From Gelidibacter mesophilus DSM 14095 (GTDB lineage: Bacteria > Bacteroidota > Bacteroidia > Flavobacteriales > Flavobacteriaceae): a DNA stretch of 64,000 nucleotides. Positions 1 through 64,000 of the stretch are shown piece by piece. The position numbers and the translations under genes were made by a program. The stretch covers positions 1 to 64,000 of the forward strand of contig NZ_AUHD01000010.1 in the NCBI RefSeq assembly GCF_000423005.1. Direction: 5' to 3'. How positions within the stretch are numbered: the first letter of the stretch is position 1; every line of letters starts with the position of its first letter. The notes beneath the pieces are model-generated. The model saw only the letters and a list, made by a program, of their open reading frames with translations. It was not told the DNA's origin and ran no database searches.

Positions 1-74
1 GTCGGATTATTTTTCTTGTTTTGTCCTTTGCAAGACATTGTAATCAAAGCTAAAATTATGAGGTATTTCTGCAT
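1..74 (-). CDS. Lipoprotein, N-terminal fragment cut by the window edge
   Basis: Reading leftwards from an ATG at 74, the frame stays open to the window edge and encodes 24 residues that begin MQKYLIILALITMSCKGQ. This is a typical lipoprotein signal peptide: a charged start, a hydrophobic core and a lipobox ending in Cys15. The mature protein should be anchored in a membrane by its lipidated cysteine. Nothing can be said about its function because the rest lies outside the window. It lies 91 bases downstream of the recombinase gene on the same strand, so the two could be co-transcribed or could be parts of one mobile unit. Confidence 0.6.
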   Translation of the reverse strand, partial: MQKYLIILALITMSCKGQNKKNNP

Positions 75-165
75 TTTTTTCAAATTGTGGGCAACTCGTT
101 ATATGTGGATAAATATACCAATTATTCCGGTTAATTTTCTGGATAAGTGGAGTTTTAGTTCCTGT

Positions 166-1314
166 TTATAAATGTTGCCCTAGCTGCTCTAATGCATAAT
201 CCAAAGGACTTTTGATGTTCAATAAATCTTTCTTGGCAATATGGGTATAAATCATCGTGGTCTCTGGTTTACTGTGCCCTAATAGCTCTTGGATATGCCT
301 GATTCCAACACCTTGCTCTATTAAGTGGGTAGCATAACTATGACGCAAAGTGTGCGGGGTTATTGATATGCTAATCCCACTTAGCGCAGCACTTGTTTTT
401 AAAAACTTTCTAATGCTACTTGCCGAATATTGCTCGCCCGGCAAGCCTTCAGTAAAATATACTTGGGGCTTATAAAACTTCAAATACTGGTGCAATAAGG
501 GCAACATGCTTTCGGCTAAAGTGATATATCTGTCTTTGCGTCCTTTTCCGTTTTTTACAAAAACTTGTCGCCTATCAATACTTATATCGGATATTTTTAA
601 ATTAATGAGTTCGCTAATGCGTAATCCTGATGAGTATAATAGGGCGATAATTGCTCTATGTTTTAAGTTTTTGGTGTGGGATAGTAATGCCACAATCTCT
701 CTTTGGCTTAATATATTGGGCAGATGCTTGGAACGCTGTGGTCGTTCTAATTCAAGATTTTCAATCTGTGTTGAAGGTTCAAAAAGTATAAATAGCTTTA
801 AAGCACTGATGAATTGCCGCTGCGTACTGATACTGTAATTCCGCGCAATGAACACCGATTCAATAAAAAGCTCAACATCCCTGTTTTTGAGTTCGCTTGG
901 TACTTTGTCTGTGCAAAATTCGATAAAGTCTGCAACATAAAAAACATAGGTGTTTATTGTGCTTTGACTATACCGTTTGCCTTTTAAATACTTATAAAAA
1001 TTATTGAGAAGGTGCTTTTGAACATCGGTTAAATTTCTTTCGCGTTTAAAAGGTTGGTTAGGGACGTTTTTGATATTTCCTTTTTTATAATCCATGTCAT
1101 CAATGAACGCTTGATTTTTAAAAAGATTAAGTATGAGCAGGTAGTGCTCTTGTGAATCTTCTACATGCCATTGCTTTTTTGAACTGCTCCACTTTGCAGT
1201 AGGGATCTTTCTTATCGTAGCTATCAGTTGGGAATGGTAATCAAATGTCACGGCAATATAACGTTGCTTATCATAATGCACTTTAGCTAGCTTTATATGT
1301 GGTAATCGATTCAT
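166..1314 (-). CDS. Tyrosine recombinase / site-specific integrase
   Basis: A 382-residue integrase of the tyrosine recombinase family, which cuts and rejoins DNA at short core sites through a covalent phosphotyrosine. The N-terminal 85 residues form an extension seen in many Bacteroidetes integrases. Residues about 95-185 look like a SAM-like core-binding domain, and 200-375 form the catalytic domain. The catalytic set is visible: Arg232 in LRISEL, His321 and Arg324 in HTLRHSYATH, His347 in LLGHS and Tyr356 in TTMIYTH. The C-terminus (IKSPLD) resembles the end of integron integrases, but I do not see the extra helix that defines true IntI proteins. Function as an active recombinase is inferred; the attachment site is unknown. 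Confidence 0.88.
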   Translation of the reverse strand: MNRLPHIKLAKVHYDKQRYIAVTFDYHSQLIATIRKIPTAKWSSSKKQWHVEDSQEHYLLILNLFKNQAFIDDMDYKKGNIKNVPNQPFKRERNLTDVQKHLLNNFYKYLKGKRYSQSTINTYVFYVADFIEFCTDKVPSELKNRDVELFIESVFIARNYSISTQRQFISALKLFILFEPSTQIENLELERPQRSKHLPNILSQREIVALLSHTKNLKHRAIIALLYSSGLRISELINLKISDISIDRRQVFVKNGKGRKDRYITLAESMLPLLHQYLKFYKPQVYFTEGLPGEQYSASSIRKFLKTSAALSGISISITPHTLRHSYATHLIEQGVGIRHIQELLGHSKPETTMIYTHIAKKDLLNIKSPLDYALEQLGQHL

Positions 1315-1572
1315 AATAACATCAATTTGAGAGTAATCTGATTGCTATTCAAAACCTATAAAGTCGATTTGTCCTCGTTATTTCCTTGTTTTGATGTGTT
1401 TGACATTTCTCATAGTACATCATAAATACATAGATTGACATGTTTTATATGCTTAAATTTCAGTTGTTTATCGAAGATAGCTTATAAAATCATAATATTA
1501 AACGGAATGAGTTTAAAAAACTTGTAGAGTTGCGAGCATTTGAAAGGTATTGATTGGTAATTGATCTTTTTA

Positions 1573-2322
1573 TTACTTCCAATCCCGTAATCTGTCGAGA
1601 TACAGATAGGATTCAACAAATTTTCGATGTGCAGGACTTGTCATTTTTTCGAACAATTGTAATGCTGAAATATAGCTGGCCAAATTGCCATTGGAAGAAC
1701 TGAACTTGCCATCTTCAACAAAACTCACTAAACTATCATTCTGCACTTTTAAATTTGGGTAATCCTTCTGCAATTGCTCACCACCGCCAATCCACGTTAC
1801 AATTTTGTGTCCGTCTGCAATTCCGGAGGCACCAATAAGCTGTGCGCCGGCACAATTACTTACGGTATAAGTGGTTTCTTCGTTTTTCTCTTTTATGAAA
1901 TCCACAATATTTTGATTATGGATCTGGGCGTACATATCATAAGCACTCGGAACGAAAAGCGCTACTAATTTTGGGCAGTTTTCAAAAGTATAATCGGGAA
2001 CAAAACGCATGCCTTCCTCAGTCGAAATGGGGTTTGAAGTTTCGGCAATGGTAATCACGTTAAAAAGTTGTTTCCCATCTTCGCTTGGTTTTGCAAAAAC
2101 ATCGGAGGTTGCGATAACTTCACTTTGAAGCACCCCATTGTACATCAACAGTCCTATGGTTGGCAGCGCAGCATTAAAAGGCTTTAAATGCTTGCTGAGT
2201 GTGTCCGTGGCAGATTGATTTTTAGACGTAAGGGATGGATTGGTTTCCTGTTTCTTCTTATCGGTGTTGCAGTTAAAGAAAATCAATAGCAACGTAATTG
2301 ACAGTAATTTTAATGAATTCAT
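1573..2322 (-). CDS. DJ-1/PfpI family lipoprotein
   Basis: A 249-residue protein with a lipoprotein signal (LLLIFFNC, lipidated Cys18) followed by a DJ-1/PfpI glutamine-amidotransferase-like domain from about residue 52. The nucleophile elbow is visible as SNCAGAQLIGASGIADGHK with Cys157, and the downstream IVTW matches the GATase-1-like regulators and amidases in this family. Family members include deglycase-like or hydrolase-like proteins and the amidotransferase part of AraC regulators; no HTH is present here. The lipid anchor places it in the envelope. Substrate is unknown. It is divergent from the membrane protein gene at 2653, with a 330-base shared upstream region. Confidence 0.75.
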   Translation of the reverse strand: MNSLKLLSITLLLIFFNCNTDKKKQETNPSLTSKNQSATDTLSKHLKPFNAALPTIGLLMYNGVLQSEVIATSDVFAKPSEDGKQLFNVITIAETSNPISTEEGMRFVPDYTFENCPKLVALFVPSAYDMYAQIHNQNIVDFIKEKNEETTYTVSNCAGAQLIGASGIADGHKIVTWIGGGEQLQKDYPNLKVQNDSLVSFVEDGKFSSSNGNLASYISALQLFEKMTSPAHRKFVESYLYLDRLRDWK

Positions 2323-2652
2323 AATGTTTAGTTTATGATATTAGCAGTTTTGTATCAGAAGATGTTAAGTAATATTGACGAAAGTACCACTCAATATAGT
2401 ATCGGGAAATAGCATGAAATTATACAGAAATAATCAACCTAGAAATTTTAGATATTATAATTCCTATTTTTAAATTGATTCCTGTTTTAATTTTGAAATT
2501 GACCCTTTACAAGTTAAGAAATTAATACACCTTATTTGTTTGTGGTGTTCATCTTTTTTGCTCAGAATTTGAAAGTTTTTATTCCATCACAATTCAGAAA
2601 TGGATGTAACAATTTCAATAAAATCAATACGAATACTCACTAACTGTTTATA
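2323..2652. other. Divergent intergenic region, 330 bases
   Basis: AT-rich spacer between two divergent genes, so it should hold promoters in both directions. On the minus strand a TACTTTCG element at 2384-2391 resembles the TAnnTTTG -7 box, but it lacks a clear -33 TTTG. No convincing plus-strand box, hairpin or small gene is visible. Confidence 0.3.
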
Positions 2653-4068
2653 ATGAAATTAAAGAGACGCTTTAGTGATTCGTCGTTAAATTTTAGAAAT
2701 TTATCTAAAAACGATCTGCTTCTCGCTATCGTAATTGGTTTGGGAGCAGCCTTTACTATTTATTCGTTTTTTTATGTGGTAAAGGAAAGTTTTAGGGTGA
2801 TCTCTTTCGGATTCATGAATATTCCGAACATCGTCCTCGAATCCATTAGGGATTTCTACAATCTTTTTTTTGCGGGTTTATCTATGATATTCGGAAATTC
2901 AATTGCCATCAGCTTTTTATTAAGCAAACCTCAAAACGTGTTTTCGAGAAGTAATACCAAAAGAAACAGGATTCTTAACGATCAGATATTCCTGAATTTG
3001 AATTTCGCATATTGGTTTGGTAAAATGGGGCTTTTATTTGGCGCAGGTTCCATGAGTCTTTTTGATTTTCCATATCGCCCTTACTTTTATTTTCCATTGC
3101 TGCTATTACATGTGGTCATGTATCTGGAAACATGGAAAACCTGGATTCAAGTTTTAGGATTAAAAGGCTATAAATGGATGTTGATCCATTTTTTAATACT
3201 GTTAAGTTTGAGTTTTGCCATGTCCAAAGTGGACGTTGTAAATTACAAAGCTATTGATGCGGTCAGTCTTGAAATGAATCCAAAGGTTGATCTACCGCAA
3301 TCTTATTTCTCAGAAACTATAGGAAATTTTGATAGGCTTATAAACTTTAGGCTACTATTAGATAAACACGATAATCTTATCATCATTGATGCACATATGA
3401 ATCGTGTTAAGATCAATGAACTTCAAAACGTGTTGAATAGTGAAAAAACTTCAAGACGAGAAGAACTTGTCCCCTTTTTAAAAGTGGGTCTTTCTATTGA
3501 TAAAGCACTTGAAATGAGGCATGTTGTTGGTTTTTTGAATGTGCTAAATGAAGCTGATTTTTGCATGGTCGTCTATTTCGTGAAAAATGAGGACGTGGCC
3601 TCAGAACGATTTGTGTCTAAAGGGCTTCCTGTAAGACATTGTATTCCTTATTTTTATAAAGATGAATTGACCACTCCAATTACAACTCCCAAACCTTATT
3701 CGGTATTAGATAATCCTTTGGAATATTTTAATGACTATTATGCTAGTAAAAATAAATTGATAATCGATATCGACAATCAGATAAAGGTAGATGGAATCAT
3801 TGTTCCAAAGGATTTATTAGTCGAAAAGCTCAAGATCAGCATCAATGAAAACACGCTTTTTGAATATAATTATACCATGCAAACCAGCTTTCAGAATTAT
3901 TTAACTGTGCTTTCTGCACATTTTATGGCGGCAAAAAGTATTAGAAAAGACCATCAGACGCTTGAATCTGGATTAGATTTTTATAACAAAAATTATGAGG
4001 CCTATAAAGCGGAGCAGGAACAACTTAAAACTGAGTTTCCTATTGCGAAAATGGAACGCATCCGCTAA
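2653..4068 (+). CDS. Uncharacterised polytopic membrane protein with soluble C-terminal half
   Basis: I do not recognise this 471-residue protein. Four or five hydrophobic segments lie in the first 190 residues (about 24-46, 70-92, 115-136, 145-160 and 174-190). They are followed by a soluble region to the end. The soluble half contains a stretch beginning LINFRLLLDKHDNLIIIDAH that is weakly reminiscent of ExbD-type periplasmic domains, and a basic/acidic helical tail. It overlaps the convergent paiB-like gene by four bases at the stop codons, so the two transcripts are complementary at their 3' ends. An envelope role is all that can be inferred. Confidence 0.6.
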   Translation: MKLKRRFSDSSLNFRNLSKNDLLLAIVIGLGAAFTIYSFFYVVKESFRVISFGFMNIPNIVLESIRDFYNLFFAGLSMIFGNSIAISFLLSKPQNVFSRSNTKRNRILNDQIFLNLNFAYWFGKMGLLFGAGSMSLFDFPYRPYFYFPLLLLHVVMYLETWKTWIQVLGLKGYKWMLIHFLILLSLSFAMSKVDVVNYKAIDAVSLEMNPKVDLPQSYFSETIGNFDRLINFRLLLDKHDNLIIIDAHMNRVKINELQNVLNSEKTSRREELVPFLKVGLSIDKALEMRHVVGFLNVLNEADFCMVVYFVKNEDVASERFVSKGLPVRHCIPYFYKDELTTPITTPKPYSVLDNPLEYFNDYYASKNKLIIDIDNQIKVDGIIVPKDLLVEKLKISINENTLFEYNYTMQTSFQNYLTVLSAHFMAAKSIRKDHQTLESGLDFYNKNYEAYKAEQEQLKTEFPIAKMERIR

Positions 4069-4655
4069 AAAACGGTATCTAAAAACAAGCGAATGCTCTC
4101 TTGATTGGCACGGATCAATTCACTTCGAGCACTTTCAATATCGCTAGGTTTTTTATCTTGTGAGAGTTTGAATTTGCCTTCCCAATTGGTGATTTCTATT
4201 TCAAACCCCCTGACATAACTTATAAATTGCGCCATCCTAGGATTGTCGCGTTCTAATTGATAGCGATGTGAAGGTGCTTCCAAAAAAGAAGTCATATCCA
4301 TCATAGATTGGATGATGATTTCTGGATCAGTGATTTCCGTGACCTTGCCTTTGATATGGACCATAATATAGTTCCACGTTGGCAATTGTGTGGTGCTGTA
4401 AATACTTGGTGAAATATAACACTGTGGGCCTGAAAATACGACCGTAACGTCGTTGTCGTTTTTTAATAATTCCGCTTGCGGATTAAATTTGTCTAAATGT
4501 CCAATCAGTTTTCCTTCAGAATAAATCAACGGCAAATGTGAGATTATGGGCGTATTGTCCTGTACAGAAACAAGCATTGCTAAAGGATAGGTATTCATGA
4601 CTTCAATCATATGGTCACGATTGTCGTCTTGATGTTGTTGTGGTGGATAGTTCAA
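4065..4655 (-). CDS. PaiB-like FMN-binding protein
   Basis: A 196-residue protein of the PaiB / FMN-binding split-barrel family. Recognisable elements are the N-terminal YPPQQHQDDN motif, the strand pair around MLVSVQDNTPIISHLPL, GHLDKFNPQ, and the conserved FSGPQCYISPSIY...PTWNY segment that forms the flavin pocket in relatives. PaiB of Bacillus was described as a negative regulator of sporulation and protease genes; in most bacteria the role is unknown and may be enzymatic. A perfect CRP/FNR-like palindrome lies 57 bases upstream of the start, suggesting redox control. The 3' end overlaps the convergent gene by four bases. Confidence 0.85.
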   Translation of the reverse strand: MNYPPQQHQDDNRDHMIEVMNTYPLAMLVSVQDNTPIISHLPLIYSEGKLIGHLDKFNPQAELLKNDNDVTVVFSGPQCYISPSIYSTTQLPTWNYIMVHIKGKVTEITDPEIIIQSMMDMTSFLEAPSHRYQLERDNPRMAQFISYVRGFEIEITNWEGKFKLSQDKKPSDIESARSELIRANQESIRLFLDTVF

Positions 4656-4711
4656 AATAAATGCGCGTTATAATAGTCCCTATGCTTCGGGGTCTTAATT
4701 TAAGATAACAA

Positions 4712-4725
4712 TTGATAATTATCAA
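4712..4725. promoter_or_regulatory. CRP/FNR-type palindrome (TTGAT-N4-ATCAA)
   Basis: TTGATAATTATCAA is a perfect 14-base palindrome and an exact match to the classic FNR half-site arrangement TTGAT-N4-ATCAA. It lies 57 bases upstream of the PaiB-like gene start on the minus strand. A similar but weaker site precedes nrfH. That a CRP/FNR-family protein binds here is inference. Confidence 0.45.
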
Positions 4726-5231
4726 CTTTTAGATTAAAAATTGCTGAAGTTATGGGTTTTTACATTAATCTGTTTTTTCAATCTAGCGAGTTTGCTCTGT
4801 AGAGCTGCGTTTGCAGTATAAGGAGTAGAATGTCATTGATTCTCATGTATGCTATGAATTTAAATCACAAATAATTAATATTGAACAATTATGAGAAGAA
4901 TTCTTTCATGCAGCAATCTTATGATTTTTCTATTCATTCCAATTGAATAAAAATTATAATGATAAAATTCCTGAAAAGGTATGTTTTTAAATTTTTAGAA
5001 TACTTTACAATTTAAAAAGATAATCGCATGATCATTTCATAAGATTAAAGAATTCCGATAGCAGAACTGTGGGCAGCGGGTGTATTTGAAAAAAAGTTGT
5101 TGCGAATTAATAGAACACAATAAAATTATTTGCTTAAGTTAAAAACTCAACAGGAATTTCATCATGAAGATATAATTATCAAATTATGAGTTCAATGGAA
5201 CCTATTTTTACAAGTCTATGCAGTGTGATAT
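4726..5231. other. Intergenic region without a recognisable gene
   Basis: About 500 bases of AT-rich sequence between the PaiB-like promoter region and the terminator of the next minus-strand gene. I find no open frame with coding character, no RNA fold and no repeat shared with the rest of the window. Confidence 0.4.
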
Positions 5232-5274
5232 AACAAAAAACTGCCCATAAAGCAATTTAACTTCATGGGCAGTT
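5232..5274 (-). terminator. Rho-independent terminator for the acidic lipoprotein gene
   Basis: The arms AACTGCCCAT (5239-5248) and ATGGGCAGTT (5265-5274) pair perfectly over ten bases. Read on the minus strand, the stem is followed by TTTTTTGTTA, giving the expected U-tract. It lies 26 bases past the stop codon of the gene at 5301. Confidence 0.8.
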
Positions 5275-5300
5275 ATTAACCATTAGAATTACGTAGCAGC

Positions 5301-6005
5301 TTAATCTAAGTCATCCATCAACTCAATTTGTGCTTTTATGGCTTTCTTAAGCGCTTCCGCTAACTCCTGATTCCCGTCAAGATCTTGTGGACTGATTGTG
5401 ATAATACCATCTTTATCGTTATCAGTAGCCATAGAGATATCTACCATCGCCAATACTGCATCAAGATCAAAGTTAATGACAACTTCTTTTGTGTCATTAT
5501 TTATAACCAACTTTTGGTCAGTGTCCTCGTAATCAATTTCAATTTCTTCTTCAAAATCATGCCAAAACACAAAAGGTTTTCCACTTATCTCTCCGGTCAG
5601 TTTCATGCTTTTACCAAACAATTCAGAGTTGGAATTTTCGCTTTTGTCAAATTCAAATTCGATTTCTTCGTAAATGCCATTCGGAATTTGAATATCAATC
5701 AATTGAAAACTGTTTTCTGATAATAAATCAATTTCAAAAGGGCCTTCCAGTTCGATATCATCATCGCTACCATAAATACCTTCTTGGAGCTCAAGTTCAA
5801 TCTCTTTAAAATTCACGAGAAATTTTGAAAGGCTCACATTTTCACTCCCTCTATTTTTTGTCTCGGTATAACTCGCTTTTGCACCAATTTTTAAGATGCC
5901 TTGATCTGGAGTAAGGTTGGTGTCATCATCAGATGAACAGGCAACAAATACTGTTGCCATTGAAAGTGCAACGGCACCAGATGTCATTTTTTTGATTAAA
6001 TTCAT
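5301..6005 (-). CDS. Acidic exported lipoprotein, DUF4382-like
   Basis: A 234-residue lipoprotein: the signal peptide ends in VFVACSSDDD with a lipidatable cysteine at residue 23 followed by acidic residues. The mature part is very rich in Asp and Glu and predicted to be mostly beta strand. It resembles DUF4382-type proteins (a strand pattern around SLSKFLVNFKEIELEL and IQIPNGIYEEIEFEF), but the match is by eye. Near the end, ATDNDKDGIITISPQDLDG looks like an EF-hand or calcium-binding loop with regularly spaced Asp. Function is unknown. It has its own terminator and appears monocistronic. Confidence 0.6.
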   Translation of the reverse strand: MNLIKKMTSGAVALSMATVFVACSSDDDTNLTPDQGILKIGAKASYTETKNRGSENVSLSKFLVNFKEIELELQEGIYGSDDDIELEGPFEIDLLSENSFQLIDIQIPNGIYEEIEFEFDKSENSNSELFGKSMKLTGEISGKPFVFWHDFEEEIEIDYEDTDQKLVINNDTKEVVINFDLDAVLAMVDISMATDNDKDGIITISPQDLDGNQELAEALKKAIKAQIELMDDLD

Positions 6006-6201
6006 TGTTTTTCGTTTATAGGTTATAAGGGTTTAACGTCCTAAAAACTCTTTATTATTTCTAATATGTTAAAGATTTCTCAAAGTAGTTGATGAGTGTC
6101 AGGAAGGTTAACAAAGGAAGTCATACCATTTTGGCTTCCTGGCTTTAACATTGGATTGTAAAAAACACGTTTTATAAGACCAAAAACATTCGTTAATTTA
6201 T

Positions 6202-6234
6202 TGTAATACATTGGATATTAACATGTACTTTTGC
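6202..6234 (+). promoter_or_regulatory. Bacteroidetes-type promoter for the J-domain gene
   Basis: TACTTTTG at 6227-6234 is an exact TAnnTTTG -7 box, followed by CGCCC, a common start region in this group. An upstream TTG at 6202-6204 stands 22 bases before it as the possible -33 element. The start codon follows about 15 bases downstream of the expected transcription start. Confidence 0.55.
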
Positions 6235-6254
6235 GCCCTCAAATAAAATTTGGT

Positions 6255-6707
6255 ATGAAGCGCATAAATGAATACAAGAAACTCTTTGGAGTGGAAAACG
6301 AAGTCGAATTAAAGACTTTAAAAAAATCTTACCGTGATTTAGTGAAGGAATGGCATCCTGATAAATTCCAAAATGGAGACGCTTTACAAGAAGAAGCTGA
6401 AATACAAAGCCGAAGAATCATTGATGGGTATCATTTTTTGGTGAGCATTGCACCCGAAACTATTGCGTCCAATTTGGCTGAATATACCGAAACAATAACC
6501 AATTCAGGAATCGCTGATTACCAACACAAAGGGTTATTGATGGAAATCACCTTTATGGACGGGTCAACTTATGAATATTTTGGCGTGACCAAACAAATCT
6601 ATATTAAAATGATCAATAGCGATAAAGTGAACCGTTTTGCAAAACGGAACATCTATCCAAACTATACTTATAGAAAATCGAAAAGAATTTTAGAATCCGC
6701 TCAGTAG
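6255..6707 (+). CDS. J-domain protein with C-terminal KTSC domain
   Basis: A 150-residue protein. Residues 1-60 are a DnaJ J-domain with the essential HPD tripeptide at 34-36 (KEWHPDKFQ), which stimulates the ATPase of Hsp70 (DnaK). Residues about 95-145 match the KTSC domain (GLLMEITFMDGSTYEYFGV...). There is no Gly/Phe region and no zinc-finger domain, so this is not general DnaJ but a J-protein with a specialised tail. KTSC domains also occur in lysyl-tRNA synthetase fusions and are thought to bind nucleic acid. I chose ATG 6255 rather than the in-frame TTG at 6231, because the TTG overlaps the promoter -7 box. Confidence 0.8.
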   Translation: MKRINEYKKLFGVENEVELKTLKKSYRDLVKEWHPDKFQNGDALQEEAEIQSRRIIDGYHFLVSIAPETIASNLAEYTETITNSGIADYQHKGLLMEITFMDGSTYEYFGVTKQIYIKMINSDKVNRFAKRNIYPNYTYRKSKRILESAQ

Positions 6708-6758
6708 AAAGTGGGAGATGGATTGCAAATAATTAGCGCTACACAACAACTCATTAGC

Positions 6759-6800
6759 AAAGGGAACACGTTATTTTATACGTATTCCCTTTGTTTTTTT
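6759..6800 (+). terminator. Rho-independent terminator after the J-domain gene
   Basis: AAAGGGAACACGT (6759-6771) pairs with ACGTATTCCCTTT (6780-6792), with a single C-A mismatch, followed by GTTTTTTT. The lower stem is almost the same as that of the terminator at 8707-8747. Confidence 0.85.
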
Positions 6801-6940
6801 GGTAATTTAAGAAAACAATCTTCATGCGAAGGATAGGAAATGCTGCTGATGTTCGTTAAGCTCTGATTTTAAAGGTGTTTGGGGTGTGAAAAGTTTTTAT
6901 TTAGGCTGTAAATGCTTATTTTGCATAAAACCTCTTAATT

Positions 6941-8479
6941 ATGAAAATAAGACTTCCGCTTTTGTATTTTGCAGTTTCACTCTTTATAACTTCATGTTCT
7001 GTACAACAAAAAAGCACATCGATCCATGATGATGGTCAAATCGATATCGTTTTTGTACAGGTCAATGATGTGTATGAAATAGCCCCGCTGGCAAATGGAA
7101 AAGAAGGCGGCGTTGCACGCGTGGCGAGCTTGAAGAAAGCGGAAAAGGAAAAAAATAAAAATACCTTTCTGGTTATGGGGGGAGATTTTGTGAGTCCATC
7201 CATATATAATGGTTTGAAATATGAAGAAGAGCGTATTCGAGGCAAACAAATGATTGAGGCCTTAAATGCTGCCGAGATGGATTTCGTCGTTTTTGGAAAT
7301 CACGAATTTGATATTAAAGAAAGCGAACTTCAGTCCCGAATTGACGAATCAGAGTTTACTTGGGTTTCTTCAAATACATTCCATAAAAACGGCGATACCA
7401 TTCAGCCTTTCGCAAAATCTTCTACAGTACCTTTCCCCGAAACTTACATTTTAAAGGTTTCAGATGCCGATGGCACCCAAGCGAAAATTGGAATTTTAGG
7501 GTTGACGCTTCCGTTTAACAAAACCTCGTATGTGCACTATACTGATCCTATTGTTACGGCAAAAAGGTTATACGCTCAAATAAAGGACTCTGTGGATGTC
7601 GTTATTGCTTTAACCCATTTAGATCTTAAGGATGATATCAAACTTGCACAAGAGATTCCAACTTTGGGGCTGATCATGGGAGGGCATGAGCATGATATGC
7701 AGTTTGAAAAAGTGGGTGACGTGTATATTACGAAGGCTCACGCCAATGCCAAAACTGCTTATGTAAACTCTTTAAGTTTAAATAAAACCAACGGTAAATT
7801 AAAAGTAGTTCCAAAATTAAGATACCTTAATGAAGACATAGCGCTTGAACCACAAACGAATGCAGTTATTGAAAAGTGGATAAAAATTGCCAATGATAAC
7901 TATAGTTCTTTAGGATTTGATGCTATGGAAATCGTCCTAGAAACCAGTGAACCGCTGGACGGGAGAGAGCTTATAATTAGATCGCAACCTAGCAATTTAA
8001 CGGAGCTCGTGCTGCGCGGTGTACAAAGTGCCGTTCCTCTTGCGGATGTTGTTCTCGTGAATGCTGGGGCAATTCGTGTGGATGATATCTATCATGCTCC
8101 AGTGTTTCAATATGACATCTTGCGAGCTATGCCTTTTGGCGGAGAAATAAGAGAGGTTGAGATGAAGGGCAGTTTGCTTCAGAAGATTTTGGAGGTTGGC
8201 GAAAGTAATATAGGCACTGGAGGTTATTTATTAAGAAATGCCAATCTCAAGAAGGTCAAGGATCACTGGTTTATTGGCGAAAATTTAATAGATAGTGACA
8301 CGGTGTACCGCGTAGCGATGTTGGGCTTTTTGCTTACAGGGATGGAGACTAATCTAAATTTTTTAAATGAAGATAATCCAGAGATCCTCAAAGTGTATCC
8401 TATTGAAACTTCAAATGGCCATCCTCAATCTGATATTCGATTGGCCCTTGTACATTACTTAAAAAGCTTAGCCAATTAA
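6941..8479 (+). CDS. 5'-nucleotidase / 2',3'-cyclic phosphodiesterase family lipoprotein
   Basis: A 512-residue lipoprotein (signal ending FITSC, Cys19) of the UshA/CpdB family of two-metal phosphoesterases, which dephosphorylate extracytoplasmic nucleotides. The metal-binding motifs are present in order: VNDVYE (Asp43), MGGDF (Asp82), FGNHEFD (residues 119-124), a TH pair in IALTHL, and MGGHEHD. The C-terminal substrate domain follows from about residue 320 and contains the family motif VNAGAIR. Length and domain order fit full-length members. It sits alone between two similar terminators. Phosphate or nucleoside scavenging in the periplasm or on the cell surface is the likely role; exact substrate is open. 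Confidence 0.88.
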   Translation: MKIRLPLLYFAVSLFITSCSVQQKSTSIHDDGQIDIVFVQVNDVYEIAPLANGKEGGVARVASLKKAEKEKNKNTFLVMGGDFVSPSIYNGLKYEEERIRGKQMIEALNAAEMDFVVFGNHEFDIKESELQSRIDESEFTWVSSNTFHKNGDTIQPFAKSSTVPFPETYILKVSDADGTQAKIGILGLTLPFNKTSYVHYTDPIVTAKRLYAQIKDSVDVVIALTHLDLKDDIKLAQEIPTLGLIMGGHEHDMQFEKVGDVYITKAHANAKTAYVNSLSLNKTNGKLKVVPKLRYLNEDIALEPQTNAVIEKWIKIANDNYSSLGFDAMEIVLETSEPLDGRELIIRSQPSNLTELVLRGVQSAVPLADVVLVNAGAIRVDDIYHAPVFQYDILRAMPFGGEIREVEMKGSLLQKILEVGESNIGTGGYLLRNANLKKVKDHWFIGENLIDSDTVYRVAMLGFLLTGMETNLNFLNEDNPEILKVYPIETSNGHPQSDIRLALVHYLKSLAN

Positions 8480-8574
8480 ACATAGAGAAAAAGCATTATT
8501 GCATCATACTTCTTTCTGATCTCAATTTTGAGGTAGTTAGGTTGGAAATAATTATGTTAAATTTTAATTCAACA

Positions 8575-8605
8575 TTTGAAGCAATCTAAAAATTTTGTAT
8601 ATTTA
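8575..8605 (+). promoter_or_regulatory. Promoter of the TPP riboswitch transcript
   Basis: TTTG at 8575-8578 and TATATTTA at 8598-8605 are separated by 19 bases, the spacing of Bacteroidetes -33/-7 promoters; the -7 box matches TAnnTTTG except its last base. Transcription would start about 8611, exactly at the left edge of the riboswitch P1 stem. Confidence 0.55.
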
Positions 8606-8610
8606 TAAAA

Positions 8611-8704
8611 CAATCATATCGGGGTGCTTAATTCATTTAAAAATAGCTGAGAATATACCCGTTGAACTTCAAAAGGGATAACCTCTATAGAAGGAATATG
8701 ATTT
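8611..8704 (+). ncRNA. TPP (THI-box) riboswitch
   Basis: The conserved thiamine pyrophosphate aptamer elements occur in order. They are GGGGTGC at 8621-8627, GCTGAGA at 8646-8652, ACCCGTTGAAC from about 8657, GGATAACC in the P5 loop, and GAAGGAA at the end. Helix P1 is formed by AATCATAT (8612-8619) and ATATGATT, and P4 by CTTC and GAAG. The aptamer senses TPP and normally controls thiamine synthesis or uptake genes. Here it is followed immediately by a strong terminator and then by more than 300 bases without a thiamine gene. No thiC, thiS or transporter gene is present, so its target is unclear. Confidence 0.88.
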
Positions 8705-8706
8705 GC

Positions 8707-8747
8707 AAAGGGAACAATGTTTTAAACACTTGTTCCCTTTGTTTATT
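8707..8747 (+). terminator. Terminator / expression platform of the TPP riboswitch
   Basis: AAAGGGAACAA (8707-8717) and TTGTTCCCTTT (8730-8740) form a perfect 11-base-pair stem followed by GTTTATT. It starts two bases after P1, as expected for transcriptional control by the aptamer. No alternative anti-terminator is obvious, so it may terminate constitutively. Confidence 0.8.
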
Positions 8748-9076
8748 ATAAAAGGTCTAGCTCACAACATTTTATTTTCAACAAATCATTCTTTCTGTAA
8801 AAACGAAATCCATTTAGTGCGTTCCCATTCAAATTCATTTTAATAACAACGATATTCAATTCTTTTAAAAAAGCGGGCGTCAAGACAACATGTACCAAAA
8901 AATACGCTTAACTTCGTGAGTGGAATATTTTTATCGGCTTACTTATGGAGCTTTGGATACGTTTTGTTTTAAAGGAAAAGCGTAAGCCAAGTGCGAGCCT
9001 TTTTCTTGTTTCACCTTCAAGAAATTGAGCTTTAACAAAAATGGTTGGCTGAAGATTTAAAGACAGATTCATAATA
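8748..9076. other. Region downstream of the riboswitch without a recognisable gene
   Basis: About 330 bases between the riboswitch terminator and the threonine aldolase start. The longest plus-strand frame starting with ATG encodes 27 residues (from about 8945) and has no coding character. A minus-strand frame overlaps the aldolase start and is not convincing. This could be the scar of a lost thiamine-related gene. Confidence 0.45.
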
Positions 9077-10102
9077 ATGACAATAGATTTAAGAAGTGAT
9101 ACGCTCACAAAACCTACAAAAGCAATGCGCAATGCAATGCTGCAGGCTGAAGTTGGGGATGACGTTTATAAAGAAGATCCATCGGTAAACCTACTTGAGG
9201 ATAAACTATCCACGATGTTTGGGATGGATGCGGCCTTATTTTTTCCTACCGGTAGTATGGCCAATCAGGCGGCCATTAAACTGCACACCCAACCTGGAGA
9301 GCAGTTAATAGCTGATAAATGGACACATGTGTATAATTTTGAAGGTGGAGGCGCTTCGTTCAACAGCGGCGTTTCTTGTAAACTGGTGGATGGGCACCGA
9401 GGGATGATCACGGCCGCACAGGTTGAAGAAAATATCAATCCTCCAGATTTTTACCACAGTCCGTTAACGAGCTTGGTTTGTTTAGAAAACACAACGAATA
9501 TGGGCGGTGGTGCTTGCTATGATTTTTCAGAAATTCAAAAGATTCGTGCTGTTTGTGATACGCATCACCTAGGATTTCATTTGGATGGTGCGCGTATCTG
9601 GAATGCTTTGGTGGCGCAAAACCAAGATCCAAAAATCTATGGGGAGATTTTCGATACCATTTCAGTTTGCCTAAGCAAAGGACTTGGCACGCCAATGGGC
9701 AGTGTGTTGCTAGGAAAAAAGAAGTTGATGGATAAGGCCATGCGCGTACGTAAAGTTTTGGGTGGTGGCATGCGACAAATAGGATTTATGGCGGCAACCG
9801 GCATCTATGCGCTCGATAATCATATCGATAGATTGCAGGAAGACCATAAAAGAGCTTCAGAAATTGCCAAAGTACTTTCAGAGCAATCTTATGTCAAAAT
9901 GGTAGAGCCTACAGAAACCAACATTGTTATTTTTTACCTGAAGACACCTATTTCCGAAAAGAAATTCATGGCTGACTTACTTCAAAGAAACATTAAAATC
10001 AGTACGATGGGTCAAGGTAAATTACGCATCGTGACCCATTTGGATTATACTGAGGAGAGGCATCATCAATTTTTAGATGCTTTAAAAAAATTAAACTACT
10101 AA
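9077..10102 (+). CDS. ltaE: Low-specificity L-threonine aldolase
   Basis: A 341-residue PLP-dependent enzyme of the threonine aldolase / beta-eliminating lyase family, which splits threonine into glycine and acetaldehyde. Recognisable signatures are the start IDLRSDTLTKPT, EVGDDVYKEDP, the cofactor-binding FFPTGSMANQAA, the aspartate in HLDGARIWNA, and the PLP lysine in SVCLSKGLGTPMGSVL. The length is that of the family. The next gene (nicotinate phosphoribosyltransferase) begins 11 bases after the stop, so the two are probably co-transcribed. It acts in the cytoplasm in glycine supply or threonine breakdown. The upstream riboswitch is about 370 bases away and is not an obvious regulator of this enzyme. 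Confidence 0.92.
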   Translation: MTIDLRSDTLTKPTKAMRNAMLQAEVGDDVYKEDPSVNLLEDKLSTMFGMDAALFFPTGSMANQAAIKLHTQPGEQLIADKWTHVYNFEGGGASFNSGVSCKLVDGHRGMITAAQVEENINPPDFYHSPLTSLVCLENTTNMGGGACYDFSEIQKIRAVCDTHHLGFHLDGARIWNALVAQNQDPKIYGEIFDTISVCLSKGLGTPMGSVLLGKKKLMDKAMRVRKVLGGGMRQIGFMAATGIYALDNHIDRLQEDHKRASEIAKVLSEQSYVKMVEPTETNIVIFYLKTPISEKKFMADLLQRNIKISTMGQGKLRIVTHLDYTEERHHQFLDALKKLNY

Positions 10103-10113
10103 TTTAAAACGAC

Positions 10114-11517
10114 ATGCTTTTGAATATTACAGCAGCTTATACAGATCTTTACCAATTGACTATGGCCCAGGTCTATTTCAAAACGAAACCGGATGGGCGC
10201 GCGGTTTTTGATTATTATTATAGAAGCAATCCCTTTGATGGTGGTTATGCCATCTTTGCTGGATTGGAGGATGTGTTGAATATTTTTGAAACCCTAAAGT
10301 TTTCACCTTCTGATATTAGCTATTTGGAAACTCATGGATTTGAAAAAGAATTTTTGGATTATTTACGGGATTTTCGCTTTCGTGGGACGATCATTTCAAG
10401 TAAAGAAGGTGATGTGGTTTTTCCAAACCGCCCTATCTTACAGGTTGAAGCCAATATTATAGAAGCACAGATTATAGAAACCCTTTTATTGAACATCCTA
10501 AATTTTCAGACGCTGATTGCTACAAAGGCTAACCGCATACGGCATAGCGCAAAAAATGAAATTTTACTGGACATGGGCTTGCGTCGTGCTCACGCTACGG
10601 GTGGCTACTATGCGTCTAGAGCTGCGGCCATAGGAGGTTTTGACAGCACCAGTAACGTGAAGGCCGCTGAGGATTATAATATACCGTCTTCAGGAACAAT
10701 GGCACATTCTTTTATACAAAGTTATGAGGATGAGTTGCAGGCTTTTCGTGATTTTGCAAAATATCGCCCTAAAAACTGTGTGTTCCTAATTGATACCTAT
10801 AACACGCTTAGGATCGGATTGCCCAATGCCATTACCGTGGCCAAAGAAATGGAAAGTAGGGGAGAACAGTTGTTGGGCGTCAGATTGGATAGTGGCGATT
10901 TAGCTTATTTGTCTAAAAGAGCACGAAAGATCTTGGATGATGCCAATTTGGGATATGTGAAAATTGTAGCTTCCAACCAATTGGACGAATATGTCATCAA
11001 AAGTTTAAAAGAACAAGGTGCACCCATCGATATTTTTGGTGTGGGTACCAACTTGGTGACTGGTAATCCGGATGCATCCTTGGGTGGGGTGTATAAATTA
11101 TCAGAATTTAATGGCGAGCCTCGTATCAAGCTTTCTGAGAATATTATTAAAGTGTCCTTGCCTTCCAAAAAGCAAGTGTACCGAATGATAGATGAAAGCG
11201 GTATGTTTTATGGCGCGGACGCTGTGGCAGTTTTCACAGAAGAAAATGTTACCGAAATGGTACATCCATTTGATTCTAGGAAAAGTTTAGACCTTGGTCG
11301 TTTTGAACATGAACCTTTGCTGGAAAAAGTGATGGAAAATGGCAAAAAATTAATGCCTCCGCGAACGGTTACTGAAATTGCCGCCTATTCAAAATCGCGT
11401 TTGGAAAAACTTCCTGAAGAATATAAACGTTTTCAAAATCCGCATATTTATAAAATAGGCCTTAGCGCAAAATTGAAGCAAGAGCGCGATGCTTTGGTTC
11501 AAAAACATAAATTTTAA
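10114..11517 (+). CDS. pncB: Nicotinate phosphoribosyltransferase
   Basis: A 467-residue enzyme of NAD salvage that joins nicotinate and PRPP to form nicotinate mononucleotide. Family signatures include the N-terminal AAYTDLYQLTMAQVYF, LNFQTLIATKANRIR, the conserved MGLRRAHATGGYYASRAA, GTMAHSFIQSYEDE with the catalytic histidine, and GVRLDSGDLAYLS. The length suits the longer class shared by Gram-positive bacteria and Bacteroidetes. It follows ltaE by 11 bases and is followed after about 200 bases by nicotinamidase, which makes its substrate, so the two enzymes form a Preiss-Handler salvage pair: nicotinamide to nicotinate to NaMN. Confidence 0.93.
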   Translation: MLLNITAAYTDLYQLTMAQVYFKTKPDGRAVFDYYYRSNPFDGGYAIFAGLEDVLNIFETLKFSPSDISYLETHGFEKEFLDYLRDFRFRGTIISSKEGDVVFPNRPILQVEANIIEAQIIETLLLNILNFQTLIATKANRIRHSAKNEILLDMGLRRAHATGGYYASRAAAIGGFDSTSNVKAAEDYNIPSSGTMAHSFIQSYEDELQAFRDFAKYRPKNCVFLIDTYNTLRIGLPNAITVAKEMESRGEQLLGVRLDSGDLAYLSKRARKILDDANLGYVKIVASNQLDEYVIKSLKEQGAPIDIFGVGTNLVTGNPDASLGGVYKLSEFNGEPRIKLSENIIKVSLPSKKQVYRMIDESGMFYGADAVAVFTEENVTEMVHPFDSRKSLDLGRFEHEPLLEKVMENGKKLMPPRTVTEIAAYSKSRLEKLPEEYKRFQNPHIYKIGLSAKLKQERDALVQKHKF

Positions 11518-11714
11518 ATTTGAAGTTGAAGTGACCTTTTTGGCGTAAATAGTAGGACGATTTTTATGCAGAAATAAATAATGTTTGATGTTATGAGTGT
11601 CTGAAATGGGGTTTTAGTTAAGCACCATCATTCTTTTAAGGCGTCATTTGAGTTTGTTGAAAACCCAGCATTTAATTAACTTTACTGCAAAATAGTTCAA
11701 AAAATAAAGTGTAC

Positions 11715-12320
11715 ATGAAAACTCTTCTTATCATCGATGTTCAAAACGATTTTATGCCAGGCGGATCCTTGGCCGTACCCGATGGCGATAAAATAGTACC
11801 AATAATCAACAGCATTCAGCATAAATTTGACTTGGTGGTGGCGTCTCAAGATTGGCATCCGCAGGATCACGTGAGTTTTGCTTCCAATCATGAAGGCAAA
11901 TCAAATTTTGATGTGATTGAAATTCATGGGAAACCTCAGACATTATGGCCCAATCACTGTGTGCAAGGCACGGATGGTGCTGATTTTCATGCCAATCTCG
12001 ACACTCAAAAATGGGAAACTATTTTTAGGAAAGGAACTGATAAGGACATTGACAGTTATAGTGCCTTTTATGACAACGGACATTTAAAATCCACCGGCTT
12101 GACAGGCTATCTAAAAGAAAAAGGCGTTTCCCAACTCTTTTTATGTGGTCTTGCAGCAGATATCTGTGTTTACTTTTCCACCTACGATGCCTTTAAGGAA
12201 GGTTTTGCATGCTTTTTTATTGAAGATGCCTCGCGTCCATTAGATTTTGAAGAATTTGAAAAATTAAAGGAGAAGATGACGTATTTGGGAATCCAAATCA
12301 TTTCTTCGGCAGACATTTAA
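11715..12320 (+). CDS. pncA: Nicotinamidase
   Basis: A 201-residue cysteine hydrolase of the isochorismatase fold that deamidates nicotinamide to nicotinate. The catalytic triad is visible: Asp8 in IIDVQNDF, Lys106 in FRKGTDKD and Cys151 in AADICVYF. The metal ligands fit Asp46 and His48 in DWHPQDH and His81 in WPNHCVQG. I chose ATG 11715 over an in-frame GTG two codons earlier, since it gives the standard MKTLLIIDVQNDF start. A TAACTTTA element about 35 bases upstream resembles a -7 box, so it may have its own promoter despite lying next to pncB. Confidence 0.93.
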   Translation: MKTLLIIDVQNDFMPGGSLAVPDGDKIVPIINSIQHKFDLVVASQDWHPQDHVSFASNHEGKSNFDVIEIHGKPQTLWPNHCVQGTDGADFHANLDTQKWETIFRKGTDKDIDSYSAFYDNGHLKSTGLTGYLKEKGVSQLFLCGLAADICVYFSTYDAFKEGFACFFIEDASRPLDFEEFEKLKEKMTYLGIQIISSADI

Positions 12321-12451
12321 TGCAAACGATGAGGTCCGGTCTTCCTAATGCAAATCGCGTTGATTTCATTGGGTTTTTCGAAATTCACACAACACTACAA
12401 CTTTTTTAAACAATTTTATAACTCTCATTATTCCACAATTAAATCCTTGAT

Positions 12452-14020
12452 ATGAACAAATTTTATTTCAAATCCCTTATCGCGTTGGGTTTCCTTTTTT
12501 ATGTGAATCACTCACTAAAAGCACAAGTTTTAAGCACTACCCAAATTGATAGTTTGGTCGAAAAAACAATGAAAATCTTTGATGTACCAGGAATGGCGGT
12601 TGCTGTTTTAAAGGATGGTAAGGTTTATCACAAAAACACCTATGGTGTGCGCTCCCTAAAAATGAATGCGGCTGTAGACGAAAATACACTTTTTGGTGTG
12701 GCTTCAAACACCAAAGCGTTTACTGCGGCAGCGCTAGGTCAGCTTGTGGATGCTGGAAAGCTAACTTGGGATACCAAAGTGAATGACGTTATTCCTGAAT
12801 TTAAACTTTATGATGCCTACGTTACCAATGAGTTTACCGTGCGTGATCTTATCACCCATAGAAGTGGACTCGGGCTTGGCGCTGGGGATTTAATGGTTTT
12901 TCCGGCGACCAATACCACCACATTACCGGAGATGATCCATAATATGAGGTACCTCAAACCGGTATCTTCATTCCGTTCAAAATATGATTATGACAATCTG
13001 CTCTATATTATCGCGGGTGAAATCGTAACGCGTGTTTCCAATACCTCTTATGATGATTATATTAGAGAAAATTTCTTTAAACCTCTAGGAATGGATCGTT
13101 CTTTGCTTTCTATGTCTAAGATCGATGCTGATGCCAATCGGATTGATGGTCATGCGCCGGTAAATGGAAAACTTGAAATTACCGGCTATACCTTTACGCA
13201 AATTGCAACGCCGGCTGCAGGAATATATGCCTCCATCAACGATATGAGCACGTGGGTACAAGCACAATTGGATGAAGGGAAATATGGCACGCAGCTTAAA
13301 GACAGTCTTTTCAGTAAGAAAACCCACCGTGAAATGTGGACGCCACAAACCCTGGTAAGAACCGGAAGTGGTCCTTACAATACGCACTTTCTGGCTTATG
13401 GGTTGGGCTGGTTTTTAAGTGATGTCAATGGCTATTTTCAGGCCACACATACGGGAGGTTTATTGGGGATTGTGAGCCAAGTCACCATTATTCCGGAGCT
13501 TGATTTGGGAATCATCGTGCTTACCAACCAACAGAGTGGTGCAGCGTTCAGTGCGATTACCAATTCGCTTAAAGACGGTTATTTTGATATCAAAGGGAAG
13601 GATAGAATAAAGGATTACAATGAGCGTCGTTTGGCAGGTGAACGTGAAGAAGATAGCATCGTTTCAGCGGTAGAAAAGGAGATTGCTGCGCAACTTACAA
13701 ATAAAACTACAAAGCCTGACCCATCAGATTATATTGGAACCTACCAAGATCCTTGGTTTGGCGACGTGGTGATCAGCAATAAAGACAAAACGCTACATTT
13801 TAAGTCGGCTAAACTTTCTGATTTAACAGGAACTATGGCGTTCTACAAAGGAACCACCTTTGCCGTCCGTTGGAATGATAGATCACTTAAAGCTGACGCC
13901 TTTGTGACTTTTAGTTTAGATATTGAAGGTAAGGCTAATGGGTTTACCATGAGCCCTATTTCGCCATTGACTGACTTTAGTTATGATTATCAGGATTTAA
14001 ATTTTGAGAAGGTAAAATAA
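12452..14020 (+). CDS. Class C beta-lactamase-like serine hydrolase
   Basis: A 522-residue exported serine hydrolase of the beta-lactamase / penicillin-binding-protein-like family. It has an N-terminal signal peptide (IALGFLFYVNHSLKAQ), the SxxK motif at Ser85-Lys88 (SNTKAF), a YxN motif at Tyr180-Asn182, and a KTG-like HTGG motif in QATHTGGLLG. The last 130 residues form a separate beta-rich domain of the DUF3471 type. Such proteins in Bacteroidetes are usually esterases or D-aminopeptidase-like enzymes rather than true antibiotic-degrading lactamases; the substrate cannot be read from sequence. It is monocistronic with a strong palindromic terminator. Confidence 0.85.
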   Translation: MNKFYFKSLIALGFLFYVNHSLKAQVLSTTQIDSLVEKTMKIFDVPGMAVAVLKDGKVYHKNTYGVRSLKMNAAVDENTLFGVASNTKAFTAAALGQLVDAGKLTWDTKVNDVIPEFKLYDAYVTNEFTVRDLITHRSGLGLGAGDLMVFPATNTTTLPEMIHNMRYLKPVSSFRSKYDYDNLLYIIAGEIVTRVSNTSYDDYIRENFFKPLGMDRSLLSMSKIDADANRIDGHAPVNGKLEITGYTFTQIATPAAGIYASINDMSTWVQAQLDEGKYGTQLKDSLFSKKTHREMWTPQTLVRTGSGPYNTHFLAYGLGWFLSDVNGYFQATHTGGLLGIVSQVTIIPELDLGIIVLTNQQSGAAFSAITNSLKDGYFDIKGKDRIKDYNERRLAGEREEDSIVSAVEKEIAAQLTNKTTKPDPSDYIGTYQDPWFGDVVISNKDKTLHFKSAKLSDLTGTMAFYKGTTFAVRWNDRSLKADAFVTFSLDIEGKANGFTMSPISPLTDFSYDYQDLNFEKVK

Positions 14021-14066
14021 TAGGAATTTATAAAAGATGGCTTTAGGGCCCATAAATGAACGCATC

Positions 14067-14105
14067 AAACCTAACAGGTTTCTAAAACCTGTTAGGTTTT
14101 TTTTG
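14067..14105 (+). terminator. Perfect palindromic terminator of a Bacteroidetes dispersed type
   Basis: AAACCTAACAGGTTT (14067-14081) and AAACCTGTTAGGTTT (14085-14099) form a 15-base-pair stem with a three-base loop, followed by TTTTTTG. It ends the serine hydrolase gene. Palindromes of this kind are common between genes in this group. Confidence 0.85.
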
Positions 14106-14216
14106 TGTGATTGACATCCGAGGCTATCTGTTTTGATAGGATAATAGAAGTTGTTAACTGTTGATTTGAGTACTTTAACCATACTCCATTCAGTTAATTA
14201 TAATTGTAAGACCATT

Positions 14217-14251
14217 AGACCTGTCAGGTTTTTAAAACTTTTCAGGCTTTT
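14217..14251. repeat. Degenerate second copy of the palindrome
   Basis: AGACCTGTCAGGTTT followed by TAAAACTTTTCAGG is a decayed copy of the palindrome at 14067; the right arm has lost pairing. It lies between two convergent transcription units. Confidence 0.5.
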
Positions 14252-14253
14252 CT

Positions 14254-14301
14254 ATAGTAAAAAAAGAAAAAGTTCTATAACATCAACTTCATAGAACTTT
14301 T
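14254..14301 (-). terminator. Terminator of the nrf operon
   Basis: AAAAGTTCTAT and ATAGAACTTTT (14291-14301) pair over eleven bases around a 12-base loop. On the minus strand the stem is followed by CTTTTTTT. It lies about 50 bases past the ccsBA stop codon. Confidence 0.8.
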
Positions 14302-14351
14302 ATCCAAATAATTTCAAAATACATGTGTATCGCTAATTCTAAATATGAGAT

Positions 14352-17300
14352 TTAAGCCACTTTCTTTTTAGGTTTTCTTACTCTTATAAAAGCAACAATC
14401 GCAATAATGACCACCACCGCAATCAAGATATAAATAAACGTTGGAACAGGAACAGGATCTCCTGCGGCATAACTATGTAAACCCGTCAAATAATAATTCA
14501 CACCATAAGAGGTCATAATGATAGATCCAAAAGCAAACACACTAGCAACGTTTAACGTATATCTGCTTTTCAGTCCAGGCACCAAGCGAAGATGCAATAC
14601 GATGGCGTAGACGATAATGGAAATTAAGGCCCAAGTTTCCTTAGGATCCCAAGCCCAATAACGGCCCCACGATTCATTTGCCCAAACACCTCCTAAAAAA
14701 GTACCAATAGTCAATACAAACAAGCCCATGGTCATTGAAATCTCATTGATATAAGTGAGCTCTTTAATACGAACGTCGATTTTAAACGCACTTCCTTTCG
14801 TTCTAATAATCATTAAAATCAAGGCCATAAAACCTAATACTGCGGATAGAGCCAAAGGCGCGTAACTACTCACAATCGTGGCTACGTGAACCTTTAACCA
14901 AAAGGAAGATTTCAAAACGGGCATTAAATTGGTTATCTCCGGATTTAACCAATCGAGGTAACTCACAAATAGGAGAGAACCCGCAAATAACGTGGCTAAA
15001 GGCAATGCAAAATCCGATTTTCGAAAGGTGAGCAAACCACAAAGCATGAGTACCCAAGCCACAAATACCATCATCTCGTAGCCGTTGCTCCAAGGTGGAT
15101 GTTGAGCGATATACCAACGCAAAAGAATGTTTCCTGTAAATACCAGAAAACTGATCAATGAGATCACAATAAAAATTTCCCAAAGCACATTGATTACTCT
15201 TTTCTCAACGAATATTTTTGAAAGTGCCAATACCAACATGATCAAGCCAATTGTGAAAAAGGCTTGGAATAACCAAAAATTGAGGTTCATTTGGTTGTAC
15301 CATAATTCGGCTTCAATCCGCTCTTGGGACGGAATGATGTCTTTGCCCAAGGTGGTTTGATACGTATCAATATAAGACAGTTTATTTGTAGCTTCTGCCC
15401 ATTTTCCGGAGGCTATATCATTAAAATAGGTGCGGGTAATATTTTGTACGAAAATCCCGTCTTCTGGAGGGAAGTCATTAAAATGATGCGTGTAGCTAAA
15501 CCATTTATCTTTTTCGTCAAGACTATTTGGAAAAATATTTAAATAATTTCCCGAGAAAATATTAAATAAGATATTGAAGCGCTCATCAACTTTGATAACT
15601 TCCTTATCAAATTCATTGTGTTCAGCAGGTTTCTTAGCATGGGCATCTTCTGCCATTTTTGATAGGACATAATTCCCTTCCGGATTTATTAAATGCTCGA
15701 AGGAAATATAACCGTCGTCCGTAATTTTAAGAGGTTTAAAGAAATCGCCACCTTTTTGGGCATCGATTTTAATGACTGGAATTTTCTGCCATGCACCCGG
15801 GGAAACGTGCATCGCTAAAAAAGCCTGATTGGCATCCAAACTTATGGTTTTATCCTTTTCTTTATAGGTATAAGTCGTTTTGCCGTAAATTTTACGTAGA
15901 AATTCAGACGCCAAAGTGTTGATAGGTTTGATTCTGCCGTCCATATCCTGAACCAGAATACGTCCGAACAGATCAGAATGCTGTTTGTCGATCACTTGGG
16001 AAGCCACCAATTCTGTTACAGAAGGAATGGAATCCTTTTGCATTGGCGATTGCGCAAACGTATTGAAGGAGCTAAACAGCGCAACCACAAGTAGCGGAGC
16101 AACGTTTTTTAATTTCTTTAATTTTTGGGTGATTACTGTATAGCGGGTGCCTTTTCCGAAGAGGGTGAAGAACATCCCGATCATCAATAAAAAGTAACCG
16201 ATATAAGTAATAGTGGTGCCCAAAACGTCATGATTTACCGCTAATAACGTACCTTTTTCATCGGTATCATAACTGGCCTGATAGAAGCGATAGCCACCAT
16301 AATCCAAAACATTGTTCATGTAAATACGAAATGGCATTTGAACCTCACCATCTAAAACGGTAACCTCACTGGCGTAAGACGATGGACTTTCAGAACCGGG
16401 ATAACGTTCCAATTGAAAATCGTTTAACTTCACCTCAAACGGGATTTCAATAGGCATGGCACCATAAGAAAAGCTAAGATTAGTATTGTTTATATTTAAT
16501 TCATGAGAGGTTGGTAAAAAGCCTTTACGATAGAGCAGCATGACTTCTTCCGTTGTATCACCAACGGTAACATTCAGTACGATGGCATCATCTTTTACAG
16601 GATCGTTATCTTTTGGTTTTTCTGAAGTACTTAATAGTTTGATCTGTCCATGATTATGATATGACATCGGCACAAAGGATAAGTCGCCATGCCTGTATAG
16701 CGTTTTAAGCGACATGGCCTGTAGAGAATCGCCTTTGATTACACCTGCTTTTTGATCGGCCATCACAAAGAAATCCAGCGGATGGGGCGCATAGATCTTA
16801 AATGCTCCGTTTTCTTCGAGAATGTTGATAATGCCTTCTTCATCGGCTTCAAATCCGACTTTATGTTTATGCGGACCAATGACTTCAACTTCGCCTTTGC
16901 TTAAAAAGATGGTTTCTCTGCCGTTACCGGAAGTAGTCACCATTTGTAATAAAGGAGCTCCTTTTTCGGGATCATCTACAATCTCTGGTAAGGCATCAGC
17001 GACAAACTCTTTGAGGGAGATGTTGATTTTTTCGTCCTCTAAATCTGTGTTGATAGAAAAGCTATTGTCGATTAATGTAGAAAACTCCATCTTTTTCTCA
17101 AGATGTCGTGTCTTATTACCGTTTGAAATATGGACTTGTAGATAGTTTTTATCAGAGATGATCATATTAGAGCTTTGCCCTTCCCGTATTCGCATAATGC
17201 CACCATAGGAGTCATAGCGGGTAATTCCTGCGCCAATGATCACAATGATAAACGCAAGATGAAAAACGAGCACCGCCCATTTTTCTTTGCGCCACATCTT

Positions 17301-17504
17301 ATATTTAAAGGTATTGGCTAAAAAACAGAGCGCTAAGCCTACCATGACCAATTCAAACCATAGCGAATCATAGATTTTAATCCACGCGGTGTCCGTTCCG
17401 TAGTCGTTCTCCATGAACGTTGCGGTAGCCATGGCCACCGCAAAGATCAAGAGTAAAAGTAATGCTAAAACTGAGGACGAAAAAATGCGGTAAATAAATT
17501 TCAT
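14352..17504 (-). CDS. ccsBA: Cytochrome c biogenesis protein, ResB-CcsA fusion
   Basis: A 1050-residue fused System II cytochrome c synthetase. The N-terminal part (about 1-470) is ResB/CcsB-like, with hydrophobic segments at 10-30, 50-65, 78-97 and 430-452 around a large periplasmic domain. The C-terminal part (from about 750) is CcsA-like with seven or more membrane segments. It contains the haem-handling tryptophan-rich motif in NESWGRYWAWDPKETW. The protein exports haem and attaches it to CxxCH motifs in the periplasm. It is the third gene of an operon with nrfH and nrfA, whose nine c-type haems it most likely serves. NrfA haem 1 uses CxxCK, which may explain a dedicated synthetase. Confidence 0.92.
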   Translation of the reverse strand: MKFIYRIFSSSVLALLLLLIFAVAMATATFMENDYGTDTAWIKIYDSLWFELVMVGLALCFLANTFKYKMWRKEKWAVLVFHLAFIIVIIGAGITRYDSYGGIMRIREGQSSNMIISDKNYLQVHISNGNKTRHLEKKMEFSTLIDNSFSINTDLEDEKINISLKEFVADALPEIVDDPEKGAPLLQMVTTSGNGRETIFLSKGEVEVIGPHKHKVGFEADEEGIINILEENGAFKIYAPHPLDFFVMADQKAGVIKGDSLQAMSLKTLYRHGDLSFVPMSYHNHGQIKLLSTSEKPKDNDPVKDDAIVLNVTVGDTTEEVMLLYRKGFLPTSHELNINNTNLSFSYGAMPIEIPFEVKLNDFQLERYPGSESPSSYASEVTVLDGEVQMPFRIYMNNVLDYGGYRFYQASYDTDEKGTLLAVNHDVLGTTITYIGYFLLMIGMFFTLFGKGTRYTVITQKLKKLKNVAPLLVVALFSSFNTFAQSPMQKDSIPSVTELVASQVIDKQHSDLFGRILVQDMDGRIKPINTLASEFLRKIYGKTTYTYKEKDKTISLDANQAFLAMHVSPGAWQKIPVIKIDAQKGGDFFKPLKITDDGYISFEHLINPEGNYVLSKMAEDAHAKKPAEHNEFDKEVIKVDERFNILFNIFSGNYLNIFPNSLDEKDKWFSYTHHFNDFPPEDGIFVQNITRTYFNDIASGKWAEATNKLSYIDTYQTTLGKDIIPSQERIEAELWYNQMNLNFWLFQAFFTIGLIMLVLALSKIFVEKRVINVLWEIFIVISLISFLVFTGNILLRWYIAQHPPWSNGYEMMVFVAWVLMLCGLLTFRKSDFALPLATLFAGSLLFVSYLDWLNPEITNLMPVLKSSFWLKVHVATIVSSYAPLALSAVLGFMALILMIIRTKGSAFKIDVRIKELTYINEISMTMGLFVLTIGTFLGGVWANESWGRYWAWDPKETWALISIIVYAIVLHLRLVPGLKSRYTLNVASVFAFGSIIMTSYGVNYYLTGLHSYAAGDPVPVPTFIYILIAVVVIIAIVAFIRVRKPKKKVA

Positions 17505-17573
17505 AGTGGGAAATCTGGCTTTAAAAATAAAGCCTTTAGAGATAGATTGTAATCTGTTTTTTGGATCTGATTG

Positions 17574-19070
17574 TTAGTTGGCGCTGACCACTTTATTGGA
17601 ACCCATTTTATCTTCACGCGCTTTTGCCTCTTCAAGCCACTTTGGCAAAGCATTGGATTTGAATTTTTCTTTATCCTCTCTTAGTTTATCCATATCGAGA
17701 CCAATATATTTTTGGGCTTTCGCTTTGGTTGAAATATCTGGCATTTCCACTGGCTCATTATGTCCTAAAGTTGCCAATAAACGCACCAACATTACACGCG
17801 CCTCTTGTGCTTCAGCAAGGCCACTACCTAAAACACGTCCTACTTCTACAGGAGAGTGAAAGGATGCCCCATGAGAGGCCGCTGAATAATCCCAGCGCCA
17901 TTGTGCGTGACGGATGCTCATAAGAATATCTTTCATTTGTGCATCTGTGGCGCCCAGTTCCCAAGCCTTACCGGCTTCAACGTGTGCTTTTACCAATACA
18001 TCCTCTAACTTAAGTCTATTCTCATTGGCTTTGCGCTGTCTGTCATAAACATTTTCAATTAATTTATCTGATTCTTCTCTATGGCATACTTGGCAAGAGT
18101 TGGCAACATTATTTAGAGGCGATTGCAAATGGTGATCTGTAAATTTCTGACCCCCCTCACTTTTATATGGCATATGACAATCGGCACATGAAACCCCACG
18201 ATCAGCATGCACACCCGTTAAATACGTTTCATAATCGGGATGTTGGGCCTTTAGCATTGGCGCTTTACTGATAGCGTGCGTCCAATCTGAAAATTCGATA
18301 TCATCATAGTATTTTTCCATGGCCTCCACCGTAAATCCGTTTTCCCATGGAAAAGTTAAATAATTGACCCCTTCCAGACCTGGTTTTTTCTTGTCAAAAT
18401 AATATTCTACGTGACACTGTGCACAAACTAAAGACCGCATTTCTTGGTGCGTTGCTTTGTTGATATCTTTGCCCATAGATTGGAAAGCCTCCACTAATGC
18501 GGGTCTTGTGATGCGTAACTTCATGTTGTCAGGATCGTGACAATCTGCACATCCAATTGGGTTGACCACTTCTGAAACATTTTCTGCCCAAGTACCACTG
18601 TAAAATTCTGCCACTCCTTTTTCATTCATCAAGCGCGGCACATCTGGGCCCTTACATGTCCAACAGGTTGCAGGCATTGGTCCGTCTTCTTTATTTTCCG
18701 GAGCTGCTGTACGTAAGGTATTGTGAATATCATCAATAGCATAATAGTGTCCACGGCCTTGAGAATAATCTTTTGAGAAGGCGTACCCTGCCCAAAGTAC
18801 TACCATTCTAGGATCTTCCTCCAAGACATCACGCATGGCTGAACCTCCTTGATAAGTAGAAAAAGAGGTGTCTGCCGTTTGTAGATAAGATTGATATTCT
18901 CTTGGGTAGTTTTTCCCCCATTCTGCATTTCGTGGCTCATTTTCACCAATTTTCACATTTGGAACATATTGGTACTTGGCCTCACTTTTCCGATTAATAA
19001 TACTTGATGCGAGCAGTCCTAGTAAAAAGACGACTATGATTGTGACGATGAAGAGTACTTTGTTTTTCAT
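17574..19070 (-). CDS. nrfA: Ammonia-forming cytochrome c nitrite reductase
   Basis: A 498-residue pentahaem periplasmic nitrite reductase that reduces nitrite to ammonium with six electrons. It has an N-terminal signal anchor (residues 5-23). The haem motifs occur in the expected order: the catalytic CWTCK at 136-140, with lysine as proximal ligand, then CADCH 174-178, CAQCH 216-220, CADCH 295-299 and CQVCH 326-330. The KAQHPDYE segment before haem 4 is a typical active-site region. It starts 12 bases after the nrfH stop and receives electrons from NrfH. The organism should therefore be able to use nitrite as an electron acceptor, or detoxify it, when oxygen is low. Confidence 0.96.
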   Translation of the reverse strand: MKNKVLFIVTIIVVFLLGLLASSIINRKSEAKYQYVPNVKIGENEPRNAEWGKNYPREYQSYLQTADTSFSTYQGGSAMRDVLEEDPRMVVLWAGYAFSKDYSQGRGHYYAIDDIHNTLRTAAPENKEDGPMPATCWTCKGPDVPRLMNEKGVAEFYSGTWAENVSEVVNPIGCADCHDPDNMKLRITRPALVEAFQSMGKDINKATHQEMRSLVCAQCHVEYYFDKKKPGLEGVNYLTFPWENGFTVEAMEKYYDDIEFSDWTHAISKAPMLKAQHPDYETYLTGVHADRGVSCADCHMPYKSEGGQKFTDHHLQSPLNNVANSCQVCHREESDKLIENVYDRQRKANENRLKLEDVLVKAHVEAGKAWELGATDAQMKDILMSIRHAQWRWDYSAASHGASFHSPVEVGRVLGSGLAEAQEARVMLVRLLATLGHNEPVEMPDISTKAKAQKYIGLDMDKLREDKEKFKSNALPKWLEEAKAREDKMGSNKVVSAN

Positions 19071-19082
19071 AATAGTTGTGGT

Positions 19083-19682
19083 TTATTGGTCTTCAATTTC
19101 TTTTGCTAACCATTCCGGAATGACCATTTCATCTTGATCAGTGGGGAGTGGAGCAATATTATATTTTACTGTTGACAAGCCATGGATACGACCGTGTGGC
19201 ACTTCTTGATGACAGGACCAACAGGCTCTATCTGTTCGGTTTTCTCTATGGTTATCAAGCCAACCATCATATTTTACCTCCGTAACTTGTTGAATATGGC
19301 ATCTGATACAATTGTTTTGAACGACTTCTTCTGAGGGTTCGCGCATCGTAATGACATCAGGCTCTGCTCTAGCCGTAAAAACTGCCGAATGGTACAAACC
19401 GTCCTTGGCTTTGAAATAATAAGAGTTGAAAATATTGTCCTGAGGTACATGACAACCATTGCACGACACCCATTCTCTATGGGAACTGTGCATCCAACTA
19501 TTGTAAACAGGCGTCATCACGTGACAGTTTACACAGGCTTGGGGATTGTCTGACAAATAAGATACAACTTCAGCTTCCCTTACTAAGAAAAATCCCATAC
19601 CTATAATTGTTGCAACGGCAACAACCGCAAATGTGCGCCATGACGAGCCCTTTTCTGGAAAAAATTTAGAAATAAACTTCAT
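19083..19682 (-). CDS. nrfH: Tetrahaem quinol dehydrogenase, NrfA partner
   Basis: A 199-residue membrane-anchored cytochrome of the NapC/NirT/NrfH family that oxidises menaquinol and passes electrons to NrfA. One membrane helix lies at residues about 17-34. Four CxxCH motifs follow at 50-54, 74-78, 125-129 and 154-158; the first is CVNCHVM, with the methionine ligand typical of NrfH. It is the first gene of the minus-strand operon. A CRP/FNR-like palindrome lies 50 bases upstream of the start codon. Order nrfH-nrfA-ccsBA is the one usual for Bacteroidetes and epsilonproteobacteria rather than the enteric nrfABCD set. Confidence 0.94.
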   Translation of the reverse strand: MKFISKFFPEKGSSWRTFAVVAVATIIGMGFFLVREAEVVSYLSDNPQACVNCHVMTPVYNSWMHSSHREWVSCNGCHVPQDNIFNSYYFKAKDGLYHSAVFTARAEPDVITMREPSEEVVQNNCIRCHIQQVTEVKYDGWLDNHRENRTDRACWSCHQEVPHGRIHGLSTVKYNIAPLPTDQDEMVIPEWLAKEIEDQ

Positions 19683-19731
19683 ATACTCATGAATTGTATG
19701 TTAAAAATAATCTATCGCTTCTAATGCAGAG

Positions 19732-19745
19732 CTGATATTTATCAT
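19732..19745. promoter_or_regulatory. CRP/FNR-like palindrome upstream of nrfH
   Basis: TGATATTTATCA at 19733-19744 matches the core TGAT-N4-ATCA of CRP/FNR operators, with only the outermost bases off consensus. It stands about 50 bases before the nrfH start codon. A related perfect site is found at 4712. Control of nitrite respiration by a redox- or nitric-oxide-sensing CRP/FNR protein would be expected but is not shown. Confidence 0.45.
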
Positions 19746-20113
19746 ATTTTTAATAAAAACCAAATTTGAAAATGCAAGAGGTCCAAAAAAAGTTGAGAAT
19801 ACTCGCCAGATATTTTCATCTGTGGCTTTTTTCAGATTTTAACATCTTATTTGTCAGTACCTAAGATGCGAAATTATTTTTGAAGACCCTATAAATATGC
19901 TTGATTAATTCGTTTTTAAAAAGGATTTAGATTCATTCTAAAATACAATGTATCCATCAAATAACTCGTAGGTTTCGACATTTAAAAGAAAGCATGTGTT
20001 TTAATCCAAGATTTGGATGGGTATATGACTATAGGATGGCAGTGATGTTTTGTGCTAATACATTCTCATTTCTACTTAAAAACAGTTGGGATTTTCAATA
20101 GCTGTTCTTGAAA
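19746..20113. other. Intergenic region between the nrf operon and the AsmA-like gene
   Basis: About 370 bases of AT-rich sequence that must hold the nrf promoter and the 3' end of the AsmA-like transcript. No clear -7/-33 pair, terminator hairpin or small gene could be identified. Confidence 0.3.
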
Positions 20114-23100
20114 TCAATTCAACGAATCTCTCATCCTCCTTAGCTTTCTATTGCCCAATCTAATTTTTACTTTAAGCTTTTGTTTTCTCGCTTTTTTGCT
20201 GTTTTGATCTTGAACAAATTGCAGAAAGAATTTAGATCCTGCTCCTTCATAAGTTGTTTTTTCTGGTAAGGATAGACCGTCGTTACTTTTTAGATTTCTA
20301 TATGGCACCGATAACCATAAATTCACATGTTCCTTGAGTTTGATGCGTCCTTCTGCAAATACGTGGATGGCGGATGATTGTATTTCAGTTTTGGGAATAA
20401 TAATTTCCCCATTTCTAATTTCAAACGTTTGAACAATAGGTCTGAACCTTAAATTCCTGAAGCGGTCGCTTTTCATCAATGGCACATTTTCCATGACAGG
20501 TTGGTAGTTGTATATTTCCAGACCTTCCAAATCTAAATTGAGAAATCCATTTAAGGAATCCATATTCAGTTGGCCATTATTAGCGACGGTACCATTGGCA
20601 ATAATACTGTAATTTAAAAGCCCTGCAATGTGTTCTGCCGCTCTTAGATCGTCATTTTTAAAATAATCAAAACGACTTATGAGTTCTTTAAGATTGAGAT
20701 TTTTAGCGGTCATTTCAATGGTGACTGGGGTGTTTTCGCTGTTTTGTAGATCTACAGAAGCATTGATGGTCATGGTGCCCTCATAAAAATTGAGGGCGGT
20801 ATCCTCAATGTTCAACCGACCTTCAGAGTCAAATAATAGACCGGATTTAAAATTGGTAATACTAAAGTTATCGTATACCAAAGTGTCCACCCTGATATCT
20901 ATAGTTGGATAAAAGGAGTAATTAATTTTCCTTACGATGTCTTTCCATTTTTTAGGATTCACATCCTTTGCTTCTCTTTTTTTTGTCGTGGCTTCTGAAC
21001 GCTCTAAAAATTCTTCAATACTGGTTGTTTCCAAATAGGGCGAGTAGATTGAGAAACTTGAACTGTGTCTTTGATCTTCTTTTTTACCATCTATAAACTG
21101 TGTGAAGTTGTCTATGGTGCCCTCAAAGACCACCGAGCTTTTTCCTGGAAGTTGGATGTCCAGTGTCTTTAGCGTTGCGAGGTCATTATCTATTTCCAAA
21201 TGCAAACTGTCAACTGGAATCTGAATATCGGCCGCTTCAAAATCGACTAGTGTGCCTCCAATTTTTAAATCGCCAAAGGACTTAGAATTCAAAAGTGTTA
21301 AATTTTTAGCTTGGCCGTTATAATTTCCATGAAACTGAAAGTTTCCTGACTTAAAAACAAAGTTTGTGGTTTTTAGGTAGTCATTCAGGTTCTCAGATTT
21401 CCCTTTTACCTGGACATCAAAATTGAGGTTAAAGGGATTGTTTTTCAGTAATTCCTCCCGGTTGTTATGGGCGTTAATTTCTCCTTGAATGTGTGCTGTG
21501 CTCTCCTTATAATTAAGATTGAGATAATTCAACTTCAAAATAGAATCATTTTCAAAATTTAATTGAGCCTCTATATTTTCTGTAATTAGCCCTTTGTATT
21601 TGAGCGAGTCGATAGCAATCTCTATTTTTGGATTAAATTCATTGAGATCCTTAAATAGCGTGTGAAGTCCTTTTTTAGATTTTAAAGTGCTGCTATTATT
21701 CTCTTGTTTGAACGAATTAATAGTGTTCAGAAGTTCATCGCCATCAAAAAAGGGTGCCGTTGCTTTTAAAACTATGGTACCACGTTCCGGAATATCGTCC
21801 AATAGAAAATTCGGAAATTTATGAATACTTCCGCTGAGTTCGATAGAATGTAGTTCATCAATTTCAATATTGAATTGCTCTAGGAGGATATCTGATTTGT
21901 TTACATAAAGTGCTAAAGAATCGATAACCACGTCCATTTTAGCGGGTGGGTAGTGCAATTTTGTTTTGGTCAAGGTCAAGTCGCCCTGAGCGTTGTTAAG
22001 CAGTTCTTTGAGTGCTCTTACATTCCCATTGACCTTACCATTAAATTTGAACTTACCGGAATCAATTCGGAAGAGCTCAATATTGAACAAATCGGTAAAA
22101 ACAGCTAATGAACCCTCTGAGGTGGCTTGAGCATTCATATAAATCAGGTCGGTGAGTCCGCTTTCTGGTGCGTATACCTTCATGGTGCCTTTAAGGTTGG
22201 TAACGGCATCATCATAATTGAAATTGAAATTTCGTAGTAAGATGGTTTCAGAATCCTTCAGCTCTATTTTCGATTTCACATCTGTGATCTCTACATCATT
22301 ATAACTCATGGCGCCAATATTAAAATCGAATTGCGGATGAAATTGGCTGTAAATCGCTTCTAGCGTTTCGTATAAATCTTTGCGATCATCAATTCTGGAT
22401 TTGGAAGGTGGCGCAGATGATTTGGCCATGGTAATCACATCATTGATATTTATCTGGTTTGAATTTAATGAAATCTGGCTAGTAGTGGGATATATGGGGG
22501 ATTTTGACAGCAGGCCGGCAATGTTTTTGAGTTTTCCTCTGAATACTAAATCTTCTCCATTGGTGAGATTGACGATTAATTCTCTTAAAATGGCATTTTC
22601 ATTTTCTAATGCCACTGAAATGGTCTGCACTGGTAATTGAAGACCGTTCTTTTTAAGAATTACATGGGTGTTTTTTAGTTTGAAATCGCCTCTTGATTTA
22701 TTCAAAATTTCATAAGGCTTTGGAATATCTCCTGAAATATGAGCATCCAGTTTAAAATGGCCTCCTTTAAAATCGAAATTGTCTGTTTCAATAATTTTTG
22801 CCAAGGTTTCATTGCTGCCCTTTAAACTGACAGAGGCTTCAATGAAGTTAAGGGAATCAGGGGTACTCTGATAATAGGAGTTCTGACTTTTTACTTCAAT
22901 ATCATCTAAATTTGCATTGAGGCTCTTAAAAACAACTTTAATATCCTTAGGCGTTTTTTTTACGGTTTTTAAACTATCGGTGGTATAAATATCATTGGTT
23001 AAATATCCGATGAAGTCGGCGTTTTTTAAGTGAAACTTATCCAAAATGGTAATTTCATTAGTAAGACTCGAGAACTCGGCGGCAATATCAGGGTTATTGC

Positions 23101-24073
23101 CATAGGCGAACTTTCCAACTAACTTGATGCTGCTTTCAAAAGGCTTTTGGATTTCGAAACCATTTAATTTACTGGTCAAGCTATCATTCAATAAATTTTT
23201 AACAGCTTTAAAATCGGTTTTTGGATTTTTTAGTTCGAATTCATATACAGTTGCTTCTGACAAATCGAATTTAGCGATGAGTTGGAAGGTCTGGGCATCG
23301 ATTTGAAGAGGAAAGTCTGGAACATGAATGGTTTCGTTGGTAAGATTAAGACTAAATTTAGGATGTCCAGTGATATGTGCTGCCTTAAAAAAACTACCTT
23401 TTGTGGTGTTGAAACCCATCTTATTAACGGTAAGATCGATGTTAGAATAACCCTTGAGCTTGTCGCCATCGGTATTAAAGGCAGTTTTAAGATTATGAAC
23501 GTGAACGTCAAAATGCTTATTTAAAATAGTGTCCTTCGCACTGTATTGGACATTTTTTAAGGTGATTACTGCGCCTTTAGGATTGATCCATTTTGGGAAC
23601 TGTAAACCATAATTGTCTGCTTGTTTATCGCGCTTTAATTGCTGATGGTAAGCTATTGATTTTTCTGAAATAACTTCAGAAGTGAATATGGCATTTGTGA
23701 GCTCAATTCTTCTAAAAATAAAATCACCCCGTAACAGATTGCCTGCGCCAATAATCATTTTTGCTTCTTCAATTAGAAGTGAAGACACTTGACCTGAAAT
23801 ACTGTCTCTATGGGTGTGGTGGATATCTTTGAAAGTGAACCCGAGGTTTGGAAACCCACTTAGAAAACGCGCATTGACTTTTCCAATTTTTAAAGTGCCT
23901 GAGGTATTCTCAGCATACCATTCCTGTACCATATCCAAAACACGATCTCTGTTGAACCACCCAATTGTAAATACGCCTAACGGCAACAGTACAATAATGG
24001 CAAGCGTAATGAGGATGCGCTTTAACCATCTTCGTTTTTTGGAAATTCCAATCTTTGTTTTTGGGTTTTTCAA
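20114..24073 (-). CDS. AsmA-like giant envelope protein
   Basis: A 1319-residue protein of the AsmA/YhdP/TamB-like superfamily. One membrane helix near the N-terminus (residues about 18-42) is followed by the AsmA signature region (NTSGTLKIGKVNARFLSGFPNLG as a bridge-like start of the groove). Over a thousand residues of repeating beta-strand units follow, in which short blocks such as LKLNYLNLNYKESTAHIQGEI recur. The family is proposed to form long periplasmic grooves that carry phospholipids between membranes. The C-terminal tail is strongly basic. It is monocistronic and divergent from the NlpC/P60 gene. Precise role in this organism is unknown. Confidence 0.75.
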   Translation of the reverse strand: MKNPKTKIGISKKRRWLKRILITLAIIVLLPLGVFTIGWFNRDRVLDMVQEWYAENTSGTLKIGKVNARFLSGFPNLGFTFKDIHHTHRDSISGQVSSLLIEEAKMIIGAGNLLRGDFIFRRIELTNAIFTSEVISEKSIAYHQQLKRDKQADNYGLQFPKWINPKGAVITLKNVQYSAKDTILNKHFDVHVHNLKTAFNTDGDKLKGYSNIDLTVNKMGFNTTKGSFFKAAHITGHPKFSLNLTNETIHVPDFPLQIDAQTFQLIAKFDLSEATVYEFELKNPKTDFKAVKNLLNDSLTSKLNGFEIQKPFESSIKLVGKFAYGNNPDIAAEFSSLTNEITILDKFHLKNADFIGYLTNDIYTTDSLKTVKKTPKDIKVVFKSLNANLDDIEVKSQNSYYQSTPDSLNFIEASVSLKGSNETLAKIIETDNFDFKGGHFKLDAHISGDIPKPYEILNKSRGDFKLKNTHVILKKNGLQLPVQTISVALENENAILRELIVNLTNGEDLVFRGKLKNIAGLLSKSPIYPTTSQISLNSNQININDVITMAKSSAPPSKSRIDDRKDLYETLEAIYSQFHPQFDFNIGAMSYNDVEITDVKSKIELKDSETILLRNFNFNYDDAVTNLKGTMKVYAPESGLTDLIYMNAQATSEGSLAVFTDLFNIELFRIDSGKFKFNGKVNGNVRALKELLNNAQGDLTLTKTKLHYPPAKMDVVIDSLALYVNKSDILLEQFNIEIDELHSIELSGSIHKFPNFLLDDIPERGTIVLKATAPFFDGDELLNTINSFKQENNSSTLKSKKGLHTLFKDLNEFNPKIEIAIDSLKYKGLITENIEAQLNFENDSILKLNYLNLNYKESTAHIQGEINAHNNREELLKNNPFNLNFDVQVKGKSENLNDYLKTTNFVFKSGNFQFHGNYNGQAKNLTLLNSKSFGDLKIGGTLVDFEAADIQIPVDSLHLEIDNDLATLKTLDIQLPGKSSVVFEGTIDNFTQFIDGKKEDQRHSSSFSIYSPYLETTSIEEFLERSEATTKKREAKDVNPKKWKDIVRKINYSFYPTIDIRVDTLVYDNFSITNFKSGLLFDSEGRLNIEDTALNFYEGTMTINASVDLQNSENTPVTIEMTAKNLNLKELISRFDYFKNDDLRAAEHIAGLLNYSIIANGTVANNGQLNMDSLNGFLNLDLEGLEIYNYQPVMENVPLMKSDRFRNLRFRPIVQTFEIRNGEIIIPKTEIQSSAIHVFAEGRIKLKEHVNLWLSVPYRNLKSNDGLSLPEKTTYEGAGSKFFLQFVQDQNSKKARKQKLKVKIRLGNRKLRRMRDSLN

Positions 24074-24384
24074 GTTTGAAGTTTATTGAAAAATAAGCAG
24101 AATAGTTGGGTTGCAAAACATAAGATTGAAAATAGTTGGCACAATTAAAGCAGATACAAGTGTGGGTGGTTTCTAATTGTCTTATAATTAACATGTTGAA
24201 TAATGCTGCTTCATCTTTAAAAATGTTTTAGGAAAGGATGTTTGGCGATTCAGAAGCAGTCCATTAGAAAGAACTAAGCTTTCTGTTGAGTTATAGAACT
24301 GAAGCGCAAATAAAAAGTAAGCTTAAAATCTTTACGAGATTAGATATAATTTTATAATTTGCTACCTTAATAAATCAGATAAAA
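24074..24384. other. Divergent intergenic region, about 310 bases
   Basis: Spacer between divergent genes. TATAATTTGC near 24353-24362 resembles a -7 box for the NlpC/P60 gene, about 25 bases before its start, but spacing to a -33 element is poor. No minus-strand box is clear and no RNA is visible. Confidence 0.3.
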
Positions 24385-25575
24385 ATGTTACAAAGAATAT
24401 CAAAATTCGGTTTGTCAATTTTAACGCTATTGTTGCTGTTCAATTGCGCCGAGAAGGCTGAAAATAAAAATTATTTGACAGAAGATATAGACGCTGTTAA
24501 AAATGAATTTGCTCCAGACAAAAGAGTGGCTTTATTTGCTGTTAACGCAGATAAAAGCGGTAGCACCTATGTTTTGAAAGGAGAAAGCAACTTACCAGAT
24601 GCCGTTGCGAAATTGAAAAATCAGCTTTCAGAGGCTAAAGTGGACTATGTGGACAGCATTCAACTTTTACCAACAGCTGATTTGGCGGATAAAACAATGG
24701 GTTTAGTGACTATTTCTGTGGCAAATTTGAGAAGTAATCCTGCACATTCAGCGGAATTGTCCACACAAGCAACCTTGGGCACCCCAGTTAAGATTCTAAA
24801 AAAGGAGGGGAGCTGGTCCTTAATCCAGACTCCTGACCTCTATTTGTCATGGGTAGATAGTGGTGGCGTAGAACCAAAGTCCCCTGAGGAGTTGGATCTT
24901 TGGAAAACGAAATCTAAGATGATATATACGAAGATGTTCGGTAGTAGTTACTCAGAGCCTTCTACAAACTCACAAGTGGTCTCTGACATTGTTGCTGGCG
25001 GAATCTTGGAGATTTTAGGTGAAGAAGGTGCGTTTTATAAAGTTATTTATCCAGATGGACGCATTGCATTCATAAACAAAACGGAAGCTGAGGCTTATCA
25101 ATCGTGGTTATCACATACCAATCCTTCCCAAGAAAATTTGGTGGCCACCTCTAAACAACTCATGGGCTTACCTTATCTATGGGGAGGTACCTCACCAAAG
25201 GGTGTCGATTGCAGTGGATTTACCAAAACAATATATTTCCTAAATGGCATTATTTTACCAAGAGATGCCTCCCAACAGATACATACAGGTGAATTAATGG
25301 ATGATGAGAAAGATTTTAAGGACCTTCTTCCCGGCGATTTATTGTTTTTTGGTAAAAAGGCTACCGATTCTACGGCAGAAAGAGTGATTCATGTGGGTAT
25401 GTGGATTGGCAATAACGAGTTTATCCATTCTGCAGGTCGTGTTAAAATAAGTAGTGTGGATAAGGATGCACCAAATTTTGACAAGTATAATCTTGATCGC
25501 TATTTACGTACCAAAAGACCACTTAATGGTAGTAAGGAAGGTCTCATCAATTTAAAAAACACACCGCTATTTTAG
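24385..25575 (+). CDS. NlpC/P60 cell-wall peptidase lipoprotein with SH3 domains
   Basis: A 396-residue lipoprotein (signal LTLLLLFNC, Cys21). Two bacterial SH3-like domains lie at about residues 110-160 and 180-235 (ISVANLRSNPAHSAELSTQ marks the first). A C-terminal NlpC/P60 domain runs from about 250. The catalytic cysteine is in SPKGVDCSGFTKTIY, the histidine in RVIHVGMWIGNN, and the third polar residue is probably the histidine in FIHSAG. The architecture matches dipeptidyl-peptidase VI-type endopeptidases that cleave gamma-D-glutamyl-diamino acid bonds of muropeptides. It likely acts in peptidoglycan turnover or recycling at the envelope. A bidirectional terminator follows. Confidence 0.88.
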   Translation: MLQRISKFGLSILTLLLLFNCAEKAENKNYLTEDIDAVKNEFAPDKRVALFAVNADKSGSTYVLKGESNLPDAVAKLKNQLSEAKVDYVDSIQLLPTADLADKTMGLVTISVANLRSNPAHSAELSTQATLGTPVKILKKEGSWSLIQTPDLYLSWVDSGGVEPKSPEELDLWKTKSKMIYTKMFGSSYSEPSTNSQVVSDIVAGGILEILGEEGAFYKVIYPDGRIAFINKTEAEAYQSWLSHTNPSQENLVATSKQLMGLPYLWGGTSPKGVDCSGFTKTIYFLNGIILPRDASQQIHTGELMDDEKDFKDLLPGDLLFFGKKATDSTAERVIHVGMWIGNNEFIHSAGRVKISSVDKDAPNFDKYNLDRYLRTKRPLNGSKEGLINLKNTPLF

Positions 25576-25645
25576 AGAGGTGATCTACTTGCTTTTTTAG
25601 AGGGTCTGAGACCTGATTTAAAAGCTTCGTGAAAATAACAAAACC

Positions 25646-25686
25646 AAAAAATCCTGATATCTTCTGATATCAGGATTTTTTTTTTT
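25646..25686. terminator. Bidirectional terminator between the NlpC/P60 gene and secA
   Basis: ATCCTGATATC (25651-25661) and GATATCAGGAT (25666-25676) pair perfectly around a four-base loop. A run of A precedes the stem and a long T run follows it, so it works for both convergent genes. Confidence 0.88.
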
Positions 25687-25715
25687 ACGAGATTCCTGTC
25701 TCGGCAGGAATTTGA

Positions 25716-28700
25716 TTATTCTTCAGTCAACACCCAGTCGCCTTTAGCTAAAAAAGGTTCCGCTTGTTTGTACTTCAACGACTTGTTTTCGCCACTGAGC
25801 ACATGCTTGATGGTGACTTTATCATTACGACCAATTTTCGGTTTGTCCCGTACAATGGTTTCCACCACTTCTTGACGTTGGGTATTTCCTGCAGCTCTGC
25901 TTTGAGAGGAGCGTTCGTCCAAATTAGGGATTTCTTCTTTATTGGTTTCTAATTTTTCTTTAGAACGTGTTTGGCGCGCTTCCTGAATGGCATCTGTGGT
26001 TTCTGATGGCAATTCTCCTTTAAATAAGAAGGAAATCACATCTTTGTTCACTTGGTCAATCATCACCTTAAACAATTCAAAAGCTTCAAATTTATAGATC
26101 AATAATGGATCTTTTTGCTCATGTACTGCCAACTGAACGGATTGTTTCAATTCGTCCATTTTACGTAAATGCGTTTTCCATGCATCATCTACAATGGCCA
26201 ATGTAATGTTCTTTTCAAAATCATTGATCAGCTGTTTCCCGTTGGTTTCATAAGCTTTTTCAAGATCGGTTACCACTTGTAAACTCTTTACACCATCCGT
26301 AAATGGAACGACAATACGCTTGAATTTATCGCGCTGTGTTTCGTATACATTTTTAATAACAGGAAACGCCATATCAGCATTACGCTGCATTTTCTCTTTG
26401 TAATGTTGAAAAGCTGCCTTGTATATTTTACCGGCAATTTCCTGTTCAGACATTTTCCTGAATTCCGCTTCCGTAATAGGAGAACTCATTGAAAAATAAC
26501 GAATCAGTTCAAATTCAAAGTTTTTGAAATCGTTGGCCGCTTTATTGGTTTGGGTAATGATTTCTGAGGTATCAAAAATCATATTGGCAAGATCCACGCG
26601 CAAACGCTCACCATGTAAGGCATGACGACGACGCTTGTAAATAACTTCACGTTGGGCGTTCATCACATCATCATACTCCAATAAACGTTTACGAACTCCA
26701 AAGTTATTTTCCTCAACTTTTTTCTGGGCACGCTCAATAGATTTTGAAATCATGGAATGCTGGATAACTTCACCTTCTTGAAGGCCCATTCTATCCATCA
26801 TCTTAGCAATACGTTCACTACCAAAAAGTCGCATTAAATTATCTTCTAGAGACGCATAAAACTGTGAGCTTCCTGGATCTCCCTGACGCCCGGCACGACC
26901 ACGTAACTGTCTGTCCACACGACGTGAATCATGACGTTCTGTTCCTACAATGGCTAAACCACCAGCTTTTTTAACTTCCTCGCTTAACTTGATATCCGTA
27001 CCACGACCTGCCATGTTTGTGGCAATGGTCACTTGGCCTGGCTGTCCTGCCTCTGCAACAATATCAGCTTCTTTTTTATGGAGTTTTGCGTTCAAAACAT
27101 TGTGTGGCACTTTTCGTAATGTCAACATTTTACCCAATAACTCACTGATCTCAACATTGGTTGTTCCAATCAAAACAGGGCGGCCTGCCTGTGATAATTT
27201 GGTCACTTCGTCAATCACCGCGTTATATTTTTCACGTTTCGTTTTATAAACCAAATCATCGCGATCATCACGAGCGATTGGTCTGTTGGTTGGAATTTCA
27301 ACCACGTCCAGTTTATAGATTTCCCAGAACTCACCAGCTTCAGTCAATGCCGTACCGGTCATTCCTGATAATTTACGGTACATTCTGAAGTAATTTTGTA
27401 ACGTTACCGTGGCAAATGTTTGGGTGGCCGCTTCAATTTTTACGTTCTCCTTGGCCTCAATAGCTTGGTGCAAACCATCACTATAACGACGGCCGTCCAT
27501 GATACGTCCCGTTTGTTCATCAACAATCATTACCTTATTGTCAATCACCACATATTGAATGTCTTTTTCAAATAGGGCATAAGCTTTCAATAATTGGTTT
27601 AGAGTGTGGATACGTTCTGACTTGACGCCAAAATCTCTGAACAATTCTTCTTTCGCTTCCGCTTCTTTTTCTTTGGAAAGGTTTTGATTTTCAATTTTTG
27701 TGATTTCCATTCCGATTTCTGGCATGACGAAGAAATTAGGGTCGTCCTCACCGGAAAGAAATTCTACACCTTTATCAGATAATTCTACCTGATTGTTTTT
27801 TTCATCAATCACATAGTACAGTTCCGAGTCTACCTTAGGCATTTCACGATTGTTGTCCTGCATGTAATGATTTTCTGTTTTTTGCAGTAATTGTTTGATA
27901 CCTTCCTCACTTAAAAACTTGATTAAAGCTTTGTTTTTAGGAATTCCTCTATAAACACGGAGCAATTTAAAACCACCTTCTTTGGTGTCGCCTTCTGCAA
28001 TCAATTTCTTGGCTTCCGCCAAAACACCGGTCAGGTAATGGCGTTGTGCAGCAGCAATGGCATCAACTTTTGGTTTTAGTTCGTTAAATTCATGACGTTC
28101 TCCTTGTGGGATTGGTCCAGAAATGATCAACGGCGTACGGGCGTCATCCACTAAAACAGAATCCACCTCATCTACGATTGCGTAATGATGCGGACGTTGT
28201 ACGAGATCATCAGGCGAATGTGCCATATTATCACGTAAATAGTCGAAACCAAATTCGTTATTTGTTCCGTAGGTAATGTCGGCGTTATATGCTTTTTTAC
28301 GTGCAGCAGAATTAGGCTGATGGTAATCAATACAATCAACGCTCATCCCATGAAACTCAAACAGAGGAGCCATCCACGCACTATCACGTTTTGCCAAGTA
28401 ATCATTCACCGTTACTAAGTGAACACCTTTACCAGCAAGGGCATTCAAGTACATTGGTAACGACGCCACAAGAGTTTTACCTTCACCAGTCTGCATCTCT
28501 GCAATTTTACCCTGATGAAGTGCCACCCCACCAATAAGCTGCACGTCATAGTGAATCATGTCCCACGTAATAGGTTTTCCGGCGGCATCCCAAGAATTTG
28601 CCCAAGTTGCTTTGTCATCCTCTAGGGTCACATAATCTTTAGTTCCTGAAATTTCACGGTCAAAAGCACTAGCTGTTACGGTTATAGAAGTGTTATGTAC

Positions 28701-29069
28701 AAAACGTTTGGCCGTTTCCTTAACAACACCAAAAGCTTCTGGAAGAATAGCATTTAATACGTCTTCAGTAGCCTTGTAAATATCATCTTTGATACGGTCT
28801 ATTTCTAGATAGATATCTTCGCGTTCATCAATGTCTTCTGTTGCTTCAGCGTCTTTTTGAAGTTTCTCAATGTTATCGTTAAAAGGCTGTCGTGCTTCTG
28901 CTATTTTAGATTTGAAATAGTCCGTCTTTGCCCTTAATTCGTCGTGAGACAAAGCTTCCAAAGCTTTTTCAAAGGTTTTAACTTGTTCTACAATAGGAGT
29001 GATGGCTTTGACATCCTGTTTGGATTTATCGCCAACAAAGACCTTTAATACTGAATCTAAAAAAGTCAT
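25716..29069 (-). CDS. secA: Protein translocase ATPase SecA
   Basis: A 1117-residue SecA, the motor that pushes unfolded proteins through SecYEG. The first helicase-like nucleotide-binding domain has Walker A in EMQTGEGKTL and the DEVD box in IVDEVDSVLVDDARTP. The preprotein cross-linking domain and the second helicase domain (MAGRGTDIKL, RQLRGRAGRQGDPG) follow. It is about 200 residues longer than the E. coli protein because of insertions (notably about residues 330-450), as is usual for Bacteroidetes. The cysteine-rich zinc motif at the C-terminus is absent; the protein ends in LAKGDWVLTEE. It has its own promoter and stands alone. Confidence 0.97.
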   Translation of the reverse strand: MTFLDSVLKVFVGDKSKQDVKAITPIVEQVKTFEKALEALSHDELRAKTDYFKSKIAEARQPFNDNIEKLQKDAEATEDIDEREDIYLEIDRIKDDIYKATEDVLNAILPEAFGVVKETAKRFVHNTSITVTASAFDREISGTKDYVTLEDDKATWANSWDAAGKPITWDMIHYDVQLIGGVALHQGKIAEMQTGEGKTLVASLPMYLNALAGKGVHLVTVNDYLAKRDSAWMAPLFEFHGMSVDCIDYHQPNSAARKKAYNADITYGTNNEFGFDYLRDNMAHSPDDLVQRPHHYAIVDEVDSVLVDDARTPLIISGPIPQGERHEFNELKPKVDAIAAAQRHYLTGVLAEAKKLIAEGDTKEGGFKLLRVYRGIPKNKALIKFLSEEGIKQLLQKTENHYMQDNNREMPKVDSELYYVIDEKNNQVELSDKGVEFLSGEDDPNFFVMPEIGMEITKIENQNLSKEKEAEAKEELFRDFGVKSERIHTLNQLLKAYALFEKDIQYVVIDNKVMIVDEQTGRIMDGRRYSDGLHQAIEAKENVKIEAATQTFATVTLQNYFRMYRKLSGMTGTALTEAGEFWEIYKLDVVEIPTNRPIARDDRDDLVYKTKREKYNAVIDEVTKLSQAGRPVLIGTTNVEISELLGKMLTLRKVPHNVLNAKLHKKEADIVAEAGQPGQVTIATNMAGRGTDIKLSEEVKKAGGLAIVGTERHDSRRVDRQLRGRAGRQGDPGSSQFYASLEDNLMRLFGSERIAKMMDRMGLQEGEVIQHSMISKSIERAQKKVEENNFGVRKRLLEYDDVMNAQREVIYKRRRHALHGERLRVDLANMIFDTSEIITQTNKAANDFKNFEFELIRYFSMSSPITEAEFRKMSEQEIAGKIYKAAFQHYKEKMQRNADMAFPVIKNVYETQRDKFKRIVVPFTDGVKSLQVVTDLEKAYETNGKQLINDFEKNITLAIVDDAWKTHLRKMDELKQSVQLAVHEQKDPLLIYKFEAFELFKVMIDQVNKDVISFLFKGELPSETTDAIQEARQTRSKEKLETNKEEIPNLDERSSQSRAAGNTQRQEVVETIVRDKPKIGRNDKVTIKHVLSGENKSLKYKQAEPFLAKGDWVLTEE

Positions 29070-29179
29070 ATGGTATTTTTGTTTACACTGCTATCTTTCT
29101 TGTTGCTCGAGGCAGGAAAGCTCAGGGTACGTTAATATAAATATGTTGTTTGTATGTTGTGTTGCTTTTTTATGGCTCA

Positions 29180-29211
29180 CAAAGATACGGTTTGTGCTAT
29201 GGTAATTAAAA
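29180..29211 (-). promoter_or_regulatory. secA promoter
   Basis: On the minus strand TATCTTTG (29187-29180) is an exact -7 box, preceded after 20 bases by TTTT as a weak -33 element. It predicts a leader of about 100 bases before the secA start, longer than for most genes here. Confidence 0.6.
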
Positions 29212-29223
29212 AATAGCGCACAA

Positions 29224-29248
29224 AAAAAGTCTCATAAGGAGACTTTTT
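29224..29248 (-). terminator. Terminator of the DUF2795 gene
   Basis: AAAAAGTCTC (29224-29233) and GAGACTTTTT (29239-29248) pair over ten bases; on the minus strand the stem runs into T residues. It separates the DUF2795 gene from the secA promoter. Confidence 0.8.
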
Positions 29249-29268
29249 AACAGTTTTTTCTAATTTAT

Positions 29269-29490
29269 TTAATATTCGTCCTCATTCCAGAGGTAGTCTT
29301 CATCTGTTGGATAATCTGACCAAATTTCTTCAATCGAATCATAAGAGTCTCCTTCATCTTCAATCGCTTGTAAATTCTCTACCACTTCTAAAGGTGCACC
29401 AGTACGGATTGCATAATCAATTAATTCGTCTTTGGTGGCTGGCCAAGGCGCATCACTTAAATAAGATGCTAGTTCTAACGTCCAATACAT
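29269..29490 (-). CDS. DUF2795 small acidic protein
   Basis: A 73-residue cytoplasmic protein of the DUF2795 family. The conserved part is LASYLSDAPWPATKDELIDYAIRTG, a small helical unit in which the DUF name is based on a repeat found in actinobacterial and Bacteroidetes proteins. The C-terminal half is highly acidic with aromatic residues. The function is unknown. It has its own promoter (29514-29544) and terminator and lies directly upstream of secA on the same strand, an arrangement I recall from other flavobacteria. The linkage to secA could therefore be functional or merely conserved. Confidence 0.8.
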   Translation of the reverse strand: MYWTLELASYLSDAPWPATKDELIDYAIRTGAPLEVVENLQAIEDEGDSYDSIEEIWSDYPTDEDYLWNEDEY

Positions 29491-29513
29491 TTGTTATTCG
29501 TTTTAAATTTTTG

Positions 29514-29544
29514 CAAAAATAATTTTTTTGTTGATAAAATCAAG
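29514..29544 (-). promoter_or_regulatory. Promoter of the DUF2795 gene
   Basis: On the minus strand TATTTTTG (29521-29514) is an exact TAnnTTTG box, and CTTG (29544-29541) lies 19 bases upstream of it. The start codon follows about 20 bases after the expected start site. Confidence 0.65.
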
Positions 29545-29647
29545 TAAAAAATGAATTATTTAATCACTAATAAAAAGAGCGTATAATTTTTACATAATTT
29601 CTTGATTTATAATATATAAACAAAAAAAATGTAACCGCCTAATTTCC

Positions 29648-30223
29648 TTAAGATTCTTTTTGTGGAATCCATTGGATTTCTTCAGCCTTCAATTCATGAG
29701 ACAACTTTCGTGCCAACACAAAAAGATAGTCAGAGAGACGGTTTAAATAAGTTAAGGATTCGGGTTGAAAAGGTTCTAAGTCATTAAGTGCAGACGCTAA
29801 ACGCTCCGCTCTACGGCACACCGTACGGGATATATGACAGAATGACACTGTTTGATGGCCGCCAGGCAACACGAAGTGCGTCATGTCTGGCAGGCTTTCG
29901 TTCATAAGGTCCATTTCTTTTTCTAAACGTTCGATATCCTCAAACGAAATTTTCGGGATATTCAAGCGTTCTTTTCCGCTTTTAAGGATCGCTTTATTGG
30001 GATCTGTAGCTAATGTTGCACCCACTGTAAATAACCGATCCTGTATAATTATTAAAACGTCTTTGTAATGTTGGGCGATGTTTTGGTCTCTGATCAAGCC
30101 AATATAAGAATTGAGCTCGTCCACGGTTCCGTAACTGTCAATGCGAATATGGTGTTTGGGTACTCTTGTGCCACCAAATAGGGCAGTAGTGCCCTTATCA
30201 CCTGTTTTTGTGTAGATTTTCAT
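29648..30223 (-). CDS. ATP:cob(I)alamin adenosyltransferase, PduO type
   Basis: A 191-residue enzyme that transfers the adenosyl group of ATP to cob(I)alamin to make coenzyme B12. The PduO-type signatures are present: KIYTKTGDKGTTALFGG at the N-terminus forming the ATP site, DSYGTVDELNSYIG, and FVLPGGHQ...SRTVCRRAER near residues 120-145. The fold is a five-helix bundle acting as a trimer in the cytoplasm. The gene stands alone with its own promoter. In flavobacteria it usually supports adenosylcobalamin-dependent methylmalonyl-CoA mutase or ribonucleotide reductase, neither of which lies in this window. Confidence 0.92.
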   Translation of the reverse strand: MKIYTKTGDKGTTALFGGTRVPKHHIRIDSYGTVDELNSYIGLIRDQNIAQHYKDVLIIIQDRLFTVGATLATDPNKAILKSGKERLNIPKISFEDIERLEKEMDLMNESLPDMTHFVLPGGHQTVSFCHISRTVCRRAERLASALNDLEPFQPESLTYLNRLSDYLFVLARKLSHELKAEEIQWIPQKES

Positions 30224-30256
30224 GCTGAACGATTTTTAGATTTAAAGTTCTTTATT

Positions 30257-30286
30257 CAAAGTTACGGGATTTAACTAGTAATGAAA
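30257..30286 (-). promoter_or_regulatory. Promoter of the adenosyltransferase gene
   Basis: On the minus strand TAACTTTG (30264-30257) is an exact -7 box, with TTTC (30286-30283) 18 bases upstream as a near -33 element. Confidence 0.55.
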
Positions 30287-30609
30287 GAATAGAATGGACG
30301 TAAAGAATCAAAAAATATAAAAATATAAAAATCAAAAAAAAGATAAAAAGAATGAATTATGGATAGGTAATGGAATGGACTTTAGTCTATTTTTGATTGA
30401 AACTCATTGATTAAGTGGCGATAGATCTGCGGAAATTTGCCCGTAAGTCAGTCGGGTCTATAGAATCCGTGCGAATAATTTCTGGGTATTTTCGCATACA
30501 CTGTCATTGCGGAGGGACGCGAAAAATGTTATCTTTAAATTGATAAAGGTCAACTCTAATCAGAGAAGTTCAATGCAATGTACTAATTCCTAATTCCTAA
30601 CACCTCATC
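30287..30609. other. Intergenic region with a dispersed-repeat fragment
   Basis: No gene is visible. Near 30500-30521, GTCATTGCGGAGGGACGCG looks like a fragment of the dispersed GTCATTGCGAGG-type sequence common between Bacteroidetes genes. The stretch at 30310-30350 is an A-rich low-complexity tract. Confidence 0.35.
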
Positions 30610-31293
30610 TCAATTCCGCTCGTCACTCTCAATCAACCCATCTCGTAAACGTATGATACGTGCTGCACGTGCGGCCACGTCTTCTTCGTGGGTAACAACG
30701 ATGACGGTATTTCCTGCTTTATGGATATCGTCGAATAATTGTAGAATTTCCAACGAGGTTTTAGAATCTAAATTTCCCGTTGGCTCATCAGCGAGGATAA
30801 TGGACGGCCTATTGACCAAGGCTCTGCCTACGGCCACACGTTGACGTTGACCTCCAGAAAGTTCGTTGGGTTTGTGGTGAATACGATCTGCCAAGCCTAC
30901 ATTGGTCAATACTTCAGTAGCACGAGCATAGCGATCCGCTTTTGAGGCTCCAGCATAAATCATGGGTAAGGCCACATTGTCTAAGGCCGTCGTTCTTGGC
31001 AGTAAGTTAAAGGTCTGGAAAACAAAACCGATTTCTTTATTTCTGATTTCAGCCAACTGATCATCACTCAATTTGCTGACATCTTTATCATTAAGAATAT
31101 ACGTACCGGCTGTTGGCGTATCTAAGCAACCTAAAAGATTCATTAGGGTCGATTTCCCAGAACCTGAAGGTCCCATGATCGCAACATAATCACCACGTTC
31201 AATGTCCAGGTCGATGCCTTTTAATACATAGACGGTTTCTGATCCTAATTGGAAGTTCCTGACGATATTTCTAATGTGAATGACGTTTCCCAT
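30610..31293 (-). CDS. ABC transporter ATPase, LolD/MacB type
   Basis: A 227-residue ABC ATPase. Walker A is in [16 protein letters not shown], the signature in [17 protein letters not shown], Walker B in [12 protein letters not shown] and the switch histidine in VVTHEED. The short length, the [12 protein letters not shown] segment and the ADEPTGNLD signature are those of the MacB/LolD/FtsE group, which works with MacB-like permeases to extrude substrates or lipoproteins rather than to import nutrients. No permease gene is adjacent in the window, so the partner must be elsewhere. The neighbour downstream is a terminator-free gap and the adenosyltransferase. Confidence 0.88.
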
Positions 31294-31473
31294 GGGTATG
31301 TTTATGGTTCAAAGGTTAAAGATCAAGGTTCAGAAGAATTGAGCATGCCTGAATTTGGTTGGTAATTCAGGATTCCAAATTCCAAACTGTGAACTCAACT
31401 CTGAACTCTGAACTTTTTAAAGTTTGCAAGTTAATTGATTTACGATTAGTTTGACGTTCAATTCGCCGACTTG

Positions 31474-32244
31474 TTACACTCTGATCTTAAAATGTTCTTT
31501 AAATTGTTCTTTTCTAAAAAACACAAGACCCCAATTAAAGGTATCCACGGTTACTGTTACTTGTGGATGATTTTTGATGTTTTCCCAAGCTTCGGTCATG
31601 CCTTTTGACCAGTAAATATCGTCAAAAATAAAAATGGAATTATTATGGGCTTTGGGTAAAAGTTTTTCAAAATAAGTCAAGGTTGCGTCTTGGGAATGGT
31701 GCCCGTCAAAAAAAATCAAATCCCAAGTATCTTTATTTAAGTTTTCAATTACCGATCTAAAATCGCCTTGAACGGTGTTGATATTCGAAAGCTCAGGCTC
31801 AAGCAAATGCTGATGGGCAACTTTTAAGATTTCTGCGCAGCCTTCTATGGTCGTAATTTGAGATTTTGGATTTGCCAGTGCCATGGCATGAGTGCCAATA
31901 CCAAGATTGGTGCCCAATTCTAAAATAGTGTTTGGCTGAAAATATCTGACGATTCTGAAGAGCAATTCCGAAATTTTAAGTGAAGTGCCAGAGGTTTTTG
32001 CGATAGCTTTAATGCTGCGCTCATCAGTCGTGAATACCTTAGATCCTGATCCAAAATCGGTTATCTTGATTGTTTCAGGATTTTGAAGCAAATTAGAACG
32101 GTATGCTTTTAGGATCTTGTATTCAGCATATTCTGATTTGTCATAAAAACATTTGGTAATCAAATTATAAACAAAGGGGGAGTGCGCCCCGTGTTGGTTG
32201 CTTGATTTTAGTAGGAATTTTATGTAGGAAATAAATTGATGCAA
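31474..32244 (-). CDS. Class I SAM-dependent methyltransferase
   Basis: A 256-residue protein with a Rossmann-type methyltransferase domain from about residue 90. The SAM-binding motif is ILELGTNLGIGTHAMAL, followed by the acidic residue of the second strand in ITTIEGC. The motif DLIFFDGHHSQDATLTYF near residues 175-192 resembles catechol-type O-methyltransferases and related class I enzymes. The first 90 residues are a helical lid-like region. The substrate is unknown. It stands alone between an ABC ATPase and a repeat-containing gap. Confidence 0.75.
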   Translation of the reverse strand: MHQFISYIKFLLKSSNQHGAHSPFVYNLITKCFYDKSEYAEYKILKAYRSNLLQNPETIKITDFGSGSKVFTTDERSIKAIAKTSGTSLKISELLFRIVRYFQPNTILELGTNLGIGTHAMALANPKSQITTIEGCAEILKVAHQHLLEPELSNINTVQGDFRSVIENLNKDTWDLIFFDGHHSQDATLTYFEKLLPKAHNNSIFIFDDIYWSKGMTEAWENIKNHPQVTVTVDTFNWGLVFFRKEQFKEHFKIRV

Positions 32245-32658
32245 GGTGTTTGTTTCTGGTTTCTATGGTTTCCCGCCTCCGCAAAAGCTTCGGACGGGCA
32301 GGCTGGTTTCTATTGTTTCAAGTTTCAAGTTAAAAAGCTATTAACGTTTTGGAATTATTTTTTAATGGAACGCTGATGACGCTGATTCTACGGATTTTGA
32401 CTGATTTTATTCTGTAACAAAAAATAAAAACAATAAATATCCAACAGTCGTAACTCCTGCACCTTCGCGGCTCTCCGAGAGACTTCTTTTAACCGCAAAG
32501 ATCGCAACGTTTACGCAACGAACGCAAAGAGTCTATCTTTATATTAAATATGCCAAAAACCAATACTTATAAAAAGTAATAACGCACAATATAGGAAACT
32601 CTGCGTCTCCGCGGCTCTGCAAGAACCACGAGAAGCGCTAGAACCACAAGAATAGGAC
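32245..32658. repeat. Intergenic region built of degenerate dispersed repeats
   Basis: No gene is visible. The stretch holds short motifs typical of dispersed Bacteroidetes repeats. These are a CCGCCTCCGCAAAAGCTTCGG/CGGGCAGG block near 32270-32300, an AACCGCAAAGATCGCAAC tract with ACGCAACGAACGCAAAG near 32490-32530, and CTCTGCGTCTCCGCGGCTC near 32598-32616, which echoes CTTCGCGGCTCTCC near 32464. Confidence 0.45.
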
Positions 32659-34518
32659 TTATTCCCCCAGTTTCTCAGATAATTCAAACCATCGCGCTTC
32701 CTTAGCTGCCATATCATCAATTATTTTCTGCAAATCCAGCGATAACTTATTGATTTGATCTTGACTTAAGGAAGTGTCCAGAAATTTACTTTCAAATGAT
32801 TTTTTGTCCAATTCCAGAGATCGGATTTTGCTTTCCAAAGATTTCAGTTCTTTTTGTTCGTTGTAGGACAACTTGTTGGCTTCATTCTTCTTCGGGTCTG
32901 CTGCCATTGTTTCAATTTTCGCAGGTTCCACATAAGGCGTTGAAACTTCATAATCGCGGTAATCAGAATAATTTCCGGGAAAATCCTCCACTTCACCGTT
33001 GCCTCTAAAAACAAATAAGTGATCTACAATCTTATCCATAAAATATCGGTCATGCGAAACGACGAGCAAGCATCCAGGGAAATCCAAGAGAAATTCCTCA
33101 AGGACATTTAAGGTCACAATATCCAAATCGTTGGTAGGCTCATCCAGTATCAAGAAATTCGGATTCTGGATCAAAATAGTACAGAGATATAAACGCTTTT
33201 GCTCCCCACCACTTAGTTTTTCGACGAAGTCATATTGTTTTTTGCGGTCAAACAAAAAGCGTTCCAACAATTGTGAAGCACTGATCTGTCGCCCTTTGGT
33301 CAGCGGAATATACTCGCCAAACTCCTTAATGACCTCTATTACTTTTTGGCCTTCCTTTATTTTGATCCCATTTTGGGTATAATATCCAAATTTGACGGTG
33401 TCACCAATAATGACTTTTCCAGAATCGGGTACAATTGTCTGCGTTAACATATTTAAGAAAGTCGATTTCCCGGTGCCGTTTTTCCCAATGATCCCAATCC
33501 GCTCTCCATTTTTGAAAACATATTCAAAGCCGTCTAAAATCACCTTGTCGTTAAACGCTTTCGACACTTTATGAAATTCCACAATTTTACTGCCAAGGCG
33601 CTCCATATGGATTTCCAGTTGCACCTGATGGTCGTTTCTGCGCTGATGGGCTTTGGCTTTGATATCCTGAAAATCGTCAATTCGCGATTTTGATTTGGTA
33701 GTCCGTGCTTTCGGTTGACGGCGCATCCAATCCAATTCCTTTTTAAAAAGTTGTTTGGCCTTACCAGTTTCAACCGTTTCATTGAGAACGCGTGCTTCTT
33801 TTTGCTCTAAATAATAAGAGTAATTTCCTTTGTAGGTATATAGTTTGCCATGGTCCAATTCAATAATTTCATTACAGACCCGCTCCAAAAAATACCGATC
33901 GTGGGTGACCATAAACAAAGTCATCTGTGCTTTGGCAAAATATTGCTCCAACCACTCGATCATTTCTAAATCGAGGTGGTTGGTGGGCTCATCCAATATT
34001 AAAAGATCCGGTTCGTTGATGAGTGCTGTTGCCAATGCCAAGCGCTTTTTTTGTCCTCCGGACATGGTTTTAATCTTCTGACTCAGGTCGTCCAACTTCA
34101 ATTGCGAGAGGATTTGCTTAAAGCGCAACTCAAACTCCCAGGCGTTGTGTCTTTCCATACCTTCAAAGGCATGTTGGTAGGCATCAGCGTCTTCGGTATT
34201 TTGAAGGGCTTTCTCATAATCTTCGATGATTTTTAAGATAGGCAGATCAGAATTGAAAATGGTATCTTCAATGGTCATCTCATCTTCAAATTGGGGCGAT
34301 TGCGATAAAAAGGACAATCGCAGGCCTTTTCTGATCACCACTTGACCATTGTCCGGTTGGTCTATTCCAGAAATAATATTTAAAATGGAGGTTTTGCCAC
34401 TTCCATTTTTTGCCACGAATGCAATTTTATCATCTTTATGGATGCTAAAGGAAAGGTCTTCAAATAGCGCAGCGTCGCCATAAGTTTTTGATATCGATTC
34501 AACAGTAAGGTAATTCAA
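32659..34518 (-). CDS. ABC-F family ATPase, Uup-like
   Basis: A 619-residue soluble protein with two tandem ABC ATPase domains and no membrane segment. Domain 1 has Walker A VAKNGSGKTS and signature MSGGQKKRLALA; domain 2 (from about residue 310) has IGKNGTGKSTFL and LSGGEQKRLYLC. The linker between them (about 235-300) is basic and helical, and residues 545-615 form a C-terminal coiled coil. That tail and the overall order are those of Uup, an ABC-F protein that acts on ribosomes or branched DNA rather than in transport. It stands alone on the minus strand. Confidence 0.88.
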   Translation of the reverse strand: MNYLTVESISKTYGDAALFEDLSFSIHKDDKIAFVAKNGSGKTSILNIISGIDQPDNGQVVIRKGLRLSFLSQSPQFEDEMTIEDTIFNSDLPILKIIEDYEKALQNTEDADAYQHAFEGMERHNAWEFELRFKQILSQLKLDDLSQKIKTMSGGQKKRLALATALINEPDLLILDEPTNHLDLEMIEWLEQYFAKAQMTLFMVTHDRYFLERVCNEIIELDHGKLYTYKGNYSYYLEQKEARVLNETVETGKAKQLFKKELDWMRRQPKARTTKSKSRIDDFQDIKAKAHQRRNDHQVQLEIHMERLGSKIVEFHKVSKAFNDKVILDGFEYVFKNGERIGIIGKNGTGKSTFLNMLTQTIVPDSGKVIIGDTVKFGYYTQNGIKIKEGQKVIEVIKEFGEYIPLTKGRQISASQLLERFLFDRKKQYDFVEKLSGGEQKRLYLCTILIQNPNFLILDEPTNDLDIVTLNVLEEFLLDFPGCLLVVSHDRYFMDKIVDHLFVFRGNGEVEDFPGNYSDYRDYEVSTPYVEPAKIETMAADPKKNEANKLSYNEQKELKSLESKIRSLELDKKSFESKFLDTSLSQDQINKLSLDLQKIIDDMAAKEARWFELSEKLGE

Positions 34519-35168
34519 GGTCTATTTTTTTGCAAATAACGGAAATAAAACACAAGGGATTGAATTTCGGTCGTTTTAAAAGAATAATTGAGAGGAATGA
34601 CTTAAGACCGCTTCGCTCTTAAAATTATAAATCAAGATTTAAATAGGGAGGTGAATAGGAATTGGTATAGTTAATTTTAACTTTTTAGCACTAAGATTTT
34701 GTTAGTCGTTCTTAAAATCAGTAGCGAGAAATAGCTGGGTGTTGGATTATTGAAATAGATCAGAAAGACATGCGGAATGAGCTTGATAAGCGTAATAAAT
34801 AATTTAGTGATAAAAAGGGGAAAAAAAACTCCACATAAAGTGTCAGGTACATCAGTGCTTCAATGGACCTCGCTCTAGCAACCAAATATCAATAGGGTAT
34901 AAAGCTGCCCAATTGTTTCCTAAAACATGAGTTTAGCAACTGAGGTGGTTTCTAAGCATTTCATACAAAATAATATTACTCACCACGCGATTTAAAGAAG
35001 GATAGAGGACGTTTTTATAAAACGTTGTACTTTCAATCTAAGCAGATTTATATAAATAGATTTTATTTTAAATCCACCTCGATGCGATTGTAAGGGATCA
35101 TCTCATAATATCGAAAGTGCTATTTTCAAAGCGTACGTCGCCAATATTCCAAAAACATGACGATTTGT
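34519..35168. other. Long intergenic region before the polysaccharide locus
   Basis: About 650 bases with no convincing gene, RNA or repeat. It separates the Uup-like gene (minus) from the divergent polysaccharide operon (plus). The first 100 bases should hold the Uup promoter, but no clear -7 box was found. Confidence 0.35.
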
Positions 35169-35198
35169 TTTGATATTCCTAGTGAAAACTTATATTTG
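35169..35198 (+). promoter_or_regulatory. Promoter of the polysaccharide operon
   Basis: TTTG (35169-35172) and TATATTTG (35191-35198) are separated by 18 bases; the second is an exact TAnnTTTG box. The start codon of the exporter lipoprotein follows 21 bases later. Confidence 0.65.
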
Positions 35199-35219
35199 TC
35201 AAAATACATTTGACCCTTT

Positions 35220-36011
35220 ATGAAACGATTTTTTTTGGTTATGGGATTAATTCTCAGTAGTTTGTTAACGTCCTGTATTCCTCAAAAAGACCTTGTATAT
35301 CTCCAAAATAAAAGCACTGCTACAGATTCTATTCAAAGAATGGTGGAGCAACAGAAGCCCTATCGTGTTCAGATCAATGACATATTAAATATTCGTCTTA
35401 AAGTATTAGATCAGGAAAACGTCAATATTTTTAATCCCATAGGTGAGGAAAACTTGAACGCTAGTGCAGCCGAGCGCGCCTATTTTGATGGCTTTACAGT
35501 AGATGTCCACGGAAGTATAAAAATACCTGAGTTGGGTACTGTTAATGTGCTTGGGTACACTACCGCAGAGATCGAAGAGCATATTAAGCAAAGATTGCTG
35601 GATGAGCAATTCAAAGAAACCGCTAATATGTTTGTGACCGTTAAACTTTCGGGACTACGCTATTCGGCCATGGGAGAAGTAGGGTCGCCGGGGTCGCAAA
35701 TACTATTTCAGGAACGGGTGGATATCTTTCAGGCCATTGCCAATGTGGGTGAAATAGAAATGACCGGCGATCGAAAGGATGTTTTGATCATCAGGCAATA
35801 TCCTCAAGGACAGCAAATCCATCATTTGGATTTGACCGATGTGAATGTTATGAATTCGCCATATTATTATATCCAGCCCAATGATATGATCTATGTGAAG
35901 CCGCTCAAACAAAAATCTTGGGGTACGGGAACGACTGGTAGAGAGACTTTAGTTACAATTGTATCTGTATTGAGCCTTGTAACCACAACCATTTTATTAC
36001 TTAGACTGTAG
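35220..36011 (+). CDS. Polysaccharide export lipoprotein, Wza/BexD-like
   Basis: A 263-residue outer-membrane lipoprotein (signal LLTSC, Cys19). A polysaccharide export domain (Poly_export) lies at about residues 45-140, with PYRVQINDILNIRL at its start. One or two SLBB-type beta-grasp units follow (VSVKLSGLRYSAMGEVGSPG-like region near 140-230). It ends with a hydrophobic helix (residues 242-263), the transmembrane segment that forms the outer-membrane barrel in Wza. It should be the outer-membrane pore of the capsule or exopolysaccharide machine, working with the Wzc-like kinase that begins six bases after its stop. Confidence 0.88.
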   Translation: MKRFFLVMGLILSSLLTSCIPQKDLVYLQNKSTATDSIQRMVEQQKPYRVQINDILNIRLKVLDQENVNIFNPIGEENLNASAAERAYFDGFTVDVHGSIKIPELGTVNVLGYTTAEIEEHIKQRLLDEQFKETANMFVTVKLSGLRYSAMGEVGSPGSQILFQERVDIFQAIANVGEIEMTGDRKDVLIIRQYPQGQQIHHLDLTDVNVMNSPYYYIQPNDMIYVKPLKQKSWGTGTTGRETLVTIVSVLSLVTTTILLLRL

Positions 36012-36017
36012 TTTTTC

Positions 36018-38498
36018 ATGGAAGAACACGATGATTATTCAGAACCAAGAGGTGTTACCTTCGATTTTAGAGGCTTCTTATTTAAAGCACTTAATCTTTG
36101 GAAATTAGTACTATTGAGTATTGGAGCCGCTTTAATTATTGCCTACCTAATTAATGTAAGAAAGCAAAATATCTACCGACTTGATTCTTTAATTTCGGTA
36201 GAGACTGAGCAGAATCCATTTTTTACAGCAAATACTAGTATTTCTTTTAATTGGGGCGGCGTTTCTGGTAAAGTGGGTAAAATTATGACCTCTATTAAGA
36301 CCAGGACTCATAATGAATTTGTGGTTGATTCTTTGGAATATTATATGCTATATCTAGAACAAGGTAAATATCGCATGGAAGATATATACAAAGATGCACC
36401 ATTTGTTGTAAAACTTGACAAAACCAAAGGTCAGCTTTTAGAATCGCCCATAGGTATTCGCTTTTTAAATGAGAATCAATTTGAAATATTCATAACCTTT
36501 AATGGTACGGTGGGCAGAGTTCAAATACCTACTGATAAGTCCATTTATCAAGAGCGGGTACCCCAAGGAGTTTTTCAAAAAACCTACAGTTTTGGACAAA
36601 CCATAAATCTACCGTTTTTCAATGCCACTATCAATCCTAGACCAAATCATATTCCAGAAAAGAACTCAGAATATTTTATAAAGTTCTTAAATTTTGATGG
36701 GGTAGTCAATGGGTTTCAAAATGGTATCAAAATAGAACCTTTCTCAAAAGAGTCTGCTTCTGTATTGAAATTGTCCTTGACGGGGAATAATAAATCCAAA
36801 ATCGTGGATTATCTCAATGCCACAACGGCAATTTTGAGTAAAATGGAACTCGAACGTAAAAATTTGTACGCCACCAATACTATTAGGTTTATTGATAGTA
36901 GTTTAAATGCTGTTAATGATGATTTGAAGGACGTTACGGATGAAATGAATACCTTCAGGAAAAAGAACAAGGTTTTTGACGTCAGTGATGAAATGCAGAT
37001 TATTTCTGAGAAATTAAAAGGATTGGACATCCAAAAAGAAGGAGAGCTATCCAAGCTTAATTACCTTAATGCCTTAGAAAATTATTTACGTACTAAAACT
37101 GACTACACTAAAATTGCTGCACCCACCTCCGTAGGGATAGAGGAGAATAATATTTTAGCGAGTGTTTCTAAAATAACTGCGCTCGCAATTGAGCGTCAAA
37201 ACTTGGAATACACTACTAAAGAAGGAAGTATCTTATTTAAGGATATTGATAAACAGTTGGATTCTGAAAAGAATGTGCTTTTGGAAACTATTGACGCTAC
37301 CAAAGGCACCATCCGATTGCAATTGAACACGCTGTCCAAAACAATTGGCAGATTAGAAGCTCAGTTGAGCGGACTTCCTGAAGATCAACAACAGTTTTTG
37401 AAAATTCAGCGCAAGATGAATATTAGTCAACAGTCTTATGATGTTTATTTGTCAAAACGTGGCGAAGCAGCTATAGTAAAGGCTGCCAATGTTTCTGATA
37501 TCACGGCTATTGACGAAGCTAAGGATATTGGGGGTGGACTTATAGGGCCAAATAAGTCACTCAACTATATGATGGCATTAATGGTTGGTTTTTTTGCGCC
37601 AATGTTTTTAATATTTATAATATTCTTATTGGACAGTACCATTCACGGATCTGATGAAATAGAGCGCTTGTCCAATATCCCAATTCTTGGTCTAATAGGT
37701 AAATACAGTTATAAGAACAACCTCGTGGTTTTTGAAAAACCTAAATCGGCGGTATCGGAATCTTTCAGGTCAATCCGCTCCAGCTTGCAGTTTATTTATA
37801 AAAAGCAAGGAAAAAAAGAAGGACGAGGAAAAACAATTATGATTACCTCCTCAGTAAGTGGCGAAGGAAAAACTTACTGTTCTATCAATATTGCGACGGT
37901 TTATGCGCTATCGGGGAAAAAGACTTTATTACTTGGTCTCGATTTAAGAAAACCGAAAATATTTGATGACTTTAACATTACAAATGAAAAAGGCATCGTC
38001 AATTACTTAATTGGAGATAATACCTTTGATGAGGTTAACTACAGCTCGCATATAGAAAACTTAGATGTTATCCCTTCTGGACCCGTACCTCCAAATCCTT
38101 CAGAACTATTGATGGGCGATCGCATGAAGGCGCTTATTGAACTTGTCCGCGATCGCTATGATATGATTGTATTGGATACGCCACCGTTGGGATTGGTGAC
38201 CGACGCGTTGGAACTCACGCAGTATGCTGATGCCACGTTGTTTATGGTGCGTTTGGATTACACCAAAAAGGGGATGTTGGGCTTAATTAACGCAAAATAT
38301 AAAATGGGCGAGGTAAAGAACATCAGTTTCGTTCTTAACTTTTATAAGCATAAAACCAACCATAATTATGGCTACGGGTATGGCTATGGTTACGGTTATG
38401 GATATGGCTATGGCGTTTATGGCAATGCCTATCATGAAGGTAACTCGAAAAAATCCTTATTAAAGCGTATCAAAAAATTTATAAAAATCAATACCTAA
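36018..38498 (+). CDS. Polysaccharide co-polymerase and BY-kinase, Wzc-like
   Basis: An 826-residue inner-membrane protein. A first membrane helix (about 31-48) and a second (about 515-538) flank a periplasmic Wzz domain with coiled coil. The cytoplasmic part is a bacterial tyrosine kinase: Walker A in SSVSGEGKTYCSIN (about 611-620), Walker A' in LLLGLDLRKPK and Walker B in MIVLDTPP. A C-terminal tail of alternating Gly and Tyr (residues about 785-801) forms the tyrosine cluster that becomes autophosphorylated and controls chain length and export. No cognate phosphatase gene is in the window. It is translationally close to the exporter gene. Confidence 0.92.
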   Translation: MEEHDDYSEPRGVTFDFRGFLFKALNLWKLVLLSIGAALIIAYLINVRKQNIYRLDSLISVETEQNPFFTANTSISFNWGGVSGKVGKIMTSIKTRTHNEFVVDSLEYYMLYLEQGKYRMEDIYKDAPFVVKLDKTKGQLLESPIGIRFLNENQFEIFITFNGTVGRVQIPTDKSIYQERVPQGVFQKTYSFGQTINLPFFNATINPRPNHIPEKNSEYFIKFLNFDGVVNGFQNGIKIEPFSKESASVLKLSLTGNNKSKIVDYLNATTAILSKMELERKNLYATNTIRFIDSSLNAVNDDLKDVTDEMNTFRKKNKVFDVSDEMQIISEKLKGLDIQKEGELSKLNYLNALENYLRTKTDYTKIAAPTSVGIEENNILASVSKITALAIERQNLEYTTKEGSILFKDIDKQLDSEKNVLLETIDATKGTIRLQLNTLSKTIGRLEAQLSGLPEDQQQFLKIQRKMNISQQSYDVYLSKRGEAAIVKAANVSDITAIDEAKDIGGGLIGPNKSLNYMMALMVGFFAPMFLIFIIFLLDSTIHGSDEIERLSNIPILGLIGKYSYKNNLVVFEKPKSAVSESFRSIRSSLQFIYKKQGKKEGRGKTIMITSSVSGEGKTYCSINIATVYALSGKKTLLLGLDLRKPKIFDDFNITNEKGIVNYLIGDNTFDEVNYSSHIENLDVIPSGPVPPNPSELLMGDRMKALIELVRDRYDMIVLDTPPLGLVTDALELTQYADATLFMVRLDYTKKGMLGLINAKYKMGEVKNISFVLNFYKHKTNHNYGYGYGYGYGYGYGYGVYGNAYHEGNSKKSLLKRIKKFIKINT

Positions 38499-38508
38499 TC
38501 TAGCTTTA

Positions 38509-39098
38509 ATGTCATCTTTCAAACAACCGCTTTTAAACGTGCATTAGATGTATTTATCGGGAGTTGTTTGGTGCCATTTCTTCTAGTCCCTATGTTGTTA
38601 CTAATCTTAATAGCAACTTGGGAAACTGGGCAATGCGGTTAGTATTTACAGGATCGGATTGGTCAGTATGGGATGCCTTTTAAAATTTATAAAATCAGGA
38701 CATTAAAAGACGGCATTCACCGCCTAGGACATCTTGACGCAAGCGCAACTACTTTGGTAAGTTTTTAAGACGTTATAAATGAGATGAATGGCCGCAGCTG
38801 TTTAATGTTTTAAATGGCGAGATGAGCTTTGTTGGACCAAGGCCTGATATTGCTGGCTTTGCTGATAGATTGAAAGGTTTTGATCGCATCATTCTACATA
38901 TCAGACCGGGAATTACTGATCCAGCAACTTTAATATAAAGACGAAGAACTCCTCTTGGCACCACAATTAGACCCTGAACAGTACAATAGAACGATTATTT
39001 GGGTAGATAAGGTTGAAATCAATAAAAAATACATTCAAAATTGGAGTTTTTCAGTAGATTTGCACTTCATTTTAAAATCCATAAAAAACTCAAAATGA
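38509..39098 (+). pseudogene. Degraded undecaprenyl-phosphate sugar transferase (initiating PGT)
   Basis: Joining frames recovers a membrane-anchored bacterial sugar transferase (PF02397 type, as in WcaJ/WbaP). It has an N-terminal hydrophobic hairpin, LQDRIGQYGMPFKIYKIRT, then PQLFNVLNGEMSFVGPRPD and an RPGIT motif. The reading frame is broken at least five times. There are single-base losses near 38533-38540, near 38756 and near 38935, a TAG at 38640 and a TGA at 38780. The conserved glycine after RPGIT is also changed (GITDPA). The final TGA (39096-39098) overlaps the ATG of the next gene, so the intact ancestor was translationally coupled to it. The enzyme would have started repeat-unit synthesis on the lipid carrier. 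Confidence 0.85.
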
Positions 39099-40387
39099 CA
39101 AGCAACCCAAAAATTACGGTATTAGGATTAGGATATGTAGGTTTGCCACTTGCGGTGGAATTTGCTAAAAAGTTTCTTGTTGTCGGTTTTGACATCAATC
39201 AGAAGCGTATTGACGAGCTCAATCTAGGTGTGGATAGAACCTTAGAAGTAGAGAATGAAGATCTGAAAGCTATTTTGACTACAGACCATAATGCTAAAAG
39301 TGGTCTGCTTGTTTCAAATGATCCTTCAGATATTAAGGACTCTGATTTTTTTATTGTTACAGTGCCAACACCAACAGATGCACTTAACAAACCAATTTTT
39401 ACACCGCTAGTAAAAGCTAGTGAAACAGTAGGAAGAGTGATGAAGAAAGGCGCCGTGGTCATTTATGAATCGACGGTCTATCCTGGAGTAACAGAAGATA
39501 TTTGTGTGCCAATTTTAGAAAAGGAATCAGGTCTTAAATTTAATGTTGATTTCTTTGCAGGCTACTCTCCGGAACGTATCAATCCAGGAGATAAGGTCCA
39601 TACAGTGACTCAAATCCTAAAAGTTACCTCAGGCTCTACGCCAGAAATTGCTGTGATTGTTGATAATCTATATAAAACTATCATTACTGCGGGTACGCAT
39701 ATGGCGCCAACCATTAAGGTGGCAGAAGCGGCTAAAGTAATTGAGAACTCACAGCGTGATATCAATATTGCCTTTGTGAATGAACTTTCAAAAATCTTCA
39801 GATTGCTTGATATAGATACGAAAGCGGTTTTGGAAGCAGCAGGTACCAAGTGGAATTTTATTAAAATGTCGCCAGGTTTGGTTGGCGGACACTGTATTGG
39901 TGTCGATCCGTATTACTTGGCACAAAAGGCCATTGAATCGGGCTACAATCCTGAAATTATATTAGCGGGCCGTAAGATGAACGACAGTATGGGAAGCTAT
40001 GTGGCTCAGGAAACTGTTAAAATGATGATCAAGAAGGGCGCCAAAATAAAAGGTTCTAAAGTTTTAGTTTTAGGAATCACTTTCAAAGAAAACTGTCCCG
40101 ATATCAGAAACTCTAGAGTGATTGATATCGTTAAGGAATTTGAAAGTTATGATGTCAATGTGGATGTGTTTGACCCTTGGGCTTCTTCAGATGAGGTGAA
40201 GCATGAATACGGGTTTGATTTAATTTGTTCAGATACTAAATTGGCTTCTTCTTATGATGCTATTGTACTCGCGGTGTCCCATAACGAATTTTTACAATTG
40301 GACATCCAAAAATTAAAATCAGATATCGGCGTTATTTTTGACGTCAAATCCTTATTGCCAAAAGAATCTGTTGACGCGAGGCTTTAA
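39095..40387 (+). CDS. UDP-N-acetylhexosamine dehydrogenase (WbpA/TviB-like)
   Basis: A 430-residue nucleotide-sugar dehydrogenase that oxidises the C6 hydroxyl of UDP-GlcNAc or UDP-GalNAc to the uronic acid, using two NAD+. It has the Rossmann motif VLGLGYVGLPLA and the second-domain TVYPGVTE and GYSPERINPGD. The catalytic cysteine is in GGHCIGVDPYY near residue 265. The length and motifs are those of WbpA/TviB-type enzymes. I use ATG 39095; an upstream in-frame ATG (39041) only reads through the tail of the pseudogene. The product likely feeds the epimerase at 40441 to give an acidic sugar such as GalNAcA. Confidence 0.92.
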   Translation: MTSNPKITVLGLGYVGLPLAVEFAKKFLVVGFDINQKRIDELNLGVDRTLEVENEDLKAILTTDHNAKSGLLVSNDPSDIKDSDFFIVTVPTPTDALNKPIFTPLVKASETVGRVMKKGAVVIYESTVYPGVTEDICVPILEKESGLKFNVDFFAGYSPERINPGDKVHTVTQILKVTSGSTPEIAVIVDNLYKTIITAGTHMAPTIKVAEAAKVIENSQRDINIAFVNELSKIFRLLDIDTKAVLEAAGTKWNFIKMSPGLVGGHCIGVDPYYLAQKAIESGYNPEIILAGRKMNDSMGSYVAQETVKMMIKKGAKIKGSKVLVLGITFKENCPDIRNSRVIDIVKEFESYDVNVDVFDPWASSDEVKHEYGFDLICSDTKLASSYDAIVLAVSHNEFLQLDIQKLKSDIGVIFDVKSLLPKESVDARL

Positions 40388-40440
40388 TTAGATCACCATC
40401 AATCCAGAATCAGATCATAATTACCCCAGAATTAAAAATA

Positions 40441-41439
40441 ATGTACACACACACCCATCATACTGAAGATTTATCTAAACACAGCTTTTTAATTACTGGA
40501 GGCGCAGGATTTATTGGTTCCAATTTGGTCCAGTACCTCCTGCAACACGGTGCGAAGAAAGTACGCGTGCTCGATAATTTTTCAAACGGATATAGAGAGA
40601 ATCTTACCGAGTTTATGGCTAATCCTGCTTTTGAATTGTTGGAAGGCGATATCAGAGATGTGGACACCTGTCATCGTGCAGTAAAAGATATGGACTATGT
40701 ATCGCATCAAGCGGCGTTGGGCTCCGTGCCAAGATCTATAAATGATCCTGCGACTACTAATGATGTGAATATTTCAGGTTTTTTAAATATGATGATTGCC
40801 GTAAAAGACAATCCTAATGTGAAGCGCATGGTGTATGCCGCTTCAAGTTCTACTTATGGTGATAGTAAAAGCTTGCCAAAAGTAGAGGAGACTATCGGGA
40901 AGCCTTTATCACCTTATGCCGTTACAAAATACGTTAACGAATTGTATGCTGATGTGTTTGGTAAAACTTATGGCACCGATGTGATTGGGTTCCGTTATTT
41001 TAACGTCTTCGGACCAAAACAAAGTCCGAATGGTGCTTATGCCGCTGTGATTCCGTTGTTTATGCAGTCTTTAAAAGACGATGTGGCACCAAAAATAAAT
41101 GGTGATGGCGGACAAACCAGAGACTTTACCTTTATAGATAATGTGATTCAGGCGAATGTGAGAGGTATGTTTGCCTCAAAAGAAGCCGGTAATCAAGTAT
41201 ATAACGTGGCCTGTGGAGAGCGTATCGATATTAACTATTTATGGGATTCCCTTAAAACGGCAGCTGACTCTCAGTTAGAGCCTATATATGGCCCAGAACG
41301 TCAAGGTGATGTTAGAGATTCTTTAGCAGATATTTCAAAGGCTGAAAACTTATTGGGATATGAACCAAGATATACGGTCCGCGAAGGACTTAAAATTACT
41401 TGGGATTGGTTTGAGGGGTCTGTTCCTGCGCGGGGGTAG
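40441..41439 (+). CDS. NAD-dependent UDP-N-acetylhexosamine 4-epimerase (WbpP/TviC-like)
   Basis: A 332-residue short-chain dehydrogenase/reductase of the extended class. It has the NAD site ITGGAGFIGSNLVQYL, the catalytic serine region YAASSSTYGDS, and the YxxxK pair in SPYAVTKYVNE. The substrate region GFRYFNVFGPKQSPNGAYAAVIPLF and NGDGGQTRDFTFIDNV are typical of UDP-GlcNAc/GalNAc(A) C4-epimerases. It directly follows the dehydrogenase and, as in the tviB-tviC and wbpO-wbpP pairs, should yield UDP-GalNAcA or UDP-GalNAc for the polymer. It is the last gene of the left part of the polysaccharide locus; repeats and unrelated genes follow. Confidence 0.9.
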   Translation: MYTHTHHTEDLSKHSFLITGGAGFIGSNLVQYLLQHGAKKVRVLDNFSNGYRENLTEFMANPAFELLEGDIRDVDTCHRAVKDMDYVSHQAALGSVPRSINDPATTNDVNISGFLNMMIAVKDNPNVKRMVYAASSSTYGDSKSLPKVEETIGKPLSPYAVTKYVNELYADVFGKTYGTDVIGFRYFNVFGPKQSPNGAYAAVIPLFMQSLKDDVAPKINGDGGQTRDFTFIDNVIQANVRGMFASKEAGNQVYNVACGERIDINYLWDSLKTAADSQLEPIYGPERQGDVRDSLADISKAENLLGYEPRYTVREGLKITWDWFEGSVPARG

Positions 41440-41478
41440 GGTTTGTGATGTTGGTTGTTTAGTTTTTAAACACCCCTT

Positions 41479-41526
41479 TCAAACTCCCCTTTCTTTACCT
41501 TTGTTGCACTACGGTAAATTCATTCC
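41479..41526 (+). repeat. 48-base dispersed repeat unit, copy 1
   Basis: Unit that reads TCAAACTCCCC, TTTCTTTACCT, GTTGCACTACGGTAAATTCATTCC. Near-identical copies lie at 41553 and 57382 and a decayed one at 57326. TTTACC and GGTAAA inside the unit can pair. Confidence 0.7.
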
Positions 41527-41552
41527 AACTTGCTTTTTTTCAAACTCCGCTT

Positions 41553-41600
41553 TCAAACTCCCCTTTCTTTACCTTCGTTGCACTACGGTCAATTCATTCC
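41553..41600 (+). repeat. 48-base dispersed repeat unit, copy 2
   Basis: Same unit as at 41479 with three or four base changes. It runs directly into the CCCCTCTTT palindrome that starts repeat A. Confidence 0.7.
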
Positions 41601-41720
41601 CCTCTTTTTCCAAAGAGGGGAGCCAGATTGTTATTTTTCATTAATATTTGGAGTGTTTTTATTAACGCGTCCTTTTTTATTAAATTAAAAATTAGACCTT
41701 GTCCAGGTTATAAACCATTT
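41599..41720 (+). repeat. Long dispersed repeat, copy A (divergent)
   Basis: It starts with a perfect hairpin, CCCCTCTTT (41599-41607) and AAAGAGGGG (41612-41620), followed by AGCC and an AT-rich segment. The segment retains scattered identity to copies B (42399) and C (57428), including ATTGTT, TTATTAACGCG and a GTCCAGGTTA block. Confidence 0.6.
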
Positions 41721-41740
41721 TAATAAATCCTCACATTTTA

Positions 41741-41823
41741 AGGCTCCTCCCTTTGGTAAAAGGGAGGTGGCTGTCCTGACGGAGGAGGGATAGTCGGAGG
41801 GTTTGTATTTGCACCCTGGCCTA
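41741..41823. repeat. Palindrome and direct repeat at the 3' end of the DUF559 gene
   Basis: CCTCCCTTT (41746-41754) and AAAGGGAGG (41759-41767) form a nine-base-pair hairpin. The segment GTAAAAGGGAGGTGGCTG (41756-41773) recurs as GTAAAAGGAGGTGGCTG (41831-41847) inside the end of the DUF559 gene, 75 bases away. The sequence between them is purine-rich (GGAGGAGGG, CGGAGGG). Confidence 0.65.
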
Positions 41824-42219
41824 TTATTCAGTAAAAGGAGGTGGCTGATCTAAGGCTTTGTTAAAACACTCCCGTATCCCCATCAAAACAGATGGTAAAT
41901 AATCAAAAACCATCTTATTTTCAAACCGGATTACTTTATATCCAAAGGTTTCCAGGTATTCTGTTCTTTTTCTGTCATATTCCTGAGCTTCAGGATTGAA
42001 ATGCCCTTGACCATCCAATTCAATAATCAGCTTTTCAGATGCACAATAGAAATCAACAATATAATAGCCAATACTATGTTGTCGAGTAAACCGTTTGTTA
42101 TCTAATTTTCTAGCTTTTAGTTGTGTCCATAAATATGCTTCTGCAGGTGTTAGTTTTTTGCGCAGCTGTTGTCTGTAATCTTGCAGTTCTATTTTGTTAT
42201 GTGTGCGTTGTTTGGACAT
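41824..42219 (-). CDS. DUF559 endonuclease-like protein (PD-(D/E)XK, Vsr-related)
   Basis: A 131-residue protein of the DUF559 family, related to very-short-patch repair endonucleases and to the PD-(D/E)XK nuclease fold. The basic N-terminus includes RKKLTPAEAYLWTQLKARK, and the nuclease core is FTRQHSIGYYIVDFYCA followed by KLIIELDGQGH. The spaced Asp and Glu-Leu-Asp residues fit metal-binding positions. The C-terminal PPPFTE is encoded by a copy of the neighbouring repeat, so the gene has literally taken up repeat sequence at its 3' end. It is flanked by palindromes on both sides. A role in repeat mobility, DNA repair or defence is possible but unproven. Confidence 0.8.
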   Translation of the reverse strand: MSKQRTHNKIELQDYRQQLRKKLTPAEAYLWTQLKARKLDNKRFTRQHSIGYYIVDFYCASEKLIIELDGQGHFNPEAQEYDRKRTEYLETFGYKVIRFENKMVFDYLPSVLMGIRECFNKALDQPPPFTE

Positions 42220-42361
42220 GTATTAAACATACGGATTATTTGGGTAAGGAGATTAAAAATTAGTTAAACTCTTTTTTTCATACTCTTGTTTCAAACCCCC
42301 GTCCAGACTTCTTTCCACAAGTTTGAATTATAGTGCCAACACGCCAGCTCGCCCTTTCGCT

Positions 42362-42384
42362 AAAATAGTCCACGGGACTATTTT
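42362..42384. repeat. Perfect short palindrome upstream of the DUF559 gene
   Basis: AAAATAGTCC (42362-42371) and GGACTATTTT (42375-42384) pair over ten bases with a three-base loop. It sits just before long repeat B and about 145 bases upstream of the DUF559 start. Confidence 0.65.
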
Positions 42385-42398
42385 CTAACGCTCAGTCG

Positions 42399-42530
42399 CC
42401 TCTTTTTCCAAAGAGGGGAGCGGGATTGTGAGTATTTATTAAGTTTTGGAATATATTTACTAAACACGCTCTTTCTAGTAAGCTTAAAATTAAATATTTG
42501 TCAGGTTAATTAAACACACCTAATGACTTT
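42399..42530 (+). repeat. Long dispersed repeat, copy B
   Basis: It opens with the CCTCTTT/AAAGAGG hairpin and continues with GATTGTGAGTATTTATT, TTTGGAATATATTTACTAAACACG and TAAATATTTGTCAGGTTAAT. It matches copy C at 57428-57560 at roughly three of four bases over about 130 bases, in the same orientation. Confidence 0.75.
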
Positions 42531-42555
42531 GAATATTTTGAAAAAGTCAAATAAA

Positions 42556-42582
42556 AAAGCGGACCTTTTTTGGGTCCGCTTT
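42556..42582 (-). terminator. Terminator of the 249-residue unknown gene
   Basis: AAAGCGGACC (42556-42565) and GGTCCGCTTT (42573-42582) form a perfect ten-base-pair stem; on the minus strand it is followed by TTTTATTTG. Confidence 0.85.
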
Positions 42583-42598
42583 AAATTTGGAATTCAGA

Positions 42599-43348
42599 TT
42601 ATAATACCTCCAATAGCTGGAGCGCATTATATGCACCATTGTTTAATGGGTATTGAATGCCGTTGATTTCTTGATAAAAGGCCACTTTTAAAAAGTAACA
42701 TTCTGCTCCAGCGCCTGTAGGTACTGCGGCAGGAGTTAAGGTTACTGTTGAAGAGGTATTGTCAATAGGCATGTTGGAAACTGGACTCAACTGCAGGTCT
42801 TTGTCACCCGTTATGAAATCTAAATTCAAGTAGCCTGAAATTAAACTGACGTGGGTGGATCCTTCTGGAACATACAATCTTTGTGCTGGAATAAAGTCAG
42901 GTATAATAATCTCACCCGTTGCCATAGTAAGATTGATATCTGACAAAACTACCGCACTCATAATTGCTCTGTTATTGAAGTTAAAGCCTTTTAGGGCCAA
43001 TTTTCCTTGTGGTGTCGTGATGCCCACTGCAACGTTGCGTGCGCCCCGCGGACTGACGGCATCTTCATTTTTGACCAATGTCATCACACGTGTCAATCTT
43101 GAGGTAACGAGACCGTCCTTTGCGTCTACCATTAAATCAAGAATTGCTCGTCTCAGCATTTTGCCGCTTGTGGCTGCCATTCCGAATTCAGACCCATTTT
43201 CGCGTGTTCGTGCAAAGGCGGGATCTTTGGCAATGCGAGATTTACTTACACCTCCTTTGGTTCTGACTAAAAACCCATCTCTGCCCTTGTAAAAGGTAAG
43301 ATCGTCCAGTGTACCTTCGATCTTAATTAAGCTTTTTAATTTTGCCAT
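42599..43348 (-). CDS. Uncharacterised 249-residue protein of a Bacteroidetes family
   Basis: I recognise this only as a conserved hypothetical. It begins MAKLKSLIKIEGTLDDLTFYK and has a Gly- and Arg-rich region (GFLVRTKGGVSKSRI, RTRENGSEFGMA) at residues 24-60. The C-terminal half is predicted to be beta-rich. There is no signal peptide, membrane helix or catalytic motif I can name. The N-terminal pattern with small basic residues looks like a nucleic-acid- or phage-related protein, but that is only an impression. It has its own strong terminator and lies in the non-polysaccharide insert next to a toxin-antitoxin pair, so it may be mobile cargo. Confidence 0.65.
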   Translation of the reverse strand: MAKLKSLIKIEGTLDDLTFYKGRDGFLVRTKGGVSKSRIAKDPAFARTRENGSEFGMAATSGKMLRRAILDLMVDAKDGLVTSRLTRVMTLVKNEDAVSPRGARNVAVGITTPQGKLALKGFNFNNRAIMSAVVLSDINLTMATGEIIIPDFIPAQRLYVPEGSTHVSLISGYLNLDFITGDKDLQLSPVSNMPIDNTSSTVTLTPAAVPTGAGAECYFLKVAFYQEINGIQYPLNNGAYNALQLLEVL

Positions 43349-43818
43349 AATTTTAATTGTTGTGAAAACATTTTTTCTATGTCTTCAGGTTATACTATTC
43401 TTTCGTTTGGTATCCAGAACCTAGTTGCGCAAAACATCGGCCGCTGTTTCTTATATGTCCGGTTTTGGATCCGAGACTAAAGTTATGGGGGAATCATCAA
43501 GTTCTGATGTCACTTTTGCCGCTTCGTTTCTATGTTTCAGCAATATGTTCGTTTTTTGATTTTTCCTTCATTTGGAGATTTATTGCCACAATTTCCTTTT
43601 CTGCCGTTTCTCACTCTTTATGCCGAGATGTTGTTGGCATTCTTTACTATGGAGTATCTATGGAATATCTATGGAGTGTCTATGAGGTAAGTAGGGAGGA
43701 GGTGTGATTAAGAATTAAGTATCAACAATTAAGAAAATTTTTGGTGGAAAACACCAGCAATGGCGGAGTGGTGGGTAGTAGAGAGTAGAGGAGGTAGTAG
43801 ATACTTTTGGAATTCTAT
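43349..43818. other. Intergenic region with a short tandem repeat
   Basis: About 470 bases without a convincing gene. At 43649-43687 an 11-base unit (ATGGAGTATCT) is repeated about three and a half times with small changes. The end of the region (43690-43800) is a purine-rich degenerate tract resembling those near 44900 and 59570. Confidence 0.45.
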
Positions 43819-44292
43819 TTACCTGATCTGTTTGAATCTTTTGTCAAAAGTTAATCGTTTTGTTGAAACCACAGTAATTTTCTTAGCGTCTGAATGATTT
43901 GGGTTAATCAGGTAATTGTATTCTGGTGGTACAATACTGCTGGGTACCTTTAGAACCGCTGCCTCATTATCATAAACAAAATCATCTCCAATGTATTGTG
44001 TTTCAAGAGAAGGAGGCTGAATATTCCAATTATCTGGTAAATCTTCGGTGCTTAATTCTAAGATTTCCACTGCATCAGGAATATCAATTTCAACATAATA
44101 GCGATCTGTTGGTAAGTCTTCATTAAAGTCTAAATGCACCGAAACTTCCAAAGTTGCTAGGGCTCGTGATTCAGAGGAGTATACTAAACAGGTGTTGAGG
44201 CTATTCCAGCGGTAGCCTTCGGTCAGCGCGGCACCTATGCCCTTTAATGTGGTTTCTAAAAATTTTTTTCTTTCAATTCTGAATACTCTCAT
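43819..44292 (-). CDS. RES-domain toxin
   Basis: A 157-residue protein of the RES family, whose members are NAD+-degrading or ADP-ribosylating toxins. The family pattern is visible: MRVFRIERKKF at the start, the arginine in EGYRWNSLN (Arg28), the YSSESRALATLE segment with its conserved Glu and Ser, and the closing region around NHSDAKKITVVSTKRLTFDKR. Length is typical. The start codon overlaps the antitoxin stop (TAATG), so translation is coupled and the toxin is made only after the antitoxin. It would act in the cytoplasm by depleting NAD when the antitoxin is lost. Confidence 0.88.
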   Translation of the reverse strand: MRVFRIERKKFLETTLKGIGAALTEGYRWNSLNTCLVYSSESRALATLEVSVHLDFNEDLPTDRYYVEIDIPDAVEILELSTEDLPDNWNIQPPSLETQYIGDDFVYDNEAAVLKVPSSIVPPEYNYLINPNHSDAKKITVVSTKRLTFDKRFKQIR

Positions 44293-44804
44293 TAAGCCAT
44301 ATTACCATATTCAAGTCTGTTGAGGCTATTTCTAACTTCTTGGATCCCGGTTAATGAATCGAAGAGGCTTTTTGGAGAGACACCTCCCAGAGAAATATTT
44401 GGTTTTTTTAACCAGCGTTGAAATTTATCTTTCTCATTATTGAACACCTCTAAGCCAAAATCGAGCAACTCTGTAAGCACTAAAACGAGTTCGCTATCTC
44501 TGCCTGTAAGTAAATCTTTATCTTTCTTTTTTTTATTATAAGTGGTTTGTGCTACCCCCATTAAGTGCAACACTTGTTTGATGGGTAAATTTGTTCTTGT
44601 ACCTATAACTTCAATTGATTCATAAGGCAATCCATGTCTAATAATCTCTACTCTATCCATTTTTGTGGTCCAAGTGTATTTGTCTTCGGCAACCTCTATG
44701 CTCCATTTAGGTTCTTCAGATCTTTTAATTCTTGCACGATCAATACTTTTTTTCGGATCTATTGCTTTTGTAGAGGATGGTGTTTTGTTCTTTTTTGTTT
44801 TCAT
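44292..44804 (-). CDS. Xre/MbcA/ParS-type antitoxin of the RES pair
   Basis: A 170-residue antitoxin. The basic first 35 residues (MKTKKNKTPSSTKAIDPKK) are followed by a helical Xre-like region (VEIIRHGLPYESIEVIGTRTNLP, VLHLMGVAQTTYNKKKK). After it comes the toxin-binding DUF2384 domain (LTELLDFGLEVFNNEKDKFQRWLKKPNISLGG with SPKSLFDS), whose NxxLGG-type end is the family hallmark. I chose ATG 44804 over a longer frame to 44927, because a promoter with exact spacing lies just upstream and the extra residues look non-coding. It likely represses the operon and neutralises the RES toxin. Confidence 0.88.
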   Translation of the reverse strand: MKTKKNKTPSSTKAIDPKKSIDRARIKRSEEPKWSIEVAEDKYTWTTKMDRVEIIRHGLPYESIEVIGTRTNLPIKQVLHLMGVAQTTYNKKKKDKDLLTGRDSELVLVLTELLDFGLEVFNNEKDKFQRWLKKPNISLGGVSPKSLFDSLTGIQEVRNSLNRLEYGNMA

Positions 44805-44820
44805 GGCAATATATTTGTTG

Positions 44821-44852
44821 TGAAGATACAGCAATTTTGCTACAAATTCAAA
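44821..44852 (-). promoter_or_regulatory. Promoter of the RES-Xre operon
   Basis: On the minus strand TTTG (44852-44849) and TATCTTCA (44828-44821) are separated by 20 bases. The start codon at 44804 follows about 10 bases after the expected start site, which supports the short antitoxin start. Confidence 0.55.
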
Positions 44853-45031
44853 TTCTAGTGTGAGTAATTTTTTGTTGAAGGTGAGTGGTGAAAGGGTAGT
44901 GAGTAGGAGTATTGCATTTAGAGGCAAGAGACAATATGCAATGAAAGTTCAGAGTTCAGAGCGTAGGAGGGATGACAGGGTTAGAGGTGTGTTTTAGAGT
45001 TTTTTAAATGATAAGAGGGCTTGGATGGAGT

Positions 45032-45229
45032 TTATGATCTTCGGTTTAGCATTTCACAGACCTGTTCATACGGCAATCCTAGATAATCGCAGGCTTCGGC
45101 AATAGTGATCAGTTGATGCTTTTTTTTCTTATGGAGCAATCTAATATCACGCAATATATCTCTCGCATAACGTTCGCTCTTTCCGGTTATCCAACAAATA
45201 TCCTTACTGTAAATACAAATTCTTTGCAT
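45032..45229 (-). CDS. Small HTH-like protein of a Bacteroidetes family
   Basis: A 65-residue protein starting MQRICIYSKDICWITGKSE. I recall the pattern IYSKD-x5-TGKSERYARDIL from many short flavobacterial proteins of unknown function; it reads as a small winged or helix-turn-helix unit with a basic middle (LLHKKKKHQ) and a second helix pair ending YEQVCEMLNRRS. An in-frame ATG 19 codons earlier would add a Phe-rich stretch that I consider non-coding. It is probably a DNA-binding or adaptor protein. It lies upstream of the RES-Xre pair but has no visible link to it. Confidence 0.5.
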   Translation of the reverse strand: MQRICIYSKDICWITGKSERYARDILRDIRLLHKKKKHQLITIAEACDYLGLPYEQVCEMLNRRS

Positions 45230-45799
45230 CAGAAGTTTATTTTTAAAATTGAAAAAGTTAAAGAAATCAACACATCCCATAGGCAATGTTCTGTATAAGC
45301 CTTAATATGTAGGAATTGAGCGGTGATTACGGCCGGTCATATCGTTATATTGATCTGTCTGTCTTTTTTCACAAAAAGACACTTTTGGCCATATTTAATC
45401 TTGGCTATGCTCTACTTGAGGGCGAATAGCACAAGTTGTCGGAAAAGTAAGGATGGATTTGTTCATGTAAGCGGTTTTAGGTTAAGTTTTTTAGAGATCA
45501 AAGGAGCTATATTTTGGGGCTTTAAAATCAGTTTTAAAGGTGAATTTCTGTTTGCCTATTTATTGTTGTGATTTAGTCCTCTTATTATATAGTGGAAACT
45601 ATAAAATAATATGCGATGTTCATAATTACGAGATATCTATTTACCATGTTAATCCTTTTGGGAATAGAAAATCTCCCTTAGAGCAAAACTTCAGCTTAAA
45701 CTCCTTTAAATATTTGATTAAAAATGGGTTATGAATTGCTTTTGCGTTAAACGGATTGTTTTTTTTCATAAGTTAGAGCTCCAATCGATCTTCATACTT
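45230..45799. other. Intergenic region, about 570 bases, no supported gene
   Basis: Two short open frames occur here but are AT-rich, cysteine- and aromatic-rich, and lack plausible starts, so I do not call them. No hairpin terminator, RNA or repeat was found. It should hold the promoter of the regulator pair at 45800. Confidence 0.35.
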
Positions 45800-46165
45800 A
45801 TGAAAGAGACTACTTACTCTAAAATTTGGATGGCAGATGGCATTCTTATTTTTGTTTATAAACCACTTCCTGTCCTTGATTATAGCACAGCAAAGATTGT
45901 GGTGAATGAACGGCTTCATTACCAGCAAGACGCTTGCTTTCCGGTATTGTGCGACCTCCAAGGTATAAAGGATGCCGATAAGTCGGCGCGTGATTATCTT
46001 GCCAATGAAGGTTCGTCATTATTAAAAGCTGTAGCAATGGTTGACACAAGAGCTATTATAGAGGTGTTACTGCGTGTTTATATTCACCGAAGCAAACCGC
46101 TCATTCCGACGCAGTTGTTTGAAAACCATTTTGAAGCTATGCATTTTTTAAAATCCTACCGCTGA
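45800..46165 (+). CDS. DUF7793-like protein (STAS-like fold)
   Basis: A 121-residue cytoplasmic protein. The pattern CFPVLCDLQGIKDADKSARDYLANEG, then KAVAMVDTRAIIEVLLRVYI and FENHFEAMHFLKSYR, fits the DUF7793 group of small alpha/beta proteins that resemble STAS or SpoIIAA domains. Such folds often act as phosphorylatable partner-binding switches. I use ATG 45800 since the extra 23 residues upstream are not conserved in character. Its stop overlaps the start of the PAS-AraC regulator (TGATG), so the two are translationally coupled and probably interact. Function is inferred from context only. Confidence 0.6.
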   Translation: MKETTYSKIWMADGILIFVYKPLPVLDYSTAKIVVNERLHYQQDACFPVLCDLQGIKDADKSARDYLANEGSSLLKAVAMVDTRAIIEVLLRVYIHRSKPLIPTQLFENHFEAMHFLKSYR

Positions 46166-47109
46166 TGCAAAGCGCTGTCAATATATATCGGCTACAGCAA
46201 ATCCAGCGGTTACTCATGACCTTGATTGTTGGGGAAGGGACCTATCTTTTGGAACGATCAGAGGAAGATGACGATATTGAAGTGTTGCTTGTGATGGCCA
46301 ACCTGATGGTTGAAGAGATGGCTGACACTTTGCGGTATGTCGGTTATTTGGATTCTCCCGAAGCCATCAAGGAATATGTACATATGCTATTTGTTCTGGA
46401 TACCGGTTTTCAGGTGCGGTATGTCAACAACACAGTTCATACGTTATTGGGCCAGGAATCTGATGCTTTACTAGGGGCTTCTTTTTCTGATTTGTTAACG
46501 GCAGATTCATTGTCAGGCTGGCAATTGATTGCCCGCGACCTGCTTTATAAAGACAATTATCACGGGACACATGACCTTTCTATCAAGGTTCTGGGTGAGT
46601 TAACCAAAAGATGCACTTTTGCTTTTAGTACCGTTTCCATAGCGGAATGGCCTGTATCTTTTATTTTGGTAACCACCTTTGAAACTTCACTGAGTAGTTT
46701 ATTTATAGAAAATAGGATCAAGGCTCTATTAGGATCAGGAGATTTACGATCGCGTGCAAAAGCGAACCCTCCCTTTAAGCTATCCAATGAAAAGGATGTT
46801 CGAATTATTCAGAGCGTCCGGGATTGTATTCTCCAAAATATTTCACAACCGCTCCCTGGACTACGGGTTTTGGCTCATGAATTTGGAACCAATGAGCATA
46901 AATTAAAAAATGGTTTTAAGCAATTGTATGGCACTTCTGTTTATCGTTTTTTAACCCAGGAGCGCTTAAAACGAGCAAGTATGCTACTGCAGAATACAAG
47001 CCTACCGGTGAAAGGAATTGCTCAAATGATTGGCTTTAAAAACATGTCACATTTTTCAAAAGCATTTAAAAAGCAATATGGGGTCGCGCCGATGGCTTTG
47101 AGGAAGTAA
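46165..47109 (+). CDS. PAS-domain AraC family transcription regulator
   Basis: A 314-residue regulator. Residues about 70-180 form a PAS sensor domain (VHMLFVLDTGFQVRYVNNTV, LLGASFSDLL). The C-terminal 100 residues are an AraC-type double helix-turn-helix with LRVLAHEFGTNEHKLKNGFKQLYG and the second HTH IAQMIGFKNMSHFSKAFKKQYG. An N-terminal helical part precedes the PAS domain. It is coupled to the DUF7793-like gene and lies upstream of the MauE-type gene in the same direction, so it is a candidate regulator of the peptidase/SusCD locus that follows. The signal could be redox state or a small molecule. Confidence 0.85.
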   Translation: MQSAVNIYRLQQIQRLLMTLIVGEGTYLLERSEEDDDIEVLLVMANLMVEEMADTLRYVGYLDSPEAIKEYVHMLFVLDTGFQVRYVNNTVHTLLGQESDALLGASFSDLLTADSLSGWQLIARDLLYKDNYHGTHDLSIKVLGELTKRCTFAFSTVSIAEWPVSFILVTTFETSLSSLFIENRIKALLGSGDLRSRAKANPPFKLSNEKDVRIIQSVRDCILQNISQPLPGLRVLAHEFGTNEHKLKNGFKQLYGTSVYRFLTQERLKRASMLLQNTSLPVKGIAQMIGFKNMSHFSKAFKKQYGVAPMALRK

Positions 47110-47219
47110 TATCGATTCGAAATTCAAGATTCAAATTGATTCTAATCCTTCTGAGACTATCAGTTATTCTTTTGAAAACATTACAATTCACGAATTTTAT
47201 TCTTACTTAAGATTCAGTT

Positions 47220-48728
47220 ATGCGACCACGATGGGATATATTGAAACACTATACTTTAGAGATTGGCATTTATTTGTGTGCGTTCTTATTTGTGTACGCG
47301 GCAGTGAGCAAGTTATTGGATTTTGAGACTTTTGAAACCCAGTTGGGCCAGTCGCCGTTATTGAGTGCTTATGCCAAACCTATAGCGATTGGGGTGCCAC
47401 TATTGGAATTGCTTATTTCGTTATTCTTGGTGTTTAAGCGCACCAGACGGATTGCTCTTTATGGTTTTTTTACCATGATGGTGATGTTTACTGCTTATAT
47501 AGTCATCATCCTGAACTTTACTGATTTTGTGCCTTGCTCATGTGGTGGGGTGTTGGAGGCGTTTGGGTGGACGGAGCATATGGTTTTTAATATTTGTTTT
47601 ATTATTATAGCAGTTAGTGGGTTAGAGTGCGACAATATAAACTTAAGGAAATCTAAATCGTTCATCGTATCAATAGTAAGTATTTTCCTTGGAGGAATTA
47701 TTTCTATCTCGATTTTATATTTGTTATCAGAAAAGGAAATACATAGGAATAATAGCTTTTTACGTAGATATCCTCCTCATCCGGTAAGGACAATAAAAGG
47801 GTTGAAGATTAAATATAATTCCTATTATATTGCTGGTGTATCGGACGATCGTATATATCTTGGCAATACCAGTGCTCCTGCTCACTTGTTGAGTGTTGAT
47901 ACGACACTCAATGATTTAAAAACCCATCAGATAGATTTAAATAATAAGCAACAAATTCCTTTTTATGCACCTCAAATTAAAGTGAATGATTCTTATTTCT
48001 TTATTATTGATGGTAAGGTGCCTGTTATTTATAAAGGCTTATTAACTGACTGGAAGGCGAAGCTACTGTGGAAAGGCTATGATTATCAAGCTTTTTCTCG
48101 AGTTGAAGTTGCTTCATCTGCTCAATTTGTTTTTAGTGGTCTTGATAAGCTCAGTGATCAAAATGTAATTGGCAGGATTGACTTAAGAGCTACTGATACT
48201 GTATCTTTTTCTACACGATTGTTGCAAAAACAAATTGATGGCATTTTTGACACAGATGGAATGCTACGCTATAATGTAAAGTTGGATAGATTGCTGTATG
48301 TATATTATTATCGGAATGAATTCTTAGTTGCGGATACTCATCTCAATTTAGAATATCGAGGGCGAACTATAGATACAGTTAAACAAGCTTCAATCAAAAT
48401 ATCAACTATGAGCTCAGGTCGAATACGTCAATTGGAAAATAAAGCTTTGATAGTTAATAGATATTCTGACACTTGGGGGAAGTTTTTATTCATAAAATCC
48501 GAACGATTGGGAAGGTATGAGTCTAAAGAGATGTTAAATGATGCCTCGATTGTAGATGTGTATGACTTAAAGAAGAGAAGCTATGAATTTAGTTTTTATT
48601 TATATCATTATAAGGGAGAGAGTATAAAAAGCTTCACTATTTCCCACAATTTTTTGATAGGACTTAGTGAGAATTATTTGGTGCTGTATCGATTGCAGCC
48701 CCACTACTTTAGTATTGAAACAGATTGA
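47220..48728 (+). CDS. MauE/DoxX-type membrane protein with large C-terminal domain
   Basis: A 502-residue protein. The N-terminal 165 residues hold four or five membrane helices of the MauE/DoxX family, with the redox-type motif PCSCGG (Cys106 and Cys108) at the end of the third or fourth helix. MauE proteins help form disulfides or deliver electrons in maturation of exported proteins. The remaining 330 residues, after one more helix, are a soluble, beta-rich domain with repeating strand patterns such as DRIYLGNTSAPAHLLSVD that suggest a beta-propeller. This fusion is unusual compared with plain MauE. The next gene encodes a small exported four-cysteine protein, a plausible partner. Confidence 0.7.
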   Translation: MRPRWDILKHYTLEIGIYLCAFLFVYAAVSKLLDFETFETQLGQSPLLSAYAKPIAIGVPLLELLISLFLVFKRTRRIALYGFFTMMVMFTAYIVIILNFTDFVPCSCGGVLEAFGWTEHMVFNICFIIIAVSGLECDNINLRKSKSFIVSIVSIFLGGIISISILYLLSEKEIHRNNSFLRRYPPHPVRTIKGLKIKYNSYYIAGVSDDRIYLGNTSAPAHLLSVDTTLNDLKTHQIDLNNKQQIPFYAPQIKVNDSYFFIIDGKVPVIYKGLLTDWKAKLLWKGYDYQAFSRVEVASSAQFVFSGLDKLSDQNVIGRIDLRATDTVSFSTRLLQKQIDGIFDTDGMLRYNVKLDRLLYVYYYRNEFLVADTHLNLEYRGRTIDTVKQASIKISTMSSGRIRQLENKALIVNRYSDTWGKFLFIKSERLGRYESKEMLNDASIVDVYDLKKRSYEFSFYLYHYKGESIKSFTISHNFLIGLSENYLVLYRLQPHYFSIETD

Positions 48729-48812
48729 AATTGGAAATAATATACGGCCGTATCAGGGGGAAGATCGAAAACCTGAAATAGAGTAGATCTAAACAGTTAA
48801 ATTTACAAAATC

Positions 48813-49100
48813 ATGAAAACAAAATTTTTAAGATCGATTTTACCAGCATTTGTATTTATGTTGGCAGTAGTAAGTGCTTTTGCTTTCAAAGGCATTGAAG
48901 AAAAGGCTCTCTTAGCTCCAGAAACGGGCTGGATTAATTTGCCTGGTACACCATGCACTGTTGCTGTGGAATGTGATAATAATCCTTTGCTAGAAGAAGT
49001 CTGTACTGTTATTTATAATGGGGTAAGACATCAGGCGTTTGGGAAACAAGACCCCAGCTCTATGAATTGTGCGAGGGTTCTATACAAATTGCAGCCATAA
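48813..49100 (+). CDS. Small exported four-cysteine protein, DUF6520-like
   Basis: A 95-residue protein with a clear signal peptide (residues 1-25, ILPAFVFMLAVVSAFAF). The mature part has four cysteines (48, 54, 64, 86) and matches my memory of the DUF6520 family, small secreted Bacteroidetes proteins that often follow MauE-type genes. Two disulfides are possible. It could be a substrate of the MauE partner, a peptide precursor, or a structural factor. It lies 85 bases after the MauE gene on the same strand and ends at a strong bidirectional terminator. Function is unknown. Confidence 0.65.
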   Translation: MKTKFLRSILPAFVFMLAVVSAFAFKGIEEKALLAPETGWINLPGTPCTVAVECDNNPLLEEVCTVIYNGVRHQAFGKQDPSSMNCARVLYKLQP

Positions 49101-49114
49101 CAATTTAAATGGAT

Positions 49115-49141
49115 AAAAGGTGTCTTGAAAAGACACCTTTT
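49115..49141. terminator. Bidirectional terminator after the small exported protein
   Basis: AAAAGGTGTCTT (49115-49126) and AAGACACCTTTT (49130-49141) pair over twelve bases around a three-base loop. It serves both the plus-strand gene and the convergent S9 peptidase gene. Confidence 0.85.
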
Positions 49142-49145
49142 ATAA

Positions 49146-51707
49146 TTATTTTTTCAACCATTTTGGTTCTAGGCTTTCTTTTAAATGATAATCGAACCAG
49201 TTTTTAGTTTTAATAGTTAGGTCTTTTAAATGATCTTCGTTTAGAATAGTGTGACCCTCGTTTGGATATATTAGTAAAACAATGTCTTTCTTTAAGCGCC
49301 ATAATGTAGCAAATAATTTAATATTATATGAAGGAGCCACCATTTGATCTTTATCTCCTATAAACAACATTAGAGGTGTTTTCATCGTTTTAACGTTCAT
49401 AATTGGTGACTCATTATCAAATTCACTATTTGTAAAAGGAATTTGGTTTCTAAATTGCTCACTTTCAAATCGTTCCATGTTTGAGAGGTTAGAGGAATCT
49501 ATATCTAAGTAGAAGCTCAACAAATCTGTTACACCGGCACCTGCAACTGCTGTCTTAAACCGATTTGTTTGACTAATTATATAGGTGGTTTCAAATCCTC
49601 CAAAGGAATGACCTATTAGACCAATTTTATTTTCATCAATCGAAACCGATTCTTTTGCCTTGTCAACTGATGACAGCACACTATTAAGTGCAGATTTACC
49701 GGGGTTGTTAAGTTCATAGGAGATATCTGGCATTAATACAAAATATCCTTCAGAAGTGTAATTTGTAGTATTTAGACCCCCATAATTTGTAATGGAAGGC
49801 AATGTGTATTGATGTAATGAATCTGATTTTTTCTCATAAATAGAAACAATCAAAGGATATTTTTTATTCAAATCATAGTTTGCAGGGTAAAAAAGTGCTG
49901 CTTTCAATTCTGTGCCATTAGTTCCGAAATAGTGGATTAATTCTGATTTACCCCAATAGAAAGAATCTTGTTGAATGTTTGAGAAAGCAATCGTGAATTG
50001 TTCATTTTTTTTGTTAAGTAACATTAACTTAGGTGAAACATCAAATGAACTTTCAGTAAATAGGAATGATTTTAAGTCTTCGGTTCGTTTTATATACCCT
50101 AGTTTACGCTTTTTACTAATTAAACTTTTAAAACCTTCTTCTACCGACCATAAACCAAAACCTTCATTATAAGTTTTATTGTCCATTGTGCTAATTAATA
50201 TCCCGCTTTTTATATCTTGGTAATCTGAGCCATAACCAAAAAAACTATCACGTATTAATTTAGATGCATAAGTATATATTCTGTGTTTAATTTGATCATT
50301 GGAGCCATTTGTTAATTTTGCCGAATAATTGCCTTCAATTGATAAAAGCCAAATGTCAAATTCGTCATAAACCATTATTTCTCCATTAGTGGTCCAGCCA
50401 GCAAAACCATGAGCTCGATGTGTATCTAGCCTATCACTTTTTGACTTATTAAATTTAGAGTTTAAATTTTTAGTGAGACATTTATGTAATCCTGTTTCTA
50501 TATTATAGCTCCACCAGTTTTTATCTTTGAAGTATGCAATATGTTTACTATTAGGTGATGTAATTAAATGATTATGTATTCTTAATTGTTTTTCAAGAAT
50601 TTTCGTTTTAAATCCAGAGTCCAAATCCATGATATAAACGTCACTAAATCTATCCCCAAATTTGTACAACGGTAAATAGCGATTATTGTCTAAAAGTACT
50701 GCTTTATCTAGGTTATTAGCTAAACCACATACTACTAAAGAATCATTTTCTATTCTCTGAATCGTATTTAGTTTTGGTTCCCAAACATTCCATTGATGGT
50801 AATTGGCAATCTTTCTATTAGGAAACTGCTTATCAGTTGACTTCCATATTTTTACGTCGTTATCTATATCCAATTTCTCTGTTTTTGCTGTGTCAAAGAA
50901 TACTTTGTCTCCATGATCAGAAATAAACAACTTTGTTTTAGCAACATGTCTACTCTTTAAAAAACTTTCAACAGATGTTGAAGCTAATGTATATGCTGTT
51001 GGTCTTTCCTCTATATCACTGTGTAATATAATTTTGTTAATCTTAGATTCTTTGTCTGTAAGGGCATATCCAAAAGCACTACCCGTTTTATTCCAAGTCA
51101 ATTGTTCCACTTCAAAATCCTGATAAATTGATAAAGTTTCTGGGTCTTTTAAATTTGCCAGTCTTAATAATTTGATGATTCTATTTTTATCATTGCTTTG
51201 TAAAATAGCTATATTTATGCCTAAAGGATTGATACTATAGTTAACGATATTCTCAAATGAATGTTCGTAACCTGTCTCTAAATTTTTGACTTTCATTAAA
51301 CTTGATATTGGTGTTTTTTGAATATATATGAGATACATACCGTCTTTAGAAAAATCATATTGTATTACATTTATATAGCTCAAGTTTCTGCCAGTTTTTG
51401 TTTCAAGAAGTTTTAATGTATTTGTTTCCATATAGCCAAACCAATCGCCATTTGGTGTTAGATGCTCGTTATAACCATTGGGAAGGACATAGAGATTCTT
51501 TGTTTTCGTATTTGTCAAGTATAAAGTATCTTTGCTATTTTTATAAGATTTTTTGTAGGACACCCAATTTCCATCATACGATGAAGTACCCATATTAAGA
51601 GTATGCCATAATTTATAATCTTCTGGTGTGAGATTTTTCTTTTCCTGGGCAAGATTAATCCAACATATGAGAAATACTATTTTGAAACACACAAGTTTTG
51701 ATGTCAT
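49146..51707 (-). CDS. S9 family serine peptidase (prolyl-oligopeptidase type), exported
   Basis: An 853-residue exported peptidase. A signal peptide (residues about 1-20) is followed by a long N-terminal beta-propeller-like region to about 600. The C-terminal alpha/beta hydrolase domain has the serine in GLIGHSFGGFETTY, the aspartate in MLFIGDKDQM and the histidine in YPNEGHTIL. This is the S9 architecture of prolyl oligopeptidase, dipeptidyl peptidase IV and acylaminoacyl peptidase. It acts outside the cytoplasm on short peptides. It lies directly downstream of a SusD-SusC pair on the same strand, so the three probably form one unit for peptide or peptide-glycan handling. Confidence 0.88.
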   Translation of the reverse strand: MTSKLVCFKIVFLICWINLAQEKKNLTPEDYKLWHTLNMGTSSYDGNWVSYKKSYKNSKDTLYLTNTKTKNLYVLPNGYNEHLTPNGDWFGYMETNTLKLLETKTGRNLSYINVIQYDFSKDGMYLIYIQKTPISSLMKVKNLETGYEHSFENIVNYSINPLGINIAILQSNDKNRIIKLLRLANLKDPETLSIYQDFEVEQLTWNKTGSAFGYALTDKESKINKIILHSDIEERPTAYTLASTSVESFLKSRHVAKTKLFISDHGDKVFFDTAKTEKLDIDNDVKIWKSTDKQFPNRKIANYHQWNVWEPKLNTIQRIENDSLVVCGLANNLDKAVLLDNNRYLPLYKFGDRFSDVYIMDLDSGFKTKILEKQLRIHNHLITSPNSKHIAYFKDKNWWSYNIETGLHKCLTKNLNSKFNKSKSDRLDTHRAHGFAGWTTNGEIMVYDEFDIWLLSIEGNYSAKLTNGSNDQIKHRIYTYASKLIRDSFFGYGSDYQDIKSGILISTMDNKTYNEGFGLWSVEEGFKSLISKKRKLGYIKRTEDLKSFLFTESSFDVSPKLMLLNKKNEQFTIAFSNIQQDSFYWGKSELIHYFGTNGTELKAALFYPANYDLNKKYPLIVSIYEKKSDSLHQYTLPSITNYGGLNTTNYTSEGYFVLMPDISYELNNPGKSALNSVLSSVDKAKESVSIDENKIGLIGHSFGGFETTYIISQTNRFKTAVAGAGVTDLLSFYLDIDSSNLSNMERFESEQFRNQIPFTNSEFDNESPIMNVKTMKTPLMLFIGDKDQMVAPSYNIKLFATLWRLKKDIVLLIYPNEGHTILNEDHLKDLTIKTKNWFDYHLKESLEPKWLKK

Positions 51708-51735
51708 ATTTATTATTTTTTAGTTCGCTTGATTG

Positions 51736-53121
51736 TTAATATCCTGCATTTTGAGGCAGTAGATTTGGATTGAGCAATAGTTCAGAATCTGGCAGAGGCC
51801 ACAAGATATCAGTAGCATCCCAGCCTTGCTTTGTAGGAGTTAACGTCGTATTAAAGCGCCCCGTGCGTTTTAAATCGAAAAAGCGGTGTCCCAATTCGCT
51901 GAAAAACTCGATACGACGTTCTTTTATTGTAGCGTTTAGAAGTTCATGTTTAGTTTCAGCTGAAGTATTCGATAATGAAGCGCGATTACGAACTTTATTG
52001 ATATCATTTCTTGCACCTTCCAATTCGCCTAAGTGGGCTTGCGCCTCTGCTCTTATTAGGTAAAGTTCTTCTATACGAAACATTATGGAATATTCACTTG
52101 ATTCCCCGTCCGTTACAATTTGTTTGTATTTATAGGGATAGTACCAAATGTTTTCTTCGCTTTTGACATGTCCTGTCCAGACTTCTTTACGTAAATCTTC
52201 GGGTTCAAAAGCATCCATTAGCACGTTGCTCAATGCGCGATTGGGAGGTGGAGCTAATGTAAAAATGAAGCTTTGAGCTTCATAGGTTGGAAGCCCTTCT
52301 TGATTACGCATGAGTTGCCAAATGGTTCCTGAGCTATTTTTTGAGAAGACACTTTCAAGCGATTCTATCCAAACGAGACTTTCTGAATTGATAACCGCAT
52401 TTGCTTCATTTTTAGCATCCTCCCAATTTTCATGGTATAAATGTATTCTAGCTAAAAGTGATTTGACAGCATTGTACGAAGGACGCAATTTTAAAGGGCT
52501 TGGAGTTTTGGAAGCTAAAAGTAGTTTAGCTTCTTCTAAGTCGGCAATTAATAAACTATATATTTCAGGGGTTGTCGATTTGTTTACTTTTGAATTTATT
52601 GTATAATTAGTTGTAGTGATATAAGGTATTTCACCAAATATATTGTTAAGGTAAAAATGGATAAATGCTCTTGTGAAGAGAGCTTCACCCAATATGCGCT
52701 CTTTATCATTTATAGGAATAGCTGTTGAGCTCTTAAGTCTTTCAAATACAGCGTTAGTTGCATAAATTAAGTTATAGCTTCCATTCCAAATGGACGTTAC
52801 AGACGCATTGAAACTGGTAAGATTATTTTGAAAGAAGACGAACTCTGGAATACCGGTATTATAAGTTTGTAATTCATCTGAATAACTTCCTAGTAATATT
52901 GAAACGCCTTTATTGTTTCCACAAACCAAGGTGTTGTTTGATAGTTCACTGTAAATATTTGAAACTGCTGCTTCTGCGGAACTAATGTCATTAAACACTG
53001 TTTCTCCAGTTAACTGGGAATCTGGCACATCAATTTCAATAAAATCTTCACAATTTAGGAGTGTTATTCCGTTGATTATAAGTATTATATAGGCGAAGTT
53101 TAATTTTGTTATAGTTTTCAT
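51736..53121 (-). CDS. RagB/SusD family nutrient-binding lipoprotein
   Basis: A 461-residue surface lipoprotein (signal ending ITLLNC, Cys24) of the SusD/RagB family. Family markers are the start FIEIDVPDSQLTGETVFNDISSAEAAVSNIYSEL, the helical repeat core LIYATNAVFERLK with RAFIHFYLNNIFGEIPY, and the conserved end RIEFFSELGHRFFDLKRTGRF. It binds the ligand on the outer surface and forms the lid of the SusC channel. It sits between the SusC gene (20 bases upstream) and the S9 peptidase, and all three share direction, consistent with a RagAB-like peptide uptake system. Confidence 0.93.
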   Translation of the reverse strand: MKTITKLNFAYIILIINGITLLNCEDFIEIDVPDSQLTGETVFNDISSAEAAVSNIYSELSNNTLVCGNNKGVSILLGSYSDELQTYNTGIPEFVFFQNNLTSFNASVTSIWNGSYNLIYATNAVFERLKSSTAIPINDKERILGEALFTRAFIHFYLNNIFGEIPYITTTNYTINSKVNKSTTPEIYSLLIADLEEAKLLLASKTPSPLKLRPSYNAVKSLLARIHLYHENWEDAKNEANAVINSESLVWIESLESVFSKNSSGTIWQLMRNQEGLPTYEAQSFIFTLAPPPNRALSNVLMDAFEPEDLRKEVWTGHVKSEENIWYYPYKYKQIVTDGESSEYSIMFRIEELYLIRAEAQAHLGELEGARNDINKVRNRASLSNTSAETKHELLNATIKERRIEFFSELGHRFFDLKRTGRFNTTLTPTKQGWDATDILWPLPDSELLLNPNLLPQNAGY

Positions 53122-53140
53122 AATGTCGTATTAAATAAGG

Positions 53141-56140
53141 TTAAAAATTTAAATCTAAACCAAATGTAAAGATGCGTAAAGGAGGCAGCCTTACAGACTG
53201 GTTTTCTGGGTCAGGACCATTATATTTGGTAATTGTCAATAGATTTTGTCCTCGAATGTTGACACTAGACTCCACAATTGAGGAAAATGATTTTGGCAAA
53301 GTATAGGATATAGAAAAGTTTTTTAGCCTTACAAATGAAGCATCGCTAAACGCTGCATCGCTAGTAGTAAATCTATTATACGCTGTAGTTATATTTGCAT
53401 TTATTCCTGTTGAATATGGTTGTATGTTGCTTTCATCTCCAACAGCTGACCACGCATTATTAAACTCCACTGACAAGTTGCTCGCAACACCAGGCAAATC
53501 CCCTAAATAATTATTGTTCCTTCCCAGTTGCTGGGTAAACTGGAATAGAAAATCAAATTGCCAATTTTTATAATTGATATTATTTTGAAATCCGCCGAAG
53601 AATTTTGGGGCGCTGCTAATTATTTTTTTTCTATCATTTGCAGAGGTGAGTAGACCGTCCCCATCTACATCTTCAAATTCATAAATGCCAGTTTGAGGAT
53701 TCATACCTGTATAATGATAGACTTTGGTTATATCTAAAGGCTCTCCAATTATAAACTTATTCCGATAAGTGGAACCTTCTAAATTAGGAAAGGCAATTAG
53801 CTTATTTTTTGGAACAGTGAAATTTAGAAAAGTTGTCCAATTTAAATTATCACTACGAACTATTCTACCTTGCATTTCAAATTCCCAACCTATGTTTTGT
53901 ACAGTAGCATCTAAATTTGCTGTTACGAGAGGGAATCCTGTTGTACCGGGTAGCGGAATTCCGACTAATTGATTTGAAGAGCGGTTTTGATAGTGTGCTA
54001 TAGAGAGCATTAACCTGTCATTGAAAGCTCCTAATTCAATGGCTAGCTCCATTTTTTTATTAGTTTCCCAACTGAAATTGGGATTAAATAATCGGGTTGG
54101 TTTCAGTCCAGTATTTCCTTGGTAGTTTAACCCCGATAAACTATATGTATCTAAAAATTGATAATCTCCAATTTGATCACTACCGGTAGTTCCATAACTT
54201 CCTCTCAATTTCCCGTAACTCAGCCAGCTTTTATTTTGATTAAATATATGTTCCTCTGAAAAGAGCCATGCAGCGCCCAGAGCCCAAAAATTAGCGAATT
54301 GTTTTCCAGGTCCGAAACGACTAGATCCATCTCTGCGTCCAGTAAAGTTTAGAAAATATTTGTTAGCCCTAGCATAGTTAAAACGTCCGAAAACAGCATT
54401 ATAACGGTACTCAGTATTATTTGTTCCTAATGCCGAAATATTTGAAGCTGCTGCTAAATTTTTTATTAAGTTATTGTTGGAAATGCCCCGAGCGTATAAT
54501 CCGTTTTGTTTTCTAGTTCTATTCTGAAAAGTAGTTCCAATTAAAGCATTTACTGTTCCAGATAAAATAGTTTTATGAAATACTATTTGAGGTTCAATAT
54601 TCCAGGATTGCATTTTAGCGTCATTTAAGGTAAGAGAGGATTCTTTACTACTTAAACCATAAGATGGGTCATAGATGGTATGAGGAGAGGCTTTAGATTC
54701 TTGAAGTTGAGAATCGGAAAAGCCTAGTCCTAATTTGAGCGACCATTCTTTTGATGGCTGGTATTGTAGCATCGCGTTTGAAATTAAATTATTATTTTGA
54801 GCCAAGTATTTTTCATTTATATAACGATAAGGATTATCCCAAGTAGAATTTTCCCAATTAAGAGTGCCGTCAGAATTAAATGGTTCGGGAGCATTTGGCG
54901 CTAGAGTATAGGCCTGTCTAGTGAGGTCTGTTGCTAACAAATCATTCGTGTCAGCTAAATAATTGCTGGATAGTAGTAATTCAAATTTTTGATCGGTAGA
55001 ACTGTGATTGATGTTAAAGCTTACCGATTTTTTACTGAATTCAAAATCACCGGGAAATACAGTTGTCTCTTTGTAGTGAGTCCCACTTAGCAAAAAGCTG
55101 GTATTTTCTGCCCCACCAGAGAATGTTGCTTGAGTGCTATTGGTATATGCTGTTCCGCCAATAAGTTCTTTTTGCCAATCAGTATATTTATTTCTATCCC
55201 AAGTGCCGTTGATATCATAAGCATAAAAAGGGATTTCAGTAAAGCCGTCATTTATAAAAGCTTGCTCACGGACGATTAGGTATTGCTGGGTATTCATTAA
55301 TTTAAGTTTTCTTGAAACACTGCCAATGCCAGAATAGCTGTTGATATTTAATTTTGTCTTACCAGGTTTTCCTTTTTTCGAGGTAATGAGCACCACACCA
55401 TTTGAGCCACGAGATCCATAAATGGCTGTTGCATCTGCGTCTTTTAACACTTCTATACTTTCTATATCTTTTGGATTGAGACTGTTTAATGGATTAATAC
55501 CGTAGCCAGTAAGAACAGCTCCTGATATTAACGTGCTTCCAAGATTTTCTGTGCCAAATGGAATGCCATCAACCAGATATAATGGTGTATTACCATCCGC
55601 TCTTAAACTATTCGTGCCTCTAATTTGAATATTAAACGCACCACCTGGTACTCCAGTAGATTGTGTTATATTTACTCCTGCCATTTTTCCTTGCAAGGCT
55701 GCCATTGGATTGCTAATAGGTTGCGTCTCAATCTCCTTGGCGGTTATACGTGCAATACTTCCCGTTTTTTCGCGATCTGTAGTAGTATAGTAACCAGCGT
55801 TAATTTGCACCTCTCCTAAAGCGGTCGCATCTTCTTGCAATGCAACATCAATAGTGGTACGGTTTTGTATGGGGATAGTAAGTGTAGTATAACCCAAATA
55901 GGAGACCAGAAGGGTGTCTGTTGGTTTGGCGGTAATGCTGTAGCGCCCGTCAAAATCTGATACTACACCATTTTTGGTGTTTTTAATAAGAATATTTGCG
56001 CCTGAGATGGGCAAGTGGCCATCGGTAACTTTGCCAGTGACCAACAGATCCTGAGCCATGATGGGCAAAGTGAAGATTAAGAAAAGAAGATTACAGCTAA
56101 AAATGCGCCGCCATCTTACTGATTTATGATTATTTATCAT
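53141..56140 (-). CDS. SusC/RagA family TonB-linked outer-membrane transporter
   Basis: A 999-residue protein with a signal peptide (residues about 1-29), then a carboxypeptidase-regulatory-like domain (30-115, VTGKVTDGHLPISGANILIK). The plug domain carries the SusC signature VDGIPFG...IESIEVLKDADATAIYGSRG around residues 190-245, and a long TonB-dependent beta-barrel runs to the end. It is the outer-membrane channel of the SusCD pair. Pairing with an S9 peptidase rather than glycosidases suggests peptide uptake, as known for RagAB. Upstream, on the opposite strand, there is a candidate antisense RNA with a strong terminator that would overlap its leader. Confidence 0.94.
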   Translation of the reverse strand: MINNHKSVRWRRIFSCNLLFLIFTLPIMAQDLLVTGKVTDGHLPISGANILIKNTKNGVVSDFDGRYSITAKPTDTLLVSYLGYTTLTIPIQNRTTIDVALQEDATALGEVQINAGYYTTTDREKTGSIARITAKEIETQPISNPMAALQGKMAGVNITQSTGVPGGAFNIQIRGTNSLRADGNTPLYLVDGIPFGTENLGSTLISGAVLTGYGINPLNSLNPKDIESIEVLKDADATAIYGSRGSNGVVLITSKKGKPGKTKLNINSYSGIGSVSRKLKLMNTQQYLIVREQAFINDGFTEIPFYAYDINGTWDRNKYTDWQKELIGGTAYTNSTQATFSGGAENTSFLLSGTHYKETTVFPGDFEFSKKSVSFNINHSSTDQKFELLLSSNYLADTNDLLATDLTRQAYTLAPNAPEPFNSDGTLNWENSTWDNPYRYINEKYLAQNNNLISNAMLQYQPSKEWSLKLGLGFSDSQLQESKASPHTIYDPSYGLSSKESSLTLNDAKMQSWNIEPQIVFHKTILSGTVNALIGTTFQNRTRKQNGLYARGISNNNLIKNLAAASNISALGTNNTEYRYNAVFGRFNYARANKYFLNFTGRRDGSSRFGPGKQFANFWALGAAWLFSEEHIFNQNKSWLSYGKLRGSYGTTGSDQIGDYQFLDTYSLSGLNYQGNTGLKPTRLFNPNFSWETNKKMELAIELGAFNDRLMLSIAHYQNRSSNQLVGIPLPGTTGFPLVTANLDATVQNIGWEFEMQGRIVRSDNLNWTTFLNFTVPKNKLIAFPNLEGSTYRNKFIIGEPLDITKVYHYTGMNPQTGIYEFEDVDGDGLLTSANDRKKIISSAPKFFGGFQNNINYKNWQFDFLFQFTQQLGRNNNYLGDLPGVASNLSVEFNNAWSAVGDESNIQPYSTGINANITTAYNRFTTSDAAFSDASFVRLKNFSISYTLPKSFSSIVESSVNIRGQNLLTITKYNGPDPENQSVRLPPLRIFTFGLDLNF

Positions 56141-56152
56141 AGTTTTGTATTG

Positions 56153-56225
56153 GTTAATGGTTTGTAACTATTTAACTTGTAGACCTGCTCAACTGTCGTC
56201 GAAAACTGGGAGCGGGTCTTTTTTT
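56153..56225 (+). ncRNA. Candidate antisense small RNA against the susC leader (DonS-like)
   Basis: A strong plus-strand terminator, GACCTGCTC (56182-56190) and GAGCGGGTC (56210-56218) followed by seven T, ends a region that has no plus-strand gene. TAGTTTTG at 56140-56147 matches the TAnnTTTG -7 box, giving a predicted RNA of about 73 bases starting near 56153, antisense to the leader of the minus-strand susC gene. Cis-antisense RNAs upstream of susC homologues are known to repress them in Bacteroides (DonS type). The -33 box is weak, so the promoter is the least secure part. Confidence 0.45.
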
Positions 56226-56226
56226 G

Positions 56227-56255
56227 CTAGAAGCTAGGAGCTAGGAGCTAGGAGT
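56227..56255. repeat. Short tandem repeat, eight-base unit
   Basis: The unit GCTAGGAG occurs about three and a half times with one changed base at the left. It follows the susC antisense terminator directly and is typical of degenerate intergenic tandem tracts in this group. Confidence 0.6.
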
Positions 56256-56320
56256 TGAGGATTGATTTATTTCACAGGCATATTGTTTAAATTTAATTTT
56301 AATAGCAGTTAAGAATTAAA

Positions 56321-56445
56321 GGGAAGTAGGCCGTTGTTTTGTTTTTAGGGATCTCCAACCTACAACGGCCCTTTCCCAGGACTAATTCTACTACTCGTTT
56401 TCACTATAATTAAGGGTGCTGCTACTAATCCTTAAGGTTGGAGAT
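56321..56445. other. Nested inverted repeats that could fold in two ways
   Basis: GGCCGTTGT (56329-56337) pairs with ACAACGGCC (56362-56370), extended outwards by GGGAA with TTCCC. The loop of this hairpin carries ATCTCCAACCT (56351-56361), which is perfectly complementary to AGGTTGGAGAT at 56435-56445. The second pairing would compete with, or form a pseudoknot on, the first. No gene overlaps this region. Confidence 0.5.
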
Positions 56446-56640
56446 ATTCAGTTTAAAATTGATTATGTCATATAATTCTGCTATGTGCTTCGTTCAGAAC
56501 TCCTGATGATATTGCTTTTTTGTTAATGTTTATTTTTTCAGACTATGTATAGACACTTATAATTATTAAATGAATAATAGCATATCACATTTATATCTGC
56601 TTATTGCAGATCTAAGAGGTTTTGTAAGTGGAGTGTCCGA

Positions 56641-56905
56641 TCCGATGGCTGATGCCAGTAGATTACCCTGACGTTTGGTAACGAGAAGGCGTGGGACTCA
56701 ACTTACTGCATAAGAGGTACTGGCATACCATACCACAATAAGCGAGCCCACGCCCGGGTCGTGAGCATCTTGCTTATCCTCTCGTGGTTTTAAAAACGCC
56801 AGTTTTCTTATGCGAGGTTCAAAGCGTATGCTTCTAATAACTTTCTTTAGAAGAAACGCAAATATATTATATATCGCTTCAAATATACTAAAATAAATCA
56901 ACTGA
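56641..56905. ncRNA. Strongly structured non-coding element of unknown type
   Basis: A dense set of complementary segments supports a multi-branched fold. CTGACGTTT near 56669 pairs with AAACGCCAG, ACGAGA near 56683 with TCTCGT, and GGCGTGGGACTC near 56690 with GAGCCCACGCC near 56745. TGAGCA near 56761 pairs with TGCTTA. TGCCAGTA (56651) can also pair with TACTGGCA, and GCATAAG with CTTATGC. A final hairpin uses GCTTCT and AGAAG. It is more GC-rich than its surroundings. It could be an RNA, a mobile-element end or a dispersed repeat. A minus-strand frame through it reads as an artefact. Confidence 0.45.
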
Positions 56906-56952
56906 GCACGATGATGCTCAAAATAAATTAATAATTTATCTTCTTTTGTAAT

Positions 56953-57255
56953 ATGTCCTTAGAGAAATCAGATAAAAGTAAGAATCCAAAAAAGGTTTAT
57001 TTGGCTGATAAATATATTTGCAATTATATTTCTGAGGAGTTGTTTGATTCAAAATTATCTTTAAGGGAACTGGGGCGTATCCATGGAATTCATCAGCATG
57101 TTGTTTCAAAAATAAATCAAACAAATGGATATAAGATACCGTTTTCCACAGTTATAATTATATGTTTTTATAGAGGAATTGAGCTTTCTAGTTTCCTTAA
57201 ATCATTAGAGAAAAAATATGATCAAAAGTTGGATGATAGTTATATAGAAGAATGA
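56953..57255 (+). CDS. Small HTH (Xre-like) DNA-binding protein
   Basis: A 100-residue protein with a basic start (MSLEKSDKSKNPKKVYLADK) and a helix-turn-helix at residues about 35-65 (LSLRELGRIHGIHQHVVSKI). A helical dimerisation-like end follows (ISFLKSLEKKYDQ-type). This is the pattern of small Xre-family regulators in Bacteroidetes. It begins about 50 bases after the structured element and ends before repeat copy C, so it may be part of the same mobile or regulatory unit. A TATCTTCT stretch just before the start may be part of its promoter. Targets are unknown. Confidence 0.65.
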   Translation: MSLEKSDKSKNPKKVYLADKYICNYISEELFDSKLSLRELGRIHGIHQHVVSKINQTNGYKIPFSTVIIICFYRGIELSSFLKSLEKKYDQKLDDSYIEE

Positions 57256-57325
57256 ATTAAGTGTATTCCAATTTAATAATTAGAATTATTCGTTCTTGTC
57301 ATAGCTTTGAACTTTGTATTATAAT

Positions 57326-57365
57326 TTCCCTTTTCTTTATCTCCGTTGCACTGCTGTAAATTATT
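57326..57365 (+). repeat. 48-base dispersed repeat unit, decayed copy 3
   Basis: TTCCCTTTTCTTTATCTCCG followed by TTGCACTGCTGTAAATTATT is a degraded copy of the unit at 41479 and 57382. Confidence 0.55.
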
Positions 57366-57381
57366 AGGCCAACCGGCTTAT

Positions 57382-57429
57382 TCAAACTCCCCTTTCTTTA
57401 CCTCCGTTGCACTACGGTAAATTCATTCC
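57382..57429 (+). repeat. 48-base dispersed repeat unit, copy 4
   Basis: Nearly identical to the units at 41479 and 41553 (only one or two changes), and like copy 2 it leads directly into a CCCCTCTTT hairpin. Confidence 0.72.
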
Positions 57430-57560
57430 CCTCTTTTTCCAAAGAGGGGAGCCGGATTGTTAGTATATATCTAATCTTGGAATTTATTTACTAAACACGT
57501 CACTTCTAGTTGGCTTAATATAAAATATTTGTCAAGTTAAATAACCACACTTAATTAACT
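57428..57560 (+). repeat. Long dispersed repeat, copy C
   Basis: It begins with CCCCTCTTT (57428-57436) and AAAGAGGGG (57441-57449), then follows copy B through GGATTGT, AGTATATAT, TTTACTAAACACG, and AAATATTTGTCAAGTTAA. It ends about 140 bases before the next polysaccharide gene. Copies B and C are in direct orientation 15 kb apart. Confidence 0.75.
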
Positions 57561-57698
57561 AGCCAAAATGGAGAGCTTATTTTAAACTTCAATTTTATAA
57601 CTATTTAGAACACGTAGTTCCGTCTATTTTTTTATATTCGTTTTTTGATTCCAGATGGGTTAATGATAAATGGACATCTTTAATACTCAATATATAAT

Positions 57699-58631
57699 AT
57701 GACTAATTTCTTGATCACTGGTGGTGCTGGTAATATTGGTAGTGCCTTGGCTACTCAATTGGCTAAAACCGAGAGTTACAACATTACCATTGTCGATAAT
57801 CTGTCTACTGGGCATGTCAACAAAATACCAAAAGCTGCCAACGTAAGTTTTATCAATGCCGATGTCAATATCTATAATGATATCCATCCCGTTTTTGAGC
57901 GTTTTGACTTTGATTACGTATTTCACTTTGCAGCAGTTGTTGGGGTAAAGCGTACTTTAGAGCATCCCATTGGTGTATTAGAGGATATTGAAGGGATTAA
58001 GAATGTTTTAGCCCTTTCAAAAGATTCAAACGTGAAGCGTGTGTTTTTTTCCAGTTCGTCTGAAGTTTATGGCGAACCTTTTGAAATCCCGCAAAATGAA
58101 AACACCACGCCTCTCAATTCGCGGTTGCCCTATGCCATTGTTAAAAATGTTGGCGAAGCCTTTTTTAGGTCTTACGAAAAGGAATACGGTCTGCCTTATA
58201 CTATTTTTCGATTCTTTAATACCTATGGGCCGCATCAGAGCCTGGACTTTGTGGTGCCTAAATTCTTAAAAGCTGCTTTGGCAGGAAAGCCTATAGAAAT
58301 TCATGGTGATGGTCTACAGACCCGTTCGTTCTGTTATATTGATGACACTATTGCCACTTGTATTGAAACCCTGCATGAGGACTATAAGAACAGTGTGTTG
58401 AACGTGGGGAATGATCGTGAAATGACCGTTTTAGAACTTGCCAAAGAAATCATTCAAGTGACAGGGTCTCAGTCTGAAATAATCCATTTACCGGCTCTTA
58501 CAGAGGGTGATATGAGACGCCGTTGTCCTGATGTCACCAAAATGAAGGCCATTTTACATCGGGAATTGACCACCTTGCACGAAGGTTTACTTCAAATGGT
58601 CGATTTTTATAAGTCACAATCAAAAAGTTAG
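57699..58631 (+). CDS. NAD-dependent nucleotide-sugar epimerase/dehydratase
   Basis: A 310-residue extended short-chain dehydrogenase. The NAD motif is ITGGAGNIGSALATQL, where Phe of the usual GGAGFIGS is replaced by Asn. The active-site serine region is FFSSSSEVYGEP, the YxxxK pair is in LPYAIVKNVGE, and IFRFFNTYGPHQSLDFVVPKFLKAAL and IHGDGLQTRSFCYIDD follow. It resembles UDP-glucose 4-epimerases and dTDP-glucose dehydratase relatives; the precise reaction cannot be read. It opens the right part of the polysaccharide locus, 55 bases before the ABC exporter permease, and probably supplies a sugar for the polymer. Confidence 0.85.
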   Translation: MTNFLITGGAGNIGSALATQLAKTESYNITIVDNLSTGHVNKIPKAANVSFINADVNIYNDIHPVFERFDFDYVFHFAAVVGVKRTLEHPIGVLEDIEGIKNVLALSKDSNVKRVFFSSSSEVYGEPFEIPQNENTTPLNSRLPYAIVKNVGEAFFRSYEKEYGLPYTIFRFFNTYGPHQSLDFVVPKFLKAALAGKPIEIHGDGLQTRSFCYIDDTIATCIETLHEDYKNSVLNVGNDREMTVLELAKEIIQVTGSQSEIIHLPALTEGDMRRRCPDVTKMKAILHRELTTLHEGLLQMVDFYKSQSKS

Positions 58632-58685
58632 CTACAACTCCATATTTTCTTTTATATTAGCTCAGTAAAAAATGTTTTTTTTCTC

Positions 58686-59546
58686 ATGACACCACAAGAT
58701 CAATGGTTGTACACCATTTCTTCAAAACATAAACTTATTGACCTTAATTTTAAGGAAATCTGGCGTTATCGGGATTTGCTGATTCTTTTTGTGAAGCGGG
58801 ATATTGTTACGGTCTATAAACAAACTATTTTAGGGCCCTTATGGTATATTATCCAACCCTTGTTCACATCGGTTATTTTTACCTTAATATTCAATAACCT
58901 CGGACAGATTTCAACTGATGGGGTGCCCCCGTTTCTATTTAATTTAGCAGGCATTACTGCATGGAATTATTTTAGGGAATGCCTCACAGGAACTTCCAGT
59001 ACCTTTACAACCAATCAAAGCATTTTTGGGAAAGTATATTTCCCAAGGGTCATTATGCCCATGTCCATTACCATTTCAAATCTTTTAAAGTTTGGAATTC
59101 AAATGGGCATTTTTATCGGATTTTATAGCTATTATGCATTTCAGGGGCAGACTTTGGGCTTTAATAACCATATTTTTTTACTCCCTGTTTATATTGTGAT
59201 GATGGCGCTCTTGGGTTTGGGTTTGGGCATGATTATTTCCTCCATGACCACCAAATATAGAGATTTAACGGTTCTTGTTAGTTTTGGCGTGCAGTTATTG
59301 ATGTATGTTTCTGCGGTGCCTTATCCTGTCAGTGAAGCAAAAGCAAAGTTTCCAAGTGCGGTGGCAGTTTTTGTAGAATACAATCCCTTAACCCAAATTA
59401 TTGAAGGGTTCAGATACATGCTTTTAAATACAGGCACCTTCAGTTGGTCAGGTTTTGGATATACTTTTGTAATTAGTATCGTGTTGTTCTTAGTAGGTTT
59501 AATAATCTTCAATAAAACGGAGAAGTCGTTTATAGATACGGTTTAG
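58686..59546 (+). CDS. wzm: Polysaccharide ABC exporter permease (Wzm)
   Basis: A 286-residue inner-membrane protein of the ABC-2 family with six predicted membrane helices from about residue 38. It begins with the family's cytoplasmic lead-in (DLNFKEIWRYRDLLILFVKRDIVTVYKQTILGPLWYIIQP), and the glycine-rich segment around GLGLGMIISSMTTKYRDL and the NPLTQIIEGFRYMLL motif are typical of Wzm and TagG. It moves lipid-linked polysaccharide across the inner membrane, powered by the Wzt ATPase encoded 129 bases downstream. It implies an ABC-transporter-dependent export pathway for at least part of this locus. Confidence 0.92.
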   Translation: MTPQDQWLYTISSKHKLIDLNFKEIWRYRDLLILFVKRDIVTVYKQTILGPLWYIIQPLFTSVIFTLIFNNLGQISTDGVPPFLFNLAGITAWNYFRECLTGTSSTFTTNQSIFGKVYFPRVIMPMSITISNLLKFGIQMGIFIGFYSYYAFQGQTLGFNNHIFLLPVYIVMMALLGLGLGMIISSMTTKYRDLTVLVSFGVQLLMYVSAVPYPVSEAKAKFPSAVAVFVEYNPLTQIIEGFRYMLLNTGTFSWSGFGYTFVISIVLFLVGLIIFNKTEKSFIDTV

Positions 59547-59674
59547 TTTTGAGGTAGTAAGCTTGAGGTATTAGTGGTGAGAGGGTAGAGGTGAGTATTT
59601 GAGAGGTGAGAGGATAGTTTTGAGAATAGAAAAAAGAGGTTAGAAAACAGATAACCGAATATCGATAACAGAAA

Positions 59675-60967
59675 ATGAGCATCATTTTAAAAGCCGAAAA
59701 TATTAGCAAGCAATACCGATTAGGTTCTGTAGGTACAGGCACCATCAGTCATGACTTGAACCGATGGTGGGCTGGGATTCGCGGGAAAGAGGATCCTTAT
59801 TTAAAAGTGGGTTCTGTGAATGATAGAAGCATAAAAGCGGATAGTAACTACGTATGGGCATTACAAGACATCAACTTTGAAGTACAGCGCGGTGAAGTAT
59901 TGGGTATTATCGGTAAAAACGGTGCCGGGAAGTCAACGTTGTTAAAAATTCTATCCCGGGTCACCACCCCCACCACAGGCGAAATCAAGACCAAAGGCCG
60001 TATTGCCTCACTTTTGGAAGTAGGTACCGGGTTCCACCCAGAAATGACCGGCCGTGAAAATGTTTATTTGAATGGTGCTATTTTGGGAATGACCAAAAAA
60101 GAAATCACCAGTAAATTGGACGAGATAATTGCTTTTTCTGGTTGCGAACGTTATATTGACACACCTGTCAAACGCTATTCTTCGGGGATGACGGTGCGCT
60201 TGGCCTTTGCGGTCGCCGCACATTTAGAGCCTGATATTTTGGTGATCGATGAGGTGCTGGCGGTGGGGGATGCCGAGTTCCAGAAGAAAGCCATTGGGAA
60301 AATGCAGGATATTAGCAAAGGAGAGGGACGGACGGTGTTGTTTGTGAGTCATAATATGGCGGCGGTAAAAAGTTTGTGTACTCGGGCGATTGTTTTGGAG
60401 CATGGGGCGATTGTTTTTGAAGGAAAGGTGGATGATGCGGTTGATTTTTATATTTCAGAAGCAAACGCTATTGGTCACAAAGAGGTTTATTTTAATAAAT
60501 CGCATCGAAGAGGAATTACAGATCATAGGCTTTCGATGATTAAAATAATAGCAAAAAACGAGAAAACAACGATTAGAGGAGCTCTTAAATTTGATATTTA
60601 TTTTGAAGTATATCAGAATATACAGAAGGCAGTTTGCTTAACTGGGTCAATATGTGCTCTTGACGATACCGCTATTGGATCGTTTTTTACTCAAAACATG
60701 ATTTTAAAGGAAGGAAAACATATTGTTGAGCTAGAATTGCCGAACCATAATTTATCTGTTGGAGTATATTATTTAAACCTTTCTATTTCCAAAGGGAGTG
60801 TCGAAAACTCTAATTTGGAGAGAATGGATCATGCGTATCAAGCGATAGCTTTTGAAATTTTACAAATGGAAGACGATGGCGATTATATTTCCAACTGGAA
60901 TGGCAGTTGGGGAAATTTATTTTTCCAATCCCATATCAACCTAACAACTATTGAATATAATGTCTGA
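59675..60967 (+). CDS. wzt: Polysaccharide ABC exporter ATPase with carbohydrate-binding C-terminal domain (Wzt)
   Basis: A 430-residue protein. The ABC ATPase half (1-245) has Walker A in IIGKNGAGKSTLLK, signature YSSGMTVRLAFAVAAHL, Walker B ILVIDEVLAVGD and the switch histidine in FVSHNMAA. The remaining 185 residues are a separate beta-sandwich domain, as in Wzt of O-antigens whose chains are capped at the non-reducing end and recognised before export. The ATPase powers the Wzm channel. It overlaps the next gene, a methyltransferase, by eight bases, which fits a cap-then-recognise mechanism. It is preceded by a purine-rich low-complexity spacer. Confidence 0.92.
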   Translation: MSIILKAENISKQYRLGSVGTGTISHDLNRWWAGIRGKEDPYLKVGSVNDRSIKADSNYVWALQDINFEVQRGEVLGIIGKNGAGKSTLLKILSRVTTPTTGEIKTKGRIASLLEVGTGFHPEMTGRENVYLNGAILGMTKKEITSKLDEIIAFSGCERYIDTPVKRYSSGMTVRLAFAVAAHLEPDILVIDEVLAVGDAEFQKKAIGKMQDISKGEGRTVLFVSHNMAAVKSLCTRAIVLEHGAIVFEGKVDDAVDFYISEANAIGHKEVYFNKSHRRGITDHRLSMIKIIAKNEKTTIRGALKFDIYFEVYQNIQKAVCLTGSICALDDTAIGSFFTQNMILKEGKHIVELELPNHNLSVGVYYLNLSISKGSVENSNLERMDHAYQAIAFEILQMEDDGDYISNWNGSWGNLFFQSHINLTTIEYNV

Positions 60968-61619
60968 ATATAATAGTTCTTATATTGGTTTGCGCCCTGA
61001 TTTAATTAAATACATCCCTGTAGGAAATCATATCGTGTTGGATGTTGGATGCGCTTTGGGAGTTAATGGCAGATATTTATTAGAACATCATAAAGCAAAA
61101 GAGGTTTATGGTGTTGAGTATGACAATGATATGGCCAAAGAAGCTGCTCAGCATAATACAAAAGTGTGGCGTGGAGATTTAAACAAATGTGCTTTTCTCG
61201 ACGAGATTATGAGTAAATCATCAACTTTTGATTATATTCTATTTGGTGATGTTTTAGAGCATTTATACGATCCATATTATGTTTTAAAGCACCTGGTCTC
61301 AAAACTAAAACCGAATGGTCAGGTGATTATCTCTCTTCCAAATATAGCTCATATCGAATTGTTCATTCAAATTTATATTAAAGGCACATGGCCAAGAAAT
61401 GAGAGAGGCATATTTGATAAGACTCATTTGCGTTGGTTTACAAGAAAAGATGTTTATAGCTTGGTATCCTCTGCAAACCTAAAGGTTTTAACTTATGAAC
61501 GTAAATACAGATCTCGTGATGCCATGGGGTCAAAATTTAATTGGAAGGCTAAAGTTTTGAAATTTTTAAATAAAGATTTGGTGACTTTTCAACATATTAT
61601 AGTGTGTCAACATGCCTAA
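60960..61619 (+). CDS. SAM-dependent methyltransferase, possible chain-capping enzyme
   Basis: A 219-residue class I methyltransferase of the Methyltransf_11/23 type, with the SAM motif VLDVGCALGVNGRYLL, the acidic residue in VYGVEYDNDMA, and GDVLEHLYDPYYVLKHL. I use ATG 60960 rather than a TTG nine bases upstream. It overlaps wzt by eight bases and the next glycosyltransferase by eight bases, so translation is coupled throughout. In ABC-dependent pathways such methyltransferases can end the growing chain, giving the mark that the Wzt C-terminal domain binds. That role is inferred from position. Confidence 0.8.
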   Translation: MSEYNSSYIGLRPDLIKYIPVGNHIVLDVGCALGVNGRYLLEHHKAKEVYGVEYDNDMAKEAAQHNTKVWRGDLNKCAFLDEIMSKSSTFDYILFGDVLEHLYDPYYVLKHLVSKLKPNGQVIISLPNIAHIELFIQIYIKGTWPRNERGIFDKTHLRWFTRKDVYSLVSSANLKVLTYERKYRSRDAMGSKFNWKAKVLKFLNKDLVTFQHIIVCQHA

Positions 61620-62523
61620 AACTTATATCATAATTGTAACCTATAACGGCATGCCATGGCTAAAAAAATGTCTAGATAGCTGTGCGGCCTACGCTGTAAT
61701 TATAGTTGACAATGCTTCCACAGATATAACCGTTTCTTTTATTGAAACCAATTATCCAGATGTTACAATATTTAGGCAAGCAGATAATTTAGGTTTCGGT
61801 CAAGCCAACAATATTGGCATTCGTTATGCATTGGATCAAGGTGCAGAACATGTGTTTTTATTGAATCAGGACGCGTATTTAGTGGATTCAGTTTTAGATG
61901 AATTGGTTGTCTTTCAAAAACAACATTCTAACTATGGTGTTTTAAGCCCAATTCATATAACAGGTGATCAAAAAAAGCTAGATAACAACTTTTCTAATTT
62001 TATGCTCAAAGAAAAAACGGGTCAGTTTTATTCTGACTTTGTTTTGGGAAATAACTTGGCTGCTGTTTATGAAGTGCCTTTTATCAATGCAGCTGCCTGG
62101 TTAATTTCTCGCAAATGTTTGGAAACCGTTGGAGGATTTGACCCCTTGTTTTTTCATTATGGAGAAGATGAGAATTATTGTCAGCGAGTTGTATTTCATG
62201 ATCTTAAAATTGGAGTATTGCCACAATGTTATGTTATTCACGATAGAGAATATCGTCAAAAAAATAAATCAAGAATGTTTAGCAAAGCATACTATAATAT
62301 GGCTGAAATATCGTATAAAATAAAACTGGCGAACATATTGCTACCGTTTACAATAAAAAAAAGTATAAGAATAGTCGAACGAGGAGTTTTTAAGATGTTT
62401 ATACAATTAAGAATAAAAAAAGCTTATGGTTTTTCAAAAGAATTTATCCTTTTGAAAAGCATCTGTAAAGATATTGAAGAAAGTAGAAAAAGAAACTTGT
62501 CAAAAGGATCTCATTATTTATAG
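61612..62523 (+). CDS. Glycosyltransferase family 2 (rhamnosyltransferase-like)
   Basis: A 303-residue inverting glycosyltransferase with a GT-A fold. It has the N-terminal nucleotide-binding VTYNGMPWLKKCLDSC, the acidic residue in IIVDNASTD, NLGFGQANNIGIRYAL, and FLLNQDAYLVD in place of the usual DxD region. FDPLFFHYGEDENYCQR is the acceptor-side motif typical of rhamnosyl- and galactosyltransferases. The basic C-terminus suggests membrane association. Coupled by overlap to the methyltransferase gene. It probably adds one sugar of the surface polymer in the cytoplasm. Confidence 0.87.
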   Translation: MPKTYIIIVTYNGMPWLKKCLDSCAAYAVIIVDNASTDITVSFIETNYPDVTIFRQADNLGFGQANNIGIRYALDQGAEHVFLLNQDAYLVDSVLDELVVFQKQHSNYGVLSPIHITGDQKKLDNNFSNFMLKEKTGQFYSDFVLGNNLAAVYEVPFINAAAWLISRKCLETVGGFDPLFFHYGEDENYCQRVVFHDLKIGVLPQCYVIHDREYRQKNKSRMFSKAYYNMAEISYKIKLANILLPFTIKKSIRIVERGVFKMFIQLRIKKAYGFSKEFILLKSICKDIEESRKRNLSKGSHYL

Positions 62524-62540
62524 GATTAAATTTTTTAAAG

Positions 62541-63452
62541 GTGTCAAATAAACATTTAGTCTCAATAATAATTCCAACATTTAATCGAGCAAGCATGCTT
62601 CTTGAGACTCTTGATAGTGTTTTGAATCAAACATATTCTAATTGGGAATGTATTGTGGTGGACGACGGAAGTACTGATGAAACATCTCATTTGATTAAAG
62701 AATATTGCCTTAAAGATGCGCGATTTCAGTATCACCACAGGCCAAAGAATAGATTAAAAGGGGGGAATGCAGCACGCAATTATGGGTTTGAAATGAGTAA
62801 AGGCGATTATGTAAATTGGTTTGATAGTGATGATATTATGTTGCCTAATAAAATAGAATTAAAGTTGCAATTGTTGTTAAATTCATCTTGTGACTTTGTG
62901 GTTTGCAAAGGTGCGATATATGAAAATTTACCAGCAATTGATCCCATTCCGTGGCCATTACATCTAGGAGGTAATATTATATTCAATCATGTGTGTGGTC
63001 GCATTGCTTTTGTCACCAATGGACCTTTGTTTAAAAAAGATTTTTTATTGCAAAACATGCCTCTATATAATGAAAGTCTTCTGATTAGACAGGAGTGGGA
63101 GTTTTTTAATAGATTATTGATAACCAAACCCAAAATAGAAGTTATTAAAAAACCTTTGTATTTATTTAGAATGTCACAATCAGGTATTAGAAGAGGGAGG
63201 GATGTTTTAAAGATAAAATGTAAAATTGAGGCAGAACGATTAACATTTTTAAATTTGAAAAATAAAAATTGCTTAAACAATTTTGAGGATTATCAATATC
63301 GTAAGATAATGATAAGACGATGCATAACTTTCTACAGTGCCTTTCAAAGTAAAGATAGGTTCAAGGAACTTTTTTTTACTTTGAGTACAATTTTTTTAGC
63401 AATTGATTTCAACTTCTTAAAAACACACTTACAAGAAAAGTACAAATCATAA
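62541..63452 (+). CDS. Glycosyltransferase family 2
   Basis: A 303-residue GT-A glycosyltransferase that starts with GTG. No ATG lies before the conserved VSIIIPTFNRASMLLETLDSVLNQ, so the GTG is required. Catalytic features are IVVDDGSTDET, the second acidic cluster NWFDSDDIMLPNKIE (the DxD metal site), and the acceptor region. It follows the previous glycosyltransferase after 17 bases and belongs to the same operon. The exact donor and acceptor cannot be read. The low-GC C-terminal part is rich in Lys, Phe and Asn, as is common for surface-sugar genes. Confidence 0.87.
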   Translation: MSNKHLVSIIIPTFNRASMLLETLDSVLNQTYSNWECIVVDDGSTDETSHLIKEYCLKDARFQYHHRPKNRLKGGNAARNYGFEMSKGDYVNWFDSDDIMLPNKIELKLQLLLNSSCDFVVCKGAIYENLPAIDPIPWPLHLGGNIIFNHVCGRIAFVTNGPLFKKDFLLQNMPLYNESLLIRQEWEFFNRLLITKPKIEVIKKPLYLFRMSQSGIRRGRDVLKIKCKIEAERLTFLNLKNKNCLNNFEDYQYRKIMIRRCITFYSAFQSKDRFKELFFTLSTIFLAIDFNFLKTHLQEKYKS

Positions 63453-63491
63453 TATGACAAAGATCTAAATATAAAATTACCTATTGAGAAC

Positions 63492-64000
63492 ATGAATAAC
63501 TTTTTTTTAGTCATACCCACACGAGATAGAATAGATTTTTTATCTAATTTGCTTTTAGATCTGAATGAATTCTGTAATCATATTTCGCATGTTGTAATTG
63601 TAGATCAAAGTATAATAAAAAATGATGTTCATATTTCATCTTTAAACTTAAAATATAAATATACCATTTTTGAAAATGATAGAAAGTTTTCCGTCAACCA
63701 TTCAAGAAATTTGGCGTTACGTGCATATAAAAATGAAGAATGGTTGTTTTTTCTAGACGATGACTTACGTATTCCCGCATTTGCATTTAATCAAATAGTT
63801 CAGGAGTTAGCCCCCAAAATCATTGATGTCCTAATTCCTGGTATCATTAGAAATGATCTATACACGAAGAAATTCGAATATGATTCCATTTTTGAAACAC
63901 TTGCGAAACCGCATGACTTTTCAAAAAGTAGATTTCGTCTACAAGTAAGTTCTGGATTAAATATTGTGAACGCTGATGTTTTTAAAGAGGCAGGTTTTTA
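63492..64000 (+). CDS. Glycosyltransferase family 2, N-terminal fragment cut by the window edge
   Basis: From ATG 63492 the frame stays open to the right edge and gives about 169 residues: NNFFLVIPTRDRIDFLSNLL, HVVIVDQS, FSVNHSRNLALRAYKNEEWLF, then FFLDDDLRIP with the DxD metal site. This is the GT-A nucleotide-binding half of a family 2 glycosyltransferase. It begins 39 bases after the previous stop and continues the polysaccharide operon. The rest of the protein and probably more of the locus lie beyond the window. Confidence 0.8.
   Translation, partial: MNNFFLVIPTRDRIDFLSNLLLDLNEFCNHISHVVIVDQSIIKNDVHISSLNLKYKYTIFENDRKFSVNHSRNLALRAYKNEEWLFFLDDDLRIPAFAFNQIVQELAPKIIDVLIPGIIRNDLYTKKFEYDSIFETLAKPHDFSKSRFRLQVSSGLNIVNADVFKEAGF

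Follow-up and report, generated by a model that had tools for sequence, protein, structure and literature searches.

Does a TPP riboswitch that has no thiamine gene behind it still have a function, and if so, which one? TPP riboswitches, RNA sensors of vitamin B1, are normally placed before thiamine genes. The question is raised by a locus of Gelidibacter mesophilus DSM 14095 located in the window analyzed here, namely, the whole stretch of 64,000 nucleotides at the start of contig NZ_AUHD01000010.1. The original prediction, made from the letters of this stretch, described a complete TPP aptamer with promoter and terminator in front of a threonine aldolase gene and left three readings: a relic whose target gene had been deleted, a terminated leader with a function of its own (a TPP-dependent small RNA), or an enzyme under unexpected control.

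The aptamer in the window

The covariance check proposed with the original prediction gave a significant match to the Rfam TPP model (RF00059; Infernal, + strand, 43.7 bits, E 2.8e-7, model positions 1-105) that is nevertheless below the Rfam gathering score of 54.3 bits. Because the window aptamer scores under this threshold, a default Rfam scan of the window returned zero entries. It is the single RF00059 match in its own genome (Table 1).

The P1 stem, predicted to be perfect, is indeed an 8-bp stem without mismatches when read from the letters (8612-8619 with 8696-8703), and the segment 8604-8750 has a folding z-score of −3.9. The claim that all core aptamer motifs are present held for one side of the aptamer: the pyrimidine half is intact, but the pyrophosphate-side signature ACCTGAT ... 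CG[TA]AGG is absent from the window copy, the arm of which is ACTTCAAAAGGGATAACCTCTATAGAAGGA. As also predicted, a noncoding gap follows, and the open reading frame (ORF) that starts at 9077, 335 nt past the hairpin, encodes a PF01212 lyase, consistent with threonine aldolase (ltaE).

TABLE 1 Features of the locus in window coordinates; the 41 copies are the set described in the text
Feature	Position	Strand	Basis or remark
TGTTAAA box 5' of the promoter, conserved spacing	8555-8561	+	TTAAA counts in 41 copies
−7 promoter box TATATTTA, Bacteroidota type	8598-8605	+	Comparison of 41 copies
Whole small RNA gene	8608-8747	+	Bounds from covariance models; full-length model matches
TPP-riboswitch-derived aptamer	8610-8712	+	RF00059, 43.7 bits; R1, 130.8 bits, and R2, 120 bits, both from alignments that include the window copy; covariation in 41 copies
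P2 G-run	8621-8624	+	Pairs with ACCC, 8657-8660
CUGAGA	8647-8652	+	Pyrimidine half, intact
P4	8667-8670/8690-8693	+	
P5	about 8674-8677/8683-8686	+	
Conserved hairpin CAAAGGGAACAA/TTGTTCCCTTTG	8706-8741	+	Read as intrinsic terminator of the small RNA

Spread and structure of the proposed small RNA gene

The RF00059 search of nine Gelidibacter genomes revealed three kinds of element: canonical elements linked to thiC, elements linked to TonB receptors, and elements followed by a hairpin (thiC and receptor identities were assigned by Pfam on one or two Gelidibacter examples of each). In the third kind, CAAAGGGAA...TTCCCTTTG stands directly 3' of the aptamer, as it does in the window. A covariance model of aptamer plus hairpin (R1), built from seven Gelidibacter copies, found one full copy per genome in all nine, with 117.9 to 147.4 bits, scores that are circular for the seven copies because R1 was built from them. 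The nine include G004 and G005, for which RF00059 gave zero matches at E 0.001.

Across 397 sampled Flavobacteriaceae genomes, R1 detected at least 36 copies at 63 bits or more, in at least 34 genomes and at least 24 genera; no copy at this score was found in 363 of the 397 genomes, with eight candidates scored per genome. The genome counts are lower bounds, since searches of more than 40 genomes used stricter filters and were limited to these eight candidates. The 63-bit cut coincides with a gap in the scores, which continue at 59.8 bits and below, and none of the 14 loci just under it (L052-L065) has the hairpin. The 36 copies of the family sample and those of five Gelidibacter genomes outside it make up the 41-copy set used below. 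Two genomes carry two divergent copies each (L036/L046 in G216 and L043/L047 in G272).

An exact DNA pattern run on a named genome collection returned 53 stretches, of which 49 have both the aptamer and the partner strand of the hairpin; among the other four, three are chance matches and the one from Breznakiella is a canonical TPP aptamer that lacks the hairpin. The non-members L086, L107, L112, and L119 were excluded from the gene-context count of this set. Named carriers are Gelidibacter, Aequorivita, Altibacter, Arenibacter, Formosa, Christiangramia, Robertkochia, Subsaxibacter, Marinirhabdus, Confluentibacter, Allomuricauda, Luteirhabdus, Pukyongia, Pricia, and Thermobacterium, together with records named to higher rank only. 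A second covariance model (R2), built from the 41 sequences, found at least 5 of 395 genomes across the order at 90 bits or more and at least 2 of 395 across the class at E 1e-11, all of them Flavobacteriaceae and with the G. mesophilus genome included each time. Another 60 genomes of the order match at E 1e-7, the best one outside the family at 64.5 bits, and in ten of these loci (L184-L193, this best one included) the hairpin is found in none.

The structure of the RNA is under selection. In the 41-copy alignment, which was fitted to the model and therefore favors the structure, 90.1% of the structure cells are paired, compared with 78.5% after shuffling and 42 to 52% with slid partners. Changes on both sides were observed for 29 of 36 pairs, all eight pairs of P1 included, and for 7 of the 12 pairs of the hairpin stem. 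RNAalifold, run on the same alignment, recovered P1, P2, P3, P5, and the hairpin but not P4 as consensus helices, and 20 of its 27 pairs covary. The helices P1 to P5 are present in the copies, P4 and P5 being short and the outer pairs of P3 forming in a minority. Energy-only folding gave mean pair probabilities of 0.27 for P2, 0.24 for P3, 0.70 for P1, and 0.90 for the hairpin; so weak a P2 and P3 would suit an arm that is stabilized by a ligand.

In five Gelidibacter genomes that share a 5'-nucleotidase-like neighbor gene, mean identity is 0.43 upstream, 0.77 in the promoter, 0.83 in the aptamer, 0.90 in the hairpin, and 0.50 downstream, with 0.78 for a coding stretch in the same comparison. 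The conserved block is the footprint of a gene that runs from promoter to terminator, and not a relic; judged by sequence only, this promoter and terminator are conserved independently of the flanking genes. A decaying remnant of a thiamine operon would agree with the G. mesophilus genome, which has no match to thiC at E 1e-50 and none to the two thiamine pyrophosphokinase families tried (PF04265 and PF04263). However, promoter, aptamer, and hairpin are conserved together, with compensatory changes, and the same block occurs in genomes that do have thiC, such as G006 and G008. The relic of a deleted target gene is thus refuted by conservation and covariation, and we regard it as next to inconceivable. 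No strongly conserved single-stranded stretch was seen outside the aptamer loops and junctions, and therefore no base-pairing seed is evident.

The promoter of the original prediction was supported by the comparison. A TAnnTT[TA] box lies 19 to 25 nt 5' of the P2 G-run in 40 of the 41 copies, a position that would place the transcription start at P1, at about 8608-8612 in the window. Farther upstream, 27 of the 41 copies have a TTAAA that begins 41 to 43 nt before the −7 box. The window has a single occurrence of GTTAAA-N34-38-TATNTTTA, where 0.10 would be expected. The TGTTAAA-type box is a possible activator site or extended promoter of the small RNA (sRNA).

The hairpin, which was also matched by a hairpin pattern search, has a perfect stem of 12 bp in the window (8706-8717 with 8730-8741). 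It was not reported by a consensus terminator scan of the window, because its loop exceeds the limit of the scan and its U tail (TTTATTATAA) is weak. It is called a terminator here because T-rich tails follow it in most copies (by eye) and because it ends 2 to 27 nt from the stop codon of a convergent gene in 19 of 41 copies. The strict hairpin is unlikely to be a generic terminator motif of these genomes: each of the eight other Gelidibacter genomes has a single CAAAGGGAA/TTCCCTTTG form, at the sRNA, and G. mesophilus has two. This second hairpin lies at 6758-6793 in the window, 50 nt past a KTSC/DnaJ-like ORF (6231-6707), and no TPP-like aptamer was found before it; a comparable second hairpin is present in G005 (about L068 866-902). 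A short peptide was also considered, since in the window copy an ATG with 17 codons is readable from the 3' side of P1, and was dropped because copies with AATACAAC at this place have no ATG (by eye).

Nascent-RNA pair probabilities averaged over the 41 copies revealed no conserved antiterminator. In the energy model, the 5' arm of the hairpin pairs with upstream sequence at a mean of only 0.13 per nt and the best conserved alternative pair reaches 0.07, without sign of an expression platform that would exclude the aptamer. In these folds termination thus seems not to depend on the aptamer, and riboswitch-controlled termination was set aside. In some copies CAAAGGG is able to pair with the P2 strand CCC-N-UUG (by eye).

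Genes behind the proposed small RNA

No constant gene follows the sRNA. With a simple ORF caller (100 amino acids [aa] or more), the next gene is convergent in 27 of the 41 copies and in sense in 14; the sense genes differ and lie 81 nt or more from the hairpin, and with the limit at 60 aa one sense ORF lies at 16 nt (68 aa, L050). The overlapping named set of 49 copies has 32 convergent genes, 15 sense genes, and 2 copies without a gene. TonB-linked TPP elements (L053 excluded) have a sense gene next in 25 of 25 cases and a convergent one in none, while the canonical elements (L057, at the same place as L182, excluded from the arm and context counts) have 17 sense and 1 convergent of 18, or 16 and 2 with ORFs down to 60 aa.

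Within Gelidibacter, the gene behind the sRNA is pncB in G002 to G005 (Pfam run on G002), starting 81 to 91 nt past the hairpin. It has no Pfam family in G006 to G008 (Pfam run on the G008 copy) and is a convergent MotA/ExbB-family gene in G001; ltaE is found there in G. mesophilus only among the nine genomes. A Pfam scan of 18 next genes, taken from one locus each and 14 of them convergent, assigned a family to 16 of these: PIG-L, release factor, GNAT, zinc dehydrogenase, RecG, NAD-binding, Asp/Glu racemase, histidine enzyme, cytochrome c assembly, chloride channel, efflux, universal stress, tRNA-binding, fatty acid hydroxylase, NAPRTase, and MotA/ExbB. A thiamine gene is not among them.

These contexts bear on two further explanations. 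A cis-acting riboswitch for the next gene, be it ltaE or pncB, would be compatible with the sense orientation of that gene in G. mesophilus and G002 to G005 and with the start of pncB 81 to 91 nt past the hairpin. It is at odds with the 27 convergent neighbors, with sense genes that differ among lineages, and with the lack of a conserved antiterminator, and is highly improbable. Riboswitch control of threonine aldolase in particular is very unlikely and was rejected, as the gene behind the sRNA varies between genomes. Alternatively, the aptamer could control an antisense read-through transcript directed against the convergent gene, like AspocR as portrayed in the accessible part of PMC8079631. 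The 19 copies in which the convergent gene ends close to the hairpin would fit, but the scanned convergent genes come from families unrelated to each other (release factor, Asp/Glu racemase, RecG, histidine enzyme, chloride channel, efflux protein, and others), 14 copies have a sense gene next, and here too the conserved antiterminator is missing; this explanation is scarcely credible.

The gap between the hairpin and ltaE contains a noncoding element of ∼42 nt, CACTCACGAAGTTAA..GTATTTTT (window 8898-8939, − strand), that occurs once in the G. mesophilus genome and is absent from the other Gelidibacter genomes searched. A similar element lies upstream of a gene taken by eye as prfB in Aequorivita loci with the same sRNA. 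The element looks like a promoter and is possibly the trace of an older convergent prfB.

Of the 397 family genomes, 82 have a thiC match, among them 3 of the 34 sRNA carriers; this is no firm anti-correlation (Fisher p 0.08 for carriers versus other genomes). thiC is also present in G002, outside that sample. Most carriers searched have a second TPP-like element. Pairing of the CAAAGGG arm with CCCUUUG of canonical thiC leaders was considered and dropped, as thiC is so rare (3 of 34) among the carriers. Contig C4 of G008 has two thiC genes, each with its own canonical TPP element before it (L002 and L008).

The putative ligand pocket and comparison with known systems

The accessible part of PMC3764141 lists among the highly conserved residues of the TPP riboswitch U39-A43 of J3-2, U59/A80 of P4, G60 of J4-5, and C77/G78 of J5-4, where G60, C77, and G78 touch one of the metal ions coordinating the pyrophosphate. 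In the sRNA the J3-2 pyrimidine pocket is retained, with CTGAGA kept in 39 of 41 copies, the window copy included, and TAAT of L5 also in 39. The pyrophosphate pocket is altered: with a column-to-residue mapping that is our own, the positions aligned to G60, C77, and G78 have G in 12, C in 19, and G in 4 of 41 copies, respectively. CG stands at C77/G78 in one copy, and the window copy (L019) has C, T, and A at the three positions by alignment. The residues aligned to U59 and A80 are kept in 32 and 29 copies.

In nearly all copies the canonical pyrophosphate-contact signature is partly or wholly gone. In the named set the two signature strings occur together in 0 of 49 copies and one of the two in 2 of 49, and the pyrophosphate junctions vary in length and letters from copy to copy, GAA or GAU in J4/5 being retained in L028 and L030-L032. 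Two of the 41 copies have CUGAAA and six are without exact GGGGUGC, so that some copies may bind nothing. By eye, ACCTGA and G78 are kept in all 18 canonical elements of the family, and the 25 TonB-linked elements also miss the canonical signature. With the sRNA and the TonB-linked elements, these bacteria therefore have two variants in which the pyrimidine pocket is intact and the pyrophosphate side has changed. Of the TPP-dependent small RNA in the original prediction, the small RNA part is well supported, the element being present in 9 of 9 Gelidibacter and at least 34 of 397 family genomes; its TPP dependence is unproven, given the changed pyrophosphate pocket.

Two explanations differ in what the RNA would bind. 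The first is an RNA that is a scaffold only, having kept the aptamer fold and lost metabolite binding, and that would work as an ordinary protein-binding or base-pairing sRNA. The drifting pyrophosphate junctions, the hairpin as the most conserved segment, and the scarcity of thiC among carriers are in line with this, but the persistence of CTGAGA and of the L5 loop would be unexpected if helices alone mattered, and we consider it unlikely. The other, an ordinary sensor that binds TPP despite its altered junctions and makes the sRNA TPP dependent, is also unlikely. In its favor are the significant match of the whole element, the 9 of 41 copies that reach the Rfam gathering score, and the residues aligned to U59, A80, and C77, which persist in many copies; against it, G is rare at the positions of G60 and G78, which together with C77 are highly conserved and metal contacting in the known riboswitch (PMC3764141, accessible part).

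The explanation that we regard as probable is a free-standing sRNA gene of ∼130 nt with a TPP-derived aptamer, the product of which would act in trans and have as its ligand a thiamine-family molecule, more likely one without pyrophosphate. That the terminated leader is an sRNA with its own function, as had been suggested, is well supported by the conservation of aptamer and hairpin, mostly with no sense gene behind. The sRNA is presumably made as a discrete transcript. Its own promoter would start transcription just 5' of P1, the RNA would fold into the TPP-riboswitch-derived aptamer with the pyrimidine-sensing arm retained, and the dedicated hairpin would constitutively end transcription, giving an RNA of about 125 to 140 nt. 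Binding of the thiamine-family ligand, for which the pocket points to thiamine or HMP rather than TPP, would then alter the shape, stability, or partner of the sRNA, and the sRNA would in this way regulate an mRNA or a protein in trans. A more specific reading, which we put forward tentatively, is a stand-alone ligand-sensing sRNA, specific to this family of mostly marine bacteria and descended from a TPP riboswitch that lost its cis gene, gained a dedicated promoter and terminator, and now responds to a nonpyrophosphorylated thiamine-family compound.

If this tentative reading is true, it would mean regulation in trans in bacteria that are mostly without thiC and hence must scavenge the vitamin or its pyrimidine. 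Riboswitches are usually defined as cis elements, and the copies described here look like an entire class whose gene is the aptamer itself. With this class one could test whether metabolite-sensing small RNAs exist and, by way of the altered pyrophosphate junctions, how a riboswitch as common as this one might come to bind another ligand. Rfam-based annotation would hide it, labeling 9 of the 41 copies "TPP riboswitch" and missing the rest.

With the TPP riboswitch (RF00059) the sRNA shares the P1-P5 layout, GGGGUGC, CUGAGA, ACCC, and the UAAU loop of P5; it differs in J4/5 and J5/4 beside the pyrophosphate, in having no constant downstream gene, and in its own terminator, which replaces the expression platform. 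According to the accessible part of PMC8079631, SreA and SreB of the Listeria SAM riboswitch are terminated riboswitch RNAs that act in trans, an action that is a proposal for the sRNA. SreA, however, also acts in cis on an operon and terminates in a ligand-dependent manner, whereas the sRNA has no cis gene and apparently constitutive termination. The Listeria B12 riboswitch of Rli55/AspocR, in the same source, is likewise tied to a noncoding transcript instead of an mRNA, but it lies upstream of a longer noncoding RNA and ends its synthesis, whereas here the aptamer is most of the RNA. The trans-acting cases in the literature consulted are side products of cis elements or riboswitches upstream of noncoding RNA. 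The HMP-PP riboswitch (thiS motif; PMC6478431, accessible part) is also linked to a terminator hairpin and senses a thiamine-pathway compound other than TPP, as is proposed here, but its aptamer is much smaller, lies almost wholly within the terminator stem, and is linked to thiamine-precursor genes such as thiS.

Among the reports retrieved on non-cis riboswitches and on TPP elements in Bacteroidetes or Flavobacteriaceae, mostly titles and opening parts of abstracts with subscription journals largely outside, none recognizably describes this sRNA. The study of small RNAs in Flavobacterium psychrophilum (PMC9723704) reports five Rfam cis elements, with a thiamine one among its examples, and makes no mention of such an RNA in its accessible part.

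The 25 TonB-receptor-linked TPP elements, mostly from sRNA-carrying genomes, resemble the sRNA in lacking ACCTGA and CG[TA]AGG while keeping CUGAGA. Unlike the sRNA they are cis elements: in 24 a TonB-dependent receptor gene starts about 37 to 192 nt farther on and one element reaches into the start codon of its receptor gene, both TonB-receptor Pfam domains are present in 25 of 25 receptor ORFs, and the hairpin of the sRNA follows none of the 25 in the stretch read. In Bacteroides thetaiotaomicron, transporter operons linked to TPP elements are unresponsive to thiamine and the biosynthetic operon is responsive, as stated in the accessible part of PMC5613172. The TonB-linked elements share a fused P4-P5 arm without the pyrophosphate-contact CG (L152-L154, L156-L172, L174, L175, L177, and L178), mostly ACCTAGAACAG-GTAATG-CTGTTTAGG or ACCTGGGCAG-GTAATG-CTGCCAAGG, and similar arms were seen by eye in L184, L186, L188, L191, and L193 of the wider order; they may represent a second variant aptamer. 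In L183 and L053 (G194 and G364), the 3' end of a variant TPP-like aptamer runs into a start codon (GGAATTTATTATG and GGAATTTATAATG), which for L183 is that of a TonB-dependent receptor gene (Pfam). These two loci are candidates for a very compact translational switch.
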